Assembly: GCA_030765065.1 (NCBI GenBank)
Contig: CM060990.1
Location: 458,450,321 to 458,514,320, forward strand
DNA length: 64,000 nucleotides
From: Deroplatys truncata
Taxonomy: Eukaryota; Arthropoda; Insecta; Mantodea; Mantidae
Direction: 5' to 3'
Positions 1 through 64,000 of this stretch are shown in pieces; the first letter of the stretch is position 1; each line of letters starts with the position of its first letter. The notes under the pieces were generated by a model. It searched no databases. It was given only the letters and a program-made list of their open reading frames with translations, and had not been told where the DNA came from. A program made the translations under genes and the position numbers.

Positions 1-1100
1 TGTCTAAAACATCACGATGAAAACAAAAATGTAAACTTATTACGACCTGCTTATTTTTGGAAAACTTAAAATCATGTTTAATAGCTATTAGTATGGCAAA
101 TTCCCCGCCTTGGGTATTACAAGTGTAGTGTTCAGATACTAGCACTTAAGTTTTACAAAAACAGAAAGCAAAGTTAATCGCTGTATACACAAGATTTTGT
201 TACTGACAGATTTAGCATATATTGTCTTCTGGCGTTGTCTCCGGTAGACCCAAAACTCAATAACACCTGTGACTGCTGTGCAGCACAAAAAGGAGACAGA
301 GAACTAGGAGGATAAACCTAGGTTTGATGGAACGCTATGGAGCTTGGCTTGAACTCAACATCATTTTAACTATGTAGTCGATTAATTTTTTTGACTCATT
401 CTGACAAAATTACAATCAACAATTAACTTTCACCCCAAAACGCGATTTTCTCCGGTAAATCGCTAATGATGATTGACAAAAATGTGCAAGCTTTACAACC
501 CAGAATGAATTACTTCAACACAGGAATTTATACAGCTTGCTAAGATATACCACCACGTTACTCGCGACAAGGAACACTTAGGAATGTGGAAGTACAACTT
601 CTGACAATTAACTTCGGAGAAAACGGCTGCGCCTGTTATCTCCAGTGGTTTTGACATAGTCGAAGAAGCGCTAATTTCTTATCTTAAACTAGTGCGGAAA
701 TGGGCCAAATACAAGGATTTTAAGGTAAATAATGAAAATGCAAGGAAGGTTTACAGAAATTATTGAATAAATAACATGGTATGGTCTATGAAAATAATGA
801 CATAAAATAGATTTTGGAACAAGATGTTTGAATGGATTCCAAGAGAAGAAGGAACAGTGTAAGATCAAAATTAACAAGAACAGAGGATGTGATTGAAACG
901 ATGAACAAAACTGAACAGAGGAAGAGAATCCAAAAAAAGTTTCCTACATACCGGAAAGGGATGCAGAAGAATATCTGGAATATTGCAAACACAAATGGTG
1001 CTGAAAGTGATGCTCTTTTTATAAGAATTTAACTTCTCTTTTCACAACTCAGGCCTGTAGAGACGGTGAACGAAACAGATGGACTGAGGCTGATTACCGT
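1..1100. other. Intergenic, no gene recognised
   Basis: AT-rich DNA with many stops in all frames. Short open stretches around 690-1030 are low-complexity Lys/Arg- or Phe/Ile-rich and match nothing I recognise. Confidence 0.5.
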
Positions 1101-1102
1101 TG

Positions 1103-1430
1103 TCGTCCTTCCGGTGTAGTGGTTACCATGCTAGTCTCTAGTTCCCGAGGTCACGGGTTCAAACCCGGTGGAGGGCGATGGACTTTTTCGGACGTAAAAA
1201 TCTTTAGCATGGATTCCTTTGGAAGGGAAGTAAAGCTCGTAGACACGTTACCCCGAAACGATGGAGGTGGGCTTGAAGCCGACGACGATGATAGGGTAGT
1301 CTATCATCTTCAATATTATTTTCTACTTCATCGATTAGATCCACACACAACGGATGTAATATTGCATTATCTGCCAGTGTATTCACTTTCCCCTGCGGTT
1401 GCAATAAATTACCGGTGAAGCATATGAGGC
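1103..1430 (+). repeat. tRNA-derived SINE
   Basis: The head resembles a tRNA: an A-box-like stretch (GTGTAGTGGTTA, about 1113) and a strong B box, GGGTTCAAACCC, at 1155-1166, spaced as in a pol III internal promoter. A GC-richer body with GACGACGATGATAGG follows to about 1320. The head resembles those of other SINEs in the window but the body differs, so it is a separate family. The 3' boundary is approximate and no target duplication was identified. Confidence 0.6.
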
Positions 1431-2685
1431 AACAACAAGTTGTTGATGCTCGTGGGGTTCATTTTTCAATGCTAGAATCTAAATACTGGGGATGCGGTAA
1501 AAATGCATCTAATGAGGAACACAGTTTTTCTTACTACAGAATGCATGAAATCACCGAAGACATGACTTAGAGCTCAAACATCCTCATTTTAGTTTCAATA
1601 AATGGAAGGAACTCACCCGTCAGCTTTGTGAATACGAATTCATCCTTCCTTGCCGATAATTTTCAAGAGTATTCGATTTGAAGTTCAAAGAGAAAACAAC
1701 TAATTCATTTCTTGAAGCATTATAAATATAAAAGAGGAGATAAGCGATCAGAGTTTCACGTTTGCTTTGCTTTGTTGTTGTTGTTTTCTTTTCACTGGTA
1801 GCACACAAAATAAGACACGCTTTGTAGATAGGAAGTGAAAACGCGTAACATTCCAAAAATAACCCAACACTTTACCAATCCTAACACTATTATGTCGTAT
1901 AAATCTGGAAAAGTATAAATGCAAAGTATGCAGTAGGTTCCATTCTGATTTACCAACAAAAGTAGATTATCCATACCCAGTCTATCTCAGCTGTCATGAG
2001 TTAGTCTTTCGGTAACTGAGTGATTTGATCATGAATCCTGGTTTATGCTCCTTTCTTTTGTGTGCTGATTTTGATCATATGCCAAAACCGTTCCCAGAAG
2101 CAGCAGCATATAGTCGCACTCTAGATATTTATTTCCTGCTTGGGAGTACTCAGAGGTACTATTCTATAAATCTTTATATTCACCTCCTGGTATGATTTTC
2201 AGATGAAACAGACCTAAAAGCTAAAGAGAGGAAATGTTAGACGAATAGAGTACAAGTTTTGTAAGTTACAGCAGCAGAAGAAGAAGACAAAACTTACTTT
2301 TTTGTGCATACAAATATTCCTAGCAAAACAACTGAGACGATACTCTAATACTAGAAAGTTTTGGTGTCTACTTTATATTTGCCAAAAGTGAATGCTTAAG
2401 GAGAGGGAAAATAACGCTGATAGAATGTTACGAATTCTAAGTATTTGTTTTTTTTTATGTAACCTATTAATTTGTATTGTTTGAGTTTCTATCAGTGTTG
2501 AAACAAATCATCAAGATGGTCAGATTTACAGGGATAATGTAGTAGTAGAAAAGGACAGTTAATTAAAGTATTCTTCCTTCCGTTCATTCACAAAATAAAC
2601 TAAATACGTAGAACAACACATTCATGCAAAAACTATGCTATTCACTCCTATTTTATAACAGTATTTTTTTACTATCTTCACAACA
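1431..2685. other. Intergenic, no gene recognised
   Basis: AT-rich sequence without a supportable ORF, RNA gene or recognised transposon. Confidence 0.5.
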
Positions 2686-2689
2686 TATA

Positions 2690-2815
2690 GTAGGTTTAGA
2701 AGGTGCTGTATTCCGCCCAAAAATTCGATATAGAGATTTCAGCGGAAATACACATTTTGAGGCCTCCTGAGTACAAAAGCATCATTTTTAGATAAATTTC
2801 TGTTTACGTGTTTGT

Positions 2816-2855
<40 letters not shown>

Positions 2856-3415
2856 TGAACAGCATAACTTAAAAACGGAATGTTGCATAAACAGCAAACT
2901 TGGCATTTAAGATTAGTACCTTCCAAAGATGCGACACAAAGGTTTCCAAGAAAATCCCTTTCCCAAACTGCGCTTTATATAGAACGTTTTTCGAATTTTC
3001 TGATTTCCTGAAAAATGACTTTAACGATTTTGATTAAAATTTCATATACTGAAGTTATTTTCATGATAAATAAAACGTATGTCTTGAATTTTCTGGGAAT
3101 AGCTTGTGAAATCCTCCTAATTTCGAAAGAAATTTATATAATTTTTCATAACTGGTAAACGTTAAGCGATAGACGAAAACATACTACACAAAAGATTAGG
3201 TCTGCGTATAGCATCCGGTCCTAAAATATTTGCCTATATATTCCCTTTGTGTCTATAACGAAATGTGTAATGCAACTATTTCGGAAAAGGTTTCTCCCGA
3301 TTAAAATGAAGTAGATAGGAAAATAAACTTTCGTAAGAATAATTTGTAATAAGCGACAGAGGATATAGAAAGTAATGTGAATGTAACACATCAGTTTTTC
3401 TTGAAAATTGCTCAA
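2690..3415 (+). repeat. Dispersed repeat family A, copy 1
   Basis: Shares an ordered series of blocks with 21395-22085, 53455-54310 and 59030-59960: GTGCTGTATTCCGCCC, then a GAGATTTCA..GGAAATACA..TTTTGAGGCC block, a GT microsatellite, GAACAGCATAACT, CCTTCCAAAGATGCGACAC, GGGAATAGCTTGTGAA, and near the end ACTGGTAAAC. No coding capacity is visible. It is probably a non-autonomous transposon or the non-coding end of a larger one. The class is unknown because no terminal inverted repeats or tRNA-like head were found. Confidence 0.65.
2817..2852. repeat. (GT)n microsatellite
   Basis: Uninterrupted GT dinucleotide run inside family A copy 1, at the same internal position as the GT runs in copies at 21.6, 39.6 and 59.2 kb. 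Confidence 0.95.
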
Positions 3416-3768
3416 TTGCTGACGTTTGCCACAGAACTCTTGGTATACGGGGAGGAAACTAGAAAATAATCAACATAGCGATAAAAATGCACATATTTAT
3501 AATTTTTATACCATAAATAAATTATATAGACCTAATTTTTACACTGTGTACCTCTAACCTTAGTATTTGTCCTTATTGTTTCCTAATGTTTATTAGATAT
3601 TATTTTTACCTTAACGCAGTTCTCCAGTTTCACCTCGCTTTTCATAACTGCAATTATTCATCGTTTTAATTAACACAGTAAACAATATTATTCATTATAA
3701 AGAGACAATATAGTGTCGCATAACATCAGAAAACTTCATTACATTGTTTCTTTTAAGTTCCAGTTATA

Positions 3769-3774
3769 ACCCTC
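3769..3774. repeat. Left candidate target-site duplication (ACCCTC)
   Basis: ACCCTC abuts the first base of the palindrome's inverted terminus. The identical hexamer begins immediately after the last base of the other terminus at 19052-19057. A 6-bp duplication is characteristic of only a few DNA transposon groups, notably Polinton/Maverick. Confidence 0.6.
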
Positions 3775-3844
3775 AGTAGAAACAAAATGCCGGTTTGAGC
3801 ACAGTAGAGAGATGCCGACAAGCGATAAAGTTCTTTGTTCTACA

Positions 3845-4000
3845 CCGACAAGCCCCGCCCCCTCCCTTTGTGTGCTCACATGCCGTCAGGTCTCGTGTCG
3901 TTAGGCCCCGCCCCCTCTCGCTTTGTGTGCTCACCTAATGCCGACAGTGTCTGTGCTAACAGGTCCTACCCCCTCTCCCAATGCGTTCTACTGTGGCGTC
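3845..4000 (+). repeat. Subterminal GC-rich direct repeats (left)
   Basis: Three imperfect units of about 53-58 bp, the first two carrying CCCCGCCCCCTC (3853 and 3906) followed by CTTTGTGTGCTCAC; the third has CCTACCCCCTC. The CCCCGCCC cores look like GC boxes (SP1/KLF-type sites) in an otherwise AT-rich element, so this may be a promoter or a transposase-binding subterminal array. The role is inferred, not shown. Confidence 0.6.
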
Positions 4001-4238
4001 ATGACTTGAGGGAATTGTTTTCTCGAGTCCTGCCGCCCCTCGGCAAATTAATTAGGTAATGTTCGTCAAACATTTTTTTTATGACTACTAAGACCTGCAC
4101 ATTGCATCCTCGAGCAATTAAGTTTTTTGAATAATGAATTGTTGACTGGAGCTTGAGTATAAGTAGTCTGCTCACGGGAACAGTCTGTCATGTAATGAGA
4201 ACACGCAGCCTTCTTCTATCTGGGGAAAGCGCTTGTCC

Positions 4239-4400
4239 ATTAGCTGAACATGTTAGACGCTTTCAACACATTAATAGGCTTTTAAGTTTACATTCTGGAT
4301 CTGTTTACATACATTAGCGAACGACCTACTTCCGCCTGGCGGTAACGGTGACCTCTATTAGCTGACCCGTTAGACGCTTTCACCCCATTAGCGAACAATG
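4239..4400 (+). repeat. Second subterminal direct repeat pair (left)
   Basis: ATTAGCTGA..GTTAGACGCTTTCA..CATTA occurs at 4239-4279 and 4357-4400 with TTAGCGAAC downstream of both. The pair is mirrored in the right arm near 18426-18587. Confidence 0.65.
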
Positions 4401-4517
4401 TCAGTAATTGTTTTCCTAAGTGCTCTGCCCAACACTCAACACTTCAGATTTTAGCGATGGAAATGATATAACAAGCAGCAGCTTCTCCAACGAGTTCCAA
4501 GTTGACCAGGATGGCCG

Positions 4518-7226
4518 GGTTCGAATTACAAATTCAGCTTCTAATAACTCAGAGACTAATTACGATAAAGACGTCAAATAAAGTTTATTACATTAATGTC
4601 ATTAGATAGTTTCTTGTGAATGTATATTTGGGTACATGGTGTCCAGGGTTCGAATACCGATAAAATGTAATTTAATTATAAATTTAATAACTCCTAAACT
4701 AATTAAGATAAAGACACCAAATAAACTTTATTGCCTTTATGTTATTAGGTAGTATCTTGTGGAGGTGTAATTAGATACCTGACGTTCAGGGTTCGAGCCT
4801 AATGTTTAAATCGTCATTATCTCAGAAACTAAGAGAGGTAGAGGAATTGACCAAAGCATGATTGATAGCTCCTATGATGGGCAATTAATACTGTATATAA
4901 TTTTTAATCAGTTGTCCTTATTTCGAATCCCGACCTTTCAATCACTTACTTATTTTTTCTCTATACTCTAGAATATGTCACTTAGATTGATGCTGTAACT
5001 GCATACAGCACCTTTAAACATATCAAACTAATATTGTAAATAATTTTGTTTCTGGTGTCCAGGGTTCGAATACCGATAAAATGTAATTTAATTATAAATT
5101 TAATAACTTCTAAACTAATTAAGATAAAGACGCCAAATAAACTTTATTGCCTTTATGTTATTAGGTATTATCTTGTGGATGTGTAATTAGATACCTGACG
5201 TTCAGGGTTCGATCCTAATTTTTAAATCGTCATTATCTCAGAAACTAAGAGAGGTAGACGAGTGAACCAAAGCATGATTGATAGCTCCTATGAGGGGTAA
5301 TTAACACTGTATATAATTTTCAATCAGTTGTCCTTACTTCGAATCCCGATCTTTCAATCACTTACTTATTTTTTCTCTATACTCTAGAATATATCACTTA
5401 GATTGATGCTGTAACTGCATACAGCACCTTTAAACATATCAAACTAATATTGTAAATAATTTTGTTTCTGGTGTCTAGGGTTCGAATACCGATAAAATGT
5501 AGTTTAATTATAAATTTAATAACTTCTAAACTAATTAAGATAAAGACGCCAAATAAACTTTATTGCCTTTATGTTATTAGGTATTATCTTGTGGATGTGT
5601 AATTAGATACCTGACGTTCTGGGTTCGATCCTAATTTTAAATCGTCATTATCTCAGAAACTAAGAGAGGTAGAGGAGTTGACCAAAGCATGATTGATAGC
5701 TCCTATGATGGGCAATTAATACTGTATATAATTTTCAATCAGTTGTCCTTACTTCGAATCCAGATCTTTCAATCACTTACTTATTTTTTCTCTATACTCT
5801 AGAATATATCACTTAGATTGATGCTGTAAATGCATACAGCACCTTTAAACATATCAAACTAATATTGTAAATAATTTTGTTTCTGGTGTCCAGGGTTCGA
5901 ATACCAATAAAATGTAATTTAATTATAAATTTAATAACTCCTAAACTAATTAAGATAAAGATACCAAATAAACTTTATTGTGTTTATGTTATTAGGTAGT
6001 ATCTTGTGGATGTGTATTTAGATACCTGACGTTCTGGGTTCGAGCCTAATTTTAAATCGTCATTATCTCAGAAACTAAGAGAGGTAGAGGAGTTGACCAA
6101 AGCATGATTGATAGCTCCTATGATGGGCAATTAATACTGTATATAATTTTCAATCAGTTATCCTTACTTCGAATCCCGATCTTTCAATCACTTACTTATT
6201 TTTTCTCTATACTCTAGAATATATCACTTAGATTGATGCTGTAAATGTATACAGCACCTTTAAACATATCAAACTAATATTGTAAATAATTTTGTTTCTG
6301 GTGTCCAGGGTTCGAATACCGATAAAATGTAATTTAATTATAAATTTAATAACTCCTAAACTAATTAAGATAAAGACGCCAAATAAACTTTATTGCGTTT
6401 ATGTTACTAGGTAGTATCTTGTGGATGTGTAATTAGATACCTGACGTTCTGGGTTCGAGCCTAATGTTTAAATCGTCATTATCTCAGAAACTAAGAGAGG
6501 TAGAGGAGTTGACCAAAGCATGATTGATAGCTCCTATGATGGGCAATTAATACTGTATATAATTTTCAATCAGTTATCCTTACTTCGAATCCCGATCTTT
6601 CAATCACTTACTTATTTTTTCTCTATACTCTAGAATATATCACTTAGATTGATGCTGTAAATGTATACAGCACCTTTAAACATATCAAACTAATATTGTA
6701 AATAATTTTGTTTCTGGTGTCCAGGGTTCGAATACCGATAAAATGTAATTTAATTATAAATTTAATAACTCCTAAACTAATTAAGATAAAGACGCCAAAT
6801 AAACTTTATTGCGTTTATGTTACTAGGTAGTATCTTGTGGATGTGTAATTAGATACCTGACGTTCTGGGTTCGAGCCTAATGTTTAAATCGTCATTATCT
6901 CAGAAACTAAGAGAGGTAGAGGAATTGACCAAAGCATGATTGATAGCTCCTATGAGGGGCAATTAATACTGTATATAATTTTCAATCAGCTGTCCTTACT
7001 TCGAATCCCGATCTTTCAATCACTTACTTATTTTTCTCTATACTATAGAATATATCACTTAGCTTGATGCTGTAAATGCATACAGCACCCTTAAACACAT
7101 CAAACTAATATTGTAAATAATTCTGGTTCTGGTGTCCAGGGTTCGAATACCGATAAAATGTAATTTAATTATAAATTTAATAACTCCTAAACTAATTAAG
7201 ATAAAGACACCAAATAAACTTTTATA
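4518..7226 (+). repeat. 415-bp higher-order tandem array (left, ~6 units)
   Basis: GTCCAGGGTTCGAATACC or its variant recurs at 4641, 5057, 5473, 5888, 6303, 6719 and 7133, a period of 414-416 bp: six full units plus a partial one that ends abruptly at about 7226. A divergent half unit begins at 4518. Each unit contains three sub-monomers of about 138 bp, each opening with a TTCGA core (GGTTCGAATACC, GGTTCGAGCC, CTTCGAATCCC). Two of them share a TAATAACTC..AAACTAATTA..GATAAAGAC block. This is satellite-like organisation. No protein is encoded. Confidence 0.85.
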
Positions 7227-7234
7227 GGGGGAAA

Positions 7235-7256
7235 GGATGCTCTCCTGAAACATTAG
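7235..7256 (+). repeat. Junction motif GGATGCTCTC..AACATTAG
   Basis: Sits exactly between the 415-bp and ~74-bp arrays. Related copies lie at about 9592, 9800 and 9830 in this arm and at the mirrored sites in the other arm. Confidence 0.55.
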
Positions 7257-7264
7257 GTCTCTAG

Positions 7265-7825
7265 ATAGAAGTATTTATAGGGGAGAGATAGGGAATACCA
7301 GGGCTGATGCTAGGCTAGTCAGATGCTAAAGGAGGGAGGGATATGCTTTATACGAGAGAGATAGGGAACACAAGGAAAGATGCTATACTAAACAGGACTT
7401 GAAGGATAGAATATGGGCGATATAGCGAACCGAGGAGAGGTATTAGGATAGGAGTTTTGAATGATGGATTAGGTGTTTATATGCGAGAGATAGGGAATAC
7501 GAGGGTCGATGCTAGGCTAGACGGTGTTGAATGAGGGAATGCATCTTATATGAGAGAGGTAGGGGAATATGAGGAGAAGTGCTAGGCTAGTCGGGAAGGT
7601 CTGAATGAGAGAGTATACGTCTATATGGGAAAATATAGGGAAAACGAAGGTAGGTGCTAGGTTGAGAGAGTCTTCAAGGAGGAAAATGCATTTATATGAG
7701 AGCGTTAGGGCATACGAGGAGAGGTGCTAGTCTAGACATGGTTTGAGGATTAGAGTATACGTTTATATGGGAGAAATATGGAAAACGGGAGAGATACAAG
7801 GATAGACAGAGATTGAAGGAGGAGG
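7265..7825 (+). repeat. ~74-bp degenerate tandem array (left)
   Basis: About eight purine-rich units of roughly 70-77 bp built on ATATGNGAGAGATAGGGAATACGAGG, with GATGCTAGGCTAGAC next and TTGAAGGAGGG closing (one degenerate unit, split here into three parts). Units are much more diverged from each other than the two arms are at the same site, so the array predates the inverted duplication. Confidence 0.7.
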
Positions 7826-7829
7826 AATG

Positions 7830-8974
7830 TAGGTTTATACTGTAATATAGAGAGTAATTCGATTATAAAACTTTTCTCATCCAGCCTTACAACACTTTTA
7901 TATACTTATTTTCTAAACCTTACAAACTTTATATTTGTTAAACAGTAGTGCGCGAGACGGAGAGGGACAAACAGTATATCGGTTTACAGTGAAGTATACA
8001 TCCTAACCTATTCCCACCTTGTTTGTTCTGGATCTTCTCATTGTCTATCATCTAACGTAAACACGTAACAAGACGTAACACAGGAAATCATACATATGGC
8101 ACATTAAAAAATAAAGGTATATATAATGAAACATAAACAAGTAGACAGAGGGTCATCGATACATAGAAAACCAGGAGTTGTATGTACTGAGACCATAGAT
8201 TAGTATAGGCAAACAACAAAGAAGTGAATTTATAGTGTAAATAGCCAAATATTTTCAAATATTATTATAGTCTAAAAGTATATAACTTAATTATGTATCG
8301 AGTATTGAGAAATAAACGTTATTCATTATTCACTAATCTCAGATCACTGCAATTGTATTGAATCAATTCACAATTGCTAATGCCATTCAACTTTCATTCG
8401 TCTCTGATACATAAACAAATTGCAAAATGGAGAAGGACGAAAGTAATAAAAAGACTCAGGCAGCAAATTTTAAGAAAGAAGAGAAAGATATATGACCGAC
8501 ATTGTTTTGGAACACAAATTAGTCTTGAAAATAAAATGACTGATAGCTCTGCTAAGCGTAAGGAAGAGACATGGAAATAAATTGCAAATGAATACAATTC
8601 TAGGTTGGAAAAGAAGATAAACAACATTCATGTAAACCAATTTTTAAAAATCAGTTTAACTGAATACATGTAAAAAAAACATATCACTTTACAAAAAGTA
8701 ATGCAGACAACATTTATTTTTTATAAACATTATCCTATTACATTACTTTACAAAAAACCATACATATTTCCTAAAGGCAAAGGTGATAGTCTAGACATTC
8801 TAAACACTCAGTTATATAATCATATACATCACACAGAAAGAGACCTGCATTATCAGTAAAAAAACTAAACATCTCAACAATGTCTGAATGATGTATTTTA
8901 TAAGTACAAGTTTTTTGATATTTCAGTTCCTGTTAACCATGGCAGTAATTGATTAACACAATTTCTCGATCCTG
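7830..8974. other. Unique non-repetitive part of left arm
   Basis: Mostly non-coding. A 68-codon lysine/arginine-rich frame at 8374-8580 and an overlapping opposite frame have no supporting motif. An AATAAA signal on the minus strand at about 8713-8718 lies 3' of the zinc-finger ORF. Confidence 0.5.
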
Positions 8975-9442
8975 TCATGCTATAACTTTAGATGCTTTCA
9001 GCTTACTTATAATTTCCTCAATCTCTTGTGTGTGACTATTATTACCAGCATCCCTCGACGCAATTAGTAACCTCAATATATTTACTAGTCTATTCGGATT
9101 TTCAAGCGTTGATATCACTGAATCATCATCATCTGAAGATTTCATATTCTCGCAACTTCCGATGTATCCAGATTTTTCACCAACAGTAGTCTCCAGTGAA
9201 GGACAGAGGCTTGATCCGGTATAACATTCCCCTCTATACATCTTCGGATCTTCAAGTGCAGGTGAGAGAGTCGATTCAGTATAACATGTTGCTCTATGAA
9301 ACTTAAATCTTGACAAAGAACGATTCTTAAAAATCCGCCCGCATACACAGCATCTAATAACGCGTTTTCCTCCATGTGTAATGTATGAAAAATCGTGTTT
9401 CTCATTCGTCAGTTGCACAGATTTTCTCGGGCAGTAGCTCAT
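8975..9442 (-). CDS. Zinc-finger-like protein, 155 aa (left-arm copy)
   Basis: ATG at 9440-9442 with A at -3, stop at 8975. Residues 31-53 contain C-x2-C-x14-H-x3-C (the CVCG knuckle, then FHRATC), a single zinc-finger-like module reminiscent of BED-type fingers found in transposases. The middle is Ser/Thr/Glu-rich with two similar ESTLSP / GSSLCP segments, then an acidic SSDDDD run. The C-terminus (RLVNILRLLI and EIEEIISKLKAS) could form amphipathic helices. There is no DDE catalytic region, so it is not a transposase. A pyrimidine tract plus AG just upstream of the ATG looks like a splice acceptor, so this may be a coding exon. The right-arm copy differs by one residue (Tyr versus His in the KM-Y/H-RGE segment). 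Function is unknown; DNA binding to the element's own repeats is a guess. Confidence 0.5.
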   Translation of the reverse strand: MSYCPRKSVQLTNEKHDFSYITHGGKRVIRCCVCGRIFKNRSLSRFKFHRATCYTESTLSPALEDPKMYRGECYTGSSLCPSLETTVGEKSGYIGSCENMKSSDDDDSVISTLENPNRLVNILRLLIASRDAGNNSHTQEIEEIISKLKASKVIA

Positions 9443-9588
9443 GCTAAAACTAAAAGAAATTAAATGAATACGTGAATGCTAACGCTCGAAGGAATTAAAA
9501 GCGAATGAATGAATTCATAACACGCACCTATGTATATATCCAGGATGAGGACGACGGAGGGAATTGCGATCAATGCATAGCAGGGAGA

Positions 9589-9850
9589 AAGGATACTCTC
9601 TTGAAACATTAGTCATCTAAACAACTATTGTTCACGGAGCCTGTAGACGTCAGGTTGAATGGGACAGACCTCAGCTTCAAATCTTTAAGGGTACGGACCC
9701 CTGGCTTTTGCCTGGCATGTATACTAAACCATCCTAACAGCGTAACATTACATAACAACGACACGTAACCAGAACATGACGAGTGCGAGCATGGAAAAAA
9801 GGATGCTCGCTGAGAACATTAGTGGAAAAGGATGCTCTCTGGAAACAGTC
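9589..9850 (+). repeat. Cluster of three junction motifs (left)
   Basis: Three variants of AAAGGATGCTCTC..GAAACATTAG begin near 9589, 9796 and 9827, the last two almost in tandem. They bracket the segment between the zinc-finger ORF and the minisatellite. Confidence 0.5.
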
Positions 9851-9867
9851 GCCATCCGCACAATGGA

Positions 9868-10135
9868 TTGTCCCTAACATTTCCAGATTTCAAAACGTTC
9901 AACATCGTGACGCGCTACTGTCATCTACATTTCGACGAAATTTTATATCCTGAATTAGTTTGATGCTCTGTATAGAACCTCAGAACATGCATTACGCTGC
10001 GTGTCCCTAGCGTTTCCAGCTCCTGAATCGTTCCAGCTAGTGGAATGCCTCTACCATCTTCATGTCAACGATCTGTTACTCTGAATTAAAGTTTGGTGAT
10101 ATGTATAGACCTGTACAACATGCATTACGCTATGT
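9868..10135 (+). repeat. Two diverged ~134-bp units leading into the minisatellite (left)
   Basis: Each unit starts TGTCCCTA.CNTTTCCAG and ends AACATGCATTACGCT; internal blocks TCTACCATCTTCAT / TCATCTACATTTC and TGAATTA.TTTG correspond. The last unit ends ACAACATGCATTACGCTATG, which is nearly the 21-bp minisatellite unit, so the minisatellite probably grew from the end of this repeat. Confidence 0.65.
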
Positions 10136-11438
10136 AACAGACTCATCACGCTATGTAACAACACAATCACGCTATGTAACAACTGATCACGCTATGTAAC
10201 AACACGATCACGCTATGTAACAACCTGAGCACGCTATGTAACAACATGATCACGCTATGTAACAACTGATCACGCTATGTAACAACCTGAGCAGGCTATG
10301 TAACAACATGTTCACGCTATGTAACAACCTGAGCACGCTATGTAACAACCTGAGCACGCTATGTAACAACATGTTCACGCTATGTAACAACATGAACACG
10401 CTATGTAACAATACGATCACGCTATGTAACAACCTGATTACGCTATGTAACAACTGATCACACTATGTAACAACATGATCACGCTATGTAACAACCTGAG
10501 CACGCTATGTAACAACATGATCACGCTATGTAACAACCTGAGCACGCCATGTAACAACATGATCACGCTATGTAACAACATGTTCACGCTATGTAACAAC
10601 ACGATCACCCTATGTAACAACCTGAGCACGCTATGTAACAACATGATCACGCTATGTAACAACATGATCACGCTATGTAACAACCTGAGCACGCTATGTA
10701 ACAACATGATCACGCTATGTAACAACATGAACACGCTATGTAACAACCTGAGCACGCTATGTAACAACCTGAGCACGCTATGTAACAAACTGAGCACGCT
10801 ATGTAACAACATGTTCACGCTAATTAACAACCTGAGCACGCTATGTAACAACCTGAGCACGCTATGTAACAATACGATCACGCTATGTAACAACCTGATT
10901 ACGCTATGTAACAACTGATCACGCTATGTAACAACATGATCACGCTATGTAACAACCTGAGCACGCTATGTAACAACATGATCACGCTATGTAACAACAT
11001 GATCACGCTATGTAACAACATGATCACGCTATGTAACAACCTGAGCACGCTATGTAACAACATGATCACGCTATGTAACAACTGATCACGCTATGTAACA
11101 ACATGATCACGCTATGTAACAACATGATCACGTTATGTAACAACATGATCACGCTATGTAACAACCTGAGCACGCTATGTAACAACATGATCACGCTATG
11201 TAACAACCTGAGCACGCTATGTAACAACCTGAGCACGCTATGTAACAACATGTTCACGCTATGTAACAACCTGAGCACGCTATGTAACAACCTGAGCACG
11301 CTATGTAACAACATGTTCACGCTATGTAACAACATGAACACGCTATGTAACAACATGATCACGCTATGTAACAACATGTTCACGCTATGTAACAACACGA
11401 TCACCCTATGTAACAACATGATCACGCTATGTAACACG
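10120..11438 (+). repeat. 21-bp minisatellite (left, about 62 units)
   Basis: Unit CACGCTATGTAACAACATGAT. Nearly all variation is in the seven bases before CACGCTATG: CATGATC, CCTGAGC, CATGTTC, CATGAAC, CACGATC, TACGATC, CCTGATT. Because 21 is divisible by 3, frames stay open for long distances on both strands as seven-residue repeats. Occasional 20-bp units (AACTGATC) break the frame. These frames are not genes. Confidence 0.95.
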
Positions 11439-12094
11439 ACTAGTGGCATTTACTTTCGTCATAATATCAGTCAAGTTTTATTAAAGACATTTCTTGCTAC
11501 AACGCTTAGTTTTGGATATATTGTATAGCCTCAACTTAAATGGTCCACCCTATTTACATAGCGTGATCATGTTGCTACATAGCGTGATCATGTTGTTACA
11601 TAGTGTGATCGCGTTGTTACATAGCGTGATCAGGTTGTTACATAGCGTGATCAGGTTGTTACATAGCGTGATCATGTTGTTACATAGCGTGAACATGTTG
11701 TTACATAGCGTGATCAGGTTGTTAAATAGCGTGATCGTGTTGTTACATAGCGTGATCGTGTTGTTACATAGCGTGATCAGGTTGTTACATAGCGTGATCA
11801 GGTTGTTACATAGCGTACTCAGGTTGTTACATAGCGTGATCATGTTGTTACATAGCGTGTTCATGTTGTTACATAGCGTGATCATGTTGTTACATAGCGT
11901 GCTCAGGTTGTTACATAGCGTGTTCATGTTGTTACATAGCGTGATCATGTTGTTACATAGCGTGATCGTGTTGTTACATAGCTTGATCGTATTGTTACAT
12001 AGCGTGAACATGTTGTTACATAGCGTGATCATGTTGTTATATAACGTGCTCAGGTTGTTACATAGGGTGATCGTGTTGTTACATAGCGTGAACA
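11146..12094. other. Asymmetric centre of the palindrome
   Basis: Mirror order of minisatellite variants holds up to a shared variant unit with CACGTTATG (left 11125-11145, right about 12095-12115) and then fails. The centre consists of left-oriented units to 11438, a 120-bp non-array spacer, and right-oriented units from 11556, in different variant orders. Confidence 0.7.
11441..11553 (+). mobile_element. One end of a MITE at the palindrome centre
   Basis: Matches the terminal region of the element at 59991-60632: GGCATTTACTTTC, then a diverged stretch, AAGACATTTCTT, ACAACGC.TAGTTTTGGA.AT, CTCAACTT, ending TGGTCCACCCTAT (the inverse of that element's ACAGGGTGGACT start). Only one end is present. 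It abuts the right minisatellite directly. Confidence 0.7.
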
Positions 12095-13121
12095 TGTTGT
12101 TACATAACGTGATCATGTTGTTACATAGCGTGATCATGTTGTTACATAGCGTGATCAGTTGTTACATAGCGTGATCATGTTGTTACATAGCGTGCTCAGG
12201 TTGTTACATAGCGTGATCATGTTGTTACATAGCGTGATCATGTTGTTACATAGCGTGATCATGTTGTTACATAGCGTGCTCAGGTTGTTACATAGCGTGA
12301 TCATGTTGTTACATAGCGTGATCAGTTGTTACATAGCGTAATCAGGTTGTTACATAGCGTGATCGTATTGTTACATAGCGTGCTCAGGTTGTTACATAGC
12401 GTGCTCAGGTTGTTAATTAGCGTGAACATGTTGTTACATAGCGTGCTCAGTTTGTTACATAGCGTGCTCAGGTTGTTACATAGCGTGCTCAGGTTGTTAC
12501 ATAGCGTGTTCATGTTGTTACATAGCGTGATCATGTTGTTACATAGCGTGCTCAGGTTGTTACATAGCGTGATCATGTTGTTACATAGCGTGATCATGTT
12601 GTTACATAGCGTGCTCAGGTTGTTACATAGGGTGATCGTGTTGTTACATAGCGTGAACATGTTGTTACATAGCGTGATCATGTTGTTACATGGCGTGCTC
12701 AGGTTGTTACATAGCGTGATCATGTTGTTACATAGCGTGCTCAGGTTGTTACATAGCGTGATCATGTTGTTACATAGTGTGATCAGTTGTTACATAGCGT
12801 AATCAGGTTGTTACATAGCGTGATCGTATTGTTACATAGCGTGTTCATGTTGTTACATAGCGTGAACATGTTGTTACATAGCGTGCTCAGGTTGTTACAT
12901 AGCGTGCTCAGGTTGTTACATAGCGTGAACATGTTGTTACATAGCCTGCTCAGGTTGTTACATAGCGTGATCAGTTGTTACATAGCGTGATCATGTTGTT
13001 ACATAGCGTGCTCAGGTTGTTACATAGCGTGATCGTGTTGTTACATAGCGTGATCAGTTGTTACATAGCGTGATTGTGTTGTTACATAGCGTGATGAGTC
13101 TGTTACATAGCGTAATGCATG
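11556..13121 (-). repeat. 21-bp minisatellite (right, about 74 units)
   Basis: Same unit in reverse orientation (ATCATGTTGTTACATAGCGTG). From about 12095 outward the order of variants is the mirror of the left array. The innermost ~540 bp is not. Confidence 0.95.
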
Positions 13122-13372
13122 TTGTACAGGTCTATACATATCACCAAACTTTAATTCAGAGTAACAGATCGTTGACATGAAGATGGTAGAGGCATTCCAC
13201 TAGCTGGAACGATTCAGGAGCTGGAAACGCTAGGGACACGCAGCGTAATGCATGTTCTGAGGTTCTATACAGAGCATCAAACTAATTCAGGATATAAAAT
13301 TTCGTCGAAATGTAGATGACAGTAGCGCGTCACGATGTTGAACGTTTTGAAATCTGGAAATGTTAGGGACAA
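13105..13372 (-). repeat. Two diverged ~134-bp units (right)
   Basis: Mirror copy of 9868-10135. Confidence 0.65.
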
Positions 13373-13797
13373 TCCATTGTGCGGATGGCGACTGTTTCCA
13401 GAGAGCATCCTTTTCCACTAATGTTCTCAGCGAGCATCCTTTTTTCCATGCTCGCACTCGTCATGTTCTGGTTACGTGTCGTTGTTATGTAATGTTACGC
13501 TGTTAGGATGGTTTAGTATACATGCCAGGCAAAAGCCAGGGGTCCGTACCCTTAAAGATTTGAAGCTGAGGTCTGTCCCATTCAACCTGACGTCTACAGG
13601 CTCCGTGAACAATAGTTGTTTAGATGACTAATGTTTCAAGAGAGTATCCTTTCTCCCTGCTATGCATTGATCGCAATTCCCTCCGTCGTCCTCATCCTGG
13701 ATATATACATAGGTGCGTGTTATGAATTCATTCATTCGCTTTTAATTCCTTCGAGCGTTAGCATTCACGTATTCATTTAATTTCTTTTAGTTTTAGC

Positions 13798-14265
13798 ATG
13801 AGCTACTGCCCGAGAAAATCTGTGCAACTGACGAATGAGAAACACGATTTTTCATACATTACACATGGAGGAAAACGCGTTATTAGATGCTGTGTATGCG
13901 GGCGGATTTTTAAGAATCGTTCTTTGTCAAGATTTAAGTTTCATAGAGCAACATGTTATACTGAATCGACTCTCTCACCTGCACTTGAAGATCCGAAGAT
14001 GCATAGAGGGGAATGTTATACCGGATCAAGCCTCTGTCCTTCACTGGAGACTACTGTTGGTGAAAAATCTGGATACATCGGAAGTTGCGAGAATATGAAA
14101 TCTTCAGATGATGATGATTCAGTGATATCAACGCTTGAAAATCCGAATAGACTAGTAAATATATTGAGGTTACTAATTGCGTCGAGGGATGCTGGTAATA
14201 ATAGTCACACACAAGAGATTGAGGAAATTATAAGTAAGCTGAAAGCATCTAAAGTTATAGCATGA
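13798..14265 (+). CDS. Zinc-finger-like protein, 155 aa (right-arm copy)
   Basis: Mirror copy of the ORF at 8975-9442: same length, start and stop, with one visible residue change (TAT to CAT, Tyr to His). The C-x2-C-x14-H-x3-C module (residues 31-53), acidic run and C-terminal helices are intact. A possible splice acceptor (TTTCTTTTAG) ends at 13790, eight bases before the ATG. An AATAAA lies at 14525-14530. Two intact copies in a sequence otherwise free of long frames suggest either selection or very recent duplication; the near-identity of the surrounding non-coding DNA makes recent duplication the simpler explanation. No function can be assigned. Confidence 0.5.
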   Translation: MSYCPRKSVQLTNEKHDFSYITHGGKRVIRCCVCGRIFKNRSLSRFKFHRATCYTESTLSPALEDPKMHRGECYTGSSLCPSLETTVGEKSGYIGSCENMKSSDDDDSVISTLENPNRLVNILRLLIASRDAGNNSHTQEIEEIISKLKASKVIA

Positions 14266-14471
14266 CAGGATCGAGAAATTGTGTTAATCAATTACTGCCA
14301 TGGTTAACAGGAACTTTGAAATATCAAAAAACTTGTACTTATAAAATACATCATTCAGACATTGTTGAGATGTTTAGTTTTTTTACTGATAATGCAGGTC
14401 TCTTTCTGTGTGATGTATATGATTATATAACTGAGTGTTTAGAATGTCTAGACTATCACCTTTGCCTTTAG
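14262..14471 (+). CDS. Small hypothetical ORF, 69 aa, right arm only
   Basis: Starts with ATGA overlapping the stop of the zinc-finger ORF. It is tyrosine/cysteine/leucine-rich with no recognised motif. In the left arm the same stretch lacks 2 bp (GGAACTGAAATA versus GGAACTTTGAAATA), which breaks the frame, so it is probably 3' untranslated sequence rather than a gene. Confidence 0.15.
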   Translation: MTGSRNCVNQLLPWLTGTLKYQKTCTYKIHHSDIVEMFSFFTDNAGLFLCDVYDYITECLECLDYHLCL

Positions 14472-15416
14472 GAAATATGTATGGTTTTTTGTAAAGTAAT
14501 GTAATAGGATAATGTTTATAAAAAATAAATGTTGTCTGCATTACTTTTTGTAAAGTGATATGTTTTTTTTACATGTATTCAGTTAAACTGATTTTTAAAA
14601 ATTGGTTTACATGAATGTTGTTTATCTTCTTTTCCAACCTAGAATTGTATTCATTTGCAATTTATTTCCATGTCTCTTCCTTACGCTTAGCAGAGCTATC
14701 AGTCATTTTATTTTCAAGACTAATTTGTGTTCCAAAACAATGTCGGTCATATATCTTTCTCTTCTTTCTTAAAATTTGCTGCCTGAGTCTTTTTATTACT
14801 TTCGTCCTTCTCCATTTTGCAATTTGTTTATGTATCAGAGACGAATGAAAGTTGAATGGCATTAGCAATTGTGAATTGATTCAATACAATTGCAGTGATC
14901 TGAGATTAGTGAATAATGAATAACGTTTATTTCTCAATACTCGATACATAATTAAGTTATATACTTTTAGACTATAATAATATTTGAAAATATTTGGCTA
15001 TTTACACTATAAATTCACTTCTTTGTTGTTTGCCTATACTAATCTATGGTCTCAGTACATACAACTCCTGGTTTTCTATGTATCGATGACCCTCTGTCTA
15101 CTTGTTTATGTTTCATTATATATACCTTTATTTTTTAATGTGCCATATGTATGATTTCCTGTGTTACGTCTTGTTACGTGTTTACGTTAGATGATAGACA
15201 ATGAGAAGATCCAGAACAAACAAGGTGGGAATAGGTTAGGATGTATACTTCACTGTAAACCGATATACTGTTTGTCCCTCTCCGTCTCGCGCACTACTGT
15301 TTAACAAATATAAAGTTTGTAAGGTTTAGAAAATAAGTATATAAAAGTGTTGTAAGGCTGGATGAGAAAAGTTTTATAATCGAATTACTCTCTATATTAC
15401 AGTATAAACCTACATT

Positions 15417-15977
15417 CCTCCTCCTTCAATCTCTGTCTATCCTTGTATCTCTCCCGTTTTCCATATTTCTCCCATATAAACGTATACTCTAATCCTCAAA
15501 CCATGTCTAGACTAGCACCTCTCCTCGTATGCCCTAACGCTCTCATATAAATGCATTTTCCTCCTTGAAGACTCTCTCAACCTAGCACCTACCTTCGTTT
15601 TCCCTATATTTTCCCATATAGACGTATACTCTCTCATTCAGACCTTCCCGACTAGCCTAGCACTTCTCCTCATATTCCCCTACCTCTCTCATATAAGATG
15701 CATTCCCTCATTCAACACCGTCTAGCCTAGCATCGACCCTCGTATTCCCTATCTCTCGCATATAAACACCTAATCCATCATTCAAAACTCCTATCCTAAT
15801 ACCTCTCCTCGGTTCGCTATATCGCCCATATTCTATCCTTCAAGTCCTGTTTAGTATAGCATCTTTCCTTGTGTTCCCTATCTCTCTCGTATAAAGCATA
15901 TCCCTCCCTCCTTTAGCATCTGACTAGCCTAGCATCAGCCCTGGTATTCCCTATCTCTCCCCTATAAATACTTCTAT
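15417..15977 (-). repeat. ~74-bp degenerate tandem array (right)
   Basis: Mirror of 7265-7825; pyrimidine-rich on this strand, with CTAGCCTAGCATC and CGTATTCCCTATCTCTC as recurring blocks. Confidence 0.7.
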
Positions 15978-16014
15978 CTAGAGACCTAATGTTTCAGGAG
16001 AGCATCCTTTCCCC

Positions 16015-18310
16015 CTATAAAAGTTTATTTGGTGTCTTTATCTTAATTAGTTTAGGAGTTATTAAATTTATAATTAAATTACATTTTATCGGTATTCGAA
16101 CCCTGGACACCAGAACCAGAATTATTTACAATATTAGTTTGATGTGTTTAAGGGTGCTGTATGCATTTACAGCATCAAGCTAAGTGATATATTCTATAGT
16201 ATAGAGAAAAATAAGTAAGTGATTGAAAGATCGGGATTCGAAGTAAGGACAGCTGATTGAAAATTATATACAGTATTAATTGCCCCTCATAGGAGCTATC
16301 AATCATGCTTTGGTCAATTCCTCTACCTCTCTTAGTTTCTGAGATAATGACGATTTAAACATTAGGCTCGAACCCAGAACGTCAGGTATCTAATTACACA
16401 TCCACAAGATACTACCTAGTAACATAAACGCAATAAAGTTTATTTGGCGTCTTTATCTTAATTAGTTTAGGAGTTATTAAATTTATAATTAAATTACATT
16501 TTATCGGTATTCGAACCCTGGACACCAGAAACAAAATTATTTACAATATTAGTTTGATATGTTTAAAGGTGCTGTATACATTTACAGCATCAATCTAAGT
16601 GATATATTCTAGAGTATAGAGAAAAAATAAGTAAGTGATTGAAAGATCGGGATTCGAAGTAAGGATAACTGATTGAAAATTATATACAGTATTAATTGCC
16701 CATCATAGGAGCTATCAATCATGCTTTGGTCAACTCCTCTACCTCTCTTAGTTTCTGAGATAATGACGATTTAAAATTAGGCTCGAACCCAGAACGTCAG
16801 GTATCTAAATACACATCCACAAGATACTACCTAATAACATAAACACAATAAAGTTTATTTGGTATCTTTATCTTAATTAGTTTAGGAGTTATTAAATTTA
16901 TAATTAAATTACATTTTATTGGTATTCGAACCCTGGACACCAGAAACAAAATTATTTACAATATTAGTTTGATATGTTTAAAGGTGCTGTATGCATTTAC
17001 AGCATCAATCTAAGTGATATATTCTAGAGTATAGAGAAAAAATAAGTAAGTGATTGAAAGATCTGGATTCGAAGTAAGGACAACTGATTGAAAATTATAT
17101 ACAGTATTAATTGCCCATCATAGGAGCTATCAATCATGCTTTGGTCAACTCCTCTACCTCTCTTAGTTTCTGAGATAATGACGATTTAAAATTAGGATCG
17201 AACCCAGAACGTCAGGTATCTAATTACACATCCACAAGATAATACCTAATAACATAAAGGCAATAAAGTTTATTTGGCGTCTTTATCTTAATTAGTTTAG
17301 AAGTTATTAAATTTATAATTAAACTACATTTTATCGGTATTCGAACCCTAGACACCAGAAACAAAATTATTTACAATATTAGTTTGATATGTTTAAAGGT
17401 GCTGTATGCAGTTACAGCATCAATCTAAGTGATATATTCTAGAGTATAGAGAAAAAATAAGTAAGTGATTGAAAGATCGGGATTCGAAGTAAGGACAACT
17501 GATTGAAAATTATATACAGTGTTAATTACCCCTCATAGGAGCTATCAATCATGCTTTGGTTCACTCGTCTACCTCTCTTAGTTTCTGAGATAATGACGAT
17601 TTAAAAATTAGGATCGAACCCTGAACGTCAGGTATCTAATTACACATCCACAAGATAATACCTAATAACATAAAGGCAATAAAGTTTATTTGGCGTCTTT
17701 ATCTTAATTAGTTTAGAAGTTATTAAATTTATAATTAAATTACATTTTATCGGTATTCGAACCCTGGACACCAGAAACAAAATTATTTACAATATTAGTT
17801 TGATATGTTTAAAGGTGCTGTATGCAGTTACAGCATCAATCTAAGTGACATATTCTAGAGTATAGAGAAAAAATAAGTAAGTGATTGAAAGGTCGGGATT
17901 CGAAATAAGGACAACTGATTAAAAATTATATACAGTATTAATTACCCATCATAGGAGCTATCAATCATGCTTTGGTCAATTCCTCTACCTCTCTTAGTTT
18001 CTGAGATAATGACGATTTAAACATTAGGCTCGAACCCTGAACGTCAGGTATCTAATTACACCTCCACAAGATACTACCTAATAACATAAAGGCAATAAAG
18101 TTTATTTGGTGTCTTTATCTTAATTAGTTTAGGAGTTATTAAATTTATAATTAAATTACATTTTATCGGTATTCGAACCCTGGACACCATGTACCCAAAT
18201 ATACATTCACAAGAAACTATCTAATGACATTAATGTAATAAACTTTATTTGACGTCTTTATCGTAATTAGTCTCTGAGTTATTAGAAGCTGAATTTGTAA
18301 TTCGAACCCG
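16015..18310 (-). repeat. 415-bp higher-order tandem array (right, ~5 units)
   Basis: GGTATTCGAACCC recurs near 16091, 16506, 16921, 17336, 17752 and 18168. There is one unit fewer than in the left arm, which accounts for the 414-bp difference in arm length. Confidence 0.85.
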
Positions 18311-18425
18311 GCCATCCTGGTCAACTTGGAACTCGTTGGAGAAGCTGCTGCTTGTTATATCATTTCCATCGCTAAAATCTGAAGTGTTGAGTGTTGGGCA
18401 GAGCACTTAGGAAAACAATTACTGA

Positions 18426-18980
18426 CATTGTTCGCTAATGGGGTGAAAGCGTCTAACGGGTCAGCTAATAGAGGTCACCGTTACCGCCAGGCGGAAGTAG
18501 GTCGTTCGCTAATGTATGTAAACAGATCCAGAATGTAAACTTAAAAGCCTATTAATGTGTTGAAAGCGTCTAACATGTTCAGCTAATGGACAAGCGCTTT
18601 CCCCAGATAGAAGAAGGCTGCGTGTTCTCATTACATGACAGACTGTTCCCGTGAGCAGACTACTTATACTCAAGCTCCAGTCAACAATTCATTATTCAAA
18701 AAACTTAATTGCTCGAGGATGCAATGTGCAGGTCTTAGTAGTCATAAAAAAAATGTTTGACGAACATTACCTAATTAATTTGCCGAGGGGCGGCAGGACT
18801 CGAGAAAACAATTCCCTCAAGTCATGACGCCACAGTAGAACGCATTGGGAGAGGGGGTAGGACCTGTTAGCACAGACACTGTCGGCATTAGGTGAGCACA
18901 CAAAGCGAGAGGGGGCGGGGCCTAACGACACGAGACCTGACGGCATGTGAGCACACAAAGGGAGGGGGCGGAGCTTGTCG
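18426..18980 (-). repeat. Subterminal repeats (right)
   Basis: Mirror of the two left subterminal repeat sets: GAAAGCGTCTAAC pairs at about 18445 and 18563, and GAGGGGGCGGGG-type GC boxes at about 18910 and 18962. One GC box has a C-to-T difference from the left arm. Confidence 0.6.
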
Positions 18981-19051
18981 GTGTAGAACAAAGAACTTTA
19001 TCGCTTGTCGGCATCTCTCTACTGTGCTCAAACCGGCATTTTGTTCCTACT

Positions 19052-19057
19052 ACCCTC
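19052..19057. repeat. Right candidate target-site duplication (ACCCTC)
   Basis: Identical to 3769-3774 and immediately adjacent to the palindrome terminus (..TTGTTCCTACT). Confidence 0.6.
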
Positions 19058-19630
19058 CTATAACTATAGTGCTCTTATCGGCGGCCTTTCCTTTGGAAAA
19101 TATTATTGTTTATAGACAATGGTGTTAACTCATATTCGCTTGTCGTTGGTTTTCTGGTAAAGGTTGTATTTTATGTATTAGATCACACACGCATTCACAC
19201 TCTCATTCATACTTCCAGACCCTGGGGAGGATAGGGAATAATCTTGGCTACGGAAACATTTCCACCCCTAGCCTCGAATTGAACCGGGACCCCTCGCACA
19301 GCCGTCGGCGTAAAGTATTCAAAAAGGATTCTTAGTTTAAGTATTCTTATAATGGGGCAAAGGTAAGTTAATATACCGTAGCCTCAGACATGTTCCATAA
19401 ACATAATTTGTGGTGCCTAATGAACTGGCGTAGATATTTAAATACTGTCATTAGAAACAGTCATATCTTCACGGCGATTTAGAAATAACGCTCCTTTTCA
19501 ATTGTTTACAATTACCTTATTAACACAGATCTTCATGATTTACAAATGCAGACGTGTTATTGAGTCTTTGGAGTTTCATGTGGTATATAGCAATCACTTC
19601 TTAAAGATCACATCACACAGATGAACACCA
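19058..19630. other. Intergenic, no gene recognised
   Basis: AT-rich. A stretch near 19280-19310 (GAATTGAACCGGGACCCC) vaguely resembles a B box on the minus strand and may be a worn SINE. Confidence 0.4.
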
Positions 19631-19639
19631 CCATTATCG

Positions 19640-20750
19640 GAGCACTCATGTAGACGAGCTATGAAGCTACTACGTAAAGTTTTCCCCAGTACAGCAACAG
19701 GAATATCGACGACTTCTCTGCGGATGTTGGCCTACAGCGCCTGGAGGTTTATAGAGCGATTTTCGAACACTCGGGACTTCAGATATCCCCAGAGGAAGAA
19801 ATTGAGAGCCGTCAGATCTGGTGAACGTGCCGGCCAAGCCACGTCACCGAATCGGGGAATGAGGCGTCCAGTAAACCGTTCACGCAATTCGTCCATTGAC
19901 TGGCGCGCGGTGTGTGCAGTTGCACCGTCCTGTTGATACCACGTGATTGGACGGGGATGTTGTTGTAGCGCAGGGACGACAAAATCCCTAATCATGGATA
20001 CATACGCTCGAAATTCACAGTACATGTTGCATCACTGTCGTCCCGATGGAACTATGGACCGACAATTCCAGCTGTAGTGTTCCTACACCACACCGTTAAT
20101 TTCCGACTGTGTAGCTCTTGTTCGTGGAATTGTTAACTGCCCCTGACAATAAGAAGTGTGCCTCGTCAGTCATCATCAAGATGTCAACAATTCCTGGATC
20201 AGCCGCCCACATTTCCAGAAACATGTCGCAAAACCGAACACGTGGACTTTGTCGGTGGGCCTTAAGCGTTCCACTACCTGTATCTTGTAGGGCCGTGCAT
20301 GCAAATCTAGGCGTAAAATGATCTGTACACTGCCGTATCTTATGTTTAGTGTCTGCGATCTGCAGCGGAGCGATCGTCGTGGACTTGTTTGAACGGATGA
20401 ACGTACACGGTCGATGTTTTCCCGTGTCCTCACATTTCGGGGTCGTTCAGGAGGCTTTCTATCACGCACTGACCCGTCCTCGTGCCACTGAGCTATCCAA
20501 CGGCATGTTATGGCAATCCGGGACGTTTCTGCGATGGTTTAATCTGCGGAAAGCTCGTTGGGGCGCTACTATTGACTTAGTTTCAATGTAAAGCTCTACC
20601 ACACGAACACGATCTTGAACACTCCACTTCTCCATCGTAACTGAATCTCCCACTCCCTTGCAGTGCTGCTAACGTGTCACCGACTACCTGCGCGTGCACC
20701 CGAAGTCACAATAGTCAAATTAATAGGGGCGTTCTTTCTGAATCACCCTG
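19640..20750 (-). pseudogene. Tc1/mariner-type transposase relic with DUF4817-like N-terminus
   Basis: Read on the minus strand from a clear terminus at 20750 (CAGGGTGATTCAGAAAGAAC, followed outside by TA). The N-terminus has the helix-turn-helix-like WSVQDRVRVVELYIETKSI segment typical of insect DUF4817 mariner proteins. A second block contains RERPRNVRT-type residues and VRSSVQTSPRRSLR. Catalytic region: first Asp in MTDEAHF (about 20150), second in WYQQDGATAHTARQS, third block SPDLTALNFFLWGYLKS, where the expected third Asp is Asn. The three blocks are in different frames or separated by stops, so at least two frameshifts are present. No matching left terminus was found, so the element may be truncated near 19640. 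Confidence 0.85.
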
Positions 20751-20751
20751 T

Positions 20752-21390
20752 ACTATTAAAACAGAGAAAAAGGATATTCTTAAAAGAGAAACCACGAGAG
20801 ATATGATCAAACAAAAATGAATATAATGCTTAGGTCTTTTGTAACTCCTATGGTTCACCATCATCATCGTCACCGTCGCTACCGTTACCACCACGCGAAC
20901 ACCAGAACAGTTTTGATAGTATATCAAGCATTATTTACATATAGAAGCGAACACTCTTATAAGAGTTTAAACAAACAATGTTCACAAACATTTAATTGAT
21001 AACAAATAAACACTTGAAACAATGAATATTAGCCAAACTAAGCTAAGAGCAACAAAACAATAACCTGACCTACTCAGAAAAAACACCCCGAGGCAACTTG
21101 GGGAATAACAGTTATACAGAAAAATGTTTCTAACATTTTTCCTGAAATTAACCAAATATTATGAATATACGATGAAAACAGAGCCTAGAGCGAAACAAAA
21201 CTTTGTTGAGACCAAGATGATCACGTTTAATTTGTGTAAAGGTTTATTTTTTTATTGCGAAGGATTAACAAACAATGGGGTTCTAATGAGAATGGACACG
21301 AAGGAGACTTCTAAGTGTATTATATTAGAAACAGTGTAATTAATAGTAAAGTTAGAATAACTATAATTTCTGCAGGTTTTTAGTTATTGC
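20752..21390. other. Intergenic, no gene recognised
   Basis: AT-rich with no supportable feature. Confidence 0.5.
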
Positions 21391-21394
21391 AACA

Positions 21395-22085
21395 TTTTTA
21401 CTTTCTCTGCCGCCCTACTATAGTTGGCAGAAAAAGTATCGTATTTCATTCAAAACTTCTAATTAATATTACGGCGAAAATACATGTTTTAAGGCCCACT
21501 GAACCCCAAAAAAACATTTTTAAGAAAAGGCCATCACAAATTCGGGCGCACGCGTGTATGCATGAGTGTGTGTGTGTGTGTGGGGGGGGGTGTGAACGAC
21601 ATAATTCAAAAGCCGAAAGTCGGATATTACCAATGAAAAATATTCGTTGTTTTCTCAAAAACGGTTCCAACATATTTGATTAAAGTATAATATGTTTCAG
21701 ATATTTGCATGACTAAGAAAATGTATACTTCGAACTTTTTCTGGATAGTTTGTGAAGTCCTCTTCGTACGGGTACTTTTATAACTGGTAAATCATAAGAT
21801 ATTTAGCTCATTAAAACATACTATTTTTGGTCAAATGCTTTCGTAGCGTTGTCATTTCTGATATATTCCATGATGTATGTTTTAACTTTCTCGTGTATTC
21901 TGGCGTGAACAAAATGTGGCCCATAATGGAACACAGCTGTTTATGTTGGTACTGACAAATCCCACCCCACCCTCTGCTGTGTGAATTCTTGAGTATAATT
22001 CTAACCACTGGATCGATAGGGTGCTTTACCTTCACCAAAATATGGACAAACTGCCGAAGGGCAGCATTAAAGTTAGTTGTCTATG
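21395..22085 (+). repeat. Dispersed repeat family A, copy 2
   Basis: Shares TACATGTTTTAAGGCCC, the internal GT/G tract (21570-21590), ACTGGTAAATCATAAG, and the end block CACTGGAT..GGGTGCTTTACCTTC..CTGCCGA with copies at 53.5 and 59.0 kb. Diverged. Confidence 0.6.
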
Positions 22086-22089
22086 TTCT

Positions 22090-23035
22090 CACTAGCGAAA
22101 TACAGTTAAGACAATGCTGTATTCAATTTTGGCACAAAAATAAAATATAATATAACAAAAATGAACAATAATAATGTCGCTGATCATATAAACGTTCTGT
22201 CACGCAGTTTAATGATGTATGTGAATAATTCTTAAGTCCTTCCTCTAGACGGGCACATTATGCTGTATTAGCTAAGCTTTCTTTGTGTACCAATCGTAGT
22301 GAAACTCTTTCACAGGGTGGCGGTATCCGAAACACCCCTTCATTTCACATCGATTATAAAATCGATCACTAGTTCGTTTTTATGTCCGTGAATTGTTTTC
22401 CAGGCCAGTCACACAGAGAACTTATACCAGCTGGGTGAGTTAAAGGTTGGTTACCCGAAGTTGGAAACCTTACGGAAAGAAAAACACTTGCAATCTAGGG
22501 GAATGGTCCACTTTTTATACCCGTTAGTGTATGTCATCTGACGTATGTGCATGGTTGAAAGTTAGGAGTCTTTTTCTTTTCTTTTATTTTTCTTCAGTCG
22601 TAGCCAAAACCCTCACCGTTACTGAGCTAAACATTTGAATGCTGTTTTCGCATGTTTTATGTAACTAAGCGCTTATTGCTTAATTTGAAATCATTCCTGA
22701 ACAGAAATGTATAGTTAATAAAGCAACGTGGACAGAAAAATTACTTTTTATACGAATACTATATTATGTAACATATACCAGGTGAATCGCCTGCCCTAAA
22801 TATTTTTAATTGATGCAACGTGCTAAACGATGTGTGTGCCTTAGATCTATCTTGAACGTTTTCTAAGGATTCATTTGCATATCACTTTATAGAAGAGGGA
22901 TAGATAACCCAGTGCATAAGTGTTTTTAAAGGACAGAAAACAATTACTACGTATGTCGCTTCGAAAAACACCATACCCTTATACTGGGAGCTTTAGCAAC
23001 GTTTTAAACAGATTTGAGAAACTTTTATTCTTTAG
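22090..23035. other. Intergenic, no gene recognised
   Basis: AT-rich with no supportable feature. Confidence 0.5.
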
Positions 23036-23039
23036 CATA

Positions 23040-23340
23040 CATTCCTGAACATCTATAGAAACTCTTACTGAAACAACAACCCATGACATGCATCTATTGA
23101 CAAAAATATTTGAACAAAACGACGTATACGCAATGCGGAAAGCGATAGGCTTAGACCCATTCGAGGTTTATATTTTCCTACACACCTATGAAAACCCCCA
23201 TTGACAGAACAACCTATTATGTGTATCTGTTCAACAAAAGTTTTTGAAAAGGAATTGGACGATTTACGCAATGCGATTAATTGGACGTAAGCTTTCAGCC
23301 AATAAATGGGCGTTGTACAGCCACGTCAAAAGATTCTAAG
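23040..23340 (+). repeat. Diverged tandem duplication (~130-150 bp)
   Basis: TTGACAAAAATATTTGAACAAAACGACG..CGCAATGCG recurs as TTCAACAAAAGTTTTTGAA..GGACGATTTACGCAATGCG (both broken by gaps here), preceded in each unit by GAAACAACAACCCAT / GACAGAACAACCTAT. Short units of unknown origin. Confidence 0.45.
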
Positions 23341-23859
23341 TATCAGGAAGGTAATTTCTACTGTGGCACAAACTATGGCACATTACAGCTTGTACACTAG
23401 GAGTAATGGCTGATGCTATTTAATTATTTGAGTTATAACTACCAAAACGAGCTTATAACTTTAAAAAACGCAAAACGCCCTGCAAAACGCGTGTAAAGAT
23501 TCAGGTGAGTTCTAAGTTTCACTGTTTAGAAGCACTTGCTTAAAAGGTAGCAGTGTTATTGTGATGGTACCTCCATCACTGTGAAAAAAATTCAAACACC
23601 ACGATGATAACATAAATTATAATTTTAGAATAAAGCCCCATGTTTAAATTTATACTTCGTAATACGATTTTATTGTGGTATATTTCTTGATCCATTCAGC
23701 CAAGCTATAAGCACTTCAGAAATGTAAGGTGGCTTTTCCTATTTGCGCCTGCGTTAGTGCCAAGCGTGAATCAACTCTCCATGAACTACTCAGTATTTTA
23801 AACCTTTTTACGTTACGCGGTTATTGCTCAGATATACTTATGCATTCAAACGACAATTA

Positions 23860-25560
23860 AGTTGGTATGTTGTTGAACTATGGAGATGCAAGGTGCAATG
23901 CACTGTCAGCAAGGACCTGTATGAAGAAGCGTTTCCGGGAAGGAGGGCACCGATATCGGACACATTTCGAAGGGATTTTAGGAAATGCTCTCTTCAACGT
24001 TGAAGCCACATTGCACAACAACGGAGGTGTTATGCATTCCTGGAGTATGGGTCATCCTCACTGGATAAGAGAAGCTGAATTTGAGGTACACTGGCTTCCA
24101 TTTATGCCATCCCTGCTTCTCTGGGAGGCATTATACTGGCCTTCACAGGTGAGTATTATAGCAAGGAGGAGGTGCGTGTATCTGCTACTTTTTCGCGCTT
24201 GCAGTGACGTCCTGTTTTACGTGCACAGTTCTAGATTATTCACGTTTGACTATATAACTTTGAGCAATAGCTTTACTCTTCATCACCGATAATAACCATG
24301 CTCAAATATATAACTAAATAAAACCATGTTTTGCATAATATTGCACGAAAAATGTTTTTAATGACAACAAAGGGGACAAATTTACTAGACATTACGAGAA
24401 TCATCTGTCCAATATAAACATACAACTAAATAAAGCACGGTTTTGCACAATTTCTCCATGGAAAAGTATCTTTAATGACAATATAATGTAAAACTGAAGT
24501 AAATTATACTGTTTACTCTCAAAGAGGACACATTTACTAGACGTTGTTTTAATAATCTGTCCAATCTCCATTCTTGTCCAATACCTGATTTAGCCTCCTA
24601 AACACCTAGTTGCTTGGATGCTGGAAGAACTCTGACTCTAAACGTAAATGTTCCCACATTTCATGACAGTGTTCCCAGAGGGCGACAAGTGATTCAGTGC
24701 CTAGGCGGCTAAATGAGGTGTTGGACAAGAATGGAGATTGGACGGATTATTAAAATAGTCTAGTAAATGTATCCTATTTGGGAGTAAAAAGTATGTGTTT
24801 CAGTTTTACATTACGTTGGCATTAAAATATTTTTCATGGATAAATTGTGCAAAAAAGAGTTTTATTTAGTTACACATTTAAACATGGTTATTATATATAA
24901 GTGATGATCAGTAAAGTTATTGCTCAAAATTGTGTATTCATATGTAAATAACCTGGAATTTTACACGTAAAACAGGACGCCACTGCATGTACGAAAAGGT
25001 AAAAGATAAACACACCTCCTCCTTGCTATACATACTCACCTGTGAAGGCCAGTAGAATGCCTCCCAAAGCTGTGCGGACGGCATAAATGGAAGCGAGTGT
25101 ACAGCGGAGCAACAATGTCTGGTGCGCAATATTAAGCAACCAGCTAATTGGACCGCACTTATTTGAAGGAAACCTCACAGGACCATGATACCTTGAATTT
25201 TCACAAGAAGATTTGCCATTGCTACTAGAAGAAGTGTCACTAATGAAAGGAACGAGGATGTGGTTCCAACAGAATGGAACTGCATCACATTTGCCAATGG
25301 TTGTAAAGAATCACTTGTATAGGACATATCCGCAAAAATGGAATGGCCGAGGTGCCCCATCGCATGGCACGCTAGATCAACTGACCTCACTCCACTGCAT
25401 TTCCTTTTGTGGGGTTATTTAAAGGAATGGGTCTACCAGCAACAATCACAAAGTCCAAATCACTACGGACACTCATAAATGAAGAATGCAGGCAGATTAC
25501 ACCGCGCATGTTACGCCATGCAAGAATGTCTCTCCGGCAACGTACACAAATATGAAATAT
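23860..25560 (+). pseudogene. Tc1/mariner-type transposase relic, split by a nested element
   Basis: The first part (23867-24088) has the DUF4817-like YGDARCNALSARTCMK motif and, further on, a PHWIREAEFEV segment. The second part (25100-25560) continues with NNVWCAI, NQLIGPHLFEGNLTG, LPLLLEEVSLM, the catalytic MWFQQNGTASH block and DLTPLHFLLWGYLKEW. Two catalytic Asp positions are changed (Asp to Asn in QQNG, Asp to His in PLHF), and several frameshifts and stops are present. Removing the 24089-25099 insertion plus one TA joins the two parts in frame across EFEV-QRSNNVW. Same superfamily as the relic at 19.6-20.75 kb but a distinct subfamily. Confidence 0.85.
24089..25099. mobile_element. 1.0-kb foldback element inserted at TA within the mariner relic
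   Basis: The ends CACTGGCTTCC and (inverted) CACTCGCTTCC are flanked by TA at 24087-24088 and 25100-25101. The arms run about 500 bp inward with near-continuous complementarity, for example CTTCCATTTATGCC and CTGGCCTTCACAGGTGAGTA and their inverses, to a small centre near 24600-24700. The left arm contains an internal direct duplication (AACTAAATAAA..TTTTGCA..TTTAATGACAA at about 24315 and 24430). No coding capacity. TA target and terminal structure suggest mobilisation by a Tc1/mariner-class transposase. Confidence 0.75.
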
Positions 25561-25934
25561 GAAGGAAGTCTCCATTTTGAGCATTTACTTCGTTGATGAA
25601 GCCAGTGCCTTTTAACAACTGCATTTTCATTTTTACTCGTGAACCTAAGAACATTTATATCTTACTTTACTTTATATCAGTAGAATAAGTGAAACAGATG
25701 TATTAGATATGAAACATAACTGTTTACAGGGACTGTTAGATTTAACATTTTCGGGATACGCCCAAACGAATAAAAGCTAAATAAGTAAAACAGTGTACAG
25801 CACCAGTTACGGTACAATACAATAGAGCTCACCAAGCTAAATATTATACACAATTATCTCAATGCCATTATTGTATCTTTGGCTGACAGAAGAATGAAAT
25901 AAATGAATACAAAGTAAAATACTAAAAATAAAGC

Positions 25935-25998
25935 CGAGGGGAAAGAAAGAAAGAAAGAAAGAAGGAACGAAAGAAAGAAAGAAAGAAAGAACGAAGGA

Positions 25999-26034
<36 letters not shown>

Positions 26035-26052
26035 AAAAAAGAAAGAAAGAAA
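25935..26052. repeat. (GAAA)n microsatellite
   Basis: Imperfect GAAA/AAGA repeat. The open frame on the opposite strand (FLSF repeats) is an artefact of it. Confidence 0.95.
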
Positions 26053-26054
26053 CA

Positions 26055-27740
26055 TCAGTATCGGATTCAAACCTCTGAAACTAACGTTTGCCTTACCAGG
26101 TTCCGGCAGCTAATCCACTCGGCAAGAAGGCACGTTTTCCAAGTCGTTTTTCAGCAAAACTTTCCTCTACCACTCGCTAGATTCATGCTCATGGAAAGCC
26201 ACCCTTTTTAAGCTTTTTGCAGCTCCTTGGTACTCATTCAGCCTTTAATTATTAATGCTGGTTGAGCATAATAACGAATACGCATAATAGAAGGGCACTG
26301 TTACAGTAACGATTTGTTTGACAAAGGGGACAATGTTTTTACATGAAACCATGTCCTGGGTAGATAAGCTCGTGTAAAAGTTCGTATCATTTTTTTTTTC
26401 ACTAAATATTTAGTCTCTACATTATTATGAACATCATCCCTAAAAATGATTTCCTAGAATCCTTACAGAATATTTGAACAATCAGGTATAATATGTGATA
26501 TTTACTTTATAAGAGAATTGCCTTTATTGTTGTATGTACTACCTTGGTATGATTAGTAAAAGCGGTTGCTGACGGTGCTTTTGTTCTACGAGTGACCTGG
26601 ATTAACCTTCTTTTTAAGCGTATTCTTCTGAGAAGTACTGCAGTCCTAAGTTGGATGCGGGCTTTAAATTTTAGTGCACGAGGTTTGCTCCTGAGGGAAG
26701 AACGACGCTAAGAGAATGGGATGTAACTCGTTCCTTTTCCAGGACAAGCTGGAGTCATAAAACTACCGGAATCCTCTAAATCTTACCGCCGAGGATCGTT
26801 TGCGGTCCAGTTAAAGGTAGAGCTTTAGTCCTACGCTACTGTCATTTGTTATTTTAACCAGGGCCAGATAAGACAAACGTGTTACACTACTTAACAACGG
26901 CTTTCCCAGCAATATGGCTGCCATCATTGCAGTCTATGGAAACACGGGAACAAAGAAAAATTCTTCTCTATGTAACACAAGAAGCTAGCTTCAGTCCCTG
27001 GCTTCGTTACGCGCATACAGTGTGTCAGTATTAAATGGGCTTAGTTTCCTTATTCACTGTTTCACTATCCCTACAAGCTCGACAATACTTCTGGTACTAT
27101 AGTCTCCAATTTGACGTAATTAAATTGCCCTTAATGCTACGCATTTCAAGTAATTTGAAATTATACCTTTCGTTTAGGGATTTTACAACTGGAAGATAAC
27201 AAACAACCACCTTATGTACTGTGTGCAGCATTCTGCCACACCAAGACACCTAGAATACTATTAGACAGGGCAATTTGCGTTGGTCGAAAAATCGACACAC
27301 GACATCGTGCGTCGAAAAAGTGTTCCTTCCATGATGAATACGTTACTGGGCTACCTTAGCTTTATCCGCAAGTTGTAATGTTATTTTATATCACGAAACT
27401 CAGATAAAGAAGCATTACTTAGTCTGACGTCATTCACAAATATAACTGTATAGCTAATAACGCAACGCGAGCAGAAAAGTCACTTTTTATATAAATAGTA
27501 TAACATGTCCTTTTGGTTTTAAGAGCAAATTGTTACATTTCTCTCTCTACAATTAATCCAGTTTACATATGTCAACTCCAGAGTAACGCACGAGAGAAAA
27601 CTGAATCTTTAATACATTGTTTTGGTTTTAAATAGTTCACTCTTTTACATTTTTATGTGAAAAGTTATAACATCTATACGTAAAATAATATAATGTTCAC
27701 TGGAGTCGAAACTGATGTTATTATAATTCTGGTATTTGTC
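26055..27740. other. Intergenic, no gene recognised
   Basis: No ORF of interest. A moderately GC-balanced block at about 26560-26890 could be an old repeat but nothing diagnostic was seen. Confidence 0.45.
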
Positions 27741-27747
27741 AACCAGC

Positions 27748-27870
27748 CGGACCTCGTAGCCGTGGTCGCTGGAGGAGATAGCTCCGCCAAGCTGAGTGTC
27801 GCGGGTTCGAGTCCCGCCATGGGCATGGGTGTTTGTGTGTCTGCGTGTTGTATGATTGCATAATAAGCGG
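27748..27870 (+). repeat. tRNA-derived SINE (family B)
   Basis: CCTCGTAGCCGTGGTCG (A-box region) and GCGGGTTCGAGTCCCGCC (B box with a paired stem), followed by ATGGGCATGGGTGTTTGTGTG. The same head and tail occur inverted at 38630-38755. Confidence 0.75.
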
Positions 27871-28435
27871 TAACTAAAACAGTAAAAGCACAATGAGATT
27901 AGCTGGGTAAAACAAGGGAACTTTTTAAAACAAACAAAAAAAAAAGTTAGCAAGCATTACGCTTACTATTAAAAATTAATAATTTAAACGTGGAGAAACC
28001 TTCACATTTTATAACTTACTTTCGTATGTAACTACAAATAGCTTGAAGGAAAGGAACTGGCAGAATTATAGAATCTAAGGTCTGTCATGATTCCAGTTTG
28101 CAAATATCACGCATGCTTTATTGACTTAAACGAATAATTAAATTTTAAAGGAAACTTGAACAAAACGAGTATTATAATTAGCAATATAATTTTACTATTC
28201 GTTTTTACACCTCTCTTGCATGCATGCGTGGCACGCATATTTAACATCTAAACTCAAAATAATTAATTTGAATAAGAAACCCACTGCCTACGTAGGTGAT
28301 GATTCTTGTGGAATATAAAAGGCGCTGTATTTAATCCCTTTATTTTTGCACTATAGTTTTCACAGGAAATGTAATAGCAATTTCTATTTGAGGGTATCTC
28401 GGAAACTACTCATCTGATTCGAACCATTTCTTCAG
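27871..28435. other. Intergenic, no gene recognised
   Basis: AT-rich with no supportable feature. Confidence 0.5.
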
Positions 28436-30116
28436 TGGTCATTATCAAACATTTTGATGCAAATCCTAAGAGCAACTTTGGCCTTAGGATGCATACCAAC
28501 AAACTGGAGTCATCTTAGCGTGGTATTTATATCAAAGCCAGGGAAACCCTTGACCCTGGCTAAGTCCCTAAGATCCATCGGTGTTATGTCAATAATTCTC
28601 AAAACTCTTGAGAGATTAATAGATAGGCATATAAGAGCAGCTGTTTTGGAGGTATATCCTCTGCACCAGAATCAACATGTCTATCGTATAGGTAGATCAA
28701 TTGAAACTGCCCCTTTTCAGGTTGCAATTAAACTTTAAAAGACAATTCAGGAAAAGTAGGTAGCACCTGGTGTCTTCATTGATATTGAGGGTGCCTTTGG
28801 TAACACCTCCTTTAATGCAATAAATACTGCTGCAAGGAAACATAGAATTCATGAAACCTGTTATCCGTGGATTCAGTCCTTGCTGAGAGGCAGAATAGTT
28901 CATACAAGTCTCATGGATGGTAGCCTAGCTGCAAAGATCATGAATGGTTGTCCACAGGGTGGGAAGTTATCTGCCCCACTATGGAGCCTGGTGGTTAATG
29001 GGCTTCATGATCAAGTAAGTAACCTAGGCTTTGATATCGCGGACTATACTGATGATATCGTCATCATAGTTCAAGGTGATTAAACAGGAACAGTCAGGGA
29101 ACTCTGCAGTCTGCCATGAATACTGTGATAAAAGGGGCTGTGAATGAGGACTTAACTATTAGTCCTCATATAACAGCCATAGTAACATTTAGCAGAAGAA
29201 GAGAAATAAAGGGATTATGACCTCTGTCTCTTCAATGCGAAAAACTTAAAATGCCTGAGGAAGTCAAATCCTTGGGAATTACTTTTGACTCCAAGATGGA
29301 CTGAAATCAGCATTTCAAGAAAACAATAAAAATGCGAAAACAACCTTTGAAGTAGTTAGGCGCACACATGACAACTCCTACTGCAGCAATATACATACTC
29401 TTGAACCTAACTCCATTGCATTTTGTTCTAATGAAGGAGGCAATAATGGTACTCTATGAACTGCAACACTCTAAGCAACTGAGAGCTCCTGAAATGGGTT
29501 CAGGTTTGCTAAGAATTAGGAAGTACGTAGAAGATGGATCTTTAGAAATGCCGTCAGACTATATAATTCTAATTAACTACTTTATAAAGAACTTCAGAGA
29601 CGTTGCTGATCCTGAACGTTGGACGACTAAAACTCTGAAAACACCCGAGAAAACTTTGATGTGGTTTACAGACGACTCAAAGGATGCCTCAGGAAAAGGA
29701 TCCGAAGGATATAGCATAAGACATAAGTGCAATTTTTTTCCCTTGAGTGAATGTGCTACTTTTTGAAACAGAAATGTATGCTATTGTTCAATGCATACAT
29801 GAACACATAACGAGAGCTTACACTGGTAAGCAGGTCCTTATCTTCTCAGATAACCAGGCTGCGCTTAAGGCTCTAAGTAGTCATAAGGTGACGTCAGAAC
29901 GTATTTTAAGCTGCCTAAACCTGCTCACACGCTTGGCAGAATAGAATGAAGTTCAACTCATCTGGGTGCCGGGTCATAGTGGCATAGAGGGAAATGAAAA
30001 AGCTTATGAACTTGCAAGACAAGGAGCAGCTTCATAATTAATTGGGCTAGAGCCGGCTCTAGGAACATCTCGATATTTAGTAAGAGAGGCTGTTAAGAAC
30101 TGGCCCAAAGCAGAAC

Positions 30117-30129
30117 ATCCTAAAACCTG
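30117..30129. repeat. Target duplication of the SINE complex (left)
   Basis: ATCCTAAAACCTG here and ATCCTAAAAACTG at 30766-30778 (12 of 13 identical), a size typical of LINE-driven insertion. Confidence 0.7.
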
Positions 30130-30765
30130 GAAAGGTAGAATCAGGCGACTGAAAACTTCAATGCCATATCCGGGATTTGAAGCACGGATCTCCCGGTCTC
30201 CGTCCGGTTACTTTAACCACTGAGCTACCATGGCAACATGCCAGTACGACACTAAATTCTCCAGCTGTTTCGCAGTTTTCCCGGTAAGCCACAAAGAGAT
30301 CTCAAATTGTATTGAGATGACATACCCCAATGGCGAGTTACAATGTTGTAAGTACTTTAAGTCCCGGGCTTCATAGTTTCAACCACCATTAGGTCAATTA
30401 ATGGAATTAATTGTTCTTCCACACAAGCCGTGCGTAGGACAGGGTTGGAAAGGTAGTATCAGGCGACTGAAAAATTCAATGCCATAGCCGGGATTTGTAC
30501 TTACAACATTGTAAGTCGCCATTGGGGTGTTATCTCAATAGAATTTGATATCTCCTTGTGGTTTACCGGAGAAAATGCGAATCAGCTGGAGAATTTAGTG
30601 TCGTGTCAGCATGTTGCCATGGTAGCTCAGTGGTTAGAGCAACCGGACCGAGATCGGGAGATCCGTGGTTCGAATACCGGCTATGGCATTGAATTTTTCA
30701 GTCGCCTGATTCTACCTTTACAACCCTGTCCTACACACGGCTTGTGTGGAAGAACAATTAATTCA
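30130..30765. mobile_element. Inverted tRNA-SINE (family C) complex inside the LINE
   Basis: The plus-strand unit at about 30615-30765 has a tRNA-like head: GCCATGG pairs with CTATGGC as a 7-bp acceptor stem, with TAGCTCAGTGG (A box) and GGTTCGAATACC (B box). It is followed by TTCAGTCGCCTGATTCTACC and ends AGAACAATTAATTC. The left part (30130-30355) is the inverse of the head plus upstream sequence. A third partial unit (minus strand) lies at about 30400-30510. The outer arms pair over about 220 bp. The left edge stops at GGTAGAATCAG. The layout fits 5' inversion by twin priming. Confidence 0.75.
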
Positions 30766-30778
30766 ATCCTAAAAACTG
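30766..30778. repeat. Target duplication of the SINE complex (right)
   Basis: Partner of 30117-30129; LINE sequence resumes here. Confidence 0.7.
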
Positions 30779-30974
30779 TCTTAAAACTCCGGGAAACAAA
30801 CATAATAAACTATTCATTAGGAAATCACATAGTCAAAGAGCTGAAAGCTTACTAAATTGCAACAGACTTCAGCTGAGAAAAAATAATTATTGCATTTCTC
30901 ACAGGACATGCTCCTTTGAAAAAGCATCTTAACACGATGGGAGTTGTAAGGGGACATAATTCAATAGAATAGAT

Positions 30975-31881
30975 TATTGAAAATAATAGGAATAACTAAT
31001 AATGTAAAATAATATTCAGAAATAGCTTTACTGTAAAATAACTTGTACTGCAGAATGTAATTAATGAGAAAGCAAGCATGTAAGGAACATTGGAATTAAC
31101 AACCAGACGAGCTGGCAACGGGGGTGGAAGTCCATCGGCACACACGCGATAATGTACACAGGCGTTAGGTAAAGTCATAGAAAATAGAGAAAGAAATTCG
31201 AGGTTAGAGTGACACAGAGATAGAGGTTCAGTTCCTGGAAGCCAAGGGAGTCAAAGAATAGCAAGAGAAACGAGAGTTGTAAAGTGTAAAATTTGGAACA
31301 TTTTATTTCCATAGCGCGCTAAGTAGATAACCAATGAGAATAGTTATTACATATAAAGGCGCAAATTCCAGCGTCATAGTAGGAAATATAAAAGCGGAAA
31401 GAGTCCCCAAGTTCCTTTGCTCTCACTCGCACTCTCGACATCGCAGTCTTGGTGACTGTCAGCGATGTATACATGTGAAGTCAGGCGGAAGATTCCGTGC
31501 GTGTATGTGGTTGGAAAATATCGTATGACGCAGTGAGATAGGTCCACATAATAATTTACAGTAGCGGGAAGATTAAATGTACAGCTTTTATATAATATAA
31601 GTGTTAAGGAGGGAAAAGTTGCTAGTCGCTTCAATGGGCATCATATTTGAATAAATTGAGCTGTTTAAGGGAAAGTCAGTTAGTTATTTGCCTTCACCTA
31701 CATAATCCTGAGAAATATCAAGTTAGATAGCTAGGATAGAAATTTTTTCCTCAGCTCTACGACAAGCAGCCCGACAGAGATCTTCAAGGGAACTTCGAAG
31801 ATTCGAGACAGCATCTATGTGAGATTGCACGTGGTACTCACGAGCTCTTCCATTCCCGCTACAGAATGTTTCAGGGTAACT
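30975..31881. mobile_element. ~0.9-kb unidentified insertion in the LINE
   Basis: It separates the HLNTMGVVRGHNS segment from the CRLC motif, which are normally almost adjacent. TAGAT occurs at both edges (30970-30974 and 31882-31886). Inside are a TATAAAAG-like box at about 31388, GC-richer sequence around 31410-31500 and AATAAA at about 31652, so a solo LTR is conceivable. No TG..CA ends coincide with the edges. Class unknown. Confidence 0.4.
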
Positions 31882-32079
31882 TAGATTGCAGATTGTGCAA
31901 AGATGAAACTGAAACAGACCAGCACATTATATGCTCCTGTGAGGCCTTGGCTTACACGAAATATATTACTTTTGAGAACATGTTTTTAGGTCCAGAAGAA
32001 TTTGAAACCACATCTGTTATGAGACTGTATTCCTTGGTAACGGGTGAAAACATAATGAATTGGCTTTAAAACGATACAA

Positions 32080-34870
32080 GTAGCACAATAAGCCCAAGGC
32101 TGAAGTGCGTCCGGAGCAATGGCGGAAATTTGTATCGAACAAGAAAAGACAAGAGAAGACAAGATGCTTTTAGTCATAAATAAGTACAGTGAGAACGAAC
32201 TGTAATTGCCGTGATGCTTAAAAATTTAGTTTGAAAATCCTAGTATACAAAAAGTAAGAATTCAGAACACTTTTAGATTCTTTTTCAAATTCATGTATAT
32301 TTAAAATAGAAAACTCATAATATTGATAATCTGAAAGTGTCTTGTACAAGATTAGGCAAGGTATAATCCAGTCATATTGTCACTAATGTTGGGTTTTATA
32401 ATACATATGCAACTCGGATAAAGAAAAAGATGACTAGTTTTAAATTACAGATAAATATTTGGCTATGTAACAATCCCTTTTATAGTTTGACTGAATTTTT
32501 TAATAGTGATGTTATTGTGGGACATGTTTATTGCACTGCACTGTGTCATATCCTATTGTGCATTGTATTTAATAGAAAAAATAGATTATTACTATTAAAT
32601 TTAAAAATTCAGTTGCGCTTATACACAATGACAATATCTGAATACTAATATTAAGTTACTACTGTTCTAGCCTGATAGTCAAATCACTACAATAAACTGC
32701 CGTATTCTTGGGGCCCAATTAGGTCAGAAACTGTTATCGAACTGTTCCTCCTCGTTAACGCTTTTAAGCCAATGCTTTTCTGAAAAACCAAATATTACAG
32801 GATGCTCTATTCATTCACCTAATCATTTTATCATATATGTAGAACATAGATAAACGAAATTGCAATGAGTTTTGTCAAACCGTTTTTGAGATATTAAGTT
32901 TATCTAATTAAACCACCTTTCCCCTGGATTATTTTCTCCTTTACTTAGCAATACTGATGTAACGTGTTTCGTTCAGACAATTGTTTTTATTACAAACCAA
33001 TATTTCGATACCCTTTCCTACAGAGGAATTAGTAACAAAATTGACAATAATGAATATCTGTTTAGTTTCGATTAGTTTGGCTCCATAATCTCTGAAATAC
33101 ACTTTCTAATGAAACTTTCAAAATAAATGCGAAATCTAAACAGAATCAGAAACCCTGTTAGATATATTTTGCTGGCTTTGCTGATATTTATTTTTATTGC
33201 GGTTCTTTGCCGGTATGAAAGATAAAAAAACAGTCCTTTTCAACGGCGGTGCCATTCCGACTTCTGAGATCCTGCGGATGTTCTCCATTACCAGAAGGTT
33301 TTCTTCAATAAGAAATGTTTCTGCGTTTTTTTTTCTCCTACGAAGCTAGAGGCCAATGGACATGAGTATCAGTTTAGATACATACTACAACACTGCAAGG
33401 AAGCAACATCCGCGCTTCGGGTGAAGGGAAGGGGAAGAACTTTGTCATAACTGTATAAAGGAAGAAGAAGAGATAAAGGATAGGGAAGAGCCACCATCAT
33501 TGCGGTACCTTTTCTCTCGGCTACTCTCCTTCCCTTAAACTTCTTCCACGTCTCTATTATGTCATACATGGTTCGCGGAGATGACGCCGTACAGCCTTAA
33601 CCTCGAGTGGCACGTAGGCTTTTATCACCGTACTGTGGGACTATGGTCATCGCCATCTGTGTAATGGTACTGCCTAGAGTTAGGTGATCTCTAAAGAAAA
33701 AGGAAGGCGTCTGCGAAAACACGCTAGGAAGCAGAGATGAATGAATGCATAAATCCCAGAGAACACGATGTAGTGATGTCAAACATGCATGTGGAATAAA
33801 AGAAAATCCTCTAGAGAAAATATGAAACCACAATGAAGAATGAAAGTGAGAGAGAAACTTTCCCTCACATGATAATACGGAAGTTCCCGGATCTCCATAG
33901 TAGTCTGAGTTGGAGGGGGGGTAGTGCTCGTATAAGAGTGACTGACTACTAACACAAGATTGATGGTTCTCACGTGCGTTTTGCTACAAGTAAAAGTTGC
34001 TTCTATGCTAATTTTGAGCTTTTATTTTAGGAATAACTTCACCTTTGTATAGGGTGGTCGTTGTAATCTGTTTTTATTAAAAATTTATTTTAGGTTGCAG
34101 AACTTCTAGGTGTTGCAGTGACCTCATATTACATGATATAATTGTACTTAACCAGAGGTACATTGCTTAAATATTAGGGCATATACAGTTACGATATCCA
34201 TAAACATTATACTTAGGAAGTTAATAAATTATTCATTATACTCAGATAAGCATTACAATACACGTTAAAAAAAAGACTGAGAGGCGTTAAGAATACATTC
34301 AGCATACTGAAATTAACGTACACTTATATATTTAAATACGAATACATTAAACACTCTGCGAATTACAATAACACTTATTTCTTTCAGTACCTGTGCATGA
34401 AAATTAGTACAAATTTATAATGTGTGTCTGAAATTAATAATTTAAATTAATTCTATTGAACATTGTATTTTATCATACATGGATGAAATATATTAATATA
34501 TAAGCTAGGCTTTACATTTCTATGGGAGCTAAGGAGATGTTATCTGGAATTTTAAACTTATTCTAGAGTAACTGTATTTTGCACACTGCAAGATGGGATG
34601 TTAATTATAAGAGGGGTTTTACACAAATTACAAGACGTTGGTTCTTCTTTTGACAGTAAGTAGAAATATGTTATTTTCGTGTGGCCAGTTTTTAACCTTA
34701 ATGTTTTAATACAGGAAAACATAAATTTTGGAAAGCGTAACGTAGCGTTTAATTTTCGTCACATCTTACATGATAAGTATACAAAGCTGTAACCACATGG
34801 GTCATACAGAGAAAATTAATTACAACAGGGATAGCTTTAGAATCTCGTGGCTAGTCTCCAATTTTCGCTG
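32080..34870. other. Intergenic, no gene recognised
   Basis: AT-rich throughout. A more GC-balanced block at 33370-33970 has short overlapping frames on the minus strand with no recognisable motif. Confidence 0.45.
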
Positions 34871-34886
34871 GGAACTAAAGTATAAG

Positions 34887-35120
34887 TAGAATCAGATGAC
34901 TGAAAAATTCAATGCCATAGCCGGGATGTGAACCACGGATCTCCCGGTCTCCGTCCGGTTGCTCTAACCACTGAGCTACCATGGCAACATGCCCACACGA
35001 CATTAATGGAGAGATCCGTGGTTCAAATCCCGGCTATGGCATTGAATTTTTCAGTCATCTGATTCTACCTTTCCAACCCTGTCCAACACACGGCTTGTGC
35101 GAAAGAACAATTAATTCCAT
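34887..35120. mobile_element. Second inverted tRNA-SINE (family C)
   Basis: The left part is the reversed head and body (from TAGAATCAGATGACTG to GAGCTACCATGGCAACATG). The right part is the forward body from GGAGAGATCCGTGG to AGAACAATTAATTCCAT. The edges carry TAAAGTATAAG (34876-34886) and TAAAGTGTAAG (35121-35131), a probable 11-bp target duplication. This has the same architecture and the same internal edge as the complex at 30130. Confidence 0.75.
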
Positions 35121-35131
35121 TAAAGTGTAAG

Positions 35132-35795
35132 TGCTCATACTTTTGTCGAGTTTAGTCAAGTGTGTGTATTTGTTTCTGGCTTTGAATTCAGATTTTGTTT
35201 TTATGTTTTCTGTTAAATTAATTCAAGTGAAGTTAATCAGGCTTAACCAGGGTTAATTAAATCAACCAAGTATTAAGCAAATCGCTCGGTGTTGGTCGCC
35301 ATATACTGGTAATTGAAAAGGTTATATTACAGGTCCTTTTTTCTAATTTTGAGTAAGGTGATGCGTAATCATTGACATGAAGATATAAAGAATTAAATAA
35401 AGAAATAATAGTAAGATACAGAAATAATTGCAATAAATAGTTTGCATGTATTAAATCAACATATAATGTAATAAACTTGAGTTGAAAGATTTTTTTTCCG
35501 GAAAGAAGAAGGTAATTAGCAACTCATGTTAAGAAAAGTCATTAGCATCAGTGGGGAGCGAACGTGCTATGCATAGATTCTTGGAATGCCGTTAGGTTGT
35601 AAGTTCAGTACATTTGCAAAGTCGCCCAGGCCAATTCTGGAAATTGGAAAAGTGAAAGGTTCCTAGATTCAGGCGAGCCATAACATTGCAACAAGAGGAG
35701 GTACCAGGTAGCAACAAGGTTTACAGACGCATACTTAGAATTGTAAGACTGGCTCCACGCAAGAAGTAAAGTTGGTGGGATAGTTCTAAAGTAGG
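35132..35795. other. Intergenic, no gene recognised
   Basis: AT-rich, then rising GC towards the LINE ORF1 relic. Confidence 0.45.
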
Positions 35796-35799
35796 CAGA

Positions 35800-36950
35800 G
35801 CATAGGTAACATAAGCGCGTGATAACTAGGCAGAGAAGGCGAAGAGGAAACATCGCAGAGCCGCCAAGTCTGCTTCAGCAGCAACCTGCGCCTCTCCCCC
35901 GAAAACTGCCGAGGGGAATGGAACTGAGGCGACGCCACCCGAGGCTACCTACGTCTTGTCCGACGCTTCACATCCGGCATGGTGCAGCCGCAGTCGCCGA
36001 GGCAAGAGCTTACCTCCACCCCAGCTCCCGTGGGACCGTAGCCATCTCCTCCAGCACCGTCTGTGCCTTCTCGGAGGTACAGCACCGTGACTACCGGGCT
36101 ACCACGGGACCATCTAGCAAGGTTGACTCTCGCCGCAGCCTCAACAATGAGGGCTATCCGGATCTACAACGCCAAGGGACCGACGCCGCTTATCCGGTTG
36201 GATCTTTCAGACCTTAGCGACTATGGAGCGGCCTTGAGGGCGCGCCTGCCCTTGTTAGCGTGGTGCTTACGCATCGAGGCCAGCCAAGCGGATCGTCAGG
36301 CACCCTGCCGACGCTGTTGTGCCTTCGGGCATGAAGCGTCAAACTGCACCGCTAAGCCTAGACGTTTGCACGGCTCACTCGCTGAGGAACCGACGAAGGT
36401 ACTGCGCCACCTGTAATGGTTTTGGGCCATTTCACGGGTCAGGCGCAGTGTCCACTGTACCCGTGCAGCCGCCGCCAAGCCACAACGCCCTCAGCAAGTA
36501 CACCACGAGTACTACCAGCACCAATCCGGAGCTCCACGGCGTTGCACCGAGATTCATCACCAGCACCCTCGACCGGAGCAGCGACACGGGACGCCACTCA
36601 GGACCTCAATGAGGAGTTACTTAACTTCAGTGTCCGTTTAGCTGCCCTAGAAGAGAGCATCACCGGTATCATCACCCAGAAGCTTCAGGACCTGCAGGCA
36701 ACCATCACCGCCGCCAACCATCACCACCAGACCGTTACAGCTGAGCTGCCAGATCGACTTGACACCATCGCCACCCGCCTGCTGGCCCTAGAATATCAGA
36801 GTACAACTACCTGATCATCAACCGTTCAACCAGCACAACAGCAGCAGACCCCATATATCATTCCACCAGCACACCAGCGTCTAATACAGAAGTGCCGTGC
36901 CTTCAACGAGGAATGGTGAAGACGACACCACTAACAGCACACCAAAAGCA
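35800..36950 (+). pseudogene. Jockey-type LINE ORF1 (gag-like) relic
   Basis: A GC-rich island against an AT-rich background. A frame at 36063-36416 contains a clean CCHC zinc knuckle, CRRCCAFGHEASNC (C-x2-C-x4-H-x4-C). A second knuckle follows, CATCNGFG in one frame and GHFTGQAQCPLYP in the next, showing a frameshift at about 36425. The downstream frame to 36814 (LEESITGIITQKLQDLQATI) looks coiled-coil. Several stops and frame changes upstream. Tandem knuckles followed by a coiled coil are usual for nucleic-acid-binding ORF1 proteins of Jockey/R1-type LINEs. It may belong to the same element as the RT at 39790, with the endonuclease part missing. Confidence 0.7.
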
Positions 36951-38625
36951 CCATTCTCAACCTTTCCTTAAATATCACTTTTCATCTTCTAGATTGCAGT
37001 CAGGGCAAATAGTCATGGCTGTAGCCTAGGAACTTACATTACGCCCGATTCCGCCCATTGGGGGCGTTCGTCCTACTAATGCGAATGCTATGCGGCACCG
37101 CGCTACCTTCCTGCGTATTCTAAGCGGTCGGCAAGAAGGGCCCAATGTTTTCGATAAAGCAACAACTCCTACACAATTCAAGAACCCAGGATACTACACA
37201 ATCAAATCTGCGTATTAAAAAAAACACGATTCCATAAGTTTCTTAAAATGTCATACCTCCTTCCCGCGTGCGGAATAATGTCCAGAAACTGCAGCAAGTT
37301 ATACATGTGATGATACAGCTGCACAAGTTATATTAATGCAATGTTCATTATCTCTTTGCGCCTGAGCCAAGAAATCTACCCATAGATGCCGGGTTCATCC
37401 ACTAAATGAAAGAGGATTCAGTAAGGACACTCCCATAACCTCTTAAGAGAAATGAGAGATGGTCACCCACAATTTATGTGGCACGGCCTAATGGAAGAAT
37501 GCACGCATGTACATTAGACGGCTAAAGTCTGGCATCGGGATCGTCTTCTGTTGAACAGCAGGCAACACAAAGAGAAATAAATGCAGAATTCTTCCTCTAT
37601 GCACGCAACGCAAGCATAAAGTTTGGAGTTTGCAAACTCTTGCGTTGCGTAGCGCGTTGCATGACTATGTGAATGCTTCCATTAAATAACATGAATGCAA
37701 AGTCTTGCACTTATGCAGCGTCTTCGCTTAGATTTCAATGTGAATGGGCCCTTAAAGGTCAAGCGGCGCGATCACTAATGATGACGTAGGCGATTCCGAA
37801 GCTTTTAATACTCCGGGCTGCCGTGGCGTGCACCTAGTTTCTGCCAACCACATATTACAAAATTTAAATATCTCATAAATATGTGTTTCATAACATATTA
37901 TTTAAAGCATTTTGCTCAATTATATTTTGTTTATTCTTCTTATCCCAATTATTTCATACTTTGGAATCCCATGTGAAATATTAAAACACACACGATCGCT
38001 TGGACCCTATTGAATAAGAAATAATATTACCGATTGCTTAGAATTTACTGATGTATTTTGAACATTTTATTCACACTTTCATGTGTAATTAAGAATAAGC
38101 ATTATTATTTCAAATTAATTGGGCCATTTTTTTAATTTATTTTGTATTTTAAATAATTGATAATGTAATTTTTGTAGAATTAACTAGTTCCGCGTACATT
38201 AGATAACAGAACACAACGCAATTAATTAATATGTAATCTAACCCCATAACGCAACAACCATGGAGCTAATGCCTACCGCACGGCCGCAGCATCACTTTCT
38301 TCCGTACACACAAGAATCCATTGCCAGAGTACAGGGATGCGGTTTGTGAGACCGGCGTTTTAATACATACGTTGTACCATTATAAACGGTTTCACCAAGC
38401 GACGTTAAGAAAAAAGTTATACGTTTGATTATTCTTTTAAGTCAGAAAACATTTTATCATTATAAACTTTGTGTTTGTATTCGATTATTACCACGAATAT
38501 ATTTCAGAAATATATTTATGCGCATTTTTTTAAAAGAAAGCTTATACTGAAAGGTTTCTGATTTCTTTTAAGCTCCGTTATTTACCCAGTTTACTGTGGT
38601 TTACCGTTTTGCAATACCGCTCGTT
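36951..38625. other. Non-coding gap between LINE parts
   Basis: No endonuclease motifs seen. 37600-37650 holds a small hairpin, ACGCAACGCAAG..CTTGCGTTGCGT. GAATGGGCCCTTAAAGG at about 37745 resembles a DNA-transposon end. The rest is AT-rich. Confidence 0.4.
37604..37651. repeat. Short perfect hairpin
   Basis: ACGCAACGCAAG and its inverse CTTGCGTTGCGT surround a ~24-base loop that is itself partly palindromic (GTTTGGAGTTTGCAAAC). Likely part of a MITE. Confidence 0.6.
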
Positions 38626-38629
38626 ACCG

Positions 38630-38755
38630 CAATTACACACACACACACAAACATCCATGCCCATGACGGGACTCGAACACGCGACCCTCAGCTTGGAGGA
38701 GCGCCGAAGCTACACACTCCACCAACCACGGCTACGAGGGCCGGCACGCATTTGT
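38630..38755 (-). repeat. tRNA-derived SINE (family B)
   Basis: Inverse of the 27748 SINE: (AC)n, CATCCATGCCCATGACGGGA, CTCGAACACGCG (B box), and CACGGCTACGAGGGCCGG (A-box end). Orientation is minus. Confidence 0.7.
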
Positions 38756-38759
38756 GGGC

Positions 38760-39425
38760 TGCTTGGTTATAAATGTCCATTGGAAGTTTCGTAGAACTTC
38801 GGTTGTATTTAATGCATCAGAAAAATGTTTTAATACGTAACACTGTATGTTTAAAATCGCATATTGAAGCACATGCATGAACTCTACACGTGGAAACTGT
38901 TAAAATTGCCCAGTGTCAGTAAGTAGAAATAAATAGTTTCATTCATATTGAATGAAGCATTCTTGGTATAGAAATGATACAGACTTCTCGAAAATCTCTG
39001 ATATTTTCTTCATATACTATGAGCAACTTAGTTTCTACTCAGGAGATCATTTCTGAGTGGTATCTCTACGGAGTAGAGGGAAGCGTGAAGAACACCATGT
39101 GAAAACTTGAGATGTCATGTACCGCTCTAATAAGTACATTAAAAACATCGCTTGATTTTTGTGTCCAAGTATTTTGTAGCAGTATTTTTACACTGTTTTA
39201 TACCTATAGTGAGTTGGTGCTGCTTTAATCTCCACTAAGAAACCAAACAAACAAACAAACAAGTCATCTGGACGCTCAAAATAATAGTGAAAAATGTCAC
39301 TAAAATCTTTGTCGAGAAAAGCAAACAGAAGCTATCTGCGATTCTTCCGGCCCTTGAAACAGAAACAGCAAATAAATATGCTGGTGCATCCAACTACATC
39401 TAGTTAGAGATGTTTAACAAGAATT
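38760..39425. other. Intergenic, no gene recognised
   Basis: AT-rich with a short (CAAA)n tract at about 39245. No gene. Confidence 0.5.
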
Positions 39426-39429
39426 ATAT

Positions 39430-39660
39430 AAAGGAAAGAAGCAGGACACCAAATGAAACAGAACAAAGGTATATAAGTTTAGATTTCTATTGCTTTCTCT
39501 AACACTACGGAACTATTACATCCTACTAAAAAAATGCTATATCGAAGTTCCACTGGAATGGATTTTCAGCTCCCTGCATCTAAAGCTGCAGTTTTTAGAA
39601 GAAAGTCTACTCGTAGTCACATGTGAGTGTGTGTGTGTGTGTGTGGGGGGGGGGTAACAC
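39430..39660 (+). repeat. Dispersed repeat family A, old partial copy 3
   Basis: CAAAGGTATATAAG..TTAGATTTCTATTGCTTTCTC, AGCTCCCTGCATCTAAAGC and a GT run ending in a G tract at 39627-39655 parallel 45500-45720 and, more weakly, the full copies. Confidence 0.45.
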
Positions 39661-39789
39661 TATAGCACTGTTGCTGCATATTCCAATAAATCATTACTTG
39701 CAGAGGTTACTTTCAACCAACTAATATTCTTCACTACAGTCGGGTCCTGACATTTTTCAGAGGGGGAAACGCGGTGTTGCCAGTTATTT

Positions 39790-41534
39790 AGCGGGAACTT
39801 CAAGCAGAGGAACATACGTGGGCGCTCTTGCGGCGTCTACGCCGACAGGTCCGTCTCCGCCTACGCGAGCACCATGTGCAAGCGTGGGAGGATACGATGA
39901 CCAGATTGCGTATCGATTGTGACGACGTGTGGAGGATTGCAAAAAGCCTCGGAAACCGTCGAGGCCAATACACCTCTCCACTCCAAGGCACCCAAGACCT
40001 CGTCTATGAACCCCAGGCCAAAGCAAATGTGTTCGCTGATTATCTTGAACGTACCTTACGTCCGAGAGAAGACCCCCAGGACGACATCTTTTCCGAACAC
40101 GTTCGTCGGGAGGTACGCTAATACTTTCGGCGCCCTCCGAACGACGCGGATCGCCCGAATGAGCTCCACGGCGCACTCCTGTGTCTCAACCCCAAAAAGG
40201 CGGCCGGACCTGACCGGCTAACCCCGCTCATGCTCCGACACCTTCCCTTCAACGCTGTGCTCTTTCTAACCCGAGTATTCGACATGTGTCTCGCTCTGGG
40301 TCACTTTCCAAGAGAGTGGCGAGAGGCCCGTGCGATATGCATTTTGAAGCCGGGGAAAGACCCGGTACATCCTTCAAACTACCGATCCATCAGTCTCCTT
40401 CCGACCCTCTCGAAAGTTCTCGGGAGGATGATCCTCAACCGCTGGTCCCCACTTTTGGGAGACATTCAAGCCATCCCGGACCACCAGTTTGGATTTCGTC
40501 CTGGGCATTCGACATCTCAGCAGCTGCTGCAAGTGGTGGAGACAGGTTTCCAGGAGAGTTGCTTTACCGCCGCGGTATCGCTGGATGTCGAAAAGGCCTT
40601 CTCAACGACGTGGCATGCGGGTCTCCTGTATAAACTCATCCACCTGGGATTACCAACACAGGTTAACAACATCCTACACAGTTTTCTACGACACCGAACA
40701 TTTAAAGTTTCAGTTGCCGGGAAAACATCTACACTTAGGCCAGTTAGAGGCGGAGTCCCTGAAGGCTCTGTTCTATCCCCCACGCTCTTCAGCGTCTTCA
40801 GGGCAGAACTTCCAACGCAGCAGCAAGTCGAAATGGCCCAGTATGCTGACGACGTGCTGCTGTACTGCTCAAACAAAAACCTAATCAGAGCCTTCAACCC
40901 AATACAGAGACACCTCTGTCTCATCCAGCAGTGGTGCCGGCGTTGGCGCATGTCCGTTAACGCGGACAAGAGCCACGCCATGCTTCTAACGAAGCGCCAC
41001 ATCCCCGCAGACTGCCCCACATTTCAATTTCGAGGCCGAAGGATTGAATGGAGGAATTATATAACCTACCTGGGAGTGAAGCTGGATAAGAGTCTAACTT
41101 TTGGCGAGCACATCTGGGACGTCTCGGCACGGGCGCAGGGAGCGATTGCCTCCTTGTACCCTATGCTGAGATCCGGGATGCGTGTTCACCTGAAGATACA
41201 ACTTTTCCGAGCCCTGATAGTCCCCCTCATGCTTTACGCCTGCGAGGTCTGGGGCATGGCCGCAGGCAGCTGGCTGCTATGGCTACAACGGGCGCACAAT
41301 AGGGGACTTCGGTCCATCTATTCTGTCGGCCGCTCCTTCCCCGTGAGACTACTACACAAAGCCTCATCTCTTCCATATGTGGAAGATGAAATTAGGCGCC
41401 GGGCTACAAAATTTTACGCCAGTTTACCAAACCATCAGAGTATCCTGGTCAGATCACTTGGGGATTACAACCCTAGAAATCGCCGTCTTCGGCGTCATCG
41501 GGTTCCCCGCATGGCATGCGGGCACACCAGATAA
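39790..41534 (+). pseudogene. Jockey-type LINE reverse transcriptase, nearly intact 3' part
   Basis: One frame runs from about 39790 to 41534 with a single stop (TAA, 40119-40121). Upstream of the stop is the basic linker region (LRRLRRQVRLRLREHHVQAWE, split in function from the catalytic part). After it come KKAAGPDRLTP, ICILKPGKDP, NYRSISLLPTLSKVLGRMIL, the HQFGFRPGHST motif, SLDVEKAFSTTWH (first Asp), GGVPEGSVLSPTLFS and QYADDVLLY (40842-40862; catalytic YADD intact). Then come the thumb WRMSVNADKSH, YLGVKLDKSLTF, and a C-terminal LQRAHNRGLRSI. No RNase H follows, consistent with Jockey. The N-terminal endonuclease is absent. GC content is far above its surroundings. The 3' untranslated part extends to perhaps 41870. 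Apparently one of the younger elements in the window. Confidence 0.9.
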
Positions 41535-42190
41535 CCAAGGAGTTACACCAACAGCAGCTAAAGCTGAACTCCATAGTATTCCTACCCAAGAGATGATTGG
41601 TCTCAAAATTCAATCCCAACCAAAGAAATTGATAAACACACACACCAGGGTGCAGAAGGGCCGCTGCATCCTAACAGGCAGCTCAAGGAGCTATATGCTT
41701 CCTCCTTTCTATCATTACTATCTAAACACAAACCGTCATCCTTAATAATCATTTCCTCTGAAAATAGTCATCCTACGGCTAAACCCTGATGAGGGTGGGC
41801 ACGCAGCAAAAACTAACTCGGGCTAAAACTTAGCCTGCCAGCAGCCAGTCGGAGTCGAGAAACATACGTATTTTAAACATTTCACACATTTACAGATCGC
41901 ATCGATACATTGTAAATGTGCGTGGACAATATGTACAAACATGTTCATAGAATAGTATAATATGGAGACAAGTGTTATGCCATTTACCGAAAAAAACTAA
42001 AAGTTATGTTAATTGAAATTGGGTATTAAGTAACTTAAATTTTGATCCAGTAGGAAGTCCTCGGAATCCTCCTAAATATAAAATTCTTCGGTTTCATCAC
42101 TGGAGTCGCTGCTGTCGTCTCTTGGCTGAATGAAATTATCAGTTCCTCCACACCTGTTTCCACTATGCCATTAGATATCCTTGCTTGTGT
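41535..42190. other. LINE 3' region and intergenic
   Basis: To about 41870 probably LINE 3' UTR (GATGAGGGTGGGCACGC, AACTCGGGCTAAAACTTAGC); beyond is AT-rich. No poly(A) tail was clear. Confidence 0.45.
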
Positions 42191-42194
42191 CAGA

Positions 42195-43432
42195 AGCTTT
42201 CAGGTGTGATCCACGACACTTTTCTGCTTATCCACTGTCACTTGTTGAATTCCTTGCTGTACCAATATTTCAACATCAGCGATACGGAACCTTGTTTTAT
42301 ATTCTGCATCATAACCTTTTACTTGTGCCCAAATTAATTCAATGACAGTGGCAGGGAAGAAGCCTGATGACAATATGACCGTAGCAGCAGCAATGGTGTC
42401 TATCTCGTGAGTGCAGAACCGGTGCTTGTACAATTCTAAATTTGCATGAGTTCCGCTTTCGTCGTTTCTGTAGACACTCCAGCTATGTTGTTCTTCTCCA
42501 TCCTTGCAGAATGAGTTTTTCCTGTCGTTCAATGTCGGCGCTTTGCTTAATTGCACCGAGTGGTATTGCGCATTGTTCTTAACAATAATGGAGTTTGCAC
42601 CGATGTTTAGCAGAAGAAATTCTTGGAACTAGCTCATTCATGTCTTCATGATAATCACGAGTGCTCTTTGGTTTGAATAAGAAGAGCATTGTCCCTGGAG
42701 CAAAACCGTACACGCCACTAGCATGAAGCAGAATCAATCTACTTCCTTTTCCAACTGACACTTTCATTGTCCCTGCAAGGGTGCCATCTGTCCATGCCTT
42801 TGTCTTAGTGTGTCCTGCATTTCCCCACGTTTCATCAAGCCATCCCACCTTTCCGGGATTGGTTTTCAGAATTCCTCGCAAAAATTTGCCACCCCATGCA
42901 ATATTCTCACTGCTTTCCATCACAGCTTTCCTCTCAGAAAATTTCATAAACCGAAAAGTTCTTTGAGCAATTTACTTACGCTGATTTTTCCGCCATAGAA
43001 TAAGCCAACTTCCTTCAGAGAGAACAGCAGCTTCTCACGAGTAGGAAATTCCTTCCTCATATAATAATGATACACGTGCTGCCTAATCGCATCCTTTTGA
43101 AATGCATCAAGTGAAACTTTAAGGCTGGCTCGTGTTCTCTGCTTTCCAGGTGTACGCAGAACTGCAGACGGCGTATTAAAAGCAACTGGGCACTTTTCCT
43201 TTGTCACACTCTTCACGGTGGTTTTACGCGCCTTCAATGCGTTACAAACCCTATTCACCACTTTGGTAACAGGTAGAATGGGTCCACAATCGCCCTGCTC
43301 CTTCTCAAAACTACTCACGAAGCCTGAATACAAATTCACGGCCTTGGCTCTTATAAGAACGAATTTATTTCTTAAACTCTGACGACATATTGTTATAATA
43401 ACAATGATGATAGTAATAAGACTTACACACAA
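42195..43432 (-). pseudogene. IS630/Tc1-like DDE transposase relic (second family)
   Basis: Three consecutive blocks in different frames. N-terminal block (42944-43432): AVLRTPGKQRTRA, then FQKDAIRQHVYHYYMRKEFP, then LFYGGKISVSKLLKEL. A 1-base shift leads to RFMKFSERKAVMES and the catalytic VGWLDETWGN (first Asp, about 42834), KVSVGKGSRLILLHA and KSTRDYHEDMN. A second shift and a small deletion lead to SIIVKNNAQYHSVQLSKAPT, where the usual second Asp is Asn (about 42577). The last block has IELIWAQVKG (third acidic residue kept) and FRIADVEILVQQGIQQVTV. This layout is widespread in insects and distinct from the DUF4817 mariners here. Two frameshifts and loss of a catalytic Asp make it inactive. 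Confidence 0.85.
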
Positions 43433-43619
43433 TGAAATCGGATTTCACACACGCACAAAATAGCAAACAAACTTCACCAACACAAACACTAAAAGCAACT
43501 GAGGCCACGTGGTCCTTACAAAACGGAGCTGGCATCACGGTGCTAGATTTGCAAGCCACGCTTAGCAGCGAGACTGGTGATGGTGCTAGCAGACAGTTTA
43601 ACATCCCGTGCTAAAAGTT

Positions 43620-45470
43620 GCTACAAATATTGCCAATAGCAACCGTTAATCTGCGGTAACAGATGCAAAAGTAATATTCGAACAGACTAGTATTGTAATG
43701 AAGACCTTGCATGACAGTAAAACAAGAAAGCTGGATTTCAGTGGTTTAAAGATAATGCACGTCATATAGCTTCATTAAGATAATTCTGAAAATCTGTTTT
43801 CAACTACTCATTACTGTATATTGTCAATATTAACCTTCTCCCTCCACCTCCCGTAACCTCAAAACGCCAGGACCGGAGATCCAGCGGCCGAACTTTAAAT
43901 GATGATTCAAGAACATTTACGCTGTTTTACACCGCCGGGAGCCAAGTGAGTTGAATACGTGAGAGCGCGGACTGAAATCTGAATGGTGCAATGGCTGGTT
44001 AATTTTCACAAACCGCAAGTTATCTGCTTCTACCTGGGGTTTTCCTATTCAGTTAAGTTACGAAGGGCCCTTACCTTCGAATTAGCTAATAGCTGTCCCC
44101 GGCCTGAAACGCTAATTACTTCCCGTCTACCTAAATGTTAACCCTTCTCTCCTTATCAGTTTCAATTCTTACACGAAGTATTAAATGGGGTTTAAAATAA
44201 GAATTATTATAGAAATATTTAAATTGTTGTAATCATATCTGGAATCATTGTTGACATTTAATATTCCCTTCCCTACATTATCGTTATTATTCTGCGTTGC
44301 TACTTCTTATGAATCATTGAAGAACGAAAAATCGAATAAGTACCTACCATGTTTTCATGCATATGCCAGAAATATTTTAAGGATGCAAGGCAAAGATTTT
44401 AAAAAAAAATCCTCAGAGCCCAAATAAAGAAACAAAATATTTAGCCATTTTTAACTTTCTCAAAATGTCTCTAAAGATTTTTGATGATAGATATACACTA
44501 CAGTTTAAATTACTGTCTTAACAAACTACGTCTTTTTAAATGTCTGCAATCTACCTGATACTCTATTTATTCTCGCTGAAATTTGCATAAATGGGAAACA
44601 TATGCTATAGAGGGAACTTACTACGGAAAACGCAGAAGTTCATTAAGTTATACGATTTATGTTAAACAATTGCTTTCGTAGTATTAGCCATTTTTAAAAT
44701 ATCCTTTGAGTGCATTTAACTTTTACAAAAGTGAGGTTTAGTATGCTATTTGAGCTGCACTTAAATTAAAATCCTAGAAATGTATGATTTGCTTTTTTTC
44801 TGGATGACTGATATTAATTTAAGGGTGCTAGATAGTGTATTCGTAAAAGGAGTAAAAACTATATAAATTTTGATAGAAAGAAATCATCAAACCTTTTAGA
44901 AACATGATTCGATTGCTGTTTCGCTATTTCTGCCATTAAAGTGTGCAAACGTGACGTTAAATGGACGTGCGTAGATGTGTGACTACTGAGTTAAATTTTA
45001 ATCGTAATCCGTTTCTTTTTTTATTTTAGCCGCTATAAAATGTTCCTTATGAAAATTTTAAGTATACGATCTTTGCATATGGATGAAAATATCTAAGCAT
45101 TTTCTTGATATCCAGTATAGTTTAGGATTTGGAGTTATAATGTTGTAAAGTATAATTGATTTTTAGGGAATTACAAATGTTACATGCTCATTACTTTTCA
45201 GAAAAAGTAATATTGTTACAGAGAATCTACTCTCTGTAAAGAAACTTATTGAGTAAAAATACGCAGAATTTACAAGTTTATAATTGTATACGTTCATCAC
45301 ATAGTATCTACTTCACACACGTTGGATTTTCAATTTTAGAAATCATTATCTTGGAAATTAGGTACATAGGATCGCGAGAATTAATGTTCTATTGCTTTTA
45401 GATAGAAAAATCTGTGATAAAAATGTCATCTACATTGGTTGAAATTTATGTAATTAAGCAACATCCTATC
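43620..45470. other. Intergenic with one GC-richer block
   Basis: 43830-44110 is GC-richer (CCGCCGGGAGCCAAGTGAGTTG, AAGGGCCCTTACC) and may be a worn repeat or transposon end. The remainder is AT-rich without a gene. Confidence 0.4.
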
Positions 45471-45479
45471 CAGTGCCCT

Positions 45480-45910
45480 TAAACAAAAGGAAGCTGGGCG
45501 AACACTGAATAAAACCAAAGAAACGCATATAAGCTTAGATTTTTATTGCCTTCTCCAGCACTAGAGGAAGTATACATTCTACCTAAAATTTTGTAATCGA
45601 TTTTTGTTGCTAATATACCCACATTTTGAGCTTCCTGAATCTAAAAACACGGTTTTTAGGAAAGGGTCTACGTCCGGGCACGTGAGTGCATGTGCGTAAC
45701 TCAAAAAAGAAAATTATGATAAATACTATATATCATATTTATTTTCACTGAATGTTACCAAAATGGAAAACATAAGAGAAGGATAAAAACTTGTTACAGG
45801 AGAAATAGTAGTTCATTTATAGTATTAGTCGTTTCTAAAAACATTTTTGTGTGTGTTTCATTTTTTCTACAAGGAATTTTGAGGTAATATATGCACGAAT
45901 TCATTAGGAA
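45480..45910 (+). repeat. Dispersed repeat family A, old partial copy 4
   Basis: TTAGATTTTTATTGCCTTCTC, CACATTTTGAGCTTCCTGAATC, ACACGGTTTTTAGGAAAGGGTC and TGCGTAACTC follow the family A order, much diverged. Confidence 0.45.
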
Positions 45911-46079
45911 TTTAAGTCGGTTCTGTTAATCCTCTCTTGTTTATATATACATCTTACTCGGTAATCAGTAATCGTTTTATGCATTTGCTGTACAGTCGAG
46001 CGTACGGAAACTTGCCTATGCTTTTCGCTTCGTATAGTGTTTTGCTTTATTTGAATTTGACAGAAACCCCTTATCATCT

Positions 46080-46350
46080 GTGTTCCACAACAGCCCTGGG
46101 TGGGCCAATCTCTTTTGTTGGTTTGAATTCAAATCCGGCACACACATTAGCCTATGAACAAAGGCGAATGGCGAAAGGGGAGTAGTACGGAAATATTTCT
46201 CCTGAGTGGTTGGAAGACATTCTTCGCAAACACCAGCCCTGGTTGTGTCCGTCTCATATTGGTTTTATGTCAAATGTCTGGCACTCAAACATGTCTGGCT
46301 TTAGGCTCAGGAGCGATGGAAAAGAGGGGGAGTAAGGCATACGTTAACTG
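46080..46350 (+). repeat. Diverged tandem duplication (~155 bp)
   Basis: CACAACAGCCCTGGGTGGGCC..TTGTTGGTTTGAATTCAAATCCGGCACACACAT recurs as CACCAGCCCTGGTTGTGTCC..TATTGGTTTTATGTCAAATGTCTGGCACTCAAACAT (each broken into its parts). The overlapping open frames are not genes. Confidence 0.5.
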
Positions 46351-46399
46351 GAGTGCTAGAATCAGGTAAGGAGTGGAAGTTAAGAGTGACAGAGACGGT

Positions 46400-47590
46400 T
46401 TAAATATTTCCTTACCACTGCATTATATCGGCAGCATTCCAGCACTCGAATGTACATACATCTGGTATTCAGTGTTGTAGATACAAGAAACGAATATCTT
46501 CAAATACATGTATAACACAGGTATATTTTGGAAAGGGAGCCACACACTTAACTCAGATAATGTATAGTTTCTAGTTCTCATACTGATGTTCTGTTTGTGG
46601 AATAGAATATGTAAGAATATCCGGTGAACGGCCGCAATAGAATTGATAAAATTTGTGTTCAGTTTTCCGATAACTATCATCAAAGAGCATGTTTGCACGC
46701 CAGAAAAGTAACATTAAATAATCAAAATAGGGGATAAAGGAAGAAATAGATAATGTGTTTCTACTCCTAACGGTGTTATAACAGCCTTAGAATTTCCGTT
46801 TCAGAGGAAAGAACAAAGTATTTTTCGGATGTGGCTGGAGGCTGAGGCTTCTCTGTCGTTACACCAACAGCAGTGGGCTTGCCTTATCAATGGTTTATTG
46901 ATTTCTGTGGCGCTAGCTCCAGGATGCTATTGTTCCCTTTGCTACAATTAGTCATGTTGGCGCCTTTGGGCATTATTTCAAAGAGTCCTATAACAAAAAG
47001 GAAAGCAAACCCGCGAGCTCTTTCCTTGAAATAGGAACACCAAAAGACTTTAGAGTTAAGATGAGATGCCCTGGCTCGTCTTTCTTTTCGGTGGTGGGGG
47101 AGGTAATACAGATGCCTCTTTGGAACATTCTAGGTAAAATGACCTCCACAGCATACAACTGCAGTTCAAGAGATGCTTTTGTTAAACAAAAGGAAACTGT
47201 GCTGTATGAGAAGAATGTAGGCGAACATTAGCTCTGAATTTTAATCATAAACGCTGGTATTTTCCTTACCAGAAATAATATACCCAAAACATTTCCAGTT
47301 ATACATGAGTAAAATGCTTACGTTCCCGAGACGTTTAAAAAGGAAAAATTAAAACAATTAAAAGCAAGTAGTAAGGAAAACAATTAATATATAGCAAGCC
47401 AATGCATGCGAAGAAAATTTCTTAGTATTTTCAAGGGATATATCTGAAGTTTAACGCTCAGAACCAGCTGAAAACGTTTTTAGAATTTAGATCATTTATT
47501 ACAAAACGGTAACGCGAGTCATTCGCATACAAGAATTTGAGAACAGTTTTGGGTTGTCTGGAATAATGCGAGACAGTTGGGGAATTTAAC
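46400..47590. other. Intergenic, no gene recognised
   Basis: No supportable feature. Confidence 0.5.
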
Positions 47591-47599
47591 GTCATAGTG

Positions 47600-47765
47600 G
47601 CATGTTGACATAGTGGCCCAGTTGGTCAGAGCAGCGACACGGAATGCCGAAGATGATTCAAATCCCGGCTATGGCATTAAATTTTTCAGTCTAATTCTAC
47701 CTTTCCAACTGTAGCTTATCCACAGTATGTGTGGAAGAAGAATTAATTATCAAGAGTTTTCGTAA
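47600..47765 (+). repeat. tRNA-derived SINE (family C), single diverged copy
   Basis: CATGTTGACATAGTGGCCCAGTTGG (A-box region, diverged), GATTCAAATCCCGGCTATGGC (B box and acceptor end), TTTTTCAGTCTAATTCTACC and AGAAGAATTAATTATC match the units at 30.6 and 35.0 kb. It is not inverted, so it shows the normal structure of the family. Confidence 0.7.
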
Positions 47766-47769
47766 CGTA

Positions 47770-49646
47770 AAGAAGCAAAGGATTACATATAGGCACACAT
47801 GTACGAAACATGAATGATATTCATTTATATTTGTATAAAAAGAGGAAGTGTAATATTCTTTGTTCCAGGATATCTCGGAAAGTGTTCATCGGTATGGAGA
47901 ATTTTTTCAATACTGGATAGCGTGAACTCCTTTGGGAATACGGGACATTGCTTTGTTAAATTATCTTATTACTTAAAAATAGAATTCAGTACTAACGTGA
48001 AATTTCACAGTTACAATTATCTAATACCAATTCCGAGTACTCATATTCCACATCATCTTGACCTTACTAAGTTGCCCAATGTTAAGTTGGCTTACCTAAA
48101 TGATACCATATTATAAAATTCAATGTGGATTTCGATATCTAAAATGAAATAATTTTTCTCTTCTTTCCCTAAAAAGCTCCTATTATCTATTGCATGTGCA
48201 CATGAGGAATAATGTTGCTTTTGAAAAGAGTATTGAAACATTTTGTGGACTATCTGCGCATTAATTATGAGCTCCGTTGCAGTATTCCAAGAATAACTAA
48301 CCATCTCGTAAATTGTTTATCGTGTTTATTTACATAGAATAATAACAACGCTTCATTCATGTCTAAGATTCTTACATTCGGAATAATATCACATTACAAT
48401 TTTGCGCTTCGGATATCCACCGTTTTATATGAAGTAGATCTCGTTTGAATTGTTTTAGTAATGTCAGAATTTTACTGGAAAATAACCTTCAGATTTCTCC
48501 TACACCTATTTGGAGTATGTTGTTTTATTTAACTTAATCGCTCATTGCAATTTTTTTTTGAAAAATAAGTTTTCGGTATTTTCTACTAAGAGTATAAAAT
48601 ATTAATACTTACTAAATAATACGCTGAAGTAATGATATTGTATGGGAAAATAGACAATAGAGTTTTTAAAATAGGCACACAAAATCTTCGAGGTGTATAG
48701 AAATAGTTTTTGAGAAAATGTTTCTTGTACAAACGAAAATATGGCTCTCGATAATAATCCTTTTATGGTATTTGGTTGATGTATAAATTCTTAGCGTTTT
48801 GCAACTTTCTTATGGAATGCAAATGTTGCATAATGGCTGACCGGTGATGATACATTACACGTGACAATTATTCTAGTGTTGACTGACGTATATCATCCAG
48901 CCTGGTGGTTTTCCTGTGCTTGAGAGATCGCTTGGGTAATACTGGTTCACTTTGAAACGCTATATTTCTTTTTTTTTAATTCTTTCCCTAATGGCATTCT
49001 ACCCATACACGATAACATTGCCCCGAACTGACTCGGCAGTCTTTATTCTCCTGTTTAACTCAAAATAGAAGAATACGTAGGAAAATGTTCGTTCTTCCCC
49101 CTGATTTTGTTCATATATACCACTAAGTTGCCTCAAATGTGAAAAAAAATCAAGGCATATTCACAAGCAGGATATTCCCATTTCAAATTACAAACGACAA
49201 ACAATATGTTTTAACTCTACAATGGTGGTGCATTAAAAAGAATAAATAAACGGTAAAAACTTATGCATTCACCTAATATTACCATTATTTTCTGCACCTC
49301 AAAACATGTTTAAATTAAAGTTATGCTGTAACTATGTACACAAGGTAACAAGAGTATCAATTTTCTTGTGAGCAAAGAAAGGAAGTTTTCGATAGTAGTG
49401 TCTAAAAGTTAAATTATTCGTCCAATGTCTTACTCAGTTCGCTTAAGTCGCAAGGAGTTGGAACTACTTATATTTACTTGACTGCTTAATTGACATTCAA
49501 TTTTAATTAAAATGAGATTTTGTCTAATTTACCGCTAATTCCAACAATGAAGCCATTATTCCTAAAACGGGATTACGATAATGAATTATGCATGTGAGGC
49601 TTATATTTTGGAGAAATAATTGACAAACTGTATAGGAGAATTTAAA

Positions 49647-49687
<41 letters not shown>

Positions 49688-52465
49688 GAGCAATTTCTGC
49701 AATGCAGAAAAATGTATCAGATACATCATATGCTCTCGAATAGCATGCAGAAGAAGGTCGAAGGAGATCATCGAGCAATCTCTTTCGAGGTTGGGTTGAG
49801 AATACACCAGCACAATGTATATTATATTATATTATGAGTAGACATTATAGCCATTCAGCCAGGCTCATGTACGGGAAACATCATAGATCCATCGTAGAGT
49901 CAGTTGGGAAAAAGACGAAGACAGCTGTAGTTCACAGAGAAAAGTATTGCAACCACGAGCAAACAATACCCCCACTTCTTCAATAAATGTCATCTTGCTT
50001 CAATTGACGTTGCTGACTTACTAATTAGATGAGAATCTGAAGCTAAACTCGCTCTCAGTTTGATTAGTTTCTTGTATTTAACAAAAATGTGAAATCTTTG
50101 GTTTTGGAAATTTCTATGTTTACGTGTAAGGAGGCCTACACTAAAAAAATGACCAAATTGTGAAAAATTAATTTTATTAATTTTATTTTTGGCTTTAAAG
50201 TATTGTTCCCTGGCGTATTAGAAGCATGATAAGATCGTTTAAAGTAGCTCTACCCGTCTAATACCTCATCAGACAGAAATTTTAATGCAGTTTCTGACTG
50301 GTTAGCCAACTTTACATATAATTTTCCTCTGGTGTAGTATTTCAAATTTTGCATCAAAGAAAAAACTTCAGCTTCAAGAAACTGATTTATCAGTTTGATT
50401 TTTGTCCTATTTTCACAAGAGCATAACAAGTATTTTCTACTAAATAGTAATTCAGTTAAGTTGAAAAGTAATTTCAAAATGCATTTACCAGACACTTACT
50501 CGTAAAGAGCACTAATAAATAATAATGCATTCAACGTGTGAGTGTTTTATGTCTTTCAGAATTTTGAAACTTATAGTAGATATTAGCACAAATTCTTAGT
50601 AATAAAGAATATGCAATGAAATGTTGCACCAGTATCTACATAACTAAAGGAGTCAGTACATTTAAAAATAAATTATTTAAGTTATGCTGGAAGCATCACA
50701 ACAGCTAAACCATAGGTGATATAGATAAGGAATTGTAGTGAGATAAGAAAGTTTAATATTTTAATATGCCTTGCAAAAATGTCATGCTTCTAGTTTTAGT
50801 AGTTAGAAAATTATATGTTTAAACCTGCCCCCCCTTATATCACCGCCGTTCTTGTTTCTATACCTTGCAACCGGGCGTCAACACATGATGAGGTACTGAG
50901 AATCTGAAGTATGTTTGTACAGTAGACACCCGACGATATCAAATTCTCTCTTAGCTTGGCTAATTTATAGTTTGACACAAATATAAAATTTTATGACTTA
51001 CAAAATTCTATGTTTACCCGTAATTCACTTGAAGTATTGCGACAAGCTCCATCGCTTAAAAAAGTCCCTTGTGTTCACCATGTTAATTTTACTAGGTTCT
51101 GGCATATACTTCTCAGAAACAAAACAATACACATGAAGCCTTGAATATGTATAGTTTGAATCCTACTGAATCTACTGCAGTTTCTTTTCCATGAGTTAAT
51201 TGTAGAATTACGTATTTAATGGGAGTTAATAATTACATTTTTCAATGAATAAGAGTCTCTAACTGATGTAATATTTAACTTACAGGTATAAAAACAACGT
51301 GTATTGACAAATGGTAATAGAATATGTGGTAAGAACATTTTTCTTGGTTGAATAGTTTCTGAAAAAGTGTATCCGTATACGCCCTTAATATTACAGAAGA
51401 GGATAAAAACGTGAAACTGTCCATCATTACATCCTTGAAGGATCTGGATTTTCGTTGTTAAAAATTGAATTTTATCATCTCTTTCTCCATCTGCGCACAT
51501 AACTGTTTCTATGCAGGTGAAGCCTTAAAATGAATGGAAAAAGGCTTTCCTAAAACTAACATTAATGCTATTACTGTTACCAATAGATGAGAGGATATAA
51601 AATGAACAGCCCGAAATATATGGCTAAAACAAGTAAAAAGTTGATGGAATGATACAAAACCGCATATTGACGTTTTTAAATGTCAGACATCAATATGGAG
51701 ACGTACTGTAAAATATTTCCTGGGAAACACAAAGAATATAAATCCAACGAAAAATTAATAAACCATAAGAGGTGCGCGAGGCGCAAATTCGTTTTAGCCA
51801 TTTTTTAATACAGCTCGTTTATTGGAATTCTTTATAGAAAATCTCTTGCTTCTATTGCATTTTACATGTTTATTCCCTCTGGACCAAAATTATTTCTCAA
51901 TATTAACACAAAATAAATATAAGCAGGGGTTGTTACCGAAATTCCGGACATATCTCCGAGCGGAGAATACGTAAACCTGTAATTATGGAAGAAAGTTGAA
52001 TAATCAAACTTAGTTACTTGATTGGCCACTAATATGAGAATGGTTAAAGCGTTTTCTCTTTCCCAACTTCCTAGTGGTGTGTTTTTACTTCCTGCATTAC
52101 ATATGCAATTTCCTATACTGCATATGGTTCCATTTAAGCGAATATCAGGTTACATCTAGCCAGGGGATACAATTGTATTGATAGGGAGTCCACTGAGCCA
52201 TTCTCTGTATTCATGCAGGTAGACGTAATATGGTAAAATGCTTTCTCTATAAATAACATATTCACTAGCGATCTCTGCTTCACTTTCAATACTTGTATAA
52301 CCGAAGTTTGTAAACATAATTCACGATAATGCGTATGAAGGAAGCTTACAGCATTCTGAAGGAAAGTACAAACTAATCTCATTTAAACTGTAAACCGAGT
52401 GAAAGTCTTGAGAGGAGGATCTCAATTTATACACAACGCTACGTGCACAACACTTACGTTAAGTA
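47770..52465. other. Long intergenic stretch, no gene recognised
   Basis: AT-rich throughout. Short frames of 60-100 codons have no motif or codon signal. Only a (TTA)n microsatellite stands out. Confidence 0.5.
49648..49686. repeat. (ATT)n microsatellite
   Basis: Uninterrupted trinucleotide run; the poly-Asn and poly-Ile frames over it are artefacts. Confidence 0.95.
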
Positions 52466-52469
52466 CAGA

Positions 52470-53235
52470 TTAGAAGTGTGCACGGGCTCGGGACCAGGCC
52501 CGATCCGCGGGCTGGGTTCAGGCACATTTGAACAAATGTTTGTCGGGCTTGGGCTTACAAATAAAGACCAATAAACTTAATTTAGCACATTCAACATATG
52601 ACTTTATTGTTCATGTAAATGTGTTAAACATAATGGCGTTTTAATCCAAATCATTATCGCCATTTTTGAGAAAATCACAACTAACGAAAACTTTTCCTTG
52701 TATATGGAAAATAAAGACGAAAAACATTAATTTATCACATTCTTTGGTCCGTAATGTTGAGATGCCCGGAATAACAGAATGCTCACTTCGGCCAGTTGCG
52801 AATAAATGTACTACAACATGGCAACTGCGAACTCCGCTCCGTCCGTCCACCCACAATCAGGATATCCTAGGCAAAGCGCAGTAATAGGGGCGGCATATGT
52901 CAATAAGGCAGTTTGCCGACAACATGCCGCTTACTGCATGGAGATTCCAGGACCTCAGCCGCAAATATTTCTGTAAAGTGGCCCCTCAATTGGTCTCAAG
53001 GACCTCAGTGCAACTCCTCTCAGCAGGGGAAAAATCTCCATGCCGGTGCGGAATCGAACTTGTGTCTCTTCGCACCGTAGGCAGCAAGGCTTCGTGGACT
53101 GATGATGATGATGATAATAGTAATAATGATTGCAAAGCAATATTTTAAAAAACAAAATTAGACAATCTGGCCCAGCCGGGTGATATAGTATAACCTACTC
53201 TCGTGGTCGACTCAGACCGGGCCCAGCCTAAGAAG
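52470..53235 (-). pseudogene. Probable hAT transposon relic
   Basis: 52475-52510 (GTGTGCACGGGCTCGGGACC) resembles hAT termini, and a GGGCCCAGCC block lies at 53217-53227 near the other side. On the minus strand, 52641-52856 reads ATGRSEHSVIPGISTLRTKE then CDKLMFF, resembling the hAT C-terminal dimerisation region (S-ER-FS..R..L....D.L.FL pattern) in decayed form. No catalytic core remains. A SINE-like piece is inserted at about 52975-53115. Confidence 0.45.
52975..53118 (-). repeat. tRNA-derived SINE
   Basis: On the minus strand: GCCTTGCTGCCTACGGTGCG, ACAAGTTCGATTCCGCACCG (B box with paired stem), then CATGGAGATTTTTCCCC. Head near 53090; tail towards 52975. An (ATC)n tract flanks the head. 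Confidence 0.6.
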
Positions 53236-53454
53236 TGCAGACCTCAAATACAGATACATTATAAGTCCATACATTACGGTATACATGAAGTCACTGCTAA
53301 ACACCCAATGAAAAAAAAATGGATGCCTCTACAACTAATGTTATCAATTTAAGGAGTAGGTGTTTAGCAGTAGTTGTACTTGGAATTTTATTCATTTGCG
53401 CAATCAAGACGGACATTAATTTTGTCCTTCCAGCACACTGTACTTTTTTGTACT

Positions 53455-54310
53455 TTCTCTACTGCTACTTGCAGTAAGTAGAGGAAGTACTGTATTCCGC
53501 CCTAAAATATGATGTCGAGAGTTCACCAGAAATACATATTTTGAGGCCCCCTGAACCAAAAGTCTTTATCTAAAAATGTTCCATGTGTGTGTCTGTGAAC
53601 AGCATAACTCAGAAACGAAAAGTCAGATTAATACCAAACTTGGTATTTAAGTTCAGTATCCTCCAAAGATACGAATCGAAGATTTTCACGACAATACATC
53701 CATCCCAAGGTACTGTATAATTTTATCAAAAATGGCTCCAACGATTTTGATTAAAATACCATATATTTAAGCTATTTATACGACAAAAGTGAATTTATAT
53801 ATTGAATTTTCTGGTAATAGGCTGCAAAGTTTTCAATGTTAAGGAATGTTGTATTTTTTATGATAGATAAGCCATAAGAAATAGACAAAAACATACTACA
53901 CAAAAAAATATAGACCTATTTAAATCACACAATTTATTTGCAAATAACCTGACGCGACATTATCCATTTCCAACATATAAGTTACAGTTGGATTTAATTG
54001 TTCAACAGTTGTCATTTGATTAAAGTGCTGTCGCTAACCAGTTGTTTTTCACAATGTCATGGAAAGAGTATGGGATTTCAAGACCACCATATAGCCCACT
54101 AGCTTTTAAACCTTTGACCGTCGACTGGGCATCCTCTAAACCCCTTGTACTTATAAGTAATGTGTAATGAAAGTATTTCTACAAAGGCCTATTTCGAGTA
54201 ACATGAAGTAGATAGAAGAATAAGCTACAATCTGTAGAATCTACATAAAATAAACCAAACTGGGTAGAGAAAATCAAGTGAATGTAACACATGAGGATTC
54301 TTAGCAGTAT
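53455..54310 (+). repeat. Dispersed repeat family A, copy 5
   Basis: Close to copy 1: GTACTGTATTCCGCCC, GTCGAGAGTTCACCAGAAATACA, TTTGAGGCCCCCTGAACC (each part of a shared series), GAACAGCATAACTC, CCTCCAAAGATACG, then CCAACGATTTTGATTAAAAT and ACATACTACACAAAAAA. The GT tract is reduced to a few repeats here. Confidence 0.65.
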
Positions 54311-54590
54311 CTGTTTCTATACAAAAAAGACACAATATTGTTTAACAACCTTGGGTGGTGGTGCAGAACTTTCTTCCTCTCTGGATATACCTACATTTTA
54401 GAAATGAATTTTCGAATCTCTTTACCAAGTTTTGGAACCCGTTGTTCAAGATGCTCTCGAATCATTTGAATTCCGAGTTGCCTAGGGTGTTTAAGTTTCC
54501 TTACATTCTTAGCTCTCTGAGATGTTTCTGTAAATAAGAAGATTTTACGGTGACATAGTCAAGCATAGTTTATGACTAGGTTTCAACGCG
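54311..54590. other. Intergenic
   Basis: No supportable gene; a 60-codon frame here has no motif. Confidence 0.45.
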
Positions 54591-54599
54591 GAGGGGGAC

Positions 54600-55160
54600 T
54601 TAGCACGTCCACCTACATAGATCTTTCATACCTATGCCCCGGACGGGGCACCCCCGGGAGGGAGGGATGAGTTGAAAGGAGACAAAGGGAGGCAAGACCA
54701 GGGGAATGACAGGTAGAGGGCAGGGTCCCTACCATTTGCATATTTAATCTCTCCGTAGGGGCACTGGTGCAGCCGGCTCCCCTCCAGTAATAGGGGCGGC
54801 ATCAGTACACATCCCCTGGGGGGTCTGTAACCCGGAGACCGTTCACATTCCCGGGGGAGGAAGATTTCCACAGAGTATCCTTTTCCCCTTCCATGCACAC
54901 GCCAAGACCTCCCGCCGACAAGTACAACCGCGAAAGAGACAAAGCGGATGAAAGGTGAAGTGAAATGAGAATGGACGTGAAATGTAGGGACAGGAAATTC
55001 GGGGATCTTATTAATGATCCTTCCCAGCATTCGCCTAGCGAACCGGGGAAACCCCTGGAAAACTCCATGGGTCAGGGTGGTCGGCCACGGGAATCGAACC
55101 TACGACCTCCCGAATGGGGGCCACAGAGGTTACCGCCTGAGCCATCCCGTTCGGTTTCTA
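54600..55160 (-). repeat. Long GC-rich tRNA-derived SINE (family D)
   Basis: The head on the minus strand at 55155-55085 has GGGATGGCTCAGGCGGTAAC (A box) and GTAGGTTCGATTCCCGTGGCC (B box, in parts). The body of ~500 bp is GC-rich. Shares CATTCGCC..GGGGAAACC..GGTCAG.GTGG.CGGCCAC with 58440-58950. The overlapping frames of 75-132 codons are non-coding shadows. Confidence 0.65.
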
Positions 55161-55169
55161 TAGCAATGA

Positions 55170-57120
55170 CTCGAGAGGTCACCTTGTCCTGAATGCGACC
55201 GAGCAGAAATTACTTTATGGTCGAAAGTGTCATGTTGGGCATCAATACTGATGGATGTTCTGGATTCTTATAATAATTCAGCGAGGTTGCTGTCAGCTGA
55301 TATGACAGGCCAATTATTGCTCATTGTAGTTTTCTGTTCGTTCCAATGGAGATATTCTTTTTTTTTAGGCATTGGATTACCAGTGCTGATTTGTCTACAT
55401 AGATTCCTTACCAAAATAAGGTATTGCACTGACCGCGTAGAATATTATGGAGTCATACATTCCTAATTTTAAGACACTGCATTGGTGAAATTCAGCAAAA
55501 AATTAAGAATATTTAGATTTTTAAAATTTTATTGTTCTTATATCTTGTTTCTTTTTCAAGCTACATAAATATTTATTTATTATGCGACTTTAGAGCTCAT
55601 TGAGACTGTTTAAATAGCTCCATTAAGATAAAGCACAGTATTAAGCTTCAAATCGATTTTCCTCAGCTCTGTTTTTCAGCGTTTTTATTATATAAAATTA
55701 TCTGCACATTTAATTGTTTAATTAGCAGCCTGAAACATTCTGAAGGGTTTCCGATATTAAGGAGTTATAGCTTTTGTGCATTTATTTTAAAATATGAAGT
55801 TAATTTGCAATTAAATATTTTCGATAACTCATGTTAATAAAAGTTGAACAGTTCCTTGTACACTACAGGGAACTTGTATCTTACAGTGAGCGTTGGCATA
55901 ATTGTGGCCACTGATTGGTGTGTAGCTTAGAAACGGTAAATTAGATTGTCTTGTGTACTGTATTTTATAAAATTTCATTACACATTCAGGAATTTTAGGG
56001 CAAAAATTTCCTATATTACAGAATCGTACACAACAAAGTTGAGTTTGCTTTATAGTCTGAAGCTTTGATTTGGGATGCTCCATGAAGTAATTGTTGTACA
56101 GGTAGACTTAAAAGCTCAGAAACCATACGGATGGCATATATTTGAATAGTGGGTCAGAAGTATAGACGGAGTGTGTGGAGAAAACTAAAAACCACCTTTG
56201 TGATCTTGGCAGGAAACAATTGCGCAATGCACAGAGGTTTCGTTGGAAGTACAGTCTGGCTAAAATCTAAGTGGGTGCAGAGCAATACATAAAAAAAATG
56301 GCACCAAACTCGTTAGAGAGGGGCACACGTGGCTTAGACTTGGAGCATGGCGGATGATAACAGTTACTGATGAAAATGTTATGAGAATATGCATCATTTT
56401 CGAGGAGGAGAAGTCATGGGTGTATATCTAGGCAAGGTGTAGGGGTACGGAGGAAATTTAGGGAAAAATATCTACTGAGATCCTTTACCACCTCGAATTG
56501 AGGGTTAAGAGTGTGTTGGGCACTATTAGCAGGCAGGGAAAACGTGGAGGGAATAGGTAATATTGTAAATAAGGCGAGACAGCTGAGATTTGAGCAGGCT
56601 GATGGTAGGGAAAGGGGCTTTAAGAAAAATTAAACAAATCGACTGGGTATGGTGCTGAATTTTTATGCTATTTTAAGTTATCCTTTACTTATTCTTAGTT
56701 TATTGTGTTTATTTGTCTTCCTTAACTGTTCCTGTTTAATTTAATAGGGCATAATAATGCAGGTAATAGGATTTATGGTTTTTTTTTGTTTATACTTAAG
56801 ATTAGTGTTTTATTTCAATATATCTGTCTTACTTTTTCTGCAATGGTGTTTTCTTGTAGCGGTATTTTTTTTCCTTTCCTTTTATTTTTTTTTGTTGTCG
56901 TTTATAATCTTGCCTTCTTATTTTATGTATTATAAAAGCACGTGTTTATGCTCTGTGGACCGGTGCAATTGATACGGATCAGTTTCGTGTACTTTTATTT
57001 AAATAAATACACACATTTACAGTCATTCACAGTGTTTTGTTTGTTAGCTTGTTTTTTTTGGGGGGGTGATGCGTTTATGATGCATATTTATTTAATTGAA
57101 CCGTTTATTGACACCGGTAT
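55170..57120. other. Intergenic, no gene recognised
   Basis: No supportable feature. Confidence 0.5.
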
Positions 57121-57129
57121 CTAGACGTG

Positions 57130-57500
57130 TTGCATTCTTGGTTCCGGCTTCTATTAAGCATTTCGGAATCAAGATGGATCGCTGGTTGCAGAGCACTTGC
57201 TCATAAGCCAATTGCGTTCTTGAGAATCTCAATGAAGGGTTTCCACAACACAGGACTGCCCGTGGGTCAACCAGTTTACCAGCTCCTCTCGGCTGGTCAC
57301 CAGACAGCCCTGACCTCACAACCTGTGACAATGCGCTGCGGGGTTTCATCAGTGTTGCAAAGGAACGGTTCACAGAATTGATTAATTGAAGGACACCGTA
57401 CGAAGCGCTTTCCACCAGATTACACCAGCTATGCTGAGGCGAATGTCACACCGAATCTAGCGACTCGTTATTTTGTACGAAGAATGTTGGGTGGAGATAC
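57130..57500 (+). pseudogene. Mariner-type transposase C-terminal fragment
   Basis: A short frame reads PLGWSPDSPDLTTCDNALRG at about 57280-57340, matching the W-P-SPDLTP-D--LWG block that carries the third catalytic Asp in mariner-type transposases; here the Asp is kept. The preceding stretch is in another frame. About 370 bp remain. Confidence 0.65.
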
Positions 57501-57580
57501 CAATTCTTTGACACTTAGATGCACACGGTCTAAAATTGGAAGTCTGTTTGCATTATGACGGAAATTACTGGATTTGTTAT

Positions 57581-57760
57581 ATATAAGGCTCGGAAGTTGG
57601 GACCTTGTGTGCCTAAGCGACCGGTATTCAATATCAACAAACACCTTCTACCAACAAAGAGGTACTGTCACTGAGTACACGTTGTGTTACCTCTATTTGT
57701 GTTGAAAATGTAGCCCCAGTTGACTGTAGGACACACCGGGCCCCAAGTTCCGAGCTTTAG
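57581..57760. mobile_element. Short MITE with ~25-bp inverted ends
   Basis: AAGGCTCGGAAGTTGGGACC at the left end is inverted as GGGCCCCAAGTTCCGAGCTT at the right end, flanked by TATATA-like sequence on both sides, consistent with a TA target. No coding content. Confidence 0.65.
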
Positions 57761-57764
57761 CTAT

Positions 57765-58430
57765 ATGTTAATGTATATGTAAAGAATTTCTAGGTAGTGA
57801 CGGAGCTTTGTGCCCAGGCTGTATTTTGAGGGTTAGAAAATGAGATAAGTAGGCATAGGTTAGCTTTTGAGCTTGAAGAATGCCCATTTTACGCTTTCCC
57901 TTGTGGTAAGGAAAGCGTATTATGTGCTGCAATGTATAATGGTAATTCAAGTTGTCTTGCATTTCCAAAAGGTTTATTTTGAAACGTTACACCCCATTTA
58001 AATGTTATCATTTCTTTATATTAAACGAACCATACTCTACGATATTTATTATTTGTTGACTGTGGTTTTAATAGGAATTGTTTCCTTGCTTTAACCACTT
58101 ATCCTGCTTGAAGTTGTAGAAAATAGTAGAAATAAGTATCTTTCTCTACAGGTTTAAGGAAAGTAACATCACACTCGAAATACTGTTTTAAATTCGATTT
58201 CCCAACATTATAATACACCGTGTATACTTCCTGGAATCGTTTATGCGCATTCTGGCAGGTGTATTTATTGTATGGTCTGTTCATTAATTCCGACTGGACT
58301 GATCTGGCTTACATACCTACCTGCCTGCCTATCTATCTATCATCTATCTATCATAATGAATAGGTAGAACTGCAAAGTATAACCAATTAAAGAAAACAGA
58401 CAAATGCATTATAGGGTTAGGATAGGATAG
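57765..58430. other. Intergenic, no gene recognised
   Basis: AT-rich; a (CTAT)n tract lies at about 58325-58352. Confidence 0.5.
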
Positions 58431-58439
58431 GACTAGTTA

Positions 58440-58955
58440 ACTGAATTGTTAACTAGCATGTCGATCCCCAATGTATCTTGGGAGGAACGGATGAGGTGAG
58501 GGAGCCACAGGAGACGTATAGATTGCAGACCGAAGCCGTCGCAAGTTAACAGAGACGCGCAGAGTTCCCTAACAGTTGCAGACTTGACCGCCTGGCCACG
58601 GGAGAGTCGCTCGCGTCGTCCCCCTAGTAGGACCGGGGAAACACGACCCAAGAGTGGAGGCTCGACAGGCTTCCCCCTGGCAGTGCCAAGAAGAAGTTCC
58701 AAATTGCAAGCCTCTGCGCCATCTGCCCGATACCGACCGAACCACAGCCCCGAAGCATGAGAGGGAATTGAAATGAGAGGAAATGGGGGAAAGAGGAAAT
58801 CCGTGGTAGAATACGCCACTCCGGCATTCGCCTTTGTCAACCAGGAAAAACCACGAGAAATACGTGGTCAGAGTGGGCGGCCACCGGGAATCGAACCCGG
58901 GACCTTCCTATTGTGAGCCTCACACGTTACCGCGGAGCCACCTCTCTCGGTTATT
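58440..58955 (-). repeat. Long GC-rich tRNA-derived SINE (family D), second copy
   Basis: On the minus strand: AGGTGGCTCCGCGGTAACGTG (A-box end), then GGTCCCGGGTTCGATTCCCG (B box with a perfect stem). Body shared in part with 54600-55160. A 135-codon frame over it (58433-58840) has no motif and is rejected as a gene. Confidence 0.65.
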
Positions 58956-59158
58956 ATGTGGTTACCAGCTCCACCAATACCTCATGGACTGGTAGTGTAA
59001 CTCAGCTGTTAATTAATTAATCCTGCAATTGTAGTAGGTAAGAGGAGGTACTTATTCTGCTTAAAAGCTTGATGTCGAGATTTCACCGGAAATACATGTT
59101 TTGAGAGGGCTCCTGTATAAAAAAGCACTTTTAGAAAAAGGTCCGTGTGCAAATCTGC

Positions 59159-59163
<5 letters not shown>

Positions 59164-59200
<37 letters not shown>
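59164..59200. repeat. (GT)n microsatellite
   Basis: GT run at the family-A internal site. Confidence 0.95.
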
Positions 59201-59203
<3 letters not shown>

Positions 59204-59446
59204 TGCAGGAGAACCCAAAAACGAAAATTCGGATTTCTCCAAGGATGCGACACGAAGCTTTTCAAGAAACTCCACTTACCCTTTAGAAGGAAGATGTTTC
59301 GAGATTTTCGATTGTCTTAAAAATGGCTCTAATGATTTTTATTAAAGTGCCAGGTGTATAAGATGTTTACATCAAAAATGTAATGCGTACCTTGAATTTT
59401 CTGGGAATAGCCTGTGAAGCCCTCCTCATTAGGAAAGAATTTTGTG

Positions 59447-59451
<5 letters not shown>

Positions 59452-59490
<39 letters not shown>
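59452..59490. repeat. (AT)n microsatellite
   Basis: AT run inside family A copy 6. Confidence 0.95.
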
Positions 59491-59494
<4 letters not shown>

Positions 59495-59990
59495 ACTGGT
59501 AAACTAAGATAAATAGACAAAACATAGTACACAAAAAATGTAGATCTCTTTAAAACACACAATTATTTCAATTAAATTTTTGCGGCATCAGCATTTCCGA
59601 GATATCCATTGCTAAAGGTTTGTGTTTTAAACACTTTGTCATTTTTTAGAGCGCTTTCGCTTTTCAGTTGTTTTTCGCGATATCCTGGAAAGAATATATA
59701 ATTCTAAGGCCAGCATATAGCGACACGGATTTTAAATATCTGACTAAAAATTCCGTTTCCTCTGCCCCCGTTGTATACTGGAGTGTATAAAAAATCCCCC
59801 ATAACTGAACGGAGCTATTTATGTTGGGAATGACAAAATCTAGCCCCTCTCCCTACCAGCGTGACAACCTCTTTTTTTTTTTGAGCACAATTCAAGCCAC
59901 TGGATTGGCAGGGTACTTTACCTCCCCAAAGTATGGCCGAACTGCCGAGTAAAACCTTATATTTTCATGCTACACTATAATTACTACTAT

Positions 59991-60632
59991 ACAGGGTGGA
60001 CTATTTGAGTTGAGACTGTACAATATCTCCAAAACTAAGCGTTGTAGGCAGAAATGCCTTTTATAAAATTTGCTGGATATTATGGGGGAAAGTAAATGCC
60101 ATTAATCGCGTTTTGTTTGGAGGACGTTATGATGGTTATTTTAGGATCAATTTAATTTTTTTAAATGGGAACCTACACTTTGTATGTTGTTTACTCATTA
60201 TAAAATTGTTTATAAAAAGCTGTTTATTTTGTGATGAGGAATAAGGAAACAAAACAAAAAGATGTTGGTTCCCAATTGCGAAACATAACTTGACCTCAAA
60301 TGACCATCCATGGATGGTCCAACCATTCATTGCGCTCTTCGTACAGCCATTCAGAATTTTCGCTGCTAGTTACATTGGTGTAAGAACAATTGCAAAGTCC
60401 TTTATACAAGTGTTGTTTAGTCTTTTATGAGCAATGAGAATATAACAAAAAATAGGTAGGTTCTTATTTAAAAAAAAATAAATTTACCCTAAAATGACCA
60501 TCAGAACGTCCTCCAAATAAATCATGACTAATGGCATTTACTTTCCCCCATAATAACAAGCAACTTTTACTCAAGACATTTCTTTTTACAACGCCTAGTT
60601 TTGGAGATATCGTACAGTCTCAACTTGAATGT
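59991..60632. mobile_element. MITE with ~180-bp terminal inverted repeats
   Basis: Left end ACAGGGTGGACTATTTGAG and following sequence (TTGAGACTGTACAATATCTC, AAGCGTTGTA, GGGGGAAAGTAAATGCCATTA) are inverted at 60500-60632 (TAATGGCATTTACTTTCCCC, ACAACGCCTAGTTTTGGAGA, CGTACAGTCTCAACTTGAAT). The last ~10 bp of the right end are replaced by AT-rich sequence. The internal ~270 bp is non-coding. One end of this family sits at the centre of the giant palindrome. Confidence 0.75.
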
Positions 60633-60639
60633 ATAATTA

Positions 60640-62385
60640 TAATTATAAAGGAAACTAAAAGGACAGTTAAAAACGTTATTCGAGTCCTTGTAGACCACTC
60701 TTTATTGAGTTGGACATTATAACTATATATTATAGTCTTTATATTTTAGATATTTTAGTTTTTCTACACAACTCTTCTGAAAGCCTAAAACTAAGACGTA
60801 ATAGGTACGCATAACTACAGAATTAGGTTAAAATGAAATGTAAATATTCCTTATTTTAGATTATCCAAAACACAAAAAAGCTCAATTTATTTAGGTTCTA
60901 AATTATACAAGCTGCCTGATCATATTAACCTCCTAGATAAGAAACTTTTTAAGTCCAGAGTATACGCACGTGCAGCCGTGCGGTGGCCAGTGTGTGAAAG
61001 AAAATCACTTTATTCAGATAGTAATGACTATATCGAAATCCTTGCTCATTTCCGTCGCATATTAATGTTAACTAAGGTAGGTACACCTTAACTGTCTTCT
61101 CTGACTTCTAATAATCATCAAAGTGATTTCTCCAAAAGGCATAAGCTTGTTGTATTCCCTCCACAAATTAGTCGTGTCCAAAAACAGTATTAAACTGCAT
61201 TTGAGCATCCGAAAGTATAGTGAAACTTCAATCATAAATTCCGAAAGAGACGTGTAAATGTATGTTTTAATGTATTTATAATCAAAATGGTTTTATGTAT
61301 ACCTTATCACAAAAGAGTTTTGTAAATGTAGCTACTAATCTTAGTACAAAGTCTCTGAACAGACTTAATTCTGATGAATTTAAAGGTTATGTTATACCTA
61401 TTATTATTATTATTATTATTTATTGCATTAAACACATCTCGTTTACTCTTACATCTTGATAAACTCCCTAAAGACGCTATATGAACAGTGCTCGCGAGAA
61501 TTATTTCTGCCATTTAACTATCACACATGGCTCACGTGCTTGATTCTGTTTTAGGGATATACTTTATTAATGAATTGTATAAAATAATATTTTTGGGCGT
61601 ATTTATCGGCGCCAGCAAGTACCATAGTCAGGTTTGCTGAATACGTCGATTGGTATGAAAATGCAAACGGGGGAACAAAGTCAATGTTCTGTAAATTCAA
61701 GAACTTGTATTCTTTTACTGTATTTATTTCATTTTGTTTTATCTTACACAAATACAGCTACGTTCACATACACACACAACACACACAGAAATATTTTTAC
61801 AGATGGAAACACCTATAGCAGCAGCAGGTTGGAACCTGTAGTTCCCCAAGCGATGAAGCACCAACCGGAAACGTTTCAGGGACCGTGACAACGGCGACCG
61901 AGGATATTTACCACTTAAGCTCCTGCTGTCTCTGTTCATCTATAGCCCATATCACTATTATCAAACAGAAGTTATTTACGTTTCACTAAAGTCATTGACG
62001 TGGGTTCTTGCATTTAAGGGCAAACATTCTCCACAGCACGTAAGCAACAGTGAATTATCATGTTAGTTATTTCAGTAGCTTTACCATGACTTAGCGAATG
62101 AATTACGTTGACTCTTACAAGAAATTGAACACCGGTTTTGGGAAACCTAATGTATGTTTCCCTGGGCTGTTTCACAATTCAAACACTTTCGAAAGAGTAT
62201 TTTGGATGATGAAACAAGGGTTCAAATGCTGTATTTCTGCACAATAATTTCTATATAACAGCTTATATCAGTTAGTGATGTATTTTGTTAATAAGAAAGG
62301 TCAGTTCTGTTTAGGTTTGGAATAGCGTGGAGATACTACGTTATTCGTTTCGTTTTTGTCTGTCAGAATTTCCAGATTTGATACG
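60640..62385. other. Intergenic, no gene recognised
   Basis: AT-rich with an (ATT)n tract at about 61400-61422 and an AC-rich patch at about 61768-61788. Confidence 0.5.
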
Positions 62386-62389
62386 GACG

Positions 62390-62835
62390 ACATAGTTTCA
62401 TTTGTTTAACTATTTGAGAAATGTATATGCTACTCCATGTCGTACAGAATTTCAAGAACATTTTCCATCGTTTTATGTACCTGACAGAAATACAGCTGGT
62501 AGAATAATGCTTATTGCACATATCAATAACAGAATTAGTATTGGACTTTTAAATAACATCCGGGCATCATGTGTTAACAAGGAAATTTTAAATGCCTTTA
62601 CAGCTCCAGTAGAACAATCGCTACAAAAGTGTCCTGCAAGGATAGCACTACAAGCAACATTCAGCCGCTATCAATGCATTCAAAATACTACAGATTAATT
62701 CCTACAGGTTTACCGAAGTGTATATCTGACAGCACACTACCGCGAAGGGAAAATTGGATTTTAAAGCTGGTTTCTTCAGTCCACAAATTACGGATATTTA
62801 CAACCTCGCTTGGTTTTATTAATTTAAACGACTAG
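62390..62835 (+). pseudogene. Probable mariner-type transposase N-terminal fragment
   Basis: The frame at 62402-62698 reads CRTEFQEHFPSFYVPDRNTA, followed by a spacer and VEQSLQKCPARIALQ. This matches the pattern of the DUF4817/N-terminal region of insect mariner-type transposases (Q-x-F-x-x-x-F-P..P-x-x-x-T-I, then V-x-x-S-x-x-x-S-P-x-x-S). No ATG start, several breaks and no catalytic part. Old. Confidence 0.5.
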
Positions 62836-62839
62836 GCAT

Positions 62840-64000
62840 TGTTTTACGAACCGTCTCGTAAATGGTAAAAATTTAATATCATCTTTGGAAAAGCAGTGGT
62901 GTGTTCAGTACTTTACCCACCACGCGGCGGTTTGGATGTGGGTTGCTATGCAGTATGCCCGGTACTCGTTCGGGTAAAAACTATGGCATGATATATGAGT
63001 AATCAGCTCCAGTACCCTAGTTATCTTCTAGCTCCTCCAGCTTTATAGGCTGTTCTGAAAATATTTCTCATTGTCCACACTCCAGGATATAAGCATTGAG
63101 AAAAATTAAGTCCAGCTATTTCAGCACCATAACACGCAACATACTATATCCGGATATTTAAAAGCAAATAATGTGAAACAGAATAATAACTGGAATTATT
63201 TAATGTGTTTACTCTATCTGTAGTTAAATTAAGCTTAAATCTTAATAAACAGGAACTTCCAAATTGCAACTCTCTTATTAGATGTACTCTTTGTGCTTAA
63301 ATCCTGTGCTACTAAACGAGAAATAAACCGCAACGTTTCATTAGCCTCACCCATGCAGCTTTATTACTTAGTTTTAATGGAGCTATTTCGTTCTCCCTCG
63401 TGGGCGTTTACGCCTTTTCCCGTGCAATTCGCTCCCTTGCAAAACATTTGTTCGGTGTTCCAAAAACAAATAGCCTCTCAATTGTCTCAAAATGGATTCC
63501 TATTATATTATATAACGTTCCATTTCAAAAGCTTTCTCTTTTGAGGCATTTACAGAAAGTACTATAACGAGTCTAAAAATCGCATACACTCGATATTTAT
63601 AGTAAATTTATGCTAAAACTTCACATTCATACAGTCTTATGTTAATAATTATAATAAAGTTGAAATTAGCAATGTTGTACATATAATCTCAATTTCAATA
63701 ATAGTTTTATTTGATACATGTCATTAGCAGGGAAACAAAGGAGAAAATGTGGTCTAATAGGAAATAAATGAACAAAATATACCTTTAGTAATGCATCAGT
63801 TTCTCTGTTATTTAGATCAGATTTGGTGATGTGAAATAAAATATTTGCAAAAAGCAGTACGTTTTCCTATGCAATAGGGCACAAACTGTTTTATGAACCA
63901 TCAGGCCTTAAACCCAGGAGAACATCCCTGGGAGGATTATACTTAGGATGTAGGATGCGTTTATCGGAGGGAGACACCTCACTCACTGCGACCATTTTGA
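62840..64000. other. Intergenic, no gene recognised
   Basis: AT-rich. An 83-codon frame at 63293-63544 has no motif. Confidence 0.5.

Follow-up and report, generated by a model that had tools for sequence, protein, structure and literature searches.

A palindrome of more than 15 kb lies in a 64,000-nucleotide stretch of the genome of the mantid Deroplatys truncata (hereafter the window) and raises the question of what kind of element it represents and how its two halves come to be alike. A sequence-only reading had proposed a single transposon made up of terminal inverted repeat (TIR) throughout. The inverted repeat was found to be real: self-BLAST and alignment of the arms delimited a complete palindromic element of 15,277 bp (3775..19051), running exactly from AGTAG to CTACT and also recovered as paired matches in the insect's own genome. 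It comprises a left arm of 7,662 bp (3775..11436, forward strand) and its reverse complement, a right arm of 7,498 bp (11554..19051, reverse strand). Homology between the arms stops exactly at AGTAGAAACAAAATGCC on the left and AGTAGGAACAAAATGCC on the right, and directly outside both termini stands ACCCTC, as the earlier reading had it, forming the left and right target-site duplications (TSDs; 3769..3774 and 19052..19057). Tandem arrays of 415-bp units identified with TRF occupy 4637..7222 (forward, 6.2 units) and 16020..18189 (reverse, 5.2 units), and the inner arms consist of 21-bp arrays, likewise found with TRF (10112..11436, forward; 11554..13128, reverse), which differ between the arms by whole units. 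Within 3775-10110 the mismatches between the arms amount to four sites, every one a transition, an indel of 2 bp and a single tandem unit of 416 bp that is present in excess in one arm. Describing the entire 15.3 kb as TIR is accurate for nearly all of the element, and fails for an unpaired stretch of 117 bp at 11437..11553.

The interpretation of this stretch as a unique central spacer was rejected, as the centre of each of ten other elements with which it was compared is a hairpin of two inverted copies flanking a 119-nt core. The window copy lacks the hairpin loop and the other half, and its 117 bp are what is left of one half, i.e. a deletion remnant of a lost hairpin tip. Folding of four of the ten tip cores gave hairpins in 4/4 cases, with energies of -37.6 to -45.0 kcal/mol and z-scores of -9.9 to -13.1. 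Columns that differ between the two halves and are common to at least nine of the ten elements occur only 1-66 bp from the centre, and the outermost shared asymmetric site, at 66 bp, is found in 9/10 elements, the exception being C14a, in which the halves are equal at 66, 47 and 52 bp from the centre. The flanks of the centre, as far as approximately 66 bp either way, are inherited side by side and remain asymmetric.

Among the 40 matches scored in the 4.29-Gb genome, 36 make up 18 facing pairs with a spacing of 14.7-21.2 kb. Both ends could be read in 18 elements including that of the window, and all 18 end at AGTAG and carry their own perfect 6-bp duplication, which the earlier reading had proposed as a check on other copies; in each, the arm (~7.3-10.6 kb) makes up half of the element. 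Empty sites are also present, in paralogous repeats: for two insertions into a dispersed repeat, the joined flanks align through uninterrupted paralogous copies, and for C14a the two flanks, placed on an uninterrupted repeat copy, share exactly the 6 bp of the duplication. The element inserts in one piece, bounded precisely by AGTAG and CTACT and flanked by a target duplication of 6 bp, and the family supports the view of the window palindrome as a transposon that is almost wholly inverted repeat. Fold-back chimeras do arise in long-read data, and the evidence here is assembly sequence, so an assembly or sequencing artefact, or alternatively an inverted segmental duplication, was considered. 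Either is extremely improbable and already contradicted by the 18 insertion sites with their own perfect TSDs, by arm differences private to single elements and by the empty paralogous sites. Chance was rejected on the same grounds, since 18 elements have the same ends facing each other and a separate 6-bp duplication apiece.

The coding content of the element is small. The open frames of at least 150 codons comprise just one frame of 167 codons, present in both arms (8975..9478, reverse strand, where the first Met, at 9442, leaves 155 aa; 13762..14265, forward strand), and frames running through the 21-bp arrays. The 167-codon frame encodes a zinc-finger-like N-terminus (CxxC...HxxxC) and a C-terminal domain of 41 aa, a combination that occurs elsewhere too (P0001 and P0002). 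These C-terminal 41 aa, to which the similarity is limited, share 78% identity with an ORF of 259 aa that, elsewhere in the same genome (G000:C1), overlaps the ORF of an rve integrase. Pfam matches of the frame were weak and under the cut-off, the P-type transposase domain known from Galileo is absent from it, and IMG/VR scans with A1 and A2 retrieved no relatives. The frame was also rejected as a strongly conserved transposase: across 19 arm copies it has 21 variable sites, distributed 7/5/9 over the codon positions, and it is broken in two of them (C5_R and C9a_L). As for the host, identity was no higher than 46% among the 120 reverse-transcriptase matches listed, and those that carry a name are from arthropods.

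The family was compared to the Polinton/Maverick elements. In the portion of the source consulted, vertebrate Mavericks are described with AGT-type ends, perfect 6-bp TSDs and inverted termini over a length of 12.7-24.6 kb, the termini being (AGT)2//(ACT)2 or (AG)3//(CT)3, and with TIRs of 46-1,447 bp and about eight genes per element (PMC8097293). The window family agrees with this account in its 6-bp TSD, AGT-type ends, size and inverted termini, and its gene has a domain in common with an integrase-adjacent gene. Unlike the vertebrate elements as described there, it has arms of ~7.3-10.6 kb, TIRs far longer than the lengths published in that account, and one small ORF per arm. Neither PolB nor a retrovirus-like integrase domain was found in its frames of at least 150 codons, read without introns, and on this footing it is not an autonomous Polinton. 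The earlier reading had left the choice between an undescribed class and an extreme non-autonomous derivative; as the TSD and the AGT start of the ends match those of Mavericks and the ORF domain is shared with the integrase-adjacent gene, the evidence leans towards a derivative of the Polinton kind.

Helper elements of the Polinton type are plausibly present in the genome: out of 11,882 candidates from a first look, 76 PolB loci were scored, and many of these contain open frames of more than 1,200 aa. The integrase at L053, beside a related gene, we take by its resemblance to be a Polinton integrase; its nearest NCBIfam models were the IS481 and IS3 transposases, under their cut-offs, and no PolB was seen beside it at that locus. 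The surroundings of one PolB gene, covered in two stretches (L051 and L052), showed no element end. None of the 150 P0006-like matches listed and none of 22 palindromes, both being small top slices, comes as near as 25 kb to any of the 76 PolB loci scored. Other superfamilies with 6-bp duplications exist, and a new superfamily without kinship to Polintons, with a coincidental TSD and AG ends and a C-terminal domain captured by chance, would fit both the lack of a Polinton enzyme among the element's open frames of at least 150 codons and the fact that the Polinton identity of the integrase beside the related gene is a matter of resemblance. We nevertheless consider it improbable, as the AGT ends, the 6-bp TSD, the size and the integrase-adjacent gene domain all point one way. 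A phrase search of the literature for non-autonomous, defective or derived Polintons gave "Polinton-derived" as the sole match, in three papers, one of which deals with other matters in the portion consulted (PMC4642659).

Within an insertion, both arms go back to a single arm sequence. In the middle region, 0/371 informative cells were heterozygous, compared to a mean of 78.7 under random pairing, and in the end region beyond 32 bp the corresponding figures were 5/360 and 78.8. A tree of the middle region placed both arms as sister rows in 7/7 elements (the arms are identical in one pair, and support was good for four pairs and weak for two, at 80/78 and 83/79). The end-region tree paired the arms as sisters in 12/18 elements; those of C2, W (the window element), C16b, C16c and C6a were not resolved, and those of C7b fell apart. 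Array lengths differ between the arms in 6/7 elements for the 415-bp array and in 7/7 for the 21-bp array, and exact copying at birth would need slippage during or after it to give this mismatch. Arm differences private to one element were present in 12/18 elements in the end region and in 14/18 with the middle added, while some others involve an allele present on both sides in other elements (position 6 in W, C7b, C5, C9c and C16c; two sites in C2; 813 in C7b; 786 in C14a).

The two halves of each copy look as though one had been the template of the other at about the time when that copy arose. Gene conversion between arms within the chromosome could yield much of the same pattern, just as the arms of sex-chromosome palindromes are kept alike by conversion. 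The same transposon would then be copied faithfully as a palindrome and homogenised after insertion, and conversion tracts failing near the hairpin tip would likewise predict homogeneous arms around an unconverted centre; the few inherited arm differences also fit. This alternative appears unlikely, however, as the differences that separate elements almost never occur between arms, and in 9/10 elements (all but C14a) the outermost shared asymmetric site sits 66 bp away from the centre. The persistence of private arm differences (12/18, or 14/18 with the middle) further indicates that conversion has been slower than mutation since insertion.

The outer ~30 bp of the elements have a history of their own. 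In the window element a variable end module of ~31 bp, AGTAGAAACAAAATGCCGGTTTGAGCACAGT, forms the left terminus (3775..3805, forward), and the same module forms the right terminus (19021..19051, reverse) with G for A at position 6 as the only change. The module is highly variable among elements, yet each element carries one variant on both ends. Every end read starts with AGT, with position 6 variable (AGTAGA/C/G/T); a full (AGT)2 stands at one of the two ends in C5, C9c and C16c, and C14c, of which a single end was read, may have it there. Ten element pairs differ at 6-9 of ~2,880 positions in the middle, and nine of these differ at 6-13 of the 30 terminal bp; C9b and C9d, similarly close in the middle, differ at 2/30. 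Divergence of terminus and middle gave a Spearman coefficient of -0.12 (45 non-independent pairs). From one element to another, the end module is thus combined afresh with the body, and both ends carry the same one.

On balance, and with moderate confidence, we regard the family as non-autonomous transposons of the Polinton/Maverick kind, almost all TIR, forming palindromes of ~15-21 kb with a hairpin centre and rebuilt via hairpin copying. A Polinton-type integrase and a protein-primed polymerase from helper elements would work on the ends, and a displaced single strand could fold back at the central hairpin, which would serve as primer or loop. One arm may then be the template on which the other is copied, or corrected, as far as the terminus; replication running through the hairpin would restore the full linear palindrome before integration. 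More tentatively, at slightly under even chances, the heritable unit may be one half: each insertion would be made anew out of one arm, through self-primed synthesis off a rarely re-copied hairpin tip (at most ~66 nt per side), with the ~30-bp end module, as the part recognised by the enzymes, swapped independently of the body, making the family a chromosomal "snapback" Polinton satellite. If true, the life cycle of this transposon would run through a hairpin, as it does in defective DNA-virus genomes. To our knowledge, Polinton replication has been deduced from gene content, not observed; this nearly all-TIR family seems to keep a replication intermediate in its sequence, in the form of copied arms, hairpin tip and exchangeable end modules. 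The arm-specific differences and the tip asymmetry are natural marked substrates for probing a hairpin or panhandle intermediate, and near-perfect palindromes of 15-21 kb are evidently able to spread and persist in chromosomes.

Self-complementary derivatives of linear DNA genomes also include defective adenovirus dimers. AAV snapback genomes, in the part of the source consulted, are self-complementary derivatives that keep one moiety and end and replicate with a helper (PMC8235507); the window family is like them in its self-complementary form and, we infer, as a helper-dependent derivative, but differs from these viral subgenomes, as described there, in being a chromosomal transposon family that has target duplications and passes on its hairpin tip. 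The D. willistoni Galileo, of the P superfamily, is described in the consulted portion of its source with a duplication of 7 bp (rarely 8) and the consensus GTATTAC (PMC4168063), in contrast to the window family, which duplicates 6 bp in 18/18 elements without that consensus and has other ends. As far as the sources consulted go, long inverted repeats with internal repetition are a likeness to both Foldback and Galileo of Drosophila, the tandem repeats within them being represented here by the 415-bp and 21-bp arrays. Foldback elements are mostly non-autonomous, as is the window family. Tc4 of C. elegans is likewise a mobile, near-perfect palindrome, but at ~1.6 kb, with arms of ~0.77 kb, it is ten times smaller than the window family, and its target, a fixed motif, is a different one.

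Comparison of the window with itself placed the palindrome where the sequence-only reading had described it, with inverted arms at 3775–11436 and 11554–19051; as also claimed there, AGTAG is the limit of homology on either side and ACCCTC lies directly outside both ends. Direct alignment of the two arms over 3775–10110 revealed four transitions and a 2-bp indel, and further showed that a 416-bp tandem unit is present in one arm only and that the arms are unequal by whole units in the 21-bp array. This copy lacks one half-tip and the loop of the hairpin: a central deletion, apparently at a short homology to the 21-bp unit, took them out and left 11437–11553 as an unpaired remnant. Deletions of this kind, which make the palindrome asymmetric, would stabilise it. 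In the left arm, broken frames at 8428–8690 resemble a decayed Myb/SANT-type domain.

The first 861 bp of the element were used as query against the window's own genome (4.29 Gb, 818 contigs), where the best 40 of 2,975 first-look candidates were scored. The 40 listed matches resolved into 18 facing pairs, spaced 14.7–21.2 kb, and four ends without a scored mate, giving a family of at least 22 elements among these best candidates. Within the 10 kb read from the mateless ends, both halves of the palindrome centre were present in C16e, C14b and C9d, and one half only in C14c. The expectation that further copies would carry their own 6-bp duplication held in 18/18 elements read at both ends, the other four being read at one end only: a scripted test found a perfect 6-bp duplication, and none longer, in sixteen, and those of C6b (GGCGTC) and C16d (GTGATA) were confirmed after their true ends had been located. 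The palindromes are insertions. When the flanks of C14a and C6a were joined minus one duplication, they aligned unbroken through copies of a dispersed repeat that is also found beside other elements, and the two sides of C14a, placed on the flank of C9c, overlapped by exactly the 6 duplicated bases. C9b provided a third case across two weaker copies (70% and 76%), and the flanks of C13 and C5, once joined, fall within tandem arrays with periods of 76 bp and 58 bp. The exact ends and 6-bp duplications imply that an integrase or transposase worked on a DNA form whose ends are defined.

From the outside inwards, an arm comprises a variable end module (~31 bp), ~830 bp with few differences among elements, a 415-bp tandem array, a middle region of ~2.9 kb that contains one ORF and is GA-rich over one stretch, then the 21-bp tandem array and, innermost, the central hairpin. 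The centre in ten other elements is 377 bp long, with 119 nt between two inverted 129-bp flanks. Tip cores from four of these ten, folded as DNA, each paired almost completely into a hairpin capped by a 4-nt loop (−37.6 to −45.0 kcal/mol; 0/200 shuffles as good); the centre of elements with a full tip thus contains nothing unique. The two halves of the tip are not equal. Differences between halves that occur in at least nine of the ten elements lie only at positions 1–66 outward from the centre and include a 7-nt indel at 24–30; the outermost shared asymmetric column, 66, is unequal in 9/10 elements, the exception being C14a, where the halves are equal at 66, 47 and 52. Of the 19 unequal columns past position 75, five are so in two or three elements and 14 in one element only. 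The confinement of the asymmetry to the tip shows that two distinct half-tips are inherited side by side, with the sequence outside them equalised.

The arms of one element are identical by descent. In the middle region (19 arm sequences, 53 sites at which two or more elements carry the minor allele), 0/371 cells differed between arms in the seven elements with both arms, whereas random arm pairing averaged 78.7 over 2,000 draws and never fell below 42; the 24 single-base arm differences found there were each private to one element. Beyond position 32 of the end region, 5/360 cells were heterozygous across 18 elements versus 78.8 with random pairing (13/617 versus 172.7 with the terminus included), and a further 29 arm differences were private. 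Both alleles were present in other elements at 70 and 97 in C2, 813 in C7b and 786 in C14a. Arms were sister rows in 7/7 elements in the middle-region tree (one pair identical, four well supported, two weakly), and in 12/18 pairs in the end-region tree, with five pairs unresolved and the C7b arms apart. Array length was unequal between arms in 6/7 elements for the 415-bp array and in 7/7 for the 21-bp array.

End modules are exchanged between elements relative to their bodies. Nine of the ten element pairs with a middle distance of 6–9 of ~2,880 bp differ at 6–13/30 terminal bp, C9b–C9d being the sole close-middle pair with a near-equal terminus (2/30), and C14a and C9a have identical end modules and middles differing at 51 sites. 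Over 45 non-independent pairs from 10 elements, middle distance was not correlated with the terminus (Spearman −0.12, p 0.42) and was correlated with the adjacent 830 bp (0.50, p 0.0004). Nevertheless, the same end-module variant is found on both ends in 18/18 elements. The terminal 32 aligned columns are identical at both ends in 11/18, the columns of C16d covering the inner part only (its true ends match perfectly over 45 bp); four of the 18 are unequal only at position 6, and C9c at position 6 and one indel. The two ends of C7a, read by eye, are distinguished by a substitution at 30 and by a 1-bp deletion, around which a misalignment gave its position-6 call. In C6b the right end module lacks a short internal stretch that the left one has; its outer ~18 bp and the duplication are intact. 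Position 6 (3780 and 19046 in the window) is recurrently heterozygous, with A/G in the window copy and C7b and C/T in C5, C9c and C16c, each with both alleles found in other elements. As the final base of the second AGN in the end motif, this site may relate to replication initiation. At G000:C14:69693075, the left end read has the terminus AGTAGTAGGAATAAAATG, with an extra AGT compared to relatives, such as a protein-primed origin might produce by slippage; this arm is missing most of the middle region.

Taken together, arm equality, tip asymmetry and end-module symmetry imply that, during transposition or close to it, one arm is the template for the other; that most of the tip escapes this copying; and that both ends acquire a new end module. 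All three would follow if a displaced single strand folded on its own tip and copying proceeded from there out to the terminus; the array-length differences between arms would need slippage during or after copying. We infer the single-strand hairpin and its self-priming at the tip, as well as the helper enzymes and the source of the end modules. The main rival is gene conversion between arms inside the chromosome, and the private arm differences, found in 12/18 elements in the end region and 14/18 with the middle added, persist, which makes it the less likely reading.

Outside the arrays, the palindrome has a single ORF of at least 150 codons, encoding 155 aa from the first Met with a CxxC...HxxxC motif and a C-terminal domain. 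Up to E 1 it had one match (P0001, 39%) in a database of 5.8 billion proteins; a profile search added nine proteins (eight at E ≤ 1.5e-5, one at 0.19), mostly matched over the C-terminal quarter and seven labelled PF26634. The genome was searched with one related protein, P0006, scoring the best 150 of 5,938 candidates, and one place (L053) was read. It encodes a 259-aa ORF whose last 41 aa are 78% identical to the palindrome ORF; this 259-aa ORF overlaps a 320-aa ORF carrying an rve integrase core (Pfam rve E 1.4e-9, above cut-off). Among PDB structures the 320-aa ORF matches PFV integrase (E 3e-5), its nearest NCBIfam models being IS481 and IS3, both below cut-off; by its resemblance, it is a putative Polinton integrase. 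One P0006-like match (G000:C16:503185297–503185776) is 12.5 kb from palindrome C16c (C16:503197808), possibly as a nested or neighbouring insertion. The PolB domain family DNA_pol_B_2 is abundant in the genome (best 76 of 11,882 candidates scored), and none of these 76 loci lay within 25 kb of the 150 P0006-like matches or the 22 palindromes, all small top slices.

The ends, the duplication and one gene domain liken the family to a Polinton derivative, whereas its gene content sets it apart from Polintons by definition. It works as a foldback element does, but its duplication length is outside the definition of Galileo. No description of an all-TIR Polinton was found in the literature searched, most subscription journals being outside its coverage. 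Maverick ends are given as AGT with 6-bp duplications in PMC8097293, and snapback derivatives are known for AAV (PMC8235507).

No Polinton terminus was recognised in the stretches around one PolB gene (G000:C3:71462400–71464400 and 71467300–71470300), which hold this gene and neighbouring ORFs with one weak P-loop match. An opposite-strand frame upstream is presumably dUTPase-like. Several PolB loci with equal score and frame length suggest a recent spread of such elements, and PolB matches at G000:C4:11089823 and 11105705, on opposite strands 16 kb apart, are nested or neighbouring elements. Elsewhere in the window, 40122–41534 encodes a LINE-type reverse transcriptase (Pfam RVT_1 2.3e-36), and a 166-codon ORF without a Pfam match on the minus strand (42944–43444) resembles part of an insect DNA-transposon protein.
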